Assembly (NCBI GenBank): GCA_019510485.1
Contig: JAEKKI010000137.1
Coordinates: 1 to 40,082 of the forward strand
Direction: 5' to 3'
DNA length: 40,082 nucleotides
Origin: Catenulisporales bacterium
GTDB taxonomy: Bacteria > Actinomycetota > Actinomycetes > Streptomycetales > Catenulisporaceae
The notes beneath the pieces are model-generated. The model made no database searches, was not told the origin of the DNA, and saw only the letters and a list, made by a program, of their open reading frames with translations. Made by a program: the position numbers and the translations under genes. Positions 1 to 40,082 of this stretch are shown piece after piece. Within the stretch, counting starts at the first letter, position 1, and every line of letters starts with the position of its first letter.

Positions 1-389
1 CGCGCGTCGACCAGGATCACCGCCAGCTCCGCGGTCGAGGCGCCGGTGACCATGTTCCGGGTGTACTGCACGTGCCCGGGCGTGTCGGCCAGGATGAAGC
101 GGCGCCGCGGCGTGGCGAAGTAGCGGTACGCGACGTCGATGGTGATGCCCTGTTCGCGCTCGCTGCGCAACCCGTCGGTGAGCAGCGCCAAGTCCGCCTG
201 CTCCAGGCCGCGGTCGCGCGAGGTGCGCTCGACCGCCTCGAACTGGTCGGCCAGCACCGACTTGGTGTCGTACAGCAGCCGGCCCACCAGCGTGGACTTC
301 CCGTCGTCGACGCTCCCGGCGGTGGCCAGCCGCAGCAACCCGGAGACCTGCGTGTCCTTCTGAACCGGCGCATCCAGCAGTGCGGTCAT
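1..389 (-). CDS. cysN: Sulfate adenylyltransferase subunit 1, GTPase (partial, N-terminal ~129 residues)
   Basis: CysN is the GTPase subunit of ATP sulfurylase. With CysD it makes adenosine 5'-phosphosulfate from sulfate and ATP, driven by GTP hydrolysis. Translating the minus strand from the ATG ending at 389 gives the EF-Tu-like GTPase motifs in order: G1 GSVDDGKST (about residues 26-34), the switch I stretch [11 protein letters not shown] and the G3 motif DTPGH. The gene leaves the window at its left edge, so the later G motifs and the C-terminal barrels are not visible. Its ATG shares one base with the cysD stop codon (TAATG), which implies translational coupling. An open frame of 118 codons over the same bases in another phase is a shadow. 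Confidence 0.95.
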
Positions 390-1312
390 TAGAAGTACCC
401 CTCTCGCTTACGGTCCTCCATGGCAGCCTCGGACAGCTTGTCGTCGGCCCGGGAAGCTCCACGCTCGGTGATCCGGGAAGCGGTGATCTCCTCGATCACG
501 GCGGTGATGTCGGTGGCATCGGAGTCCACGGCGCCGGTGCACGACATGTCGCCGACCGTGCGATAGCGCACTGTGCGAAGCTGCACCGTCTCACCGGCGC
601 GCGGCCCGCCCCACTCGCCGGGAGCCAGCCACATCCCGCCCCGGGCGAACACCTCGCGCTCGTGCGCGAAGTAGATCTCGGGCAGCTCGATCTGCTGCTC
701 GGCGATGTACTGCCACACGTCCAGCTCGGTCCAGTTCGACAGCGGGAACACGCGCACGTGCTCGCCGGGGCGGTGCCGGCCGTTGTACAGCCGCCACAGC
801 TCCGGACGCTGCCGCTTGGGATCCCATTGCCCGAAGTCGTCCCGCAGCGAGAAGACCCGCTCTTTGGCGCGGGCCTTCTCCTCATCGCGGCGTCCTCCGC
901 CGAAGACGGCGTCGAACTTGTTGGCTTGGATCGCATCCAGCAGAGGCACGGTTTGCAAGGGATTGCGCGTGCCGTCGGGACGCTCGACCAGCCGGCCGTC
1001 GTCGATGTAGTCCTGCACGTGTGCGACGTACAGCCGCAGGCCGTGCTGTGCCACCGTGCGGTCCCGGATGTCCAGCACCTCCGGGAAGTTGTGGCCGGTG
1101 TCCACGTGCAGCAACCCGAACGGCAGCGGCGCCGGCGCGAACGCCTTCAACGCCAGGTGCAGCATCACGATCGAGTCCTTGCCGCCGGAGAACAGCAGCA
1201 CCGGCCGCTCGAACTCGGCCGCGACCTCGCGGATGATGTGCACCGCCTCGGCCTCCAGCGCGCGCAGGTGGGTGTGCGCCGCGGCCGTGTCGTCGTGGGT
1301 GAGGATGCTCAT
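389..1312 (-). CDS. cysD: Sulfate adenylyltransferase subunit 2
   Basis: CysD is the catalytic ATP-pyrophosphatase-type subunit of the bacterial ATP sulfurylase heterodimer, forming APS from sulfate and ATP in the cytoplasm. The 307-residue product is full length for the family. The PP-loop SGGKDS lies at residues 42-47, followed by the conserved [10 protein letters not shown] and [12 protein letters not shown] stretches; the C-terminus ends in DRKREGYF. The ATG at 1312 follows the cysH stop after a single base (TGA T ATG), and its own stop overlaps cysN by one base. The three genes therefore read as a coupled cysH-cysD-cysN operon. No cysC (APS kinase) lies between cysH and cysD, where many streptomycetes carry it. 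Confidence 0.96.
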
Positions 1313-1313
1313 A

Positions 1314-2036
1314 TCAGGTGTGCAGTCCGCACTCGGTCTTGGCGTTGCCCGCCCAGCGCCCGGCCCGCGGATCCTCGCCCGGCAGCGGCTTGCGCGTGCA
1401 GGGCTCGCAGCCGATCGAGGTGTAGCCCTCCTGGAACAGCGGGTTGGTCAGGACGCCGTGGCCGTCGACGTAGGCGTCGACCTCGTCCTGGGTCCACGTC
1501 GCCAGCGGCGAGATCTTGACCATGTCCCGCTTGGCGTCGTAGCCGATCACCGGGATGTCCGCGCGAGTGGGAGACTCCTCGCGGCGCATGCCGTTGATCC
1601 AGGCGACGTACGGCTTCAGCGCGCGCTCCAGCGGCTCGACCTTGCGCAGCGCGCAGCACTGGTCGGGGTCGCGCTCGTACAGCCGCGGGCCGTACTCGGC
1701 GTCCTGTTCGGCGACGGTCTGCAAAGGCGTGATGTTCAGCAGCCGCACCGGATACATCTCGGCGACCGCGTCGCGCGTGCCCACGGTCTCGGCGAAGTGG
1801 TAGCCGGTGTCCAGGAACACGACGTCGACGCCCGGGGCCGAGGTGGAGGCCAGGTGCACCAGGTGGGTGTCGGCCATCGAGGAGGCGACGACCAGGCCGG
1901 CGCCGAAGGTGGCGTGGGCCCACTCGATGATCCGTCCGGCCGGCGCGTGCTCGAGCTCTGCGTTGGCCTGCTCGGCCAGCGCCCGCAGGTCGGTGGCCGT
2001 CGGATCGACCGACGCGAGCGCGGTGTCCGCTGACAT
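1314..2036 (-). CDS. cysH: Assimilatory adenylylsulfate (APS) reductase
   Basis: CysH reduces activated sulfate to sulfite with thioredoxin or a similar thiol. The 240-residue product has Cys pairs at 127-128 (CCALRK) and 210/213 (GCEPC), the iron-sulfur ligands of the APS-using bacterial type, and the catalytic tail ECGLH at 235-239. The substrate is therefore probably APS rather than PAPS, which fits the absence of cysC here. The frame stays open to 2108, but the ATG at 2036 is chosen because AAGGGGAAG precedes it and the protein then begins like family members. A leader peptide gene lies about 146 bases upstream. The 5' region contains an exact complement of the ribosome binding site, so translation may be attenuated. 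Confidence 0.95.
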   Translation of the reverse strand: MSADTALASVDPTATDLRALAEQANAELEHAPAGRIIEWAHATFGAGLVVASSMADTHLVHLASTSAPGVDVVFLDTGYHFAETVGTRDAVAEMYPVRLLNITPLQTVAEQDAEYGPRLYERDPDQCCALRKVEPLERALKPYVAWINGMRREESPTRADIPVIGYDAKRDMVKISPLATWTQDEVDAYVDGHGVLTNPLFQEGYTSIGCEPCTRKPLPGEDPRAGRWAGNAKTECGLHT

Positions 2037-2041
2037 TTCGG

Positions 2042-2129
2042 GCTTCCCCTTACAGTGGCGGGCGCGCGGACGTGCCGGATGCCCGACGTGCCGCGGCCGT
2101 ATCATCACGGCGGTGGCGGCGTGGGAAGC
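2042..2129 (-). promoter_or_regulatory. Possible attenuator: complement of the cysH ribosome binding site
   Basis: On the minus strand the heptamer GCTTCCC (bases 2129-2123) is the exact reverse complement of GGGAAGC (2048-2042), which lies inside the cysH Shine-Dalgarno region. The segment between leader stop and cysH start is also rich in GGCCGCGG-type complementary runs. A hairpin that hides the cysH ribosome binding site unless a ribosome stalls on the upstream leader is possible. The complementarity is directly visible; the mechanism is inferred. Confidence 0.4.
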
Positions 2130-2182
2130 GCCGGCGGACCGCGGCCCTTGTGGATCTTCGGTTTACAGATCGCGGGCGAGGT

Positions 2183-2269
2183 CTACTTGGCCGGCATACA
2201 TGCCATGCTGGACAGCCGTCCGAAGTCGACGTGACGCCGACCGACGAGGGCGATACCAGCACGAGACAT
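2183..2269 (-). CDS. Cysteine-containing leader peptide upstream of cysHDN (28 aa)
   Basis: A 28-codon reading frame starts at ATG 2269 and stops at TAG 2183. It begins MSRAGIALV, continues RRHVDFGRLSSM at residues 11-22, and has a single Cys at position 24. A near-identical 28-codon frame precedes the sulfite reductase gene at 7643-7729: 23 of 28 residues agree, with no length change. Synonymous third-base differences between the copies (for example GCT/GCC and GGT/GGA) indicate that the protein, not just the DNA, has been kept. The RRxVDxxR...C pattern resembles the very short putative leader peptides of streptomycetes, and cysteine-bearing upstream ORFs control cysteine genes in mycobacteria. 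Ribosome stalling at the Cys codon when Cys-tRNA is scarce is the likely role. No strong Shine-Dalgarno is seen. Confidence 0.8.
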   Translation of the reverse strand: MSRAGIALVGRRHVDFGRLSSMACMPAK

Positions 2270-2294
2270 GATTAGAGAGTCGCACGCTGCTGGC

Positions 2295-2335
2295 GGGTCG
2301 TCCACTGCCGTCCATGATGCGGACCTTGTGTCTCA
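2295..2335 (-). promoter_or_regulatory. Conserved 41-bp box upstream of the cysH leader (copy 1)
   Basis: Read on the minus strand, this block begins TGAGACACA and ends AGTGGACGACCC. It matches the block at 7756-7796 in 32 of 41 positions. It holds an interrupted palindrome, GTCC-N7-GGAC, at 2310-2324. The block ends 25 bases before the leader ATG, against 26 in the other copy. It is probably the shared promoter or operator of a sulfur regulon; the regulator is not in the window. Confidence 0.6.
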
Positions 2336-2450
2336 CGTCACTACACCAGGCGCACTCAGCGTTTCCTTCCGCCCGGGCTCGATGTCGGCGGGACGCCCGA
2401 TCCGGATCCCGGTGCGCCCAGCGCTTACCGGCATGCGGCGAATGGGGGTG

Positions 2451-2478
2451 CTGACGCTCGAGTGTGAGCCGTTAGAGT
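2451..2478 (+). promoter_or_regulatory. Candidate leaderless promoter
   Basis: A -35-like CTGACG (2451-2456) is separated by 16 bases from TAGAGT (2473-2478), a TANNNT -10 element. Seven bases later comes the ATG at 2486. This spacing would start the transcript at or next to the start codon, and it favours ATG 2486 over the in-frame GTG at 2477. Confidence 0.5.
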
Positions 2479-2485
2479 GAGCCGC

Positions 2486-3127
2486 ATGGGGGACTGGAAA
2501 ACACTGTCGATACCCATGCCGTCCGTGCCGGCGGACGCGCCGTGGCAACTCTCACTGGCCGGCTACCTCCGGCAGCGCACCGAACTGCCTTCGCTGGCGC
2601 TCAAGCCGCTCGGACTGCTCGACCGCTACGGCGAGGTCGCCGTCGGGCCGGACGCGATGGCGTTCGACGGCGAGGACGTCCCGTGGAACAAGGTGATCCG
2701 CCTGGTGGTCCGCGATGTCGTCGAGGTGGTCTCGGAGGCGGCGATGGCTCATGAGGCGGAGAAGATCCGTTCGATGCTCCCGCCGGTCCCGGGCCGCAAA
2801 TGGGTCGTGGAGCGGGCGATGACTCTACTCGGCGACATCGCCGGACCGCGCCTGATGAGGAAGCGCGGCGGCGAGGTGGTCAGCGAGGTCGTGTATCGGG
2901 GTGCCTTCCGCCGGGAGAAGACTTTGCAGGCCGGGGTGTTCGCGGCTCTGGTGATGGCGAAGTGGCCGGATGTGCAGCGCAGCCTGGTGGCCACGGCGCG
3001 GGTGCACGGGATCGAGGTTTACGGGGAGGCGCCGGTCGGGGAAACGCCGGTCGAGCTGACGCCGGTCGAAGAAGCACCGGCTGTCGACGCGGCATCGGAG
3101 TCGGTCGCGGCCATCGACAGCCAGTGA
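2486..3127 (+). CDS. Hypothetical protein with a possible PH-like N-terminal domain
   Basis: This 213-residue protein is not recognised with certainty. It has no signal peptide or membrane segment, so it should be cytoplasmic. Residues about 45-75 (GEVAVGPDAMAFDGEDVPW followed by a hydrophobic VIRLVV strand) resemble the strand-turn-W pattern of bacterial PH-like domains. A charged helical region with PPVPGRKWVVE follows. The last 40 residues are low complexity, with repeated PVE/PVG units (gacgccggtcg repeats in the DNA) and acidic residues. It stands between the two halves of the sulfur locus on the opposite strand and is convergent with the secreted-protein gene. A GTG nine bases upstream is an alternative start. 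A role in sulfur metabolism is not implied. Confidence 0.7.
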   Translation: MGDWKTLSIPMPSVPADAPWQLSLAGYLRQRTELPSLALKPLGLLDRYGEVAVGPDAMAFDGEDVPWNKVIRLVVRDVVEVVSEAAMAHEAEKIRSMLPPVPGRKWVVERAMTLLGDIAGPRLMRKRGGEVVSEVVYRGAFRREKTLQAGVFAALVMAKWPDVQRSLVATARVHGIEVYGEAPVGETPVELTPVEEAPAVDAASESVAAIDSQ

Positions 3128-3165
3128 CGACGGCGACCGGCCTATGAGCGGCCGGCCGCCGTCGT
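3127..3165. terminator. Bidirectional terminator between convergent genes
   Basis: ACGACGGC (3127-3134) pairs with GCCGTCGT (3158-3165), and inside it CCGGCC (3137-3142) pairs with GGCCGG (3150-3155). This gives a 14-pair stem with a 2x2 internal loop and a 7-base apex. It starts at the last base of the plus-strand stop codon and lies just beyond the 3' end of the minus-strand gene. Confidence 0.75.
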
Positions 3166-3180
3166 ATCAGCGCGAGAGCC

Positions 3181-4290
3181 TCAGCTCACTGTCGCGTGCG
3201 TCAGCGCGCACTTGTTGGTGTCGTTCGACCAGCTGCCCTGCTCGGTATAGGTCCCGTTGCCCATCTTCACGTTCCCGGCGCCGCCGGTCACGCCCTTGAG
3301 CCAGGCGCACTCGTCGGCGTTCTCCTGGCCCTGATACGGCGAGCCGGCGATGTTGTTGGTCCAGCCGCCGGCCGGGTTCTGGTCGGTGATGGTCTCGCTG
3401 TACTCGTGGCCCAGGGTCATGGTCCAGCCGTCCAGCGTGCCGGCGCTGCCGGAGTTCAGGAAGTTCACGCCGCATCCCGCGCCGCTGTCCATGTTGTAAG
3501 GCTGGTTGCTGAAGGCGAAGTCGCCGACGTCGGAGCTGATGGCGCCGCCGCTCAGCGTGCTGTCGCCGTTGTAGTCGTGCCACGCGCAGTACTGGCCCTG
3601 GTACCGGTCCGGGTTGGTGCCGTGGGGCGAGAGGATGACGTAATAGGCGTAGCGGTTGGCGGACGCCGTGGTGTTGCCGAAGTGGTGCGCCGCCTTCAGC
3701 GCCTCGGCGCCGAGCTGGTGGCCGGTGGCTGCGGACGGGGACTTCGCCGAGTTGTCGTACCAGACCCCGGCCAGCACGCCGCCGGTCGGGTACGGCACGT
3801 GCGCCGCGCCGGACGGGCAGCTGGTCGCGCCGGTGTGCACCAGTGGACCGTCGCAGTACTGCGTCATGGTCCCCGACCACGCCTCGCTGCCGGTGCCTAT
3901 GCCCTTGAACATCATCTGCGCGACCGGGGCGCCGTGCTTCGGGTCGTTGGAGAAGGTCAGGTTCCCGCTGGCGTCCTTGCTCTGGGTGCCCCACTGGCTC
4001 CCGTAGAAGACCACGTAGACCTTCGGGTGACCGCTCGTCACGCCGATGCCGTCGATGCCGCCGCCGTAGGACAGCGTCTCGTTCGACGAAGCGCGGCCGG
4101 CGGCGTTCGCGCGCAGCTGCGCGGCGCCGGAGACGGTGGGGAAGACTCCGTGCCGGGCGGAGACCGGGGTGGCCTGCGCCGATCCGGTCGTGCCGAGCGC
4201 GGCGAGCAGCGCGGCACCGGCGCCGAGCGCGGCACCCAGACGTGCCTTGCCGCGGCGTCGGGCGGAGCCGGTGGAGGAGGTGTGGAACAT
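3181..4290 (-). CDS. Secreted protein with an HEYSE (HExxE-type) motif, EXORDIUM/PHI-1-like
   Basis: The 369-residue precursor starts at ATG 4290, preceded by GAGAGGAAG. It opens with an Arg-rich n-region, a hydrophobic stretch (LGAALGAGAALLAAL) and an Ala-x-Ala-type site near SAQATP, a typical Sec signal, so the mature protein should be exported. The mature part is rich in Gly, Ser, Asn, Tyr and Trp. It has several Cys residues that could form disulfides and a central TLGHEYSETITDQNPAGGW segment. That HE-x-x-E-x3-D/N-P pattern resembles the HELAE...NP motif of plant EXORDIUM/PHI-1 proteins and their bacterial relatives, where it may bind metal. Protease activity is not established. The frame stays open to 4512 but the extra N-terminus is not protein-like. 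A sigma70-type promoter lies about 190 bases upstream. Confidence 0.8.
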   Translation of the reverse strand: MFHTSSTGSARRRGKARLGAALGAGAALLAALGTTGSAQATPVSARHGVFPTVSGAAQLRANAAGRASSNETLSYGGGIDGIGVTSGHPKVYVVFYGSQWGTQSKDASGNLTFSNDPKHGAPVAQMMFKGIGTGSEAWSGTMTQYCDGPLVHTGATSCPSGAAHVPYPTGGVLAGVWYDNSAKSPSAATGHQLGAEALKAAHHFGNTTASANRYAYYVILSPHGTNPDRYQGQYCAWHDYNGDSTLSGGAISSDVGDFAFSNQPYNMDSGAGCGVNFLNSGSAGTLDGWTMTLGHEYSETITDQNPAGGWTNNIAGSPYQGQENADECAWLKGVTGGAGNVKMGNGTYTEQGSWSNDTNKCALTHATVS

Positions 4291-4442
4291 GCGGTGGCTT
4301 CCTCTCGTCGGGACTCGCCGGCCGGCCGGATCGGCCGGGCCGGCGGTTGTGCGCGGGGCGCACGCCATCGGCACACGAGGGTGTCGCGTGCTGTCGATGT
4401 CGTGGTCCGTGGTGCGGTGGGGTCTTGCACCAAGCGCCCGGC

Positions 4443-4470
4443 GATCCGAGGTTCGCAAGAACCTGAGATC
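4443..4470. repeat. Inverted repeat in the 5' UTR of the secreted-protein gene
   Basis: GATC..GAGGTTC, a GCAA apex and GAACCT..GATC form a nearly perfect 28-base inverted repeat. The core arms AGGTTC/GAACCT are exact and the outer GATC arms also pair. On the minus strand it lies roughly 10-35 bases after the predicted transcription start, so it could be an operator or an mRNA hairpin in the 190-base leader. Confidence 0.5.
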
Positions 4471-4483
4471 GTCTGCGAGGGGG

Positions 4484-4512
4484 AACCTAGCAACGGGGCC
4501 TGACCCGGTCAA
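4484..4512 (-). promoter_or_regulatory. Sigma70-type promoter of the secreted-protein gene
   Basis: On the minus strand TTGACC (4512-4507) and TAGGTT (4489-4484) are separated by exactly 17 bases. This is close to the housekeeping actinobacterial consensus TTGACA-N17/18-TAGRRT. The predicted start is near 4477, leaving a leader of about 185 bases before ATG 4290. Confidence 0.7.
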
Positions 4513-4542
4513 CGGATCGGCCTCAATCAGTTAAGTAAAAAA

Positions 4543-4577
4543 GTCCTGATGGCCACCCTTGCCGTAGCCATCAGGAC
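4543..4577 (-). terminator. Intrinsic terminator downstream of the GH25 gene
   Basis: GTCCTGATGGC (4543-4553) and GCCATCAGGAC (4567-4577) form a perfect 11-bp stem with a 13-base loop. On the minus strand the stem is followed by TTTTTTAC, a U-tract that is rare in this GC-rich DNA. It lies 33 bases after the lysozyme stop codon. Confidence 0.9.
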
Positions 4578-4610
4578 CCTTGTTCAGCCCTTGTCCGCCC
4601 GCGGCCCGGC

Positions 4611-5600
4611 TCAGCGGTGTACCGCCTCGATCAGGTAGGACAGCGGTACGTTCGGGTTGATGGTGCGGACGACGCTGATCTTCTGCACCCCGGCCGGCAG
4701 CGGACCGCCGAACGGGTTCACGCGGTCGCCGGTGGCCGGCACGACCACGTCCTCGTAGATGTGCGACCAGCCCTGGCCGTGGGTGTGGATGGCGACCCGC
4801 ACGTGTGCGTCGCCGAAGTCCGAGCCGAGGCTGAACCACACGTTGCCCCAGCCGGCCGCGCCGAAGTTCGCCGGCGGCGGGCACACCATCGTCACCACGC
4901 CGGCGCCGGGATCGATCTGTCCAGTTGCGAAAGCGGGCACGTCGTCGTCCTCCGAGAGGGTGGGAGCGGGAGAGGCGCCCAGCGCGGCGATCAGCTCGCC
5001 CACGGTTCCGCGGAACGCGTTGTAGTCGAGCGGCCGGCCGGCGTCGGACGCCTGGTTCGTGAACTGGTACAGCAGCGGCGCCATACCGCCGTAGGAGTTC
5101 CAGCCCGACGCCGCGTCACCGGGGTAGAGGCGGGGCGCGCTGCCGGAACCGCCGGGATAGGACGAGGACACCAGGGACAGGCCGCGGGTCCGCAGCGCCG
5201 TGAGGTTCGGCGATCCCATCTGCTGCCAGTACCAGTGCGGAAGGTAGAGCAGCCGCAGGTTGAGGCCGACGGAATGCGCGGCGTCGGTGTAGGCGACCAT
5301 CTGGGCCAGCGACGGGGAGAACGAGCCGGCGGGCTCGGCGTCCAGCATGCCCGGCAGGGAGCTGTCGCCGGCGTGCGCCAGCGTGTGCTGGGCCTGCGCG
5401 TGCGGGTCCTCTCCGGACAGGAAGTGGTACCAGATGAACGGCAGGCCGAGCGCCCGGGCCTGGGACCGCCAACCCTGGTAGTCGGCGTCGGTGTAGTAGG
5501 TGCCTTCGGTCGTCTTGGCGAGGACGAAGGAGGCATCGGCCAGCCGGGACAGGTCCAGGCCGGCTTGGTAGGAGGAGATGTCCGGGCCGAAGATGGTCAC
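4611..5600 (-). CDS. GH25-family lysozyme without signal peptide, with an extra C-terminal domain
   Basis: The first ~210 residues match the glycoside hydrolase 25 (Chalaropsis lysozyme) barrel that cleaves N-acetylmuramic acid-GlcNAc links. Visible motifs are FGPDISSYQ at the N-terminus, a MLDAEP strand end with the catalytic Asp/Glu pair, and LYQFTNQ near the barrel end. A linker (PAPTLSEDDDVP) leads to a ~100-residue beta-rich domain of unknown type, possibly wall or carbohydrate binding. GTG 5600 is chosen because AAGGAG lies six bases before it and the protein then starts VTIFGPD. The frame continues upstream to 5645 without support. No signal peptide is present, so release would need another route, as in phage endolysins. 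It is 329 residues long and followed by a strong terminator. Confidence 0.87.
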   Translation of the reverse strand: MTIFGPDISSYQAGLDLSRLADASFVLAKTTEGTYYTDADYQGWRSQARALGLPFIWYHFLSGEDPHAQAQHTLAHAGDSSLPGMLDAEPAGSFSPSLAQMVAYTDAAHSVGLNLRLLYLPHWYWQQMGSPNLTALRTRGLSLVSSSYPGGSGSAPRLYPGDAASGWNSYGGMAPLLYQFTNQASDAGRPLDYNAFRGTVGELIAALGASPAPTLSEDDDVPAFATGQIDPGAGVVTMVCPPPANFGAAGWGNVWFSLGSDFGDAHVRVAIHTHGQGWSHIYEDVVVPATGDRVNPFGGPLPAGVQKISVVRTINPNVPLSYLIEAVHR

Positions 5601-5675
5601 AGGCGGCTCCTTGTGGGGGCGGGAGGGTCGCCGCGATGACCACATACCCGCCCCGATCGGTGCCGACTCAGCGTG

Positions 5676-5876
5676 TCAGCATTCGCCGACGTTCGCCATC
5701 CCGTCTTCGGCGGCCGCGGCCGGAGTCGGACCGCCGGGTGCGAGCAGCCCGATGAAGGAGACCTCGAACACCCGGCGGCAGGCCCGGCACGACCATCGCC
5801 GGTGGCTGCCTTCCTCCGGCCGCAGATCCTCGTCGCCGCAGTAGGGGCAGTATGCCGGGGCGGCGCGCTCGCTCAC
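5676..5876 (-). CDS. Small zinc-ribbon protein co-transcribed with sulfite reductase
   Basis: This 66-residue protein has C10-x2-C13 (CPYC) and C30-x2-C33 (CRAC), a typical zinc-ribbon arrangement, followed by a hydrophobic segment and an Ala/Pro-rich tail. Its GTG start overlaps the sulfite reductase stop codon (GTGA, four bases), so the two are translationally coupled. In streptomycetes a small gene of this kind commonly follows sir in the sulfur operon, and this appears to be its counterpart. Its biochemical role is unknown to me. Metal delivery or assembly for the reductase is only a guess from position. Confidence 0.8.
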   Translation of the reverse strand: MSERAAPAYCPYCGDEDLRPEEGSHRRWSCRACRRVFEVSFIGLLAPGGPTPAAAAEDGMANVGEC

Positions 5877-7585
5877 GACAGGTCTGCCTCACCGGCGCGG
5901 GTGGTCCACTGCGCGAAGGTCTCGTTCTCGCCGCGCTGCTCCAGGAAGCGGCGCACGACGCGCTCGATGTAGTCCGGAAGCTCCGCGGCCGTCACCTTCA
6001 GTCCGCGGACCTTGCGTCCGAAGGCGCCGTCCAGCGCGTCCTCTTCGTTCTTGGTCTGCGCGCCGAGGTGGCCTCCGAGGTGCACCTGGTAACCCTCGAC
6101 CTGCTCGCCGCGGTCGTCGAGGACCAGCTGGCCCTTCAGCCCGATGTCGGCGACCTGGATGCGGGCGCAGGAGTTCGGGCAGCCGTTGACGTTGACGGTC
6201 AGCGGCTGGTCGAAGTCCGGCAGCCGCCGCTCCAGCTCGTCGATCAGCGTCGAGGCGCGGTTCTTGGTCTCCACGATCGCCAGCTTGCAGAACTCGATGC
6301 CGGTGCAGGCCATCGTCGAGCGCCGGAACACCGACGGCCGCACCCGCAGGTCCAGCGCCTCCAGGGCGTCCACAAGCTCGTCGACGCGCTCGGCGGCGAC
6401 GTCCAGGATCAGCAGCTTCTGCTCCGTCGTGGTGCGCACCCGGTTCGAGCCGGCCGCCTCCGCGAGGTCCGCGATCTTGGCCAGCGTGGCGCCGTCGAGG
6501 CGGCCGACGCGCGGGGCGAAGCCGACGTAGTGGTTGCCGTCCTTCTGCCGGTGCACGCCGATGTGGTCGCGGTCGTAGGTGGGCGCCGGCTCGGGCGCGG
6601 GGCCGTCGGGCAGCGCGCGCTTGAGGTACTCGGTCTCCAACACCTCGCGGAACTTCTCCGCGCCCCAGTCGGCCATCAGGAACTTCAGCCGAGCGCGGCT
6701 GCGCAGCCGGCGGTAGCCGTAGTCGCGGAAGATGCCGCAGACGCCGGCCCAGACCTCGGGCACCTCCTCCAGCGTCACGAAGGTGCCGAGCCGCTTGGCG
6801 AAATGCGGGTTCGTCGACAGGCCGCCGCCGACCCACAGGTCGAAGCCGGGGCCGAACTCGGGGTGGACGACGCCGACGAAGGAGATGTCGTTGATCTCGT
6901 GCACCACGTCCTGCAGCCCGCTGACCGCGGTCTTGAACTTGCGGGGCAGGTTGGAGAACTCCTTGCTGCCGATGTAGCGCTGCTGGATCTCGTCGATGGC
7001 CGGGGTGGCGTCGATGACCTCGTCGGCCGAGATGCCGGCCACCGGTGAGCCGAGGATCACCCGCGGGGTGTCGCCGCAGGCCTCCGCGGTGGTCAGGCCG
7101 ACGCCCTCCAGCGTCCTCCAGATCGCCGGCACGTCCTCCACCCGCACCCAGTGCAGCTGGATGTTCTGCCGGTCGGTGACGTCGGCGGTGCCGCGCGCGT
7201 ACTTCTCCGACACCTCGGCGATGGCGCGCAGCTGCTCCAGGCTCAGGCGGCCGCCGTCGATGCGCACCCGCAGCATGAAGTACTCGTCGTCGAGCTCGTG
7301 CGGCTCCAGGATCCCGGTCTTGCCGCCGTCGATCCCGGGCCGGCGCTGGGTGTACAGGCCCCACCAGCGGAACCGGCCGCGCAGGTCCGAGCCGTCGATC
7401 GAGTCGAAGCCGCCGTAGGCGTAGACGTTCTCGATCCGGGCCCGCACGTTGAGCCCGTCGTCGTCCTTCTTGGTCTGCTCGTTGGCGTTCAGCGGCGTGA
7501 AGTAGCCCTTGGCCCACTGCCCCTCGCCGCGCTGTTGGCGGGGACGGCTGGCGCGGGCAGGCGGGGAGGACTGCGAGGCAGACAT
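5873..7585 (-). CDS. sir: Ferredoxin-dependent sulfite (nitrite/sulfite) reductase
   Basis: The 570-residue enzyme reduces sulfite to sulfide by six electrons with siroheme and a coupled [4Fe-4S] cluster. The cluster cysteines are visible in order: C427 and C433 in ACTGIEFCK, then C469 and C473 in NGCPNSCAR. Both ferredoxin-like halves (RFRWWGLYTQRR region and the second repeat after residue 320) are present. ATG 7585 is preceded by TATAAGGACC. The sulfur-gene context, small zinc-ribbon partner and cysteine leader argue for sulfite rather than nitrite as substrate, although the family includes both. The gene is about 3.6 kb from cysH and has its own leader peptide and control box, so it should be a separate transcription unit. 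Confidence 0.95.
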   Translation of the reverse strand: MSASQSSPPARASRPRQQRGEGQWAKGYFTPLNANEQTKKDDDGLNVRARIENVYAYGGFDSIDGSDLRGRFRWWGLYTQRRPGIDGGKTGILEPHELDDEYFMLRVRIDGGRLSLEQLRAIAEVSEKYARGTADVTDRQNIQLHWVRVEDVPAIWRTLEGVGLTTAEACGDTPRVILGSPVAGISADEVIDATPAIDEIQQRYIGSKEFSNLPRKFKTAVSGLQDVVHEINDISFVGVVHPEFGPGFDLWVGGGLSTNPHFAKRLGTFVTLEEVPEVWAGVCGIFRDYGYRRLRSRARLKFLMADWGAEKFREVLETEYLKRALPDGPAPEPAPTYDRDHIGVHRQKDGNHYVGFAPRVGRLDGATLAKIADLAEAAGSNRVRTTTEQKLLILDVAAERVDELVDALEALDLRVRPSVFRRSTMACTGIEFCKLAIVETKNRASTLIDELERRLPDFDQPLTVNVNGCPNSCARIQVADIGLKGQLVLDDRGEQVEGYQVHLGGHLGAQTKNEEDALDGAFGRKVRGLKVTAAELPDYIERVVRRFLEQRGENETFAQWTTRAGEADLS

Positions 7586-7642
7586 GTCGGGAAGGTCCTT
7601 ATAGAGAAGGTCGTACTGGCTGGCGGGAGCTGGCGGGCGGGG

Positions 7643-7729
7643 TCAGCGCGCAGCGGTACAGACCATGCTGGAAAGACGGCCGAAGTCGACGTGGCGTCGA
7701 CTGACGAGGGCGATTCCGGCACGGGACAT
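7643..7729 (-). CDS. Cysteine-containing leader peptide upstream of sir (28 aa)
   Basis: A 28-codon frame from ATG 7729 to TGA 7643 encodes MSRAGIALV, then RRHVDFGRLSSM at residues 11-22, a single Cys at 24 and the end TAAR. Its twin precedes cysH at 2183-2269 with the same length and only five residue differences, mostly in the last six positions. It ends 57 bases before the sulfite reductase ATG. The frame is too short for usual gene calling. The single Cys near the end, the conserved body and the position in front of both sulfur transcription units support a cis-acting attenuator that responds to cysteine supply. The action is inferred from cysteine upstream-ORF systems in other actinobacteria, not shown here. 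Confidence 0.8.
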   Translation of the reverse strand: MSRAGIALVSRRHVDFGRLSSMVCTAAR

Positions 7730-7755
7730 GTGTTTCAGCCTGGCAGCGTCTCCCG

Positions 7756-7796
7756 GGCTCGTCCACTCTGGTCCGGGATGCGGACGATGCGTCTCA
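7756..7796 (-). promoter_or_regulatory. Conserved 41-bp box upstream of the sir leader (copy 2)
   Basis: On the minus strand the block runs from TGAGACGCAT to AGTGGACGAGCC and matches the copy at 2295-2335 in 32 of 41 positions. Here the palindrome is better: GTCCG-N5-CGGAC at 7771-7785. It ends 26 bases before the leader ATG. A shared operator or promoter element is likely. The block begins 24 bases past the stop codon of the oxidase gene on the same strand. Confidence 0.6.
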
Positions 7797-7819
7797 TCCC
7801 GCGCCGGAGCGGTTGTCGA

Positions 7820-9124
7820 TCAGTCGCCGAACACCTGCTTGGTGTACTCGTTGGCGAACAGCCGCTTCGGATCCACTCGATCGCGCACCCCGAGGAAGTC
7901 CTCGAACCGCGGGTAGGTTTTGCCCAGGTACTCGGCGTCGCGGGTGTGCAGCTTGCCCCAGTGCGGCCGGCCGTCGTGGGCCACGAAGACCTGCTCGGCG
8001 GCCTTGAAGTACTCCTCGAAGCGCGTGCCCTCGTACATGTGGCAGGCGATGTACGCGGTCTCGCGGCCGTGCGCCGTGGACAGCCACAGGTCGTCGCCGG
8101 GGACCACCCGCACCTCGATCGGGAAGTTCACGTTCCAGGTGGAGGCGTTGATCAGCTGGGTGAGCTCGCGGAAGGTCTCGACGAACGCCGCGCGGGGGAT
8201 GGCGTACTCCATCTCCGTGAACTTGACCCGGCGCGAGGAGGTGAAGACCTTGTCCGAGCGGTCGGTGTAGGTGCGGGCCGACAGCGCCGAGCCGGCGACT
8301 TTCTGCGCTGTCCGGGTCAGGCGGGGTGCGGTTCGGGCTACGCGCTGCACCGCGCCGAACACGGAGTTGGACAGGAACTCGTCGTCCATCCAGTGCCGGA
8401 AGCCGGACAGCGGGGCGGCCGGGCCGGTCGCCCGGTTGTTGCGCTTGATGTTGGTCCGGTCCGTGTAAGGGAACCAGTAGAACTCGAAGTGCTCGTTCTC
8501 GGCGACCAGCTCTTCGAAGCCGTCCAGTACAGCGTCCATGCGCATCGGCTCCTCGCGCGCGGTGAGGAGGAAGGCCGGCTCGGTGCGGAAGGTCACCGCG
8601 GTCACGTAGCCGATCGCCCCGACGCCCAGGCGCGCGGCCTGGAACAGCTCGGCGTTCTGCTCCGGCGAGCAGTTGACGATCTCGCCGCCGGCCAGCACCA
8701 CCTCCAGCGCGGCCACCTGTGCCGCGATCGAGCCGGACGCGCGGCCGGTGCCGTGGGTGCCGGTGCCGATGGCCCCGGCGACCGTCTGGACCTGGATGTC
8801 GCCCATGTTGGTCAGCGCCATGCCGTTCTCCGCCAGCAGCGCGTTCAGCTGGTGCAGCGGCATCCCGGACTCGACGGTGACCAGGTTGGCCTCCCGGTCG
8901 ATCTGCTTCAGCCGGGTCAGGCCGTCGGGCCTGATCAGCACGCCGTCGGTGGCCGCGGCCGAGGTGAAGGAATGGCCGGAGCCGACGGCCTTGACGGTCA
9001 GGCCCTCGTTCGCCGCGCCGCGCAGGATCTCCGCGACCTCCGACGCCGACTGCGGGGTGGCCACCCGGACCGCGTTCGCCGTCTGGTTGCCCGCCCAGTT
9101 GGACCATTCGTTCGCGCCCGCCAC
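7820..9124 (-). CDS. FAD-linked sugar-lactone oxidase (gulonolactone/arabinonolactone oxidase family)
   Basis: The 434-residue protein has the PCMH-type FAD domain (residues about 15-185) with GSGHSFT at 48-54. H51 is at the place where this family attaches FAD covalently, and GTGTHGTG lies at 120-127. The C-terminal ALO domain ends with HWGKLH at 388-393, the family hallmark, and a DPKRLFANEY tail. Relatives oxidise L-gulono-, L-galactono- or D-arabinono-1,4-lactone, or alditols; the substrate cannot be fixed from sequence. The start is GTG 9124 with only a weak GGTGAGG next to it. It points toward the sir leader and may read through into it, but the conserved sulfur box sits between them. 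No membrane segment or signal peptide is evident. Confidence 0.87.
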   Translation of the reverse strand: MAGANEWSNWAGNQTANAVRVATPQSASEVAEILRGAANEGLTVKAVGSGHSFTSAAATDGVLIRPDGLTRLKQIDREANLVTVESGMPLHQLNALLAENGMALTNMGDIQVQTVAGAIGTGTHGTGRASGSIAAQVAALEVVLAGGEIVNCSPEQNAELFQAARLGVGAIGYVTAVTFRTEPAFLLTAREEPMRMDAVLDGFEELVAENEHFEFYWFPYTDRTNIKRNNRATGPAAPLSGFRHWMDDEFLSNSVFGAVQRVARTAPRLTRTAQKVAGSALSARTYTDRSDKVFTSSRRVKFTEMEYAIPRAAFVETFRELTQLINASTWNVNFPIEVRVVPGDDLWLSTAHGRETAYIACHMYEGTRFEEYFKAAEQVFVAHDGRPHWGKLHTRDAEYLGKTYPRFEDFLGVRDRVDPKRLFANEYTKQVFGD

Positions 9125-9341
9125 GCCTCACCCGCATTCTTTCCGCCGGTGCGGCTCGCAGTTCCGCGCCGGTTCACTCGATCGCCGGATCCCCGGGACG
9201 TAGCCAACGCGAGCCGAGCAGCGCAGTCAAGAGCGCGAGGGCGCTTCCTGCCACTGGGACCGGATATGCCGTGTGTGCCCCAGACCGGTCGATCACGGGT
9301 AACTCGCTGGCGTCGGACTTTGCCGCCGGACAAGATGGCTC

Positions 9342-9854
9342 ATGGCTTATACCGTGCGCCGCACTACCGCGGAGGAATGGCAGGAGATTCGCGAGCTGCG
9401 TTTGGAAGCGCTGCTGAACTCGCCGGCCAACTTCGGCCAGACCTATGAACAGGCTTCGGCGCTGCCCGACGAGACGTGGCGGGAACGGGCTCGGACGAAC
9501 GCCTCCTCCGAGCGGCAGGCGTTCTACGTGGCCGTCGATGACGCCGCCGGCAAGCTCGTCGGCATGTGGGGCGTGATGCCGCACTTCCACCGGCCGGATG
9601 TGCACATCATCATCGGTGTCTATGTCCGGCCCGAGGCGCGCGGGACCGATGTCGCACGGCGTCTGAACCAAGCCTGCATCGACTTCGCGCGGACCACGGA
9701 TGCGAAGGAACTCGTCTTGGAGGTCCGCGACGACAACCATCGTGGACGCCGCTTCTACGAGCGCGAGGGCTTCGAGGTGACCGGCTTCAGTGAGCCACAC
9801 AACCTCAATCCGTCGCACGACCTTATAGAGATGCGCTACCCGTCGTTCCGGTAG
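9342..9854 (+). CDS. GNAT-family N-acetyltransferase
   Basis: This 170-residue protein has the GNAT fold. Beta strands around VAVDDAAGKLVGMWGV lead to the acetyl-CoA pyrophosphate loop region VRPEARGTDVARRLN, then VLEVRDDNHRGRRFYEREGFEVTG, the usual end with the NxxAxxFYxxxGF pattern. The acceptor substrate is unknown. The gene uses codons such as CTT-ATA near its end, uncommon in neighbouring genes. Its TAG stop abuts the DUF2236 gene (the next possible start, GTG 9854, overlaps it by one base), so the two are probably co-transcribed. ATG 9342 lacks a clear Shine-Dalgarno. Confidence 0.85.
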   Translation: MAYTVRRTTAEEWQEIRELRLEALLNSPANFGQTYEQASALPDETWRERARTNASSERQAFYVAVDDAAGKLVGMWGVMPHFHRPDVHIIIGVYVRPEARGTDVARRLNQACIDFARTTDAKELVLEVRDDNHRGRRFYEREGFEVTGFSEPHNLNPSHDLIEMRYPSFR

Positions 9855-9874
9855 TGCGAGGGTACGATTCGGCT

Positions 9875-10666
9875 ATGGCGGGCGTGGACGAACGCGAGGA
9901 CAGCGCGGTCCGCTTGGTGCTCCGCGAGGCCTGTATTCTGGCCGCCGCCGGCCGGGCGATCCTGTTACAAGTCGCGCACCCGAAGGTTGCCAGGGGAGTG
10001 GCCGAGCACAGCCGGTTCGCGGAGGATCCGCTGAAGCGTCTGCAGGGGACGATGTACTACGTGTACGGCACAGCCTTCGGGACTCCTGAAGAGGCGGCGT
10101 GGATCGCTGGTGCGGTGAACGACATCCACCAGCACGTGACCGGTCCCGGTTATTCGGCTGACGATCCCGACCTCCAGCTCTGGGTGGCCGCCACGCTGTT
10201 CGACTCCGGCTTGCAGATCTATGAGGCGACGCTCGGGCCGATGACCGAGGCGATGCAGGAAGAACTGCGTCAGGAGTATGCGCGGTTCGCGACGCAGTTG
10301 GGATGCCCGGAGGAACTGTGGCCGTCCTCGGTCGCGGAGTTCCGGCGGTATTGGCAGCAGCAGGTCGACACCCTGGAAGTCACCGCGGACGCCAAGCGCA
10401 TCTGCCACGACATGATGTACAGCACGGCGTTGCCCTGGTACCTCCGCACCTTGCTCCCCTTGAACCGGCTCATTACTGCAGGGCTCCTGCCGGAACGTAT
10501 AAGGGAGGAGTACGGGTTCGCCTGGAACCCGCGCCGGGAGCGGATGTTCCGGCGCGTGGCCCGGCTGCTGCGGCTGGCGTATCCGCGAATCCCCCGGCGC
10601 ATGCGGTGGCTTCCCATGAAGCTCTATATGCGGAGCTTCCGTAAGCGTTACCGCAGCTACGCTTGA
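9875..10666 (+). CDS. Oxygenase MpaB-like (DUF2236) family protein
   Basis: DUF2236 proteins include the fungal MpaB oxygenase and latex-clearing rubber oxygenases, which bind b-type haem. The 263-residue product has the family N-terminal helix with QVAHPKVARGVAEHSRF, whose His residues are haem-ligand candidates, and the downstream RLQGTMYYVYG signature. ATG 9875 is preferred to GTG 9854: TACGAT (9863-9868) lies six bases upstream, as in a leaderless promoter. The gene has a TTA codon (9965-9967) and codons ATA and AGG (CGT-ATA-AGG near 10500), unusual in this genome. If the organism uses bldA, expression could depend on that tRNA. The 3' end overlaps the convergent acyl-CoA ligase gene by ten bases. 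Substrate unknown; probably cytoplasmic. Confidence 0.82.
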   Translation: MAGVDEREDSAVRLVLREACILAAAGRAILLQVAHPKVARGVAEHSRFAEDPLKRLQGTMYYVYGTAFGTPEEAAWIAGAVNDIHQHVTGPGYSADDPDLQLWVAATLFDSGLQIYEATLGPMTEAMQEELRQEYARFATQLGCPEELWPSSVAEFRRYWQQQVDTLEVTADAKRICHDMMYSTALPWYLRTLLPLNRLITAGLLPERIREEYGFAWNPRRERMFRRVARLLRLAYPRIPRRMRWLPMKLYMRSFRKRYRSYA

Positions 10667-12507
10667 TCCCCCTCCGCTTCTAGGCCTGCGTACATGTCGT
10701 TGATCACCTGCGCATAGCGTTCGGCGATGACGCGGCGGCGCAGGCTCAGCTTCGGCGTGACCTCTCCGGTCTCCGGCGTCCAGGGACCGGCCAGGATCGT
10801 GTACTTCTTCACCTGTTCGGCGCGCGACAGCTTCGCGTTGGCGTTCGTCACGGCCTGCTGCACTGCGGCGCGGGCTTCGGGGGAGTGCGTGGCGTCGGCC
10901 GGGAACACCTCCGGGTCCAGGACGATCAGAGCCGTGACGTAGGGGCGGCGGTCGCCGATCGCGGCGGCGAATCCCACAGCGGGGTGCGTGGTCAGGTGGC
11001 TCTCGATCAGCGTCGGCGCGATGTTCTTGCCGCCGGAGGTGATGATGAGCTCCTTCTTGCGGTCGGTGATGGTCAGGAAGCCGTCGGCGTCCAGGGTGCC
11101 GACGTCGCCGGTGGCCAGCCAGCCGTCGGCGTCCAGCGGCGAGGCCACCGTGCCGTCCGGCCGGAGGTAGCCGGACAGCAGGATCGGGCCGCGGACGAAC
11201 ACCTCGCCGTCCTCGCCGAGCTTCACCTCCACGCCGGGCAGCGCCTTGCCGACGGTGGCGATGCGATTGGCCTCCGGGGTGCAGACCGTGGCCGCGCCGC
11301 TGGTCTCGGACATGCCCCAGACCTCCATCAGCGGGACGCCGAGGCCGTTGAGGAAGCGCAGGGTCGCCACCGACACCGGGGCGGCGCCGCTGGTGGCGCG
11401 CGTGGTCTTGTCCAAGCCGAGCAGGGCCCGGGCCGGAGCCAGTACGGTGCGGTCGGCCTGCGCGACGGCTTCGGCGAGATCCTCCGGGATCTGCTTGCCG
11501 GCGAGCTGGAGGTCCACCGCCTCCAGGGTGAGCGCGTGGGCGCGCTCGAACGCCTCCCGCTGCGCCGGCTCGGCCGTCTTGAGCAGGCCCTGGACGCCGG
11601 CGGCTATCTTCTCCCAGACCCGCGGCACGCCGAACAGAGAGCAGGGGCGTACCCGGCCGAGCGCGCCGATGACCTGGCGCGGGTCCGGGCACAGGTGGAC
11701 GTGCGCGACCTTCAGGACGGAGCCGTAGAGGCTGAGTTCGCGTTCTGCGATGTGCGCCAGCGGCAGGTAGGCGACCGTTTCGGGGAAGTCCTCGATCGGG
11801 GCGACATGGTCGGTGGCGGCGGCTTCGTACAGGACGTTGTAGTGCGACAGGACGACGCCTTTGGGATCGCCGGTGGTGCCGGACGTGTACATCATGCCGA
11901 CGGGTTCCTCGGGCTTGATCTGCCGCCAGCGCTGCTCGAAGACGCCGTGGTGGGCTTCCAGGCGCTCGCGGCCGATCGCCAGGACGGCGCTGAACGGCAG
12001 GAACTGCTTGCCGTGCGCGGCCTCGGGGCCGACGGCCGAGTCGGCTTCCTCGACCACGATGACGTGCCGCAGCTCGGGCAGGTCGGCCAGCACCGGCTGC
12101 CAGCGCTCGATCTCCTCGCGGCCTTCGAGCACGATGACCGGGGCGGCGCTGTGGGAGGCGACGAAGCCGATCTGGTCGGTGGACAGCGTGGCGTAAACGG
12201 TGCAGGGGATGGCGCGGGCGTACTGGGCGCCGTAGTCGGTGATCCAGTGCTCGGGGCGGGTGGACATCATGGTGAGGAGCCGGTCGCCGGGCTCCAGGCC
12301 GAGGGCCACCAGGCCCTCGCTGAACTCCGCGGACCGCTGCCGCAGCTCGGCCCAGGTCAGGGTGACGGTGGTGCCGTCGGCGCCCGGAGCGCCGGTGATC
12401 GCCGGGCGTTCCCCGAACTCGGTGGCGTTGCGCTCCACCAGCGAGGGCACGGTCTGCCCCTCGACAGCGGCGATGAAGTCCTCGACGGCGTGCGCGGTTC
12501 CGGTCAC
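10657..12507 (-). CDS. Long-chain fatty acid-CoA ligase (AMP-forming, FadD15-like)
   Basis: This 616-residue ANL-superfamily enzyme activates a carboxylic acid with ATP and transfers it to CoA. The P-loop-like motif YTSGTTGDPKGV is at 207-218, with WGMSETSG, DGWLATGDVG, ITDRKKELIITSGGKN and a C-terminal LSRAEQVKKY region carrying a Lys in the position of the conserved catalytic lysine. Length and motifs fit actinobacterial long-chain acyl-CoA synthetases. GTG 12507 is chosen because AGGAGG stands six bases before it; the frame is open to 12540. Tail overlap with the DUF2236 gene is ten bases. Chain length preference cannot be read from the sequence. Expected location is cytoplasm or inner membrane surface. 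Confidence 0.93.
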   Translation of the reverse strand: MTGTAHAVEDFIAAVEGQTVPSLVERNATEFGERPAITGAPGADGTTVTLTWAELRQRSAEFSEGLVALGLEPGDRLLTMMSTRPEHWITDYGAQYARAIPCTVYATLSTDQIGFVASHSAAPVIVLEGREEIERWQPVLADLPELRHVIVVEEADSAVGPEAAHGKQFLPFSAVLAIGRERLEAHHGVFEQRWRQIKPEEPVGMMYTSGTTGDPKGVVLSHYNVLYEAAATDHVAPIEDFPETVAYLPLAHIAERELSLYGSVLKVAHVHLCPDPRQVIGALGRVRPCSLFGVPRVWEKIAAGVQGLLKTAEPAQREAFERAHALTLEAVDLQLAGKQIPEDLAEAVAQADRTVLAPARALLGLDKTTRATSGAAPVSVATLRFLNGLGVPLMEVWGMSETSGAATVCTPEANRIATVGKALPGVEVKLGEDGEVFVRGPILLSGYLRPDGTVASPLDADGWLATGDVGTLDADGFLTITDRKKELIITSGGKNIAPTLIESHLTTHPAVGFAAAIGDRRPYVTALIVLDPEVFPADATHSPEARAAVQQAVTNANAKLSRAEQVKKYTILAGPWTPETGEVTPKLSLRRRVIAERYAQVINDMYAGLEAEGDQA

Positions 12508-12703
12508 GGCGGACCTCCTGCGTCGGCTTCGTTTCGGCAAACACTAAAACCGCTCGCACCTGCACGGAAGAGCCCTGATTAGGCCGAACGGGTACACCAC
12601 TCCTCGAACCCTTGTATCGCCTTGTCCCCGAATGCGAGCATTGTCGCATCAAGGACACCGGGGGCCGGCGATCGCACCCCGCCGACATCCAGGGGGATGC
12701 CCG

Positions 12704-13327
12704 ATGAACGAAACCACTGTCACCGTCGTGGGCACGGTCTGCAGCGAAGTGCGCTACGGCCAGGCCGCCGACGACACCCCGATCGCCCGCTTCCAGATCC
12801 GCAACACTCCCCGCCGCTTCGACAAACGCACCGGCACCTGGGGCGACGGCGACCCGAGCTACTACAGCGCCGTGTGCTGGCGCCATCTGGCCGACCATGT
12901 GGCCAGCTCCATGGGCGTGGGCGATCCGGTGGTGGCCACCGGCCGGCTTCGGATCAGCCGCTGGCGGCGTGGGGAGGAGCAGATGGTCACGGCTGAGCTC
13001 GATGTGCAGGCCATCGGCCACGACCTTCGGTGGGGTACGACTGTGTACCGCCGGGCCAACGCACCGATCCGGATTCCCGGTCCGCCGCGCGGCCGTGCCG
13101 ATAATGCCTCCGGTACCACGACTGTCGCCAACGGCACGGATCAGGTCGCGGTCAAGCCGATGCCTGACGCCGGCGCTGTGGACCGCGAGCCGGTGCCCGC
13201 CTTTGCCGCCGCCGCGCCGACCGAGTCCGAGTCGACCGAGTCCGAGTCGACCGAGGCGACAGTGCTGAGCCTCCCCACGTCCACCACCGCGGTCGACGAG
13301 GAGGTGGAAATCCCCGCGGCGGCGTGA
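12704..13327 (+). CDS. Single-stranded DNA-binding protein paralogue without the acidic IPF tip
   Basis: The N-terminal ~110 residues form a complete SSB OB-fold: TVTVVGTVCSEVRYG, then FQIRNTPRRFDKRTG, SYYSAVCWRHLADHVA and an RISRW strand. The remaining ~100 residues are a disordered tail with a TESES repeat. The true house-keeping SSB ends in an acidic DDDIPF-type tip that recruits partner proteins; here the end is EEVEIPAAA, so that contact is missing or altered. This fits an SsbB-like second SSB, as used in sporulation or competence in some actinobacteria. No ribosomal protein neighbours (rpsF, rpsR) are present, again unlike ssbA. ATG 12704 follows AGGGGG by eight bases; a longer frame from 12632 is unlikely. 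Confidence 0.87.
   Translation: MNETTVTVVGTVCSEVRYGQAADDTPIARFQIRNTPRRFDKRTGTWGDGDPSYYSAVCWRHLADHVASSMGVGDPVVATGRLRISRWRRGEEQMVTAELDVQAIGHDLRWGTTVYRRANAPIRIPGPPRGRADNASGTTTVANGTDQVAVKPMPDAGAVDREPVPAFAAAAPTESESTESESTEATVLSLPTSTTAVDEEVEIPAAA
13219..13255 (+). repeat. 15-bp tandem repeat inside the SSB tail
   Basis: gaccgagtccgagtc occurs at 13219-13233 and 13234-13248, with a further half unit to 13255. It encodes the repeating TESES tail and keeps frame, so copy-number change would only lengthen or shorten the linker. Confidence 0.85.
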
Positions 13328-13361
13328 CCGAACGCCGCCGGTGACACGCCGTTCCCGAGCT

Positions 13362-13390
13362 GTGCGGCCGGTCGCGGGGACCGGCCGCAC
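13362..13390 (+). terminator. GC-rich hairpin downstream of ssb
   Basis: GTGCGGCCGGTC (13362-13373) and GACCGGCCGCAC (13379-13390) form a perfect 12-bp stem with a 5-base loop, 35 bases after the ssb stop. There is no U-tract, as is common for actinobacterial terminators. Confidence 0.75.
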
Positions 13391-13562
13391 ATGGACCCCT
13401 CCTGCATGTGTCGATCAGCCGCAAGACTGATGCGCGGGGCATGCGCGGCGACTCCTTCGATATCTGAAGTAACTGTTAACCCGGCGCGCCGTCCCGGCCA
13501 ACCTCCCGGAGCCGGCACCACGCGTAAGAACCACCTCCCCACGCCAACTAAGCTTGTGTCCC

Positions 13563-15226
<1,664 letters not shown>

Positions 15227-15227
<1 letters not shown>

Positions 15228-15661
15228 TGACGGCGGGCAAGCGCCACGTGTACCTGTGCCCGCTGCGGTGGTCGGACATGGACGCCTATCAGCACGTGAA
15301 CAACGTGGTGTATCTGCGCTACCTGGAGGAGGCGCGGGTGGACTGGATGTTCCACCGCGCCTCCGAGGCCGGCGTCGAGGGCTTCGCCACCTTCGGCACG
15401 GTCGTGGCCAAGCACGAGATCGCCTACAAGCGGCCGCTGGTCTACCGCCAGGCGCCGGTGCGGGTAGAGGTGTGGGTGACGCACGTGGCCGCCGCGAAGT
15501 TCACCGTGGCCTACGAGGTCTGCGACGAGGAGGCCGTCTACGCGACCGCGTCCTCCGTCCTCGTGCCCTACGACCTGGCCGAGGGCCGGCTGCGGCGGCT
15601 GTCGCAGCTGGAGAAGGACTACCTCGCCGAGTACTACACGCCGACGCCGGCGGCCGCGTGA
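15227..15661 (+). CDS. Acyl-CoA thioesterase (4HBT hot-dog family)
   Basis: The 144-residue protein is a single hot-dog domain. The segment RWSDMDAYQHVNNVVYLRY near residue 14 is the 4-hydroxybenzoyl-CoA thioesterase/YbgC signature with the catalytic Asp candidate at D17 or D19. The FGTVVAKHEIAYKRPL stretch follows in the usual place. It probably hydrolyses an acyl-CoA thioester; substrate unknown. The start codon overlaps the ettA stop by one base and its own stop overlaps the next gene by four bases, so the three genes form one operon. This ettA-thioesterase linkage is common in actinobacteria, which supports the call. Confidence 0.9.
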
Positions 15662-16338
15662 ACGCCCCGGCGGCCGCGGCCCTGGCGCTGGCCGGCCCGG
15701 ACGAGGCCGCGGACCTCGGCGGCTACCTCACCCGGCTGCTGCGGTTCGACAAGGCCGCGGCGGTGCGGGTCGTGGCCTCGGGCGCGGCGGTGGGCGTCTA
15801 CGGCCGGCCGCCGTTCGACGTGCTGACCCTGCGGACGCTGGCCCTGGCCGCCGACGAGAGCACCAGCAGAACGACCGGCGCGGCGTCCCCGGCGGACCTG
15901 GACGTCACCGTGTCAGCAGGCGATCTCCTCCACGCCATCGCTCCCGACGGCACGCTGGCTCTGCCCCGCCCGCTGGCCGGCGCGACCGCCTGGACCGGCT
16001 TCCTCCCGCCGCGCACCGGCTGGCAGCCGGTCGGCGAGCTACCGGTGGCGGAGGTCGAGACCGCGGCCCTGGCGGCGATCGGGGAGTTCAAGCAGCGCGC
16101 CGAGACGATCCCGGACCGGGAGCGGACGCGGGCCGCCGTCGACCGCATCGCGGCCGAGATCTGGGACCGGCCGCTGAGCCTCGGCCTGCCGGTGCGGGCC
16201 GCGCACGCCGCGCGGGCGATGGGGTTCCTCGGGCCGGCGCAGTCCGCGGCCACTGCGGTGCGGTCAGCCGGACGATGGCTGCGGCTGGACGCTCCCTACG
16301 GGACCATCGTGCTGCGGACGGGATCCGGCCTGCTCTGA
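15658..16338 (+). CDS. Hypothetical protein, third gene of the ettA operon
   Basis: This 226-residue protein starts at GTG 15658, overlapping the thioesterase stop as GTGA. It is Ala-rich, without signal peptide or membrane helix. Recognisable blocks are YLTRLLRFDKAAAVRV near the start, LDVTVSAGDLLHAI in the middle, and IWDRPLSLGLPVRAAHAARAMGFLG toward the end. I do not recognise a domain. Its tight coupling to the thioesterase suggests that it is a real gene of the same operon and may depend on it for translation. High third-position GC throughout supports coding. Confidence 0.8.
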   Translation: MNAPAAAALALAGPDEAADLGGYLTRLLRFDKAAAVRVVASGAAVGVYGRPPFDVLTLRTLALAADESTSRTTGAASPADLDVTVSAGDLLHAIAPDGTLALPRPLAGATAWTGFLPPRTGWQPVGELPVAEVETAALAAIGEFKQRAETIPDRERTRAAVDRIAAEIWDRPLSLGLPVRAAHAARAMGFLGPAQSAATAVRSAGRWLRLDAPYGTIVLRTGSGLL

Positions 16339-16405
16339 CCGCGGACCCGAAGATGGTCGGCTCAAGGGTGTGAAGGCCCGCGGCAGCGACGCTATGCGTG
16401 CCCAC

Positions 16406-16828
16406 TCACTCCGAATTGACCATGCTGTGCGCGGCACGCTCCAGGTAGTCCCAGAGCTCCGCCTCATACAGCGGCGGCAACTCCAGCGCATCAACCGCCA
16501 CCCGCATGTGCCGCAGCCACGCGTCCCGCGCCACGGTGTCGACCTTGAACGGGAAGTGCCGCATCCGCAGCCGCGGATGCCCGCGCTGCTCGGAGTACGT
16601 CGTCGGACCGCCCCAGTACTGCTCCAGGAACATCCGCAACCGCTCCTCGGCCGGCCCGAGGTCCTCCTCCGGATACATCGGCCGCAGCACCGGATCGGCA
16701 GCCACCCCCTCGTAGAACCGGGCGACCAGCTTCCGGAAGGTCGGCGCGCCACCGACGGCCTCGTAGAACGTGACGGGTTCCTCGCGATCACTCACCCGGC
16801 CATTGTCCCACTGCCCGCGGACCGGCAT
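16406..16828 (-). CDS. glbO: Group II truncated haemoglobin (trHbO)
   Basis: GlbO-type globins bind haem in a 2-on-2 helical fold and are linked to oxygen or reactive-species handling. The sequence carries the family run [47 protein letters not shown] and [16 protein letters not shown] (proximal His in RMRH), then RDAWLRHM with the group II Trp at G8, and ends [12 protein letters not shown] 16828 has GGAGGAAG five bases upstream, giving 140 residues. The alternative GTG 16795 removes 11 non-conserved residues and leaves a more typical N-terminus. The divergent DUF2079 gene starts only 13 bases away from ATG 16828, so at least one of the pair must be transcribed from within the other's coding region or be leaderless. 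Confidence 0.92.
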
Positions 16829-16841
16829 CTATGCTTCCTCC

Positions 16842-18464
16842 ATGCCGGGGGAGTCAAAAGAGTTGGATACCACCGTCCATCTGCCGGAGCCGCGCCACGA
16901 ATACCCACTACCGTCGACAAACGGAGTCGCGACGGCATCCCCGGTCGTACTCGAGACCGTCCCGGATATCCGGGAGCGACAAGAACCCCGCCGCATCGCC
17001 CCCTCGCCGCCCTGGCTCATCACCGCCGGCGCCTTCACCCTCTACGCCCTGATCTCCGTCCTGCGCTACGAACGCCGCGAGTCCATGTCGTGGGACCTCG
17101 GCATCTTCACCCAAGCGGTCCGCGCCTACGGGCAGTTCCAAGCCCCGATGGTCAACATCCGCGGCCAGAACCTGAACCTCCTCGGCGACCACTGGCATCC
17201 GATCCTGATGCTCCTGGGCCCGCTCTTCCGCGTCTTCCCCTCGCCGATCACCCTCCTGCTCGCGCAATCCTTCCTCCTGGCCGTCGCGGCCGTCCCCCTC
17301 ACCCGCACCGCGATGGACCTCGTCGGCCGCCGCCAGGGCTACGCCATCGGCATCGCCTACGGCCTGTCCTGGGGCGTCGTCCAGGCCGCCAACTTCGACT
17401 TCCACGAAGTCGCCTTCGCCGTCCCCGCCCTGGCCTTCAGCCTGTGCGCCTACATCCGCGGCGAGTACCGCAAGACGATCCTGTGGTCGCTTCCGCTGCT
17501 GTGCGTCAAGGAAGACCTCGCACTGCTGGTGCCGATCATCATCGCCATGGTCGTGGCGAGCACCCGCCTGCGCGGCCGGCTCACCCATCAGGGCGCGACC
17601 CTCGGCCTCGGCATCGCGCTCGGAGCTCTGCTGACCTCACTGCTCGTGCGAGTGGTCATCCCGCACTTCAATCCGGACGGCGTCTACCTCTACTGGAACG
17701 AGGGCGGCTGCCTGGACCCGGAGCAGCACGCCGGCCTCGGCCGCCTGATGAGCTGCGTACCCCACCAGTTCCTGGACGGCATCGGGGCCAAGGGCCGCAC
17801 GATCCTGACGACGCTCCTCCCGGTGGCCTTCATCGCCCTGCGCTCGCCGCTGGTCCTGCTCGCGGTCCCGGCGCTGGTCGCCCGTTTCGTCAACGTCGGA
17901 CCCGCCTACTGGGGCACCGACTTCCACTACAGCGTGGTCCCCACCGTCATCGTCTTCGCCGCCGCGATCGACGGACTGGTGCGGATGAGGGAGTCGCGCG
18001 AAGCAGTACCCGGACGCCGATCCCCGCTCTCGCGCCCGCCCCAGACCTGGCTTCACGTGCTTGGCGACGCCCAGCTCAAGCACGGCGCCGTAGCGATGCT
18101 CGCCATCGCCGCCGCGCTGACCCAGGCCTTCCCGCTCCAGGACCTGTGGCATCACGAGACCTGGTCCCCCGACGAGCACGCCGCCGCCGTCAAACGCGCG
18201 GAGGCGGCGGTACCGTCCGGAGTCACCGTGGAGACCACCGTCACGATGCTGCCGGCCCTGGCGGCCCGCACGGCCGCGCTGTGGATCGGCAACCCCAACA
18301 TCGTGCATCCGCCCGACTACGAGGCCTTCGACATAGACCGCTCCGGCTGGAACGGACAGCCTTCGGCGCTGGACTTCGTCCGCGCCCGGCACCCCGGCTA
18401 CGACTATCAGCAGGTGTTCGCCGATCCCGCGAACAACGTCTACGTGTTCCGACGGACGGACTGA
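16842..18464 (+). CDS. DUF2079 polytopic membrane protein
   Basis: The 540-residue protein has a 60-residue cytoplasmic start, then many hydrophobic helices (first at about WLITAGAFTLYALISVL). The conserved SWDLGIFTQAVRAY and LGDHWHPILMLLGPLFRVFPSP segments with the nearby DFHE match DUF2079, a family of membrane proteins distantly similar to GT-C glycosyltransferases. A soluble C-terminal region follows. A glycosyltransferase-like role is plausible but unproven. ATG 16842 is supported by TATGCT (16830-16835), six bases upstream, a leaderless arrangement; there is no Shine-Dalgarno. The frame opens further upstream to 16770, overlapping glbO, which is less likely. Confidence 0.88.
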   Translation: MPGESKELDTTVHLPEPRHEYPLPSTNGVATASPVVLETVPDIRERQEPRRIAPSPPWLITAGAFTLYALISVLRYERRESMSWDLGIFTQAVRAYGQFQAPMVNIRGQNLNLLGDHWHPILMLLGPLFRVFPSPITLLLAQSFLLAVAAVPLTRTAMDLVGRRQGYAIGIAYGLSWGVVQAANFDFHEVAFAVPALAFSLCAYIRGEYRKTILWSLPLLCVKEDLALLVPIIIAMVVASTRLRGRLTHQGATLGLGIALGALLTSLLVRVVIPHFNPDGVYLYWNEGGCLDPEQHAGLGRLMSCVPHQFLDGIGAKGRTILTTLLPVAFIALRSPLVLLAVPALVARFVNVGPAYWGTDFHYSVVPTVIVFAAAIDGLVRMRESREAVPGRRSPLSRPPQTWLHVLGDAQLKHGAVAMLAIAAALTQAFPLQDLWHHETWSPDEHAAAVKRAEAAVPSGVTVETTVTMLPALAARTAALWIGNPNIVHPPDYEAFDIDRSGWNGQPSALDFVRARHPGYDYQQVFADPANNVYVFRRTD

Positions 18465-18546
18465 GCGCGCCCCGGCGAGCACATGAGAGGATCTCGTCGA
18501 AGCCTCGACTGCAAGCTCGACCGCAAGGAAGAAGGTAGGGACACCC

Positions 18547-18975
18547 ATGGCGACTACCCGGAAGGCCGACACGCACTGGGAGGGCAGCCTCCTCGACGGC
18601 AAGGGCGCCGTCACGTTCGCCTCCTCCGAACTCGGCACCTTCGACGTCAACTGGCCCGCGCGCTCGGCCGAGCCGAACGGGGTGACCAGCCCCGAGGAGC
18701 TGATCGCCGCGGCCCACGCCACCTGCTACTCCATGGCGCTCTCGCACGGCCTGTCGCAGGCCGGCACCCCGCCGACCAGCGTCGACACCCACGCCGAGGT
18801 CGACTTCCAGCCCGGTGAGGGCATCATCGCCATCCGCCTGGTGGTGCGCGCCTCGGTGCCCGGCCTGAGCGCGGAGGGCTTCCAGGCCGCCGCCGAGGAC
18901 GCCAAGGCGAACTGCCCGGTGTCCAAGGCGCTGGCCGCTGTCCCGTCGATCACGCTGGACGCCGCGCTCGTCTGA
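18547..18975 (+). CDS. osmC: OsmC-family peroxiredoxin
   Basis: OsmC/Ohr proteins reduce organic hydroperoxides with two cysteines. The 142-residue product has C60 in HATCYSMAL and C123 in ANCPVSKAL, the two redox-active positions, and the family TSPEELIAAAHATC run. The sequence looks closer to OsmC-type than Ohr-type members. ATG 18547 is preceded by AAGGTAGGGAC. It lies 82 bases after the DUF2079 gene on the same strand and is closed by a 16-bp hairpin, so it may be independent. The likely physiological reductant in an actinobacterium is mycothiol- or lipoamide-linked, by analogy only. Confidence 0.92.
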   Translation: MATTRKADTHWEGSLLDGKGAVTFASSELGTFDVNWPARSAEPNGVTSPEELIAAAHATCYSMALSHGLSQAGTPPTSVDTHAEVDFQPGEGIIAIRLVVRASVPGLSAEGFQAAAEDAKANCPVSKALAAVPSITLDAALV

Positions 18976-19006
18976 CGGCTCCATCGGGCGCAGCGGAAGT
19001 CCGTAT

Positions 19007-19045
19007 CCGAACGAGGTCCCCGGCTCAGTCGGGGACCTCGTTCGG
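19007..19045. terminator. Strong bidirectional terminator
   Basis: CCGAACGAGGTCCCCG (19007-19022) and CGGGGACCTCGTTCGG (19030-19045) form a perfect 16-bp stem with a 7-base loop. It stands between the converging osmC (stop 18975) and sugar kinase (stop 19066). Confidence 0.9.
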
Positions 19046-19065
19046 CGTTCAGGACGTATCAGGAC

Positions 19066-20007
19066 TCAGCCCCGCGCCAACTCGTCCAGCCCCAACAACA
19101 CCGCCCCGTGGATCGGCCGCCGATCGGCGACCGTGAGCACCGCGCGCGGTGCCCGCTCGGCGAACCGCCGCTCGATCCCGGCCATCAGCAGTGGCGGCCG
19201 GGCCCGCAGCACCCCGCCGCCGAGCACCACCTCGGTCTCGGCGTCCATCAGCTCCAGCCGGCCCAGCGCCGCGCAGGCCCAGGCGCAGACCTCGTCGGCC
19301 AGCCGCTCCACGATCGCCAGCGCCACCTCGTCGCCGAGCCCGGCGACCTCGAACACCAGCGGCGCGAGCTCGCCGAACCGGTCCTCGCCGATCCGCCCGA
19401 AGTGCAGCGCCGCCACCAGCTCGGCCATCGAGGCGCAGCCGAAGTACTCCGCGACCGCCTTGCGCAGCATGGTCGGGGCGCCGCGGCCGTCCTCGGCGCG
19501 TACCGCGTACCAGTGCGCCGTCTCGCCGATGCCCCCGCCGCCGCCCCAGTCGCCGGAGATCACGCCGACCGCCGGGAACCGCGCGTGCCGGCCGTCCGGG
19601 GCGATCCCGACGCAGTTCATGCCCGCGCCGCAGACCACTGCCACGCCCCAGGGCCGGGACGTCCCCGAGCGCAGCAGCGCGAAGGCGTCGTTGTCGACGA
19701 CGGTGCGCTCGGCCCAGCCGCGCGCGGCGAACTCCGCCGTCAGCGCCTCCACCTCGACCGGGAAGTCGGCGCCGGCCACATAGGCGGCGAGCAGCTCGGC
19801 GAACGGCTCGTCCGCGGGCAGGCCGAGTTCGGCGCGGATCAGCGCCACGCCCCGCCCGGCCACGGAGACCGCCGCGGCCACCCCGTCGACCTGCGGCGTG
19901 AACCCGCCGACCCGCATGCAGGCCAGCACGGTTCCGTCCGCCGTCGCCAAAGCCACTTCCGTCTTGCTGTTCCCGCCGTCGATCGCCAGGACGGCGCCGG
20001 GGGTCAC
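19066..20007 (-). CDS. BadF/BadG-type sugar kinase (N-acetylglucosamine kinase-like)
   Basis: The 313-residue protein belongs to the acetate/sugar kinase-Hsc70-actin superfamily. Phosphate-1 motif DGGNSKTEVAL is near residue 10, VVCGAGMNCVGI near 125 binds the second phosphate loop, and GDWGGGGGIGE with VLGGGVLRA completes the adenosine-side motifs. These match BadF/BadG/BcrA/BcrD ATPases that include N-acetylglucosamine kinases. GTG 20007 overlaps the GH4 stop (GTGA), arguing for coupling; an in-frame GTG six bases earlier is the alternative. With the upstream glycosidase and ROK regulator it probably phosphorylates a sugar released from beta-linked saccharides or amino-sugar oligomers; the exact sugar is unknown. 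Confidence 0.87.
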   Translation of the reverse strand: MTPGAVLAIDGGNSKTEVALATADGTVLACMRVGGFTPQVDGVAAAVSVAGRGVALIRAELGLPADEPFAELLAAYVAGADFPVEVEALTAEFAARGWAERTVVDNDAFALLRSGTSRPWGVAVVCGAGMNCVGIAPDGRHARFPAVGVISGDWGGGGGIGETAHWYAVRAEDGRGAPTMLRKAVAEYFGCASMAELVAALHFGRIGEDRFGELAPLVFEVAGLGDEVALAIVERLADEVCAWACAALGRLELMDAETEVVLGGGVLRARPPLLMAGIERRFAERAPRAVLTVADRRPIHGAVLLGLDELARG

Positions 20008-21272
20008 GCCCACGGCAGGAAGTCGCGGTTCTTCGCGACCAGCGAGTCGGCGAGTCTGTCGGCCAGGTCGGCTTGGCCCACCAGCGGATGCGCCAGCAGC
20101 GCGGTGCGGACCCGCTCGATGCCGCCGCGCACCGCCGCGTCGATCGCCAGTTCCTCGTAGGCGGACACGTGCGCGATCAGGCCTCGATACAGCGGCTCGA
20201 TCGGTGCGCGCAGCGGCGCGGGGCGGACGCCGGAGGCGTCGACGATCGCCGGGACCTCGATCACTGCTTCGTCGGCGAGGAAGGGGAAGGTGCCATCGTT
20301 GCGGACGTTGACGACCAGCTCATCGCCGAGATCGCCGTGCAGGGCGGCCAACAGCTCGACGGCGGCTTCGGAATAGAACGCTCCGCCGCGCTTGCTCAGC
20401 GCCTCCGGCTTGGTGTCCAGCGTCGGGTCCGCGTACTGGGCCAGCAGCTCGGCTTCGACGGCGGCCACCGCGAGCGCGCGGTTCTCGCCCTTGGCGACCT
20501 GATCTATTTGTTCCTTGACGACGATGTCGTGTGCGTAGAAGTAGCGCAGGTAGTAGGAGGGGACGACCCCGAGCCGGCTGATCAGTTCCGCGGGCAGCTC
20601 GATGTCGTGCGCGATCTCGTCCAGGGACTCGGCCAGGTATTTCGGCAGGATGTCGACGCCGTCCAGGTAGCAGCCCCGCTCCCACGTCAGGTGGTTGAGA
20701 CCGACGTGGTCCAGCTTGATCCGCGACGGCTCCACGCCCAGATGCGCGGCGGCACGGCGCTGGAAGCCGATGGCCACGTTGCACAACCCGACCGCGCGGT
20801 GCCCGGCGTCCAGCAGCGCACGGGTGACGATGCCCACCGGATTGGTGAAGTCGATGATCCAGGCCTGCGGCGCGATCCGCCGTACCCGCTCAGCGATGTC
20901 CAGTGCCACCGGTACGGTCCTCAGGGCCTTGGCGAAGCCCCCGGCCCCGGTGGTCTCTTGACCGACGCAGCAGAACTCCAGCGGGAACGACTCGTCCACG
21001 TTCCGGATGGCCTGCCCGCCGACCCGCAGCTGGATCAGCACAGCGTCCGCGCCCTCGATACCGGACTCGAGCTCGGTATGCGTGGTGACGACACCGAGAT
21101 GCCCCTGCTTGGCGAAGATCCGGCGGGCCAGCGCGCCGATCAGCTCCACCCGCTCCGCGGCCGGGTCGATGAGCGCGAGTTCGGCGAGCGGCAGCGTGTC
21201 GCGCAGCCGCGCGAAGCCGTCTACCAGCTCCGGGGTGTATGTCGACCCTCCGCCGACAACCACGAGTTTCAT
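20004..21272 (-). CDS. 6-phospho-beta-glucosidase (GH4, NAD- and metal-dependent)
   Basis: GH4 enzymes break glycosidic bonds by an NAD+-dependent oxidation-elimination, not by ordinary hydrolysis. The 422-residue protein opens with the Rossmann motif VVVGGGSTYTPELVDGF. N145 is in DFTNPVG, and the metal ligands are C164 in GLCNVAIG and H194 in DHVGLNHLTW. The SYYLRYFYAHD segment carries candidate catalytic tyrosines. All hallmark residues are present, so it should be active. Members act on phosphorylated disaccharides, although the actinobacterial ones may differ. No PTS or ABC sugar transporter is in view. It begins 38 bases after the ROK gene on the same strand and overlaps the kinase start. 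Confidence 0.92.
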   Translation of the reverse strand: MKLVVVGGGSTYTPELVDGFARLRDTLPLAELALIDPAAERVELIGALARRIFAKQGHLGVVTTHTELESGIEGADAVLIQLRVGGQAIRNVDESFPLEFCCVGQETTGAGGFAKALRTVPVALDIAERVRRIAPQAWIIDFTNPVGIVTRALLDAGHRAVGLCNVAIGFQRRAAAHLGVEPSRIKLDHVGLNHLTWERGCYLDGVDILPKYLAESLDEIAHDIELPAELISRLGVVPSYYLRYFYAHDIVVKEQIDQVAKGENRALAVAAVEAELLAQYADPTLDTKPEALSKRGGAFYSEAAVELLAALHGDLGDELVVNVRNDGTFPFLADEAVIEVPAIVDASGVRPAPLRAPIEPLYRGLIAHVSAYEELAIDAAVRGGIERVRTALLAHPLVGQADLADRLADSLVAKNRDFLPWA

Positions 21273-21310
21273 ATCAAGGTCCCATCCCGGTCCATGGCAT
21301 CCATGAGCGC

Positions 21311-22510
21311 CTACACCCCGCGACTGAACAGGTCCTCGCGCACCGCGCGCAGCGCCGCGTGCAGGGCTCCGGCCAGAACCGGGTTGCCCTCCACGGTGGA
21401 CACCGCGAGCGTGGGGCGGGGGACCGCGACGGCGTGCAGTTCGTGCTCGATCAGGTCTTTGAGGACGTCGCCACCGGCGCGCAGAGTGTCACCGGACAGG
21501 ACGACGAGCGAAGGGTCCAGTACGGCCAGCACCGGGGCCAGCCCGCGGGCGGTGCGCCGGGCCAGGGTGGTCAGCAGCGCGGTGTTCCCGGTCTCCACGG
21601 CCCGGCGCACCGCCTCGCCGGGATCGGCGACGCGGATGCCGTGCTCGCGGGCCAGCTGCAGGACCGCCGGCCGCCCAGCGAGGTTCTGGAAGGTGTTCTT
21701 CACCGGCTTGGCGCCGGGCCGCAGCGCCGGGTCGTCCGGGTCCAGCGCGACCGGCATGTAGCCGATCTCGCCGGCCCCGCCGGTGGCACCGCGCACGAAC
21801 CGGCCGTCCTGCACGATCGCCAGCCCGATGCCGTTGCCCAGCCACAGCACCACGAAGTCGTCGGCGCCGCGGGCCTGGCCGTGGTGCTGCTCGGCGATGG
21901 CGGCCAGGTTGACGTCGTTCTCCACGTCCACCCGCACGCCCAGCAGCTCGCGCAGCCGCGCCAGATTGCCGCCGTGCCAGCCGGGCAGGTCGCGGGCGAA
22001 GCCGAGCCGGCCGGTCTCCGGGTGCGGGGCGCCGGGCACGCCGACCACGACGTGCCGCACCGCCTCCGGCGCGATGCCCGCTGCCTCGGCGGCGCCGTGC
22101 AGCGCGTCGCGCACCCGCTCCACGCTGCCCGCCGCGCTGCGCCCGACGACCGGGATCTCGAACTCACCGACCGGGGCGCCGGTCAGGTCGGCGATCGCCG
22201 CGGTGACCCGGGTGTGGGTGACGTCGACGCCGCCGGCGTACCCGGCGGCCGGGTTCACCGCGTACAGCTGCGCGCTCGGTCCGGGCCCGCCGGCCGCGGT
22301 GCCGGCCGGGACCACCAGGTCCACGGTGAGCAGCCGGTCGACCAGCTGGCTGGCGGTGGGCTTGGACAGCCCGGTCAGGGCGCCGATCCGGGTGCGGGTC
22401 AGCGGACCGTGCTCGACCAGCAGCTCCAGCGCGGAGCGGTCGTTGATGGAACGGAGCAGGCGCGGGGTCCCGGGGGTGGTAGCGCCGGGGGTGCTGTCGG
22501 AAGTGGCCAC
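21311..22510 (-). CDS. ROK-family transcriptional regulator lacking the zinc motif
   Basis: The 399-residue protein has an N-terminal winged helix (residues about 15-80, with GLSKPTASQLVDRLL as recognition region) followed by a ROK sugar-kinase-like domain. It probably represses the downstream glycosidase-kinase genes and responds to a sugar or sugar phosphate. ENDVN keeps the Asp of the sugar pocket. The usual ExGH and CxCGxxGC zinc-binding signature is absent: the position after the pocket reads GEIGYMPVALDP and continues without cysteines. The ligand pocket is therefore altered. GTG 22510 is preceded by GGAGGAGA eight bases away. A 17-bp palindrome 44 bases upstream is a good candidate autoregulatory operator. 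Confidence 0.9.
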   Translation of the reverse strand: MATSDSTPGATTPGTPRLLRSINDRSALELLVEHGPLTRTRIGALTGLSKPTASQLVDRLLTVDLVVPAGTAAGGPGPSAQLYAVNPAAGYAGGVDVTHTRVTAAIADLTGAPVGEFEIPVVGRSAAGSVERVRDALHGAAEAAGIAPEAVRHVVVGVPGAPHPETGRLGFARDLPGWHGGNLARLRELLGVRVDVENDVNLAAIAEQHHGQARGADDFVVLWLGNGIGLAIVQDGRFVRGATGGAGEIGYMPVALDPDDPALRPGAKPVKNTFQNLAGRPAVLQLAREHGIRVADPGEAVRRAVETGNTALLTTLARRTARGLAPVLAVLDPSLVVLSGDTLRAGGDVLKDLIEHELHAVAVPRPTLAVSTVEGNPVLAGALHAALRAVREDLFSRGV

Positions 22511-22553
22511 GACCGCATTCTCCTCCCCGATCCCCAGGCCCGAGCGGCAACTA

Positions 22554-22570
22554 TTAGGAAAGTTTACTAA
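22554..22570. promoter_or_regulatory. Candidate ROK-regulator operator
   Basis: TTAGGAAAGTTTACTAA is a 17-bp palindrome with a central G and one mismatched pair (TTAGnAAA/TTTnCTAA). It is AT-rich in GC-rich surroundings and lies 44 bases upstream of the ROK gene start. NagC/ROK-type regulators bind AT-rich palindromes of this kind, so autoregulation of the ROK-GH4-kinase operon is likely. Confidence 0.7.
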
Positions 22571-22630
22571 CGAAACGGGAGGCTAGTGGTCGGGCCGTCG
22601 CGCGTCAAGCATGTTTCGGATCAGGCCCGC

Positions 22631-23038
22631 TCAGGCGGTCCAGCCGGACCACTTGACGACCGTGACCACGACGGCGGTCCCGGCCGGCGGGACCTCGTTG
22701 TACTGCGGATAGCGGGCCTGGAACGCCGCCAGCATCTCCGGTGTCACCGAGCCGATGCGGGCCGTGCCATCGGCGCGAACCCACCACAGAGTGCTCCAAT
22801 CGGCGGAGTAGTGCTCCGCCAGAAGGGAGACGTGCGGGTTGGCCGCGATGTTCCTGAGCCGCTTCAGATCCGTCGTGCGCTTCGGCTTGTGATCCACCAC
22901 CAGGGCCAAGCCGTCGTCGACCGCCGCGAAGACCACGGGGACCAGATGCGGGACGCCCGAAGCGTCCGCGGTCGCCAGGACCGCGTGCGGCTGGAGCAGG
23001 AAGGTGGCGCGGGCGTCCTCGGGGCTCATGCTGGTCAT
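22631..23038 (-). CDS. PPOX-class F420-dependent flavin/F420-binding oxidoreductase (split beta-barrel)
   Basis: This 135-residue protein has the split-barrel fold of pyridoxamine-phosphate-oxidase-like proteins: FLLQPHAVLATADASGVPHLVPVVFA, the KPKRTTDLKRLRNIAANPHVSLL segment, then the YSADWSTLWWVRADG strand, with the end VVKWSGWTA. The RxxRNIxxNP and W-GW tail pattern is that of the small TIGR03668-type F420-dependent group found in actinobacteria. It likely reduces an unknown substrate with F420H2. TACCCT lies eight bases before ATG 23038, so a leaderless start is possible; ATG 23029 is an alternative. The next gene upstream on the same strand (response regulator) ends 22 bases earlier. Confidence 0.85.
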   Translation of the reverse strand: MTSMSPEDARATFLLQPHAVLATADASGVPHLVPVVFAAVDDGLALVVDHKPKRTTDLKRLRNIAANPHVSLLAEHYSADWSTLWWVRADGTARIGSVTPEMLAAFQARYPQYNEVPPAGTAVVVTVVKWSGWTA

Positions 23039-23060
23039 GTCATCCGAGGGTAGAGGCGGT

Positions 23061-23687
23061 TCAGAGCAAACCCCGCGCCATCGCCTTCGTCACGGCGGCC
23101 GTCCGGTCGTCGACGCCGAGTTTGCCGAACACGCGCACCAGGTGCGTCTTGACCGTCGCCTCGCTGATGAACAGCTCGCGGCCGATCTCGGCGTTCGCCA
23201 GGCCGCGGGCCACCAGCGCCAGCACCTCGCGCTCGCGCGGGGTCAGCGGCTGCGGCGCCGGCTCACGCATCCGGCGGACCAGCTTGGCGGCCACCGCCGG
23301 GGCCAGCACCGTCTCGCCGCGCGCGGCCAGCCGCACCGCCTCGGCCAGGTTCGCCCGCGGCGTGTCCTTGAGCAGGTAGCCGGTGGCTCCGGCCTCGACC
23401 GCGCGAACGATGTCGGCGTCGGTGTCGTAGGTGGTGAGGATCAACACTTTGATCGTGGGGTCCTCGGCCGTCAGCCGCGCCGTGGCCTCGACGCCGTCCA
23501 TCCCGGCCATCCGCAAATCCATCAGCACCACGTCCGGCCTCAGCTCCAGGGCCAGCCGCACCGCCTCCGCACCGTCGGCGGCCTCGGCCACCACCGTCAG
23601 GTCCGGCTCGGCGGCGAGCATGCCGTGCAGCCCGGCGCGGACCACCGGGTGGTCGTCGACGATCAGGACCCGCAGACGCTCACTCAT
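23061..23687 (-). CDS. NarL/LuxR-family response regulator
   Basis: The 208-residue regulator has a receiver domain with acidic residues D11-D12, the phosphorylation site D57 in LMDLRM and the conserved Lys in YLLKDTP. The C-terminal LuxR helix-turn-helix begins LTPREREVLALVARG and has AEIGRELFISEATVKTHLVRVF as recognition region. It pairs with the histidine kinase gene that overlaps it by eight bases. Because both follow the ABC exporter genes in one operon, its likely target is the exporter operon promoter. ATG 23687 is supported by this coupling. Confidence 0.94.
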   Translation of the reverse strand: MSERLRVLIVDDHPVVRAGLHGMLAAEPDLTVVAEAADGAEAVRLALELRPDVVLMDLRMAGMDGVEATARLTAEDPTIKVLILTTYDTDADIVRAVEAGATGYLLKDTPRANLAEAVRLAARGETVLAPAVAAKLVRRMREPAPQPLTPREREVLALVARGLANAEIGRELFISEATVKTHLVRVFGKLGVDDRTAAVTKAMARGLL

Positions 23688-25017
23688 ACGGCACCTCCGC
23701 TTCCACCCGGGTCCCGGCGCCGGCCGCGCTGGTGATCGTCAGCACGCCGCCGACTTGCTCGACGCGCTCGCGCATGGAGCGCAGGCCGAAGCCGCCGGGG
23801 CTGTCAGGACCGCCGGAGCCGCCGGGACCGCCGGTCGGGGCACCGTCCATCCCCACGCCGTCGTCGACGACCGTCAACGTCACGCCGGCCTCGCCGTAGG
23901 TCAGCCGCACGTCCACGGCACCGGCCCGCGCGTGCTTGCGCACGTTCGCCAACGCCTCCTGCGCCACCCGCAGCGTGACCACCTGGGCGTTGGCCGACAG
24001 CGGCTGCGGCACGCCGGCGATGTCGACCGACGTCGCGATCCCCAGCTCCTCGCCGATCCGCGTCACCGCGCGCCGAAGAGCGGTGTCCAGCGGCAGCCCG
24101 GCCGTCGGGTCGCCGCCGATCAGGGCCCTGGCCTCGGCCAGGTTCTCGCGGGCGGTCCGGGCGGCCAGCTCCAGCCGCTCGCGGGTGGTCCCCGGATCGG
24201 TGTCCAGCGTCGCCTCGGCGGCTTGGACCAGCATCAGCAGGCTGGTGAAGCCCTGCGCCAGGGTGTCGTGGATCTCGCGCGCGAGCCGCTCGCGCTCCTG
24301 GCGCGCCCCGGCCTCATGGTTCACCCGCTCCAGTTCCGCGCGGGTGGCCTCCAGCTCGCGGATGAGCGACCCGCGCCGCCCGTGGTCGTTCAGCATTTCG
24401 ACGAAGAAGCCGCCGATGAAGACGTTGAACAGCAACGCGGAGCCCGCGGTCACCATCCAGCCGATCAGACTGCCGCTGTCGAAGCCGTCGCGCAGGGCGA
24501 TGGGGGAGGTCAGCACCACCGCCACCGCGGCCAGCACCGCGATGCCCCGGCGCCCGAAGGCGGTCAGCGGCGTGAACTGCGACAGGACGACGCTCGCCAG
24601 GAACGTCAGCGCGGGATCGGCCCACACGATGACGTAGGAGAGCACGGAGACGATCGCCAGGTGGTAGAAGACCGTCCGGAGCCCGGCGCGGTCCACCAGC
24701 CACGGGTACCCCAGCAGCAGATACGAGGCCGACATGCCGGCCAGCGGCGCCAACAGCCACAACGGCTTGTGCCCGGTGACGATCAGGACCACGCATACCG
24801 ATAGGGCGAAGTGCCACGCGGCGACCCAGGTCCGCGCGATGCGCCGCCACGATTTGGAGGACTCCCGCCGGTCCTCGGCGACGGCCTCGGAGTCCGGGAC
24901 CGCGGCTTCGGAGTACATGGGCTCCCGACTGTCCCCGGTGACAGCCTCCGGCACCGGGACCGCGGCGTCCACGGCCGCGGCCCGGTCCGGTACGGCGAGC
25001 TCAGCCGACCCGGTCAC
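23680..25017 (-). CDS. Sensor histidine kinase (HisKA_3 type)
   Basis: The 445-residue kinase has an Ala/Asp-rich, low-complexity start (1-60), about six hydrophobic segments between residues 65 and 207 and a short coiled-coil. The dimerisation/phosphoacceptor helix has H250 in LAREIHDTLAQGFTSLLML. The HATPase domain shows EALANVRKHA (N box), VVDDGVGMD (G1) and GGFGLRSMRERV (G2), with a Gly-rich insert between the last two. No large extracellular domain is visible, so it may sense within the membrane, like intramembrane-sensing kinases linked to cell-envelope stress exporters. The GTG start overlaps the permease stop (GTGA). It phosphorylates the adjacent response regulator. Confidence 0.93.
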   Translation of the reverse strand: MTGSAELAVPDRAAAVDAAVPVPEAVTGDSREPMYSEAAVPDSEAVAEDRRESSKSWRRIARTWVAAWHFALSVCVVLIVTGHKPLWLLAPLAGMSASYLLLGYPWLVDRAGLRTVFYHLAIVSVLSYVIVWADPALTFLASVVLSQFTPLTAFGRRGIAVLAAVAVVLTSPIALRDGFDSGSLIGWMVTAGSALLFNVFIGGFFVEMLNDHGRRGSLIRELEATRAELERVNHEAGARQERERLAREIHDTLAQGFTSLLMLVQAAEATLDTDPGTTRERLELAARTARENLAEARALIGGDPTAGLPLDTALRRAVTRIGEELGIATSVDIAGVPQPLSANAQVVTLRVAQEALANVRKHARAGAVDVRLTYGEAGVTLTVVDDGVGMDGAPTGGPGGSGGPDSPGGFGLRSMRERVEQVGGVLTITSAAGAGTRVEAEVPYE

Positions 25018-25901
25018 CCGTCGTCCCGCCCCCGCCAGCTGAACGTCTTCAGACACAGCACCAAGCCGACCACACACCACGCCACCAGCACCAGTGCCAG
25101 CCGGCCGTGCTCCCACGACCGCGCGGGCTCGGCGTACTTGAAGCTCTCCGGCAGGAACACCGACCGCATGCCCTGGCACAGCCACTTCACAGGGAACAGC
25201 GACCCGATCACCTGCACTGACTTCGGCAATTGCGAGAACAAGATGAACACCCCCGAGATGAACTGCAACACCATGATGGGCAGCCACACGATCGCCGACC
25301 CGTTCTCCGACCGGATCAGAGAGCTCATCCCGATCCCCAACAGGCTGCACGCCGTCGCCCCGAGCACCAGCACCCACGTGAAGGTCAGCCACCGGCCCGG
25401 CGAGGTCGGCAGCCGGATCCCCATCACCGCCACGCCGACCGCCAGCATCACCGTGATCTGCGCGACGGTCGCCGCCAGTACCGAGGCGACCTTCCCGATG
25501 AAGTAGGACGCGGCCGGCATCGGCGTGGTCCGCAAGCGCTTCAGCGCCTTGGAGTGCCGCTCGGCGGCCACCGTGTAAGCCAGGTTCTGCAGCGCCCCGT
25601 TGATCACGCACATGCCGATCATGCCGGTCGCGTAGACCTGCTGATAGGTGGCCGAGGTGCCGTCGATCTTCCCCCGGAAGATCGAGCCGAACAGCAGCAG
25701 CATCACCACCGGCACCGCGAAGGTGAAGATCAGCAGACCGGTGTTGCGGCTCAGCTGCAGCACCTCCGCGGCCATCCGGACCCGCCCGACCCGCCACACC
25801 TCGCTCAACGGCGCGCGCCGGGTCCGTGCCGCCTCGGCCTGGCCCGTGTCCTGCGGCGCCGCCAGCGCCTCGGCCACTCCGTCTGTAGTCACCATGGTCA
25901 T
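25014..25901 (-). CDS. ABC-2 type transporter permease
   Basis: The 295-residue membrane protein has a soluble N-terminal stretch and six predicted membrane segments, for example LLIFTFAVPVVMLLLFG and IVWLPIMVLQFISGVFILFSQLP. The latter is the typical ABC-2 signature near the fifth helix. It should form the export channel with the ATPase encoded just upstream (ATGA overlap). With the following kinase-regulator pair it resembles drug or lantibiotic/envelope-stress exporters of Gram-positive bacteria, where the system detects and pumps out the same compound. The substrate is unknown. Confidence 0.92.
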   Translation of the reverse strand: MTMVTTDGVAEALAAPQDTGQAEAARTRRAPLSEVWRVGRVRMAAEVLQLSRNTGLLIFTFAVPVVMLLLFGSIFRGKIDGTSATYQQVYATGMIGMCVINGALQNLAYTVAAERHSKALKRLRTTPMPAASYFIGKVASVLAATVAQITVMLAVGVAVMGIRLPTSPGRWLTFTWVLVLGATACSLLGIGMSSLIRSENGSAIVWLPIMVLQFISGVFILFSQLPKSVQVIGSLFPVKWLCQGMRSVFLPESFKYAEPARSWEHGRLALVLVAWCVVGLVLCLKTFSWRGRDDG

Positions 25902-26752
25902 CGTCCCCCTTCGTCCTGCGCACCGATCAATCCCAGATAGATGTCCTCCAGCGACGGCCGCGTCACCGACAGCCCCGGGACCTCGCCCCGGAACAGCGTC
26001 CCCAGCTCCGCGATGAACCGCGTCGGTTCCGCGGTCCGCCGCTCGCGACGCCGGCCGTCCTCCTCCCAGGCCACGACCGCCTCGGCCTGATCCCGCCCGC
26101 CGAGCCGGTCCGGAGCGCCGACCGCCACCAGCCGGCCGGCGACCAGCACGCCGACCTGGTCGGCCAGTGCTTCGGCCTCCTCCAGATAGTGCGTGGTCAG
26201 CAGCACGGTGGTCCCGGAAGAGCGCAGCGAGCGGATCAGCTCCCAGAACTGCCGGCGCGCGGCCGGATCGAACCCCGTGGTCGGCTCGTCCAGGAACAGC
26301 AGCTCCGGATCGCCCACGATGCCGAGCGCCACGTCCAGCCGCCGCCGCTGCCCGCCGGACAGCCGAGAGGTGAGGGTGCGGGTCTGCTTGGTGAGGCCGA
26401 CGGCGGCGATCACCTCGTCCGGATCGCGGCCCGCGGGGTAGTAGGCGCCGAACTGCCGGACGGCCTCGCCGACCCGCAGCGTCGTGAAGCCGCGCGTTTC
26501 CTGCAACACGACGCCGACGCGCGCCCGCCACCGGTGGTCGGCGCGCGCCGGATCGGTCCCGAGTACCGACACCTCGCCGCCGTCGCGGTCCCGCAGCCCT
26601 TCCAGGATCTCCACGGCCGTGCTCTTGCCGGCCGCGTTCGGGCCCAGCAGTGCGAAGATCTCTCCCGTCGCGACGTCGAGATCGACGCCGTCGAGCGCCT
26701 TGGCGTCTCCGTATTCCTTGCGCAGTCCTCTGACGCGCAGTGCTGTGGTCAT
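25898..26752 (-). CDS. ABC transporter ATP-binding protein with an unusual Walker A
   Basis: This 284-residue ATPase energises the ABC-2 permease. It has a Walker A at 37-45, a Q-loop in VVLQETRG, the LSGGQRRR signature at 131-138, a Walker B LLFLDEPTTG starting at 151 and the switch His in TTHYLEE. The Walker A reads GPNAAGKST: the usually invariant fourth residue Gly is Ala, although the GK-S/T core is intact. ATG 26752 gives the common MTTALRVRGL start; its GGAGG is only one base away, so an in-frame upstream start is not excluded. The gene opens a four-gene ABC-ABC-kinase-regulator operon. Confidence 0.92.
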   Translation of the reverse strand: MTTALRVRGLRKEYGDAKALDGVDLDVATGEIFALLGPNAAGKSTAVEILEGLRDRDGGEVSVLGTDPARADHRWRARVGVVLQETRGFTTLRVGEAVRQFGAYYPAGRDPDEVIAAVGLTKQTRTLTSRLSGGQRRRLDVALGIVGDPELLFLDEPTTGFDPAARRQFWELIRSLRSSGTTVLLTTHYLEEAEALADQVGVLVAGRLVAVGAPDRLGGRDQAEAVVAWEEDGRRRERRTAEPTRFIAELGTLFRGEVPGLSVTRPSLEDIYLGLIGAQDEGGR

Positions 26753-26792
26753 GCCTCCAGCGTGTCCGCGAAGGCGGGTCCGGCGTGAGATG

Positions 26793-26833
26793 CGACCGGT
26801 GGAAGCCGGGGTCAACCGGTCGATGGACCCCGG
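26793..26833. repeat. Two overlapping inverted repeats upstream of the ABC operon
   Basis: CGACCGGT (26793-26800) pairs with ACCGGTCG (26815-26822), and CCGGGGTC (26806-26813) pairs with GACCCCGG (26826-26833). The segment lies between the MscS stop (26861) and the ABC ATPase start (26752), both minus strand. The second pair could terminate mscS. The first flanks a TTGACC that could be a -35 element of the ABC operon, so it might be an operator for the encoded response regulator. Confidence 0.5.
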
Positions 26834-26860
26834 CCCGGCTTGCGCGGCCGGCCGCGTGCC

Positions 26861-27850
26861 TCAGGACCCGTTGGTCCCGCTCGCCGCGGTGTTGCCGACC
26901 TTCACCCCGGCCTCGTCGAAGGCGAACAGCAACCGCTGCCGCAGTTCGCGCGCGACCTCGGCGCTCCAGCGCGGCGCGGTCCGCACCGCCACCCGCATCA
27001 TCATGTGGTCGCCCTCGATGGACTCGATCCCGGCCACGGTCGGCGCCTCGGTCAGGAAGCTGTCCTTCCACTGCGGGTCCTCGAACATCTGGTGCGCGGT
27101 CTCGACCATGACATCCCGGACCCGGGAGGGGTTTTCGGTATACGAGACCGGCACGTCCACGATGGCGCGCGCGTAACCCTGCGACTGGTTCCCGATGCGC
27201 TTGATCGTGCCGTTGCGCAGATACCAGACCACACCGTCGATGTCGCGCAGCTGGGTGATGCGCAGGCCCACTTCCTCCACGGTGCCCTTGGCGTCGCCGG
27301 CGTCGATGTAGTCGCCGACCCCGTACTGGTCCTCCATGATCATGAATATCCCGGCCAGCAGGTCGGTGACCACGTCGCGGGCGCCGAATCCGATCGCCGC
27401 GGACACCACGCCGACGCTGGCCAGGATCGGGCCGGTGGAGATGTGCAGCTCGCCGATGATCATCAGGGTCGCGATGATCATGATGGTGGCGCTGGCGACG
27501 CTGCTCAGCACCCCGCCCAGGGCCCGGGTGCGCTGGAGGCGGCGCTCGGCCCCCATCAGCAGCCCGGCCTCCAGGAACCGCCCCGGCTTGGTCTCGGCCC
27601 GCATCGCCGCGCGGTCGAAGGCGCGCCGGATGAAGGTCAGTGTGATCTTGCGGATGATCAGGGAGGCGACGAAGATGCAGACGATCGTCACCGCGCCGCC
27701 GATGATGTTGCCGGAGTGCTCGCTGAACCAGTTGCTCACGTGTACCGCCTGTTGTTTCACCGACTCGGTCGGCGTCGATGACGGACTCGGCGGCGGGGAA
27801 CCGGGCGCGGCCGAGTTCTTGGCGCCGACGAGGAAGACTTCGGGGGACAC
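26861..27850 (-). CDS. MscS-family mechanosensitive channel
   Basis: MscS channels open under membrane tension and release solutes on osmotic downshock. The 329-residue protein has a short Pro/Ser-rich N-terminus, hydrophobic segments around IIGGAVTIVCIFVASLII and VLSSVASATIMIIATLMII, and the pore-lining TM3 ILASVGVVSAAIGFGARDVVTDLLAGIFMI, rich in Ala and Gly. It continues with the beta-domain start EDQYGVGDYID and ends in a cytoplasmic region. GTG 27850 lacks a good Shine-Dalgarno, so the start is less certain than the family. It is separated from the upstream LLM gene by a hairpin, so it is probably transcribed on its own. Confidence 0.92.
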   Translation of the reverse strand: MSPEVFLVGAKNSAAPGSPPPSPSSTPTESVKQQAVHVSNWFSEHSGNIIGGAVTIVCIFVASLIIRKITLTFIRRAFDRAAMRAETKPGRFLEAGLLMGAERRLQRTRALGGVLSSVASATIMIIATLMIIGELHISTGPILASVGVVSAAIGFGARDVVTDLLAGIFMIMEDQYGVGDYIDAGDAKGTVEEVGLRITQLRDIDGVVWYLRNGTIKRIGNQSQGYARAIVDVPVSYTENPSRVRDVMVETAHQMFEDPQWKDSFLTEAPTVAGIESIEGDHMMMRVAVRTAPRWSAEVARELRQRLLFAFDEAGVKVGNTAASGTNGS

Positions 27851-27873
27851 TTGCTTGCAAGCCTCACGGGTTC

Positions 27874-27904
27874 ATGTGTCGGGGACAGCGGATCACCGAC
27901 ACAT
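27874..27904 (-). terminator. Hairpin after the LLM oxidoreductase gene
   Basis: ATGTGTCGG (27874-27882) and CCGACACAT (27896-27904) form a perfect 9-bp stem with a 13-base loop. It begins at the last base of the stop codon of the minus-strand LLM gene, in front of mscS. Confidence 0.65.
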
Positions 27905-28833
27905 TAGGGGATGCGGACTTGGGATAGCACCGCGTCGGCGATCAACTCCAGCTGGCCCGGATCGTCGAGGTCGAACGTCCGCAGGTAGACGCGCCGGGTG
28001 CCGATGGCGTGGTATTCGCCGAGCTTGTCGACCATCTGCTGCGGCGTGAATCGCCAGATCACCTGGTTCGGCGGCGTGATCCGGGCGATCGCCTCGGCCC
28101 GCCGCTTGATCTCGGCCTCCGTCCGGCCGCAGGCCACGACCAGTGTCACCGACAGAGTCAGTTCGTCGGGATCACGGCCGATCGCCTCGCAGGCCTGGCG
28201 AACCCGGACGTAACTGTCGCCGACCTGGTCGGCGGGGCGGAAGTTGGAGTTGTATTCATTAGCGTACTTTGCTGCCAAACGCGGCGTTCGCTTGGGGCCC
28301 CGGCCGCCGACGATGATCGGCGGATGCGGCTGCTGTGCCGGCTTGGGCAGTGCGGGGGAGCCGGTGAGCCGATAGTGCTCGCCCGTGAAACTGTAGGCGT
28401 CGCCGACCGGCGTGTTCCACAGGCCCTTGATGATCTGGAGCTGCTCCTCCAAGCGCTCGAACCGCTTTTCCGGGAACGGGATGCCGTAGGCGGCGTGCTC
28501 GGCGGCGTCCCAACCGGTGCCGATACCCAGCTCGATGCGGCCGCCGGACATCTGATCGACCTGGGCGGCCTGGACCGCCAGCGGCCCCGGCAGCCGGAAC
28601 GTCACCGGGGTCACCAGCGAGCCCAGCCGGATGCTCTTCGTCTCCCGGGCCAGGCCCGCCAGCGTGGTCCAGCAGTCGGTGGGGCCGGGCAGGCCGTCGC
28701 CGTCACCGCCGCGCAGGTAGTGGTCGGACCGGAAGAAGCCACCGAAGCCCAGGTCCTCGGCGGCGCGGGCGACCCGCAGCAGAGTGTCGTAGGTGGCACC
28801 CTGCTGCGGCTCGGTGAGAACACGGAGATCCAT
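27904..28833 (-). CDS. LLM-class F420-dependent oxidoreductase
   Basis: The 309-residue protein has a luciferase-like TIM barrel: MDLRVLTEPQQGATYDTLLRVARAAEDLGFGGFFRSDHYL, SIRLGSLVTPVTFRLPG, GRIELGIGTGWDAAEHAAYGIPFP and PPIIVGGRGPKRTPRLAAKYA. This matches the TIGR03560-type F420-dependent group of actinobacteria, whose members reduce various substrates with F420H2. The specific reaction is unknown. ATG 28833 starts five bases after the prolyl oligopeptidase stop, with GGAGAG about nine bases ahead, so it is the second gene of that operon. A longer frame to 28911 is not needed. Confidence 0.9.
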   Translation of the reverse strand: MDLRVLTEPQQGATYDTLLRVARAAEDLGFGGFFRSDHYLRGGDGDGLPGPTDCWTTLAGLARETKSIRLGSLVTPVTFRLPGPLAVQAAQVDQMSGGRIELGIGTGWDAAEHAAYGIPFPEKRFERLEEQLQIIKGLWNTPVGDAYSFTGEHYRLTGSPALPKPAQQPHPPIIVGGRGPKRTPRLAAKYANEYNSNFRPADQVGDSYVRVRQACEAIGRDPDELTLSVTLVVACGRTEAEIKRRAEAIARITPPNQVIWRFTPQQMVDKLGEYHAIGTRRVYLRTFDLDDPGQLELIADAVLSQVRIP

Positions 28834-28838
28834 ACCGG

Positions 28839-30989
28839 TCAGCTCTCCGTGATCATGGCCGTCGGTTCCCGGTCCGCCGCCAGGCCCAGCTGCGTGGCCA
28901 GGAACCCCCACATGTCCGCCAGCACGCCGACGGTGCGGGAGACGGCACGGGCGGCGTGTCCGGCCTCGCGCTCCATGCGGTAGAGGATCGGGCGGGTCCC
29001 GGTCGGGCCGCCATCGGCCGCGGTCGCGTGCTGGAGCGCGGCGGCCAGCTTGCGGGCGTGCAGCGGGTCGACGCGGGTGTCGCCGTCGAAGACGGTGAAC
29101 AGGGTCGCCGGGTAGACCGTGCCCGGGTGCACGTTGTGGTACGGCGAGTACGCGATCAGCCAGCCGAACTGTTCGGGGTCGTCTGCGGTGCCGAATTCCT
29201 CGTTCCAGGTGACGCCGAGTCCGTGCTTTTCATAGCGGACCATGTCCAGAAGCGGCGCCCAGCACACCACGGCCGCGTACTTCTCAGGGTGTTGAGTCAA
29301 GGCGGCGCCGACGAGCAGGCCGCCGTTGGAGCCGCCGAAAATGCCCAGTTGCGCGCGGGTGGTGACTCTGTTCTCCACCAGCCAGTCGCCGGCGGCGTGG
29401 AAGTCGTCGTAGACGTTCTGCTTATGCGCCATCATCCCGTCGCGGTGCCATTGCTCGCCCTCCTCCCCGCCGCCGCGCAGGTTCGCGACCGCATAGGAGC
29501 CGCCGGCTTCGACCCAGGCGAGGATGCGCGGGCTGTAGGCCGGGGTCATGGGGACGTTGAAGCCGCCGTAGCCATAGAGGATCGTGGGCTTGGGGCCGCT
29601 GTCGGCGGTGCCGTCTTCGATGACGAACATCCGGACTTCGGTGCCGTCCTGAGACGTGTAAGCGACCTGCCGGGTGCGGACCTTCGGGATCTCGACCTCG
29701 GCCGGCGGCAGCTCCCACGGCGACGTCTCGCCGGTGCGCGCGTCGTATCGGTGGATCTGATACGGCGTCGTGAAATCGGTGTAGCCGAACCAGACCTCGT
29801 GACCGCCCTCCGGCCGCGTGCTCAGCCCGGCCAGCGTGCCCAGGCCCGGCAGCGGGATGTCGCCGACCTTCTCGCCGGTGCGGGCGTCGTGCAGGGCCAG
29901 TTCGCCGACCGCGTGCCGGGTGTGGGCCACCACCAGCAGCGGCCGTTCCAGCTCGGGGCCGTCGAGCAGGGCGTAGGAGTCCAGGACCGCCTCCGGGTCC
30001 TCGGGGACCAGATCGCGCCAGTTCTCGTAGCCGAGGTCGCCGAGCGGGGCGACGCAGATCCGGCCGCGCGGGGCGTCCCGGTCGGTCCACAGCAGCACGC
30101 TGCCGGCCAGCGGCGAGTCGGCGTCGCAGATGTGCAGGCCGGTCTGGCAGTCCAGGCCGACCTGGACCGGCACCAGCTCGGGGGCGTCGGCGGAGCCGGC
30201 GGTCAGGTCCGCCACCCACAGGTCGTTGCGCGGAGCCGTGCCGGTGCTGGTGGTCACCTCCAGCCAGCGGCCGTCCCGGGTCACCGAGGCCTCGTGGTAG
30301 TTGGTCATCGGCTGGTCGGCGCCGAAGATCTCGGCGTCGTCGGCGTCCGGGTCGGTGCCGACGCGGTGCAGCAGAACCCGGCGGTGGTACTGGGTCTCGT
30401 CGGCGGGCACCAGCTCCGGGGCGAGGCGGCGGACGTAATAAAAGGAATCGCCGCCGGGCAGCCACCCCACCGGCGTGAACTTGGTCCGGGCGATCGGCCC
30501 CTCGATCCGGTCGCCGGTCGCCACGTCGATGACGAACAGGACCGACTCCTCGGTACCGGCCTCCGACAGCAGATAGGCCAGGCGATCGCCTTCCAGCGAC
30601 GGCTGCCAGCCGTCCAGCGTGGTGGTCCCGTCCGGGTCGACGGCCATCGGATCGACGAGTACCCGCTCGGTGCCGTCGGCCGCGACGACCAGCAGTACCG
30701 CGTGCTCCTGATTCGGCAGCCGGCGCGTCAGGAACCGCCGCTCGCCGCGCCAAACCGGCGTGGACACGTCACCGGTCCCCAGCAGCTCGGTCAGCCGCGT
30801 CGTGAACGCCGCCGTCGCCGGCCACCCCCGCCGCGCCCGCGCCAGCAGCTCCTCCTGGGCCGCCTCCCAGGCCACGGTCCGCGGGTCCGCCGCGTCCTCC
30901 AGCCATCGGTAGGGATCGGGCACGTCACGGCCGTGCAGGCGCTCGACGAGGGGGAGGCGTTCAGCCTCGGGGTAGGTGAAGGACGACAT
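28839..30989 (-). CDS. Prolyl oligopeptidase family serine peptidase (S9A)
   Basis: The 716-residue enzyme cleaves short peptides after proline. The N-terminal seven-bladed propeller (roughly residues 70-430) follows the conserved HGRDVPDPYRWLED start. The alpha/beta hydrolase domain carries the triad: S554 in FGGSNGG, D637 in FDGDTRVDP and H678 in EAGHAARA. The SYAVANLRGGGEEGEQWHRDG motif is also typical. There is no signal peptide, so it is cytoplasmic. ATG 30989 is preceded by TAGTGT eight bases upstream with a TTAACG -35, consistent with near-leaderless transcription. It is followed in five bases by the LLM oxidoreductase gene. Confidence 0.95.
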   Translation of the reverse strand: MSSFTYPEAERLPLVERLHGRDVPDPYRWLEDAADPRTVAWEAAQEELLARARRGWPATAAFTTRLTELLGTGDVSTPVWRGERRFLTRRLPNQEHAVLLVVAADGTERVLVDPMAVDPDGTTTLDGWQPSLEGDRLAYLLSEAGTEESVLFVIDVATGDRIEGPIARTKFTPVGWLPGGDSFYYVRRLAPELVPADETQYHRRVLLHRVGTDPDADDAEIFGADQPMTNYHEASVTRDGRWLEVTTSTGTAPRNDLWVADLTAGSADAPELVPVQVGLDCQTGLHICDADSPLAGSVLLWTDRDAPRGRICVAPLGDLGYENWRDLVPEDPEAVLDSYALLDGPELERPLLVVAHTRHAVGELALHDARTGEKVGDIPLPGLGTLAGLSTRPEGGHEVWFGYTDFTTPYQIHRYDARTGETSPWELPPAEVEIPKVRTRQVAYTSQDGTEVRMFVIEDGTADSGPKPTILYGYGGFNVPMTPAYSPRILAWVEAGGSYAVANLRGGGEEGEQWHRDGMMAHKQNVYDDFHAAGDWLVENRVTTRAQLGIFGGSNGGLLVGAALTQHPEKYAAVVCWAPLLDMVRYEKHGLGVTWNEEFGTADDPEQFGWLIAYSPYHNVHPGTVYPATLFTVFDGDTRVDPLHARKLAAALQHATAADGGPTGTRPILYRMEREAGHAARAVSRTVGVLADMWGFLATQLGLAADREPTAMITES

Positions 30990-30997
30990 GCTTCAGA

Positions 30998-31027
30998 ACA
31001 CTATGTGTTGCAGTCGATCTGCGTTAA
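30998..31027 (-). promoter_or_regulatory. Candidate promoter of the prolyl oligopeptidase operon
   Basis: On the minus strand TTAACG (31027-31022) and TAGTGT (31003-30998) are separated by 18 bases. The -10 ends eight bases before ATG 30989, so the transcript would start at or next to the start codon. Confidence 0.5.
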
Positions 31028-31143
31028 CCCGCGTGTGACTCACGATTTTGAAGATGTGCGTGAAATCTGGTAGCGCGGGAACCACAACAGCGGACAGACT
31101 GGATCTACCCGTGAGCCGTTCTGCGGACACACGCTCCGACGTG

Positions 31144-31171
31144 CGCTGATGCGTCATGTGATGAATCAGCG
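31144..31171. repeat. Inverted repeat upstream of the HNH endonuclease gene
   Basis: CGCTGAT (31144-31150) pairs with ATCAGCG (31165-31171), and within it TCAT-GTG-ATGA forms a nested palindrome. It lies about 80 bases before the HNH start in the AT-richer divergent intergenic region, so it could be an operator or a 5' UTR hairpin. Confidence 0.45.
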
Positions 31172-31251
31172 GCGAAAAGGGTGTGGGAATGTAGACCGGA
31201 GACACAAGCTCCGGCGCGAGCCACGCGTCGGACCCGGTCAGGAGGCCACCA

Positions 31252-31794
31252 GTGCCGCACGCACTACTTTTGAACGCTTCGTATGAGCCGTTATGCGTCG
31301 TGAGCCAACGCCGCGCAGTGGTTCTGATCCTCAGCGACAAGGCCGTCACCCTTGAGGGATCCGGCGACCTGCTCCACGCGGCCACCTGGTCGATGCCCGC
31401 GCCCTCGGTGATCCGGCTGACCCGCTACATCAGGGTCCCGAACCGCCGGGCGGTGCCGCTGACGCGCCGGGCCATCTTCGCGCGCGACGGCGGCCGGTGT
31501 GTCTACTGCGACGCGCCGGCCACCAGCATCGACCATGTGATACCGCGTTCTCGCGGCGGACAGCACGCTTGGGACAACGTCGTCTCGGCCTGCCGGCGCT
31601 GCAACCACGTGAAGGCGGACCGTCCGTTCGGCGACTTGGGCTGGCGCATGCGCAAAGCCCCGGTGCAGCCGGCCGGTTCGGCTTGGCGGATTCTGTCCTC
31701 AGGAAGACAGGACCCGCGCTGGACGCCCTACTTGGAGGCGTATGGCGGAGACGCCAAGGGTTTTGTGTTCGACGGCGCTTTCGCAGCCGCCTGA
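31252..31794 (+). CDS. HNH endonuclease
   Basis: The 180-residue protein has an HNH/zinc domain at residues 80-125: C83 and C86 (CVYC), the DH pair at 94-95, N109, and C114/C117 (CRRC) with H119 following. The N-terminal ~75 residues (ALLLNASYEPLCVVSQRRAV) form the conserved extension of a widespread actinobacterial HNH group; its cellular role is not established. All catalytic and zinc positions are intact. GTG 31252 has AGGAGG exactly six bases upstream. No modification gene or phage gene is adjacent, so a restriction or homing role is not suggested. Confidence 0.92.
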   Translation: MPHALLLNASYEPLCVVSQRRAVVLILSDKAVTLEGSGDLLHAATWSMPAPSVIRLTRYIRVPNRRAVPLTRRAIFARDGGRCVYCDAPATSIDHVIPRSRGGQHAWDNVVSACRRCNHVKADRPFGDLGWRMRKAPVQPAGSAWRILSSGRQDPRWTPYLEAYGGDAKGFVFDGAFAAA

Positions 31795-31820
31795 CCTGAA
31801 CCTCTAGCGGATCTCCGTAA

Positions 31821-31861
31821 AGGGGCCGCTCCCGGATCGCTCCGGGGGCGGCCCTGCTTTT
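31821..31861 (+). terminator. Intrinsic terminator after the HNH gene
   Basis: AGGGGCCGCTCCCGGA (31821-31836) pairs with TCCGGGGGCGGCCCT (31841-31855) with one bulge and one G-T pair, over a 4-base loop. It is followed by gctttt. Confidence 0.8.
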
Positions 31862-31894
31862 CCGGCGTGAGGCCACGTCAGATACCGTGGAATC

Positions 31895-32311
31895 GTGAAA
31901 ACACCGACCACCCCCGAAGCGGTGAGGCGCCGGGCGTTGCGGGCGGCGACGGTTGGTTCGCTCGCGGCGGTGCCCCTGCTGCTGGCGTCCCCGGCCTTCG
32001 CGGTGCACCGCGTAGCCGGCGACGACCCGGGCCCCGGCATGTCCGCCGTCGCCACCATCCTCGTCTACATCGGCATCCCGCTGGCGATCGCCTGCATCAT
32101 CGCGCTGCTGGTGATCGCGCCGTCGATAGCGCGCGGCAACCGCTACCGCCCGCACCAGCTGAGCTGGTGGGCCGCGCCGGTCTGGTTCGGCGGCCCGCAG
32201 GACGAGCACGGCGAGGCCTCGGCCCTGGCGCTGACCGGCACCTCGCTGAAGGAACTCACCGCGGTCGCCACCACGGCCCAGATCGAGGGAGGCGCCAGTG
32301 CCCGCTGGTGA
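31895..32311 (+). CDS. Small membrane protein upstream of the DUF5130 gene
   Basis: The 138-residue protein starts at GTG 31895 and has two hydrophobic segments: residues about 18-37 (VGSLAAVPLLLASPAFAV, signal-like with an AFA end) and 50-75 (VATILVYIGIPLAIACIIALLVIAP). A basic, Trp-containing segment and a polar tail follow, so one membrane anchor plus a possibly cleaved signal is likely. I do not recognise a named family. TACCGT lies six bases before GTG, again a leaderless arrangement. The last 14 bases overlap the DUF5130 gene start. The pair is a regular neighbour arrangement in actinobacteria, to my knowledge. Confidence 0.82.
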   Translation: MKTPTTPEAVRRRALRAATVGSLAAVPLLLASPAFAVHRVAGDDPGPGMSAVATILVYIGIPLAIACIIALLVIAPSIARGNRYRPHQLSWWAAPVWFGGPQDEHGEASALALTGTSLKELTAVATTAQIEGGASARW

Positions 32312-32687
32312 CGCGTTCAGCGCCGGTCAGGAACAGGACATCGCCAAGGCGATCGCCACCGCCGACGCGCAGACCGACCTGAAGTTCTCCGTCTACGTCG
32401 GCTCGGTCGAGGGCGACCTGCGCGCCCAGGCGCTGCGGCTGCACCGGCAGCTGCCCGAGGCCGACCGCGCCGTGCTGATCGTCGTCGATCCCCGGCGCAA
32501 CCAGCTGGAGATCGTGACCGGGCTGGTGGCCAAGCGCCAGGTGGACGACCGCGCCGCGGCGCTCGCCGCGGCCTCGATGGCCTCCACGTTCGCGCTCGGC
32601 GACCTGGCCGCCGGGATCGTCAACGGCCTCGGCTCGCTGATGGAGCACGCGCAGAAGGCTCCGGTGCTGCACAGCCAGCATCCGTAG
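32298..32687 (+). CDS. DUF5130 family protein (TPM-like)
   Basis: The 129-residue protein has the fold of TPM-domain-like small proteins: FSAGQEQDIAKAIATADAQTDLKFSVYVGS, then QLPEADRAVLIVVDPRRNQLEIVTG and RAAALAAASMASTFALGDLAAGIVNGL. This matches DUF5130, whose function is unknown. GTG 32298 follows GGGAGG by five bases and lies inside the preceding gene, whose TGA is at 32309-32311. That gives a 14-base overlap and probable translational coupling. It is cytoplasmic, without a signal. A 35-base palindromic terminator follows. Confidence 0.87.
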   Translation: MPAGDAFSAGQEQDIAKAIATADAQTDLKFSVYVGSVEGDLRAQALRLHRQLPEADRAVLIVVDPRRNQLEIVTGLVAKRQVDDRAAALAAASMASTFALGDLAAGIVNGLGSLMEHAQKAPVLHSQHP

Positions 32688-32698
32688 AAGACAAGACG

Positions 32699-32733
32699 AA
32701 GAGGCCCGAGCTCATCTTGAGCCCGGGCCTCTT
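32699..32733. terminator. Bidirectional terminator
   Basis: AAGAGGCCCG (32699-32708) pairs with CGGGCCTCTT (32724-32733), and after one mismatch GCTCA (32710-32714) pairs with TGAGC (32718-32722) with a 3-base loop. It separates the converging DUF5130 and pepN genes. Confidence 0.9.
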
Positions 32734-32754
32734 GGCGTGTTCACGGTCTTGGCA

Positions 32755-35331
32755 TCAAGCCGCCGACCGGTCCTTCTCCTGCGCCTTCAGGCACCGCGCG
32801 ACGGTGTCCGCGGACTCCACGAGCAGCCGCCGCAGCGCGGGAACCGGCTGCGCGGCGTCCAGGAACCGCTGGGTGGCGTCCAGCGTGCCCTGCTCGATCA
32901 CGTAGGTCGGGTACAACCCGGTCGCGATCTGCGTGGCGATCTCATGCGTCCGCGAGTTCCACACGCCCTCGACCGAGCCGAAGAACTTCTCGACGTACGG
33001 CTTGAGCAGCTCCTCGCGCTTGTCGGCCGGCACCGACTGGAAGCCGCCGATCACCGAGGCCACCGTGTGGTTGGCCAGCGTGTCGCCGTCCACCACCGAC
33101 GCCCAGGCCTCGGCCTTGGCCTCGGCGGTCGGCCGCGCCGCGCGCGCCTGCAACGCGTAGCGCTCGCCGGTGGCGGTCTTGTCCCGCTCCAGCTCCGCCT
33201 CGATCTCCGGCACGCCGGCCTTGCCCGCGATCACCAGCGCCATCAGCAGCGACCAGCGCAGCTCGGTGTCGATGGTCAGGCCGGACAGCGTCTGCGAGCC
33301 GTCCAGCAGCCCGGCGACGTAGGCCAGCTGCTCGTCGGTCAGCGCGCTGCCGGCGAACGAGCGCGCCCAGGCCAGCTGGAAGTCCGAGCCCGGGGCGGCG
33401 GCCTTCAGCTGCTCCCACGAGGCGTCGGCCAGCGCCGCCTGCCCGGTCGGGCGCCACGCCGGGTCGGCGAACAGCTCGACCGCGGACTTGGCCTGCCGCT
33501 GCAGCAGCTGCGCCACGCCGATGTCGGTCTCCCGGACGACGCCGCGCAGGACCAGCTTGAGGTAGTCGCGCGCGGCCAGCTCGGCGTTGCGCAGCATGTC
33601 CCAGGCCGCGCCCCAGCACAGGGTGCGCGGCAGCGACTCGGCGAAGTCGCCGACGTGCTCCACCAGGGTCGCCATCGAGTGCTCGTCCAGGCGGATCTTG
33701 GCGTAGGTGAGGTCGTCGTCGTTGAGCAGGACCAGGGCCGGGCGGGCCTTGCCGACCAGCTCGGCGACCTCGGTGCGGGCGCCGGTGACGTCCAGCTCCA
33801 CCCGGTCGGTGCGCACCAGGGCGCCCTCGACCATGCTGTAGAGGCCGATCGCCACGCGGTGCGGCCGCAGCGTCGGGAACTGCGAGGAGAAGCCCTCCTG
33901 CTCCACCGTGAAGGAGGTGAAGTTCCCTGCGTCGTCGACCTCGTACACCGGTCGCAGGGTGTTGGGGCCGGCGGTCTCCAGCCAGAGCTTCGCCCACTCC
34001 TTCAGATCGCGGCCGGAGGTCTCCTCCAGGGCGCCGAGCAGGTCCGCCAGGGTGGTGTTGCGCCACTCGTGCCGGTCGAAGTAGGCGCGCACGCCCTCGA
34101 AGAAGTGGTCGTCGCCGACCCAGGCCACCAGCTGCTTCAGGACCGAGGCGCCCTTGGCGTAGGTGATGCCGTCGAAGTTCACCATCACGTCTTCGAGGTC
34201 GCCGATCTCCGCGACGATCGGATGCGTGCTGGGGAGCTGGTCCTGCCGGTAGCCCCAGGACTTCTCGCCGTTGGCGAAGGTGGTCCAGGCGTCCTTGAAG
34301 CGGGTGGCCGCCACCATCGAGTAGAAGGCGGTGAAGGTCGCGAACGACTCGTTCAGCCACAGGTCGTTCCACCACTGCATGGTGACCAGGTCGCCGAACC
34401 ACATGTGCGCCATCTCGTGCAGGATGACCTCGGCGCGCTGCTCGTAGGCGGCGTCGGTGACCTTCGAGCGGAAGATCATCTCCTCCCGGAAGGTGACACA
34501 GCCGGCGTTCTCCATCGCGCCGGCGTTGAACTCCGGCACGAACAGCTGGTCGTACTTGGCGAACGGGTAGTCGCGCTGGAACTTCTCGGTGAAGAAGTCG
34601 AAGCCCTGCCGCGTGACCTCGAAGATCTCCTCCGGGCGCAGGTACTGGGCCAGCGAGGTGCGGATCGCCACGGCCAACGGGATCTTCTGGCCGCGCTTGG
34701 TCGTGTGCTCGGCGCGGGCCACCTGGTACTTCCCGGCGACCAGCGCGGTGATGTAGGAGGAGATGGGCGGGGTCGCGGCGAAGGACCACGTGGCGTTGCC
34801 GTCGCCGCGCGACTCCGGGGCCGGGGTGGGGGAGTTGGAGAAGATCTCCCAGCTGTCCGGCGCGGTGACCGTGAAGGTGAAGGCCGCCTTCAGGTCCGGC
34901 TGCTCGAACACTGCGAACACGCGGCGCGAGTCCGGCACCTCGAACTGCGAGTAGAGGTACGCCTCGCCGTCCACCGGGTCGATCATCCGGTGCAGGCCCT
35001 CGCCGGTGTTCATGTAGGCGCAGTCGGCGACCACGCGAAGTTCGTTGTCGGCCTGCAGGCCCGCCAGCGCGATGCGGCTGTCCTTGAACGCCTCGGCGGG
35101 GTCGACTTGCCGGCCGTTGAGAGTGATCTCCCGCACGCCGGGGGCGATCAGGTCGATGAACGTCGAGGCGCCGGGCGTGCGCGCCTGGAAGCGGACTGTC
35201 GTCTCCGACGTGTAGGTCTTCGCCGCCGGATCGGGGGCGCTGGACCAGTCCAGCTTCACATCGTAGGACTGGACGTCCAGCAGCGCGGCGCGCTCCTGGG
35301 CCTCCTCGCGAGTCAGATTAGTACCGGGCAC
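32755..35331 (-). CDS. pepN: Aminopeptidase N (M1 zinc metallopeptidase)
   Basis: The 858-residue enzyme removes N-terminal residues from peptides. The exopeptidase motif GAMEN is at 271-275. The zinc site is H305-E306-x2-H309 (HEMAHMW) with the third ligand E328 in WLNESFA. The long C-terminal helical ERAP1-like domain (about 540-858) is complete. GTG 35331 is chosen because it gives the usual actinobacterial start PGTNLTREEAQERAALLDV, with AAGGAG about ten bases upstream; the frame is open to 35601. It is divergent from the nitroreductase gene and cytoplasmic. All catalytic residues are present. Confidence 0.96.
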   Translation of the reverse strand: MPGTNLTREEAQERAALLDVQSYDVKLDWSSAPDPAAKTYTSETTVRFQARTPGASTFIDLIAPGVREITLNGRQVDPAEAFKDSRIALAGLQADNELRVVADCAYMNTGEGLHRMIDPVDGEAYLYSQFEVPDSRRVFAVFEQPDLKAAFTFTVTAPDSWEIFSNSPTPAPESRGDGNATWSFAATPPISSYITALVAGKYQVARAEHTTKRGQKIPLAVAIRTSLAQYLRPEEIFEVTRQGFDFFTEKFQRDYPFAKYDQLFVPEFNAGAMENAGCVTFREEMIFRSKVTDAAYEQRAEVILHEMAHMWFGDLVTMQWWNDLWLNESFATFTAFYSMVAATRFKDAWTTFANGEKSWGYRQDQLPSTHPIVAEIGDLEDVMVNFDGITYAKGASVLKQLVAWVGDDHFFEGVRAYFDRHEWRNTTLADLLGALEETSGRDLKEWAKLWLETAGPNTLRPVYEVDDAGNFTSFTVEQEGFSSQFPTLRPHRVAIGLYSMVEGALVRTDRVELDVTGARTEVAELVGKARPALVLLNDDDLTYAKIRLDEHSMATLVEHVGDFAESLPRTLCWGAAWDMLRNAELAARDYLKLVLRGVVRETDIGVAQLLQRQAKSAVELFADPAWRPTGQAALADASWEQLKAAAPGSDFQLAWARSFAGSALTDEQLAYVAGLLDGSQTLSGLTIDTELRWSLLMALVIAGKAGVPEIEAELERDKTATGERYALQARAARPTAEAKAEAWASVVDGDTLANHTVASVIGGFQSVPADKREELLKPYVEKFFGSVEGVWNSRTHEIATQIATGLYPTYVIEQGTLDATQRFLDAAQPVPALRRLLVESADTVARCLKAQEKDRSAA

Positions 35332-35443
35332 CCTTGCACGGCTCCTTGTCACCTCGGATGGAATTGTTTGCCTCGATCCTTGCACGATCGCCCGGTTGGC
35401 CGCCCCCGGGATTAGCCGCAGGTCCCCGGGCGTTGACTCGCGT

Positions 35444-36073
35444 ATGAGCTCCCCTGCCGAGGCCCCGTCGCGCGACGTGGCCGATTTCTGGTTCGACCCG
35501 CTGTGCCCCTGGGCCTGGATGACCTCCCGCTGGATGCTGGAGGTGGAGAAGACCCGGCCGGTGGACGTGCGCTGGCACGTCATGTCGCTGTCGGTGCTCA
35601 ACGAGCACCGCGACGACCTGTCCCAGAGCTACCGCGACATGATGGACCGCGGCTGGGGCCCGGTCCGCGTGGTGATCGCCGCGCAGCAGGAGTACGGCGA
35701 CGAATACGTGCTCCCGCTGTACACCGCGCTGGGCAATCGCCGCCATCCCGGCGGCCGCGAGTACACCCGGGAGGTGATCATCGAGGCGTTGGAGGAGGCG
35801 GGGCTGCCGGCCGCCTTGGCTGACGCCGCCGACACCGACCGGTACGACGAGGCGTTGCGCAAGTCGCATGCCGAGGGCATCGGCCTGGTCGGGCAGGACG
35901 TCGGGACGCCGGTGATCGCGGTGAACGGCGTGGCGTTCTTCGGTCCGGTGGTGACGCCGGCTCCGAAGGGTGAAGCGGCGGCCAAGCTGTGGGATGGGTG
36001 CTTGCTGGTGGCGTCCACGCCGGGGTTCTTCGAACTGAAGCGGACGCGGACTCAGGAGCCGATCTTCGACTGA
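35444..36073 (+). CDS. Mycothiol-dependent nitroreductase-like protein (Rv2466c family) with a CPWA active site
   Basis: This 209-residue DsbA-like protein matches the Rv2466c family along its length: VADFWFDPLCPWAWMTSRW, HVMSLSVLNEHRDDL, RGWGPVRVVIAAQQEYG and GTPVIAVNGVAFFGPV, with the end ELKRTRTQEPIFD. Rv2466c reduces substrates, including nitro-prodrugs, with mycothiol through a CPWC active site. Here the site is C21-P-W-A24, so the second cysteine is missing. It could still form a mixed disulfide with mycothiol through C21 alone. ATG 35444 lacks a clear Shine-Dalgarno. It is divergent from pepN. Confidence 0.9.
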   Translation: MSSPAEAPSRDVADFWFDPLCPWAWMTSRWMLEVEKTRPVDVRWHVMSLSVLNEHRDDLSQSYRDMMDRGWGPVRVVIAAQQEYGDEYVLPLYTALGNRRHPGGREYTREVIIEALEEAGLPAALADAADTDRYDEALRKSHAEGIGLVGQDVGTPVIAVNGVAFFGPVVTPAPKGEAAAKLWDGCLLVASTPGFFELKRTRTQEPIFD

Positions 36074-36188
36074 GTCTCCACCGAGCTCTACTGAGTCGGG
36101 GCGGCGGCGGGGAGCCAGCCCCGGCGCCCCTCGTGAAAAGTGTCAGGACTGCGGGCGTACCGCAGTGCTAACCTGCTGTCGCTGGTAA

Positions 36189-36266
<78 letters not shown>

Positions 36267-36279
36267 GACGTGCTAGTTC

Positions 36280-36314
36280 ACACCGCCGACCCGGGGTAAC
36301 CGGGTCGGCGGTGT
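36280..36314 (+). terminator. Terminator of tRNA-Pro
   Basis: ACACCGCCGACCCGG (36280-36294) and CCGGGTCGGCGGTGT (36300-36314) form a perfect 15-bp stem with loop GGTAA, 17 bases after the tRNA. It is followed by tcgtcgttgtcgtt, moderately T-rich. Confidence 0.85.
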
Positions 36315-36351
36315 TCGTCGTTGTCGTTCGTCGTTGTCGTTCGTCGTTGTC
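36313..36351. repeat. 13-bp tandem repeat (3 copies)
   Basis: GTTCGTCGTTGTC occurs three times head to tail at 36313-36325, 36326-36338 and 36339-36351 without change. It follows the tRNA-Pro terminator directly, in apparently non-coding DNA. Confidence 0.9.
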
Positions 36352-36391
36352 AGGGATGGGTCGGAGCGGACGGCGGGTGTCGAGTGCTCGA

Positions 36392-36841
36392 CTACTCCCT
36401 CGGCCGTGACACGTCCCGCGCCCGCATCGCCTTCGCTGGACCCAGCCGGTTCGCCGAGGGCGAGCCGCCGTCGTAGAGCGAGCGATCGCCGCCGCGATTC
36501 TGGCCCTCCGTCTTGCCATCGCCTCGGCCGCCGCGTCTGGGTGCCGGCCCGCGTTCTCGACTACTACCCGTACTACTCGTACTACCCGTACTACCCGGCT
36601 GCCCTTCGGTGCTCGGGCTCTCGGCTGTCGCGGATCCAGCCCTGGCCTGCTCCATCCCGTTCGCCGCTTGCGCCGCCCTGCGCAGTTCCTCCCCGAGCGG
36701 CGAGCGCGGCGGCGCCGGCTTGGGCCGGGCTGCGGGCACCGCGCGCGTCTCCGGCTGGCGCTGACGGCTGTGGCGAGGGGCCGCCACACCGTGCTCCCCG
36801 GGCTTGGGACCGCCTCTGCGGCCGAGGCTCTCAATGGTCAT
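36392..36841 (-). CDS. Low-complexity Arg/Pro/Gly-rich hypothetical protein
   Basis: A 149-residue frame starts at ATG 36841 (MTIESLGRRGG), divergent from nei with 56 bases between the starts. It is rich in Arg, Pro, Gly and Ser, with one short helical segment (LGEELRRAAQAANGMEQAR) and a GST repeat encoded by 9-bp tandem units. It would be disordered. Third-position GC is fairly high and the frame is uninterrupted, but neither shows that it is translated. I recognise no family. The plus strand of this stretch also carries an open frame continuous with nei, which is less likely because nei has a precise family start. Confidence 0.5.
   Translation of the reverse strand: MTIESLGRRGGPKPGEHGVAAPRHSRQRQPETRAVPAARPKPAPPRSPLGEELRRAAQAANGMEQARAGSATAESPSTEGQPGSTGSTSSTGSSRERGPAPRRGGRGDGKTEGQNRGGDRSLYDGGSPSANRLGPAKAMRARDVSRPRE
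36562..36597. repeat. 9-bp tandem repeat (4 copies)
   Basis: TACTACCCG is repeated four times (36562-36597), the second copy reading TACTACTCG. On the minus strand it encodes GST/SST triplets of the low-complexity protein; copy changes would stay in frame. Confidence 0.85.
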
Positions 36842-36897
36842 CGGGCTTCCGCCTTCGTCAAATTCGAGTGTCGGTGGGGACGCGTAGTGTCTTTGGT

Positions 36898-37728
36898 ATG
36901 CCCGAAGGTCACGTGATTCACCGTCTTGCCGCAAAACTCGACACCGTCTTCACCGCTGAGCTCGACTCAGCCTCGCCCTTCTCCGAGGTCAGGAGCCCGC
37001 AGGGGCGGTTCGACGCGGGCGCGAAGATTGTCGCCGATCTGCCGTACTCCGGTTCGGAAGCGCATGGCAAACATCTGTTCGTCGGTTTCGGGGACGAGCG
37101 CTGGATCCACGTGCATCTCGGGCTCTACGGCAAGTTCTTCGTCAGCCCCGAGCCGGCCGGGCCGGTGATCGGGCAGGTGCGCCTGCGGCTGGTCGGCAAG
37201 TCCGGGCACGCCGACCTGCGCGGCGCCTCGGCGTGTGACCTCTACGGGCCCGACGAGCGTGCCGCCATGCTGCGCCGGCTCGGTCCGGATCCGCTGCGCG
37301 CCGACGCCGACCCGGACAAGGCCTGGCGCAAGATCTCGGCGAGCCCGCTGACCATCGCGGAGCTGCTGATGGAGCAGTCGGTGCTGTCCGGCGTCGGCAA
37401 CGTGTACCGGGCCGAGGTGTTGTTCCGCGCCGGGATCGACCCGTACCGCAAGGGCCGGGACCTGACTCGCGAAGAGTGGGACGGGATCTGGGCCGACTTG
37501 GTCGTGCTGATGGCCGAGGGGACGCGGATCGGGCGGATCGACACCGTGCGGCCGGAGCACACGCCGGAGGCGATGGGGCGTCCGCCGCGCAAGGACGACC
37601 ACGGCGGCGAGGTGTACGCCTACCGGCGCTCCGGGCAGCCGTGCCTGGTGTGCGGGACGCCGATCGCGACAGCCGGCGTACGGGACCGGAATCTGTTCTG
37701 GTGTCCCGGATGCCAGAAGGTTGCGTGA
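36898..37728 (+). CDS. nei: DNA glycosylase/AP lyase of the Fpg/Nei family (Nei-like)
   Basis: The 276-residue enzyme excises oxidised pyrimidines. After removal of Met the protein begins PEGHVIHRLA: P2 is the catalytic nucleophile, E3 its partner. MPEGH rather than MPELP points to Nei/endonuclease VIII and not Fpg. The H2TH region contains ELLMEQSVLSGVGNVYRAEVLFRAGIDP with its conserved GVGNVY, and the zinc finger has C249, C252, C269 and C272 with R264 in the loop. ATG 36898 is fixed by the family N-terminus. TAGTGT at 36885-36890 lies seven bases before it, as in a leaderless promoter. It is divergent from the low-complexity gene. Confidence 0.94.
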   Translation: MPEGHVIHRLAAKLDTVFTAELDSASPFSEVRSPQGRFDAGAKIVADLPYSGSEAHGKHLFVGFGDERWIHVHLGLYGKFFVSPEPAGPVIGQVRLRLVGKSGHADLRGASACDLYGPDERAAMLRRLGPDPLRADADPDKAWRKISASPLTIAELLMEQSVLSGVGNVYRAEVLFRAGIDPYRKGRDLTREEWDGIWADLVVLMAEGTRIGRIDTVRPEHTPEAMGRPPRKDDHGGEVYAYRRSGQPCLVCGTPIATAGVRDRNLFWCPGCQKVA

Positions 37729-37747
37729 CGCTGGGGGATTTGAGGTA

Positions 37748-37801
37748 TTTGAGGCACTTGAGATGGCTCCGGCACCGGCCGGATGTCTCAGGTGCCTCAA
37801 A
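37748..37801 (+). terminator. Long two-part hairpin after nei
   Basis: TTTGAGGCACTTGAGA (37748-37763) pairs with TCTCAGGTGCCTCAAA (37786-37801) with one G-T pair, and inside TCCGGC (37768-37773) pairs with GCCGGA (37778-37783). The result is a 22-pair structure, 20 bases beyond the nei stop. It is less GC-rich than the other terminators and has no U-tract. Confidence 0.7.
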
Positions 37802-37844
37802 CGCGCCACTCGGCCGCGCACCGTGACCGGGTGATGATCGGAGG

Positions 37845-37874
37845 GTGACGAACCGGGCGTACTCCCGATATGGT
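37845..37874 (+). promoter_or_regulatory. Candidate leaderless promoter of the phosphatase gene
   Basis: GTGACG (37845-37850), 18 bases, then TATGGT (37869-37874), followed in six bases by ATG 37881. This supports that start over the in-frame GTG at 37845, which coincides with the -35 element. Confidence 0.5.
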
Positions 37875-37880
37875 TCGCCC

Positions 37881-39161
37881 ATGACCGCGGACTCGGGGAA
37901 TGGGCGGTCCGGCGGGCGAGCGGCCTCCGGGCGCCGCCGTCGCTTCGGCGACGGCGGCCGCTTCGCCGATGCCAGATTCGGCCGGTGGATCACCGACCAC
38001 GCCATGGCCTCCGACCTGTACCTGTTGCCGGCCCTGGGCATGGTGGCCGTCGGCTTCGGCATGCTGACCGTCGCCTTCCCCGAGGGCTGGACCCCGGCGA
38101 TGCTGGCGCTGCCGGTGCTGGCCGGCGGGCTGCTGATGAAGCTGCGCGGACAGCTTCTCCTACTCCTGATCTGCATCACGGTGCTGGTGGCAGTGTCCTG
38201 GAACCACGAGCGCGCCGGCGTGGCCTTCGGCTCGGCCCTGGCGGTGTTCGCCACCGCGGCGCTGGTGATACTGACCTCCCGCTCGCGCCTGCGCCTGGGC
38301 GTCCAGGGCACCCGCGGCGAGGCGATGCTGTTCGACCTGCGCGAACGCCTGCGCGCCCAGGGCCTGGTCCCCCGCCTGCCCCCGGACTGGCACGTCGACA
38401 TGTCGATCCGCTCCGCCGGCGGCCAGTCCTTCGCCGGCGACTTCCTCATCGCCGCCCTGTCCCGCCCGGCCTTCCCTGCCCCGCGCCACCCGGAACCGGC
38501 CGAGACCGTCGTCGGCGCCACAGCCGCCCTGACCCCCGCGGTCCCCGGACCCGCTGCCACGGGCGACTCAGACGTCCTCGACACCGACGAACCACCCACC
38601 CACGGCCAGACCCTCGAACTCGGCCTGGTGGACGTCAGCGGCAAGGGCCTGGCCGCCGGCACCCGCGCCCTCCTGCTCTCCGGAGCCTTCGGCGGCCTGC
38701 TGGGCACGGTCCCCTCCCGCGACTTCCTCACCGCCGCGAACAAGTACCTGCTGCGCCAGGACTGGGACGAAGGCTTCGCCACCGCCGTCCACCTGGTCGT
38801 CGAACTGGAAACCGGCCACTACCGCTTCCACAGCGCCGGCCACCCCCCGATCGCCCGCCTCACCGCCAAAACCGGCCGCTGGTCCACCGAAGAAGCCGAG
38901 GGCCCCCTTCTCGGCATCCTCGACGACGCCCGCTTCCCCGCCACCGAGGGCTACCTCGACCGCGGCGACGCCCTCCTACTGTTCACCGACGGCCTCGTCG
39001 AACGCCCCGGCCGCGACCTCGACGAAGGCCTCGACCGCCTCCTCGGCGCCGCCGAGACCAGGCTCACCGCCGGCTTCACCGGCGGCGCCGACCGGCTGAT
39101 CAACGAGGTGGCGCCGAACGTCAAGGACGACCGGGCTTTGGTCGTGGTGTGGCGCACGTAG
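37881..39161 (+). CDS. Membrane PP2C-type phosphatase (SpoIIE/RsbU domain)
   Basis: The 426-residue protein begins with a basic, Gly/Arg-rich 40 residues, then about four hydrophobic helices between residues 45 and 140, such as LYLLPALGMVAVGFGML and GQLLLLLICITVLVAV. The C-terminal half is a SpoIIE/PP2C phosphatase: IRSAGGQSFAGDF and LVDVSGKG provide metal-binding Asp residues, followed by SAGHPPIARL, LLLFTDGLVE and VKDDRALVVVW. A Pro/Ala-rich loop of about 40 residues is inserted between the first two motifs. Such proteins dephosphorylate anti-sigma-factor antagonists, and the membrane part may sense the signal. No partner anti-sigma genes are nearby. GTG 37845 is an alternative start. Confidence 0.92.
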   Translation: MTADSGNGRSGGRAASGRRRRFGDGGRFADARFGRWITDHAMASDLYLLPALGMVAVGFGMLTVAFPEGWTPAMLALPVLAGGLLMKLRGQLLLLLICITVLVAVSWNHERAGVAFGSALAVFATAALVILTSRSRLRLGVQGTRGEAMLFDLRERLRAQGLVPRLPPDWHVDMSIRSAGGQSFAGDFLIAALSRPAFPAPRHPEPAETVVGATAALTPAVPGPAATGDSDVLDTDEPPTHGQTLELGLVDVSGKGLAAGTRALLLSGAFGGLLGTVPSRDFLTAANKYLLRQDWDEGFATAVHLVVELETGHYRFHSAGHPPIARLTAKTGRWSTEEAEGPLLGILDDARFPATEGYLDRGDALLLFTDGLVERPGRDLDEGLDRLLGAAETRLTAGFTGGADRLINEVAPNVKDDRALVVVWRT

Positions 39162-39255
39162 GGGCGGGGCGGTGTCGGCGGGTAACGGAGGTGAGAACGA
39201 GGCGGGGAGTATGCCAAGATAGACGCACGCGCGGCTCCCCGGTGGAGCGGCGGGT

Positions 39256-39326
39256 GCGGATGTAGCTCAATGGTAGAGTCTCTGCCTTCCAAGCAGATTG
39301 TGCGGGTTCGATTCCCGTCATCCGCT
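39256..39326 (+). tRNA. tRNA-Gly(UCC)
   Basis: Acceptor GCGGATG (39256-39262) pairs with CATCCGC (39319-39325), discriminator T39326. D arm GCTC-AATGGTA-GAGT, anticodon stem TCTGC/GCAGA around CTTCCAA with anticodon TCC, T arm CGGGTTCGATTCCCG. It is 71 bases without an encoded CCA. An IS21-family element begins about 33 bases downstream. Confidence 0.95.
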
Positions 39327-39358
39327 CTCAGGACTTCGAGCCCAGCTCAGGCGGTTGC

Positions 39359-40082
39359 TGTCAACGGCCATGAGGAAGTCGGGGTGGGCGGACGGGTGAT
39401 GTCCAGGCTGGCGGACATCAGAAATCCAGGTGGGTGCCCACCGAAAGTCCCGGTGGGCGGTCGTGAGGTTCCCGGCGCGGTCAGCTCAACGGGACCACCC
39501 CCTTGCCGGCCAGAGCTTGAGCGAGTCGGTGCGAGTCTCCGCTGGTCAGTACCAGATGCGCGTGATGCAGGAGGCGGTCGACTGCGGCGGTCGCGATGGT
39601 CTTGGGCATGATCGAATCGAAGCCTGACGGGTGGATGTTCGAGGTCACGGCGATCGAGCGACGTTCGTAGGCGGCGTCGATGATCCGGTAGAAGGCCTCG
39701 GCGGCGTCGGCATGAACGGGCAACATGCCTATGTCATCGATGACGATCAAATCAGCCCGGCATATCCGGGCGACCGTCCGCGCGGTCGAGCCGTCGATCT
39801 TCGTCTTGGCGATGACGGCGTGCAGGGTCTCCAGCGTGAACCAGGCGACTTTCAGGTCCTTCTCGATCGCCGCGTGGGCCAGGCCCTCCGTGAGGTGGCT
39901 TTTCCCGGTGCCCGAGGGACCTGCGATCACTAGATTCTCCGCTCTGCCGATCCATTCCAGCGTCGTTAGCGAGTTCTGTGTCGCCTCCGGGATCGAGGAC
40001 TCCTCCGGGCGCCAAGACCCGAGGGTCTTGCCGGTGGGGAAGTTCGCGGTCGTGCGGCGAAGGCGTCGGGTCGCGGCGTCCC
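39359..40082 (-). mobile_element. IS21-family insertion element, right end and istB (partial)
   Basis: The istB-like gene at 39481 ends 122 bases from a likely element end at TGTCAACGG (39359). Between them are direct imperfect repeats AGTCGGGGTGGGCGGACGGGTGA (39377-39399) and a shorter version at 39446-39466. IS21 elements have multiple terminal transposase-binding repeats of this sort. Hairpins TGATGTCC/GGACATCA (39397-39420) and GGTGGG-TG-CCCACC lie between. The transposase gene istA and the left end are beyond the window. The exact boundary is inferred from the TG start and is not proven, because no target duplication can be compared. Confidence 0.7.
39481..40082 (-). CDS. istB: IstB-like transposition helper ATPase (partial, N-terminus beyond window)
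   Basis: IstB is the AAA+ ATPase that assists the IS21 transposase IstA. The minus-strand frame stays open to the right edge, giving about 200 visible residues. RRTTANFPTGKTLG and the LEWIGRAENL segment precede the Walker A GPSGTGKSH. Walker B is DLIVIDDIGMLP, then YERRSIAVTSNIHPSGFDSIMP, and the end is TSGDSHRLAQALAGKGVVPLS. No frameshift or stop is seen in the visible part, so it may be intact. Gene callers using the internal GTG at 39930 would truncate it artificially. Confidence 0.92.
   Translation of the reverse strand, partial: DAATRRLRRTTANFPTGKTLGSWRPEESSIPEATQNSLTTLEWIGRAENLVIAGPSGTGKSHLTEGLAHAAIEKDLKVAWFTLETLHAVIAKTKIDGSTARTVARICRADLIVIDDIGMLPVHADAAEAFYRIIDAAYERRSIAVTSNIHPSGFDSIMPKTIATAAVDRLLHHAHLVLTSGDSHRLAQALAGKGVVPLS

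Follow-up and report, generated by a model that had tools for sequence, protein, structure and literature searches.

Polycysteine leaderless short ORFs in mycobacteria were reportedly described by Canestrari et al. in 2020 (Mol Microbiol 114:93). In the available part of PMC13236596, mycobacterial cysteine leaders are cited as translation attenuation, and the polycysteine short-ORF study is also cited in the corresponding part of PMC9094748. Seliverstov et al. (2005), in the accessible portion of their article, presented candidate cys leaders before actinobacterial cys operons, with no obvious terminators, and suggested Rho, weakly, for the mycobacterial ones; this portion makes no mention of Streptomyces cys leaders (PMC1262725). 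According to the available part of a theoretical treatment, sensitivity is low when a leader has one control codon among many (PMC1183508), so that a leader with a single Cys would need an extra source of sensitivity. Two NCBIfam models bear on such peptides, NF042936 (leader_Ms4527A, cut-off 45 bits) and NF042934 (cis_reg_atten, putative leader peptide, cut-off 27 bits).

Two leader frames in a split sulfate-reduction locus

The first-pass annotation had singled out two minus-strand, 28-codon, near-twin frames in the window (the whole stretch of 40,082 nucleotides that was analysed), with a common core and a Cys at codon 24. Both are read directly from the sequence: the core RRHVDFGRLSSM is identical in the two leaders, the first nine residues are also shared, and the Cys at codon 24 is the only one in each. 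Their proposed position ahead of cysH-cysD-cysN and of the sulfite reductase gene agrees with gene order on the same strand and with Pfam, and a Cys-codon short ORF directly upstream of sulfur genes on the same strand is the arrangement of the mycobacterial-type attenuators. The leaders themselves had no Pfam match, and Rfam at the gathering threshold returned two tRNAs and no other match in the window.

Table 1. Positions of the leader frames, neighbouring genes, spacers and putative promoters in the window
Feature	Position	Strand	Details
Leader ORF 1 (cysH leader)	2183..2269	-	28 codons + stop; MSRAGIALVGRRHVDFGRLSSMACMPAK
Leader ORF 2 (sir leader)	7643..7729	-	28 codons + stop; MSRAGIALVSRRHVDFGRLSSMVCTAAR
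Candidate sensor Cys codon 24, leader 1	2198..2200	-	TGT, six residues past Arg18; basis: sequence, register and codon statistics
Candidate sensor Cys codon 24, leader 2	7658..7660	-	TGT, six residues past Arg18; basis: sequence, relatives 78/78 TGT
cysH, phosphoadenylylsulfate/adenylylsulfate reductase family	1314..2036	-	PF01507, E 1.3e-44
cysD, sulfate adenylyltransferase subunit 2	389..1312	-	PF01507, E 1.5e-43; product name by inspection
cysN start (GTPase subunit), cut by window end	1..388	-	by eye
Sulfite reductase (sir)	5873..7585	-	PF01077, E 2.9e-53; PF03460, E 2.7e-42
Leader 1-cysH spacer, 146 nt	2037..2182	-	SD-like AAGGGG at 2051-2046
Leader 2-sir spacer, 57 nt	7586..7642	-	C 49%, G 18%; SD AAGGA at 7600-7596
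Putative promoter, leader 1	2270..2304	-	TGGACG (2304-2299), 17 nt, GACTCT (2281-2276), 6 nt, ATG
Putative promoter, leader 2	7730..7765	-	TGGACG (7765-7760), 17 nt, CAGGCT (7742-7737), 7 nt, ATG

Scores of 29.9 (leader 1) and 26.2 bits (leader 2) against NF042936 and of 19.8 and 20.1 bits against NF042934 place both window leaders below the two cut-offs, and three leaders of the same genome (contigs C157, C225 and C221) exceed that of NF042934. By these similarities the window leaders resemble actinobacterial cysteine leader peptides, a known kind. The annotation was right in recognizing cysteine leaders before both reduction units, but the kind was already catalogued in these two families. 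Between the two copies, 12.0 synonymous differences over 21.8 sites (pS 0.55) stand against 7.0 nonsynonymous differences over 62.2 sites (pN 0.11), which upholds its claim that the peptide sequence is maintained despite synonymous change. The synonymous-rate test that it had called for, applied to 58 distinct sir/cysH leader DNAs, gave a dN/dS of 0.16.

The cysH leader was found in 9/9 other Catenulispora genomes compared and the sir leader in 8/9, the contig of the ninth ending inside sir; the C. rubra sir leader, counted among the eight, has Ser (AGT) in place of Cys. The leader pair is genus-wide in Catenulispora and no chance occurrence: the twin arrangement announced for the window exists but is not peculiar to it. 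A recent duplication limited to this genome was ruled out, both leaders being genus-wide.

Searching the source genome with NF042934 returned 13 matches, seven of them short leaders and six weak matches, with E values no better than 0.65, in frames of at least 198 aa. The seven leaders precede cysH, sir, a sulfonate-type substrate-binding protein, cysO-cysM, an FMN reductase, a rhodanese and a cysteine dioxygenase. The open reading frames behind the leaders that were compared with Pfam had been selected by a script. As more than two leaders thus precede sulfur genes, the coordinated regulon that the annotation had suggested is likely, and would be a cysteine regulon uniting seven or more sulfur loci here. 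The cysteine dioxygenase leader in Catenulispora, which carries the motif Asp-Arg-Pro-Val-Asp, overruns the start of its gene, and this course through the gene start suggests an opposite wiring.

The upstream sequences of both window leaders fit a loose promoter pattern, which was written after viewing some leader upstream regions and is partly fitted to its test data; a stricter sigma-70 consensus scan found no promoter before either window leader. The leader 1 ATG has no Shine-Dalgarno-like site upstream. Because the putative promoter ends at the leader ATG and such a site is lacking, the window leader mRNAs are probably leaderless. After thinning to 46 leaders, the promoter pattern abutted the start codon in 17/46, compared with 37 of 10172 control ATG/GTG codons. 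The pattern was missing in the other 29/46 and an SD-like 4-mer preceded the nearest ATG in 13/46, so leaderlessness is not uniform. SD-like sites were found before 3/79 leaders of a second retrieval (best 80 of 530). As a control, the SD-like sites at 68/76 sir starts were rejected as unfair, these starts having been chosen by SD score.

Register and codon of the conserved cysteine

A set of 111 distinct short ORFs was assembled from loci found by a Cys-free DNA pattern search and by NF042934 profile searches of the source genome and of phylum genomes (15/198 positive and 12 over cut-off among the latter), the DNA-pattern part consisting of 30 loci together with stretches hand-picked by recurring sequence (55 stretches, among the matches listed). 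The Cys lies six residues past the motif Arg (Arg+6) in 104/111, a register that is partly built in for the NF042934-derived loci because the profile ends at Cys. For the window and the loci fetched by the Cys-free pattern, the count was 53/55, the two misses being a gene-fragment-like frame and the C. rubra sir leader. Four of the seven ORFs without an Arg+6 Cys have no Cys after the motif. The register expression requires Arg at motif position 0, which leaves the Catenulispora dioxygenase leaders outside the 104. Conservation stops at Cys: the tail after it has 0-7 residues in 102/104 and is varied in sequence. The sequences are related; thinning, which required more than two core differences, reduced them to 46.

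The Arg+6 Cys codon is TGT in 102/104 leaders and in 44/46 after thinning. In the gene control, TGT accounts for 32/284 Cys codons (about 11%), UGU being the rarer of the two Cys codons, and for 19/89 where these leaders carry Cys elsewhere; the enrichment at Arg+6 is significant in the full set (Fisher 4e-32) and in the thinned one (2e-12). The two TGC exceptions are L043, located before a Trans_reg_C protein, and L117, with a TGT codon at Arg+4 instead. A second retrieval, with the aligned leaders as query, gave 80 named Catenulispora and Streptomyces loci (best 80 of 530), whose leader DNAs comprise 65 distinct sequences and include two or more of the cysH type. It overlaps the first set, since two loci match counted entries and a further three or more Catenulispora loci belong to genomes represented there. 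The Arg+6 Cys was TGT in all 78 scored leaders (78/78); the two unscored ones were L210, whose codon 24 is TGT but was missed by the regular expression, and L188, with Ser. A third retrieval searched class genomes with NF042936 (142/296 positive, 17 over cut-off). Thirty loci were taken, two of which were already in the first set; the regular expression found the motif in 28/30 (L280 and L281 were dropped) and an Arg+6 Cys in 27/28 (not L287). All 27 of these NF042936 leaders have TGT at Arg+6 (27/27), and their Arg+2 Cys is TGC in 17/26.

On these codon statistics, the bias shows that codon-level decoding at the Cys is also under selection, and a peptide-only arrest would not be the whole story, because the Cys codon is near-invariantly UGU. 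In bacteria generally, one tRNA reads both Cys codons. If this applies here, the choice of UGU cannot be put down to selective isoacceptor charging. The near-invariant UGU, together with the fixed register of the Cys behind a conserved peptide, goes beyond the annotation and was a surprise. Neither the UGU rule nor the C-rich stretch that follows the leader stop figured in the annotation. No statement on the UGU rule, RRHVD-type leaders or a dioxygenase leader was found in the accessible parts of the literature consulted, including PMC8079986 and PMC4833913, and one may still be in print.

The amino-acid conservation, in fixed register with the Cys, fits stalling by the nascent peptide. If the leaders worked by starvation attenuation alone, nothing but the Cys codon would matter and the RxVDxxR body would be conserved for mRNA folding rather than for an action in the tunnel. 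Several features of the sir group agree with this reading: its S-R-R-H-V-D codons could fold into a hairpin, codons 4-5 are complementary to codons 20-21, synonymous sites in the hairpin region are nearly fixed, and codons are fixed at several further places in a possible leader hairpin of 16 predicted pairs. Part of the conservation of sir-group leaders could be at the RNA level. As the cause of RRHVD, however, an RNA hairpin was rejected: across many gene contexts it was hardly stronger than after synonymous resampling (lower in 27/46 thinned leaders; means -3.78 kcal/mol for real and -3.19 for resampled sequences, mean z -0.28), and no compensatory double changes, hence no covariation, were found at the 16 predicted pairs among 34 sir/cysH leaders. 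Against such a role of folding, moreover, the Cys register is fixed and the Ser and Arg positions keep their residue through unrelated codons, the conserved Ser being written both AGY and TCN and the first Arg with five codons. We regard plain starvation attenuation as unlikely. That the peptide acts as a free small protein would agree with the dN/dS given above and is most improbable, given that conservation ends at the Cys with a varied tail behind it and that no codon rule at a single site would be expected if the product acted once released.

Candidate output steps downstream of the leader

The intrinsic terminator of a trp-type attenuator was found on the coding strand between leader and gene in neither window spacer. 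One terminator-like site lies on the opposite strand inside leader 2 and was ignored.

Output could take the form of translation attenuation as in M. smegmatis, the stalled ribosome keeping the leader off the downstream ribosome-binding site, as cited for the mycobacterial relatives. In keeping with this, the predicted cost of opening the SD and start of the window sir gene drops from 5.5 kcal/mol for the free leader to 2.8 once a ribosome is stalled, and the Cys-codon region of Catenulispora sir leaders is able to base-pair with a segment just before the SD. The window cysH copy, however, changes little (8.0 to 7.4), leader-gene spacers reach at least 308 nt among the 40 matches listed, and codon-order-shuffled leaders have the same mean cost (7.23 against 7.37), the real one being costlier in 37/78. 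Sequestration of the SD by the leader was not supported: the stalled state looked cheaper in 47/76 cases and dearer in 8/76, but the comparison of stalled with free states is biased, as cutting away 5' sequence also takes away pairing partners, and the shuffled control revealed no excess. As leader-to-SD pairing does not rise above codon-shuffled controls, the published mycobacterial output is unsupported by the folding test, and we consider it possible but doubtful here.

A Rho-dependent output is quite possible, if somewhat short of probable. Under cysteine-replete conditions, ribosomes would leave at the leader stop and Rho would load on C-rich RNA and terminate transcription, with which a stalled ribosome would interfere. 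Such a role was weakly suggested for the mycobacterial cys leaders, as mentioned above, and is consistent with the lack of a coding-strand intrinsic terminator in the window. In the 46 thinned leaders, C/(C+G) is 0.67 in the first 25 nt past the stop, against 0.46-0.53 in ten bins before the leader; the bias of C over G starts at the leader stop and fades by 200-250 nt. Over 75 nt after the stop, the ratio is 0.61, whereas a small control of 69 upstream regions gives 0.53 (p 2e-8); C-rich 5'-UTRs may also be a general trait of these genomes. The 25-nt bin before the leader start is also C-rich in the second retrieval (0.61, best 80 of 530). Furthermore, the stall would occur few codons before the stop and mask little of the C-rich stretch, and the Rho route is incomplete because part of that stretch would stay uncovered by a ribosome held at the Cys.

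A proposed cysteine sensor and its relation to known leaders

From the register, the codon rule, the amino-acid conservation and the gene context, we infer stalling with its trigger, a role for the peptide and an output step, and we consider it very probable that each window frame serves a cysteine-responsive leader as its sensor, at which the ribosome stalls on UGU when Cys-tRNA is short. To judge from the promoter spacing and from the SD being usually absent, RNA polymerase would start at the leader ATG or right beside it, so that the leader would be the first thing translated on a leaderless mRNA. The ribosome would read 23 codons and then meet the single Cys codon, UGU. At that point the conserved RRHVD(F/L/Y)xR would lie within the exit tunnel, its first Arg 13 residues before the Cys and its last Arg 6 residues before it. 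With scarce Cys-tRNA it would stall at UGU; with plentiful Cys-tRNA it would terminate four codons later and leave. By analogy with mycobacteria, the stall would turn on the downstream sulfur genes, through loss of Rho-dependent termination or unmasking of a ribosome-binding site. The sensor would be tuned by the wobble-read UGU and, probably, by the nascent peptide holding the ribosome at the codon. The same module before at least seven sulfur loci would join them into one cysteine regulon.

A tentative and rather doubtful extension is that RxVDxxR as tunnel peptide, five residues and Cys-UGU form a portable sensor, shared with mycobacterial leaders, whose output is set by the position of the leader stop. 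The module would have been copied before many unrelated sulfur genes, the nascent chain and the codon sharpening single-codon sensing. A stop soon after the Cys, as before assimilation genes, would switch expression on when cysteine is short; a stop inside the Catenulispora cysteine dioxygenase gene would, through coupled translation, switch it on under ample cysteine. Should the UGU rule and the register prove functional, they would define a portable cysteine sensor for actinobacteria, explain how one control codon can make a leader sensitive and reveal a synonymous codon choice in attenuators not covered by isoacceptor-charging theory. An annotation-only model (putative leader peptide) would then become a testable rule to find, from sequence, the sulfur regulons of Streptomyces and related organisms.

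Arrest peptides such as TnaC have conserved nascent residues at a set distance from the stall codon. The window leaders resemble them in their conserved residues and fixed register; their presumed trigger is a shortage of Cys-tRNA, unlike the bound ligand of TnaC-like peptides. With the mycobacterial polycysteine ORFs and NF042936 they share a short ORF before sulfur genes, an RxVDxxR body and a Cys near the stop, and the Arg+6 Cys is TGT in both window-type and NF042936 leaders. Sir-like proteins also follow such leaders in the mycobacteria-like loci L116 and L126 (by eye, taxon inferred). In contrast to the polycysteine ORFs, however, the window leaders have one Cys and no Cys tract. NF042934 covers the RRHVDLxR...C core and is a model that names a sequence and not a tested function. 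In the accessible portion of PMC1262725, the leaders of Seliverstov et al. carry runs of Cys codons near the stop, unlike the window copies. Finally, uORFC-8-2 before cysS in Rhodobacterales, as presented in the available part of PMC8632094, is also a conserved uORF with Cys codons proposed as a Cys-tRNA sensor, but it has an intrinsic terminator and its dominant Cys codon is UGC, whereas UGU dominates here.

The leader pair in the window and its spread

The first-pass annotation had described two short minus-strand frames with a single Cys codon, and reading of the sequence confirmed both as described. The leader of cysH is followed after 146 nt by cysH; next come cysD and the first part of cysN. 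The leader of the sulfite reductase gene (sir) ends 57 nt before that gene. Comparison of the two leader DNAs revealed differences at 12.0 of 21.8 synonymous sites versus 7.0 of 62.2 nonsynonymous sites. Since synonymous differences far outnumber nonsynonymous ones per site, the codons have drifted and the peptide has been kept, in agreement with the earlier proposal that it is maintained between the copies. Both leaders match the NCBIfam models leader_Ms4527A and cis_reg_atten, under the curated cut-offs. This pair of cysteine leaders is real and conserved, and represents a single-Cys version of an already known kind. A small Cys-rich zinc-ribbon-like ORF lies directly 3′ of sir, an arrangement also found in a relative (L060).

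Coordinates of the leaders, neighboring features and cysteine dioxygenase loci
Feature	Position	Strand	Remark
cysH leader	2183-2269	-	28 codons, Cys at codon 24
Zinc-ribbon-like ORF	5676-5876	-	
sir leader	7643-7729	-	28 codons, Cys at codon 24
D-arabinono-1,4-lactone oxidase family gene	7820-9124	-	PF04030; just 5′ of the sir leader
tRNA gene	36189-36262	+	
tRNA gene	39256-39326	+	
Dioxygenase locus L249	C197:11126-11623 and upstream		own genome
Dioxygenase loci L250-L258			other Catenulispora

A search of public genomes using twelve aligned leaders as the query yielded 530 loci, the best 80 of which came from Catenulispora and Streptomyces. The cysH leader is present in 9/9 other Catenulispora genomes and the sir leader was seen in eight of them, the contig of the ninth (G005) stopping within sir. 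In C. rubra (G001; L188, DSM 44948, and L067), the sole Cys of the sir leader is replaced by Ser (AGT) with the remaining peptide intact, providing a natural test case. Leaders also precede both sir and cysH in a sister genus (G010, L061); the twin arrangement, common to the two genera, is therefore old.

Register, selection and output

Of 111 distinct short ORFs with the motif R..[VIML]D[LFIVMY].R, 104 carry a Cys as the sixth residue past the second Arg of the motif (Arg+6). Within this set, the ORFs of the window plus those of loci retrieved by a Cys-free pattern show the register in 53 of 55 cases. Leu occupies position -3 in 91 of the 103 ORFs reaching that far, Ser is at +10 in 79/104, and the tail beyond the Cys is 0-7 residues long in 102/104.

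Across 58 sir/cysH leader DNAs, dN/dS is 0.16, and the Arg and Ser of the leader are retained via unrelated codons. Together with conservation over many gene contexts and the fixed distance of the sensor codon, these features lead us to propose, with moderate confidence, that the peptide acts in the ribosome tunnel. Leader conservation could instead reflect RNA pairing, as the RRHVD codons and codons 4-5/20-21 are able to pair in the sir group, where several synonymous sites are near-fixed; however, RNAalifold gave 16 pairs with 0 compensatory double changes, and the hairpin barely exceeds synonymous resampling across families.

The promoter pattern [TG]nGACn-N16..18-nAnnnT-N5..8-start was detected at 17 leaders of a thinned set (46 ORFs left after requiring more than two core differences) versus 37 of 10172 control codons, and is present before both leaders of the window. 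An SD-like 4-mer precedes 3/79 leaders of the aligned-leader set (best 80 of 530 loci) and 13/46 thinned leaders. These features speak for leaderless transcripts of the sir/cysH leaders, and less surely of the other leaders.

Regarding the output step, the terminator scan showed no intrinsic terminator for the window leaders. Past the leader stop, C is more frequent than G, as Rho would require. Pairing between leader and SD was no stronger than with shuffled leaders. Rho-dependent termination and translation attenuation are both candidate outputs.

Genes behind the leaders

The cis_reg_atten profile gave 13 matches in the own genome, seven of which are short leaders. Their targets are cysH, sir, a sulfonate-type ABC substrate-binding protein, cysO-cysM, an FMN reductase (a substrate-binding protein being next, by eye), a rhodanese and cysteine dioxygenase. 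Beyond the own genome, in relatives ranging from the genus to the class, Pfam analysis of 20 downstream proteins chosen by script identified substrate-binding proteins (four NMT1-type, two SBP_bac_5), an ABC permease, two FMN reductases, two luciferase-like monooxygenases and one cysteine dioxygenase. The same 20 include three SDF-family symporters (L128, L163, L066), possibly cystine transporters, and a sulfite-oxidase-type molybdopterin oxidoreductase (L153), possibly a catabolic or detoxifying target. Four of the 20 give no sulfur signal (Trans_reg_C, ROK, 2OG oxygenase and one without Pfam match). Profile searches found cis_reg_atten in 15/198 genomes phylum-wide (12 over the curated cut-off) and leader_Ms4527A in 142/296 class-wide (17 over it).

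The polycysteine leaders of mycobacteria-like genomes (L105-L107, L117, L127) retain an RxVxLCR body and stand, by eye, before a rhodanese gene (L106) or before genes for small membrane proteins. On its plus strand, locus L134 has a second, short leader-like ORF, MPRNGLTRRLHIDLLRVSSAY, with Tyr and a stop at the expected Cys place.

In 10/10 Catenulispora genomes, the dioxygenase leader continues past its Cys and across the enzyme's own SD and ATG; this ATG lies 52-55 nt beyond the Cys codon and the leader stop 23-35 nt within the enzyme gene. Ribosomes passing the Cys codon would finish beside the dioxygenase start and could feed it, and stalled ribosomes would not. This suggests the same sensor with an opposite output, as a lead only, since G+C-rich DNA often contains open frames and the ten loci share ancestry. 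In six loci of Streptomyces-like genomes (f2/g4; dioxygenase identified by Pfam for one, by eye for five), the leader ends 5′ of the dioxygenase gene. Codons are TGC at Arg+4 and TGT at Arg+6 in both groups. No dioxygenase match was found in four relatives outside Catenulispora.

Codon choice at the sensor position

At Arg+6, Cys is written TGT in 102/104 short ORFs (44/46 thinned), versus 32 TGT and 252 TGC in genes of the same loci; the remaining Cys positions of these leaders comprise 19 TGT and 70 TGC. Among the best 80 of 530 loci, it is TGT in 78/78 scored. The NF042936 (leader_Ms4527A) leaders display TGT in 27/27 at Arg+6, 18/18 at Arg+4 and 9/26 at Arg+2, with 30 TGT versus 230 TGC in genes. 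The three leader sets overlap slightly. The TGT rule opposes the G+C pressure of the other leader codons (GC3 0.84), and at two-fold motif sites of the thinned set the codon ends in C for 33/40 His and 33/46 Asp.

No description of this codon-and-register rule was found in the literature searched. A single tRNA (anticodon GCA) generally decodes both Cys codons in bacteria; if it does so here, isoacceptor-charging theory would not favor UGU. In E. coli, this theory accounts for which codons attenuators use (PMC1183508). Slower or weaker wobble decoding of UGU, which would sharpen the response to dropping Cys-tRNA, is a plausible reason for the choice. Unlike the UGU of these actinobacterial leaders, UGC predominates in the Rhodobacterales cysS leader (PMC8632094).
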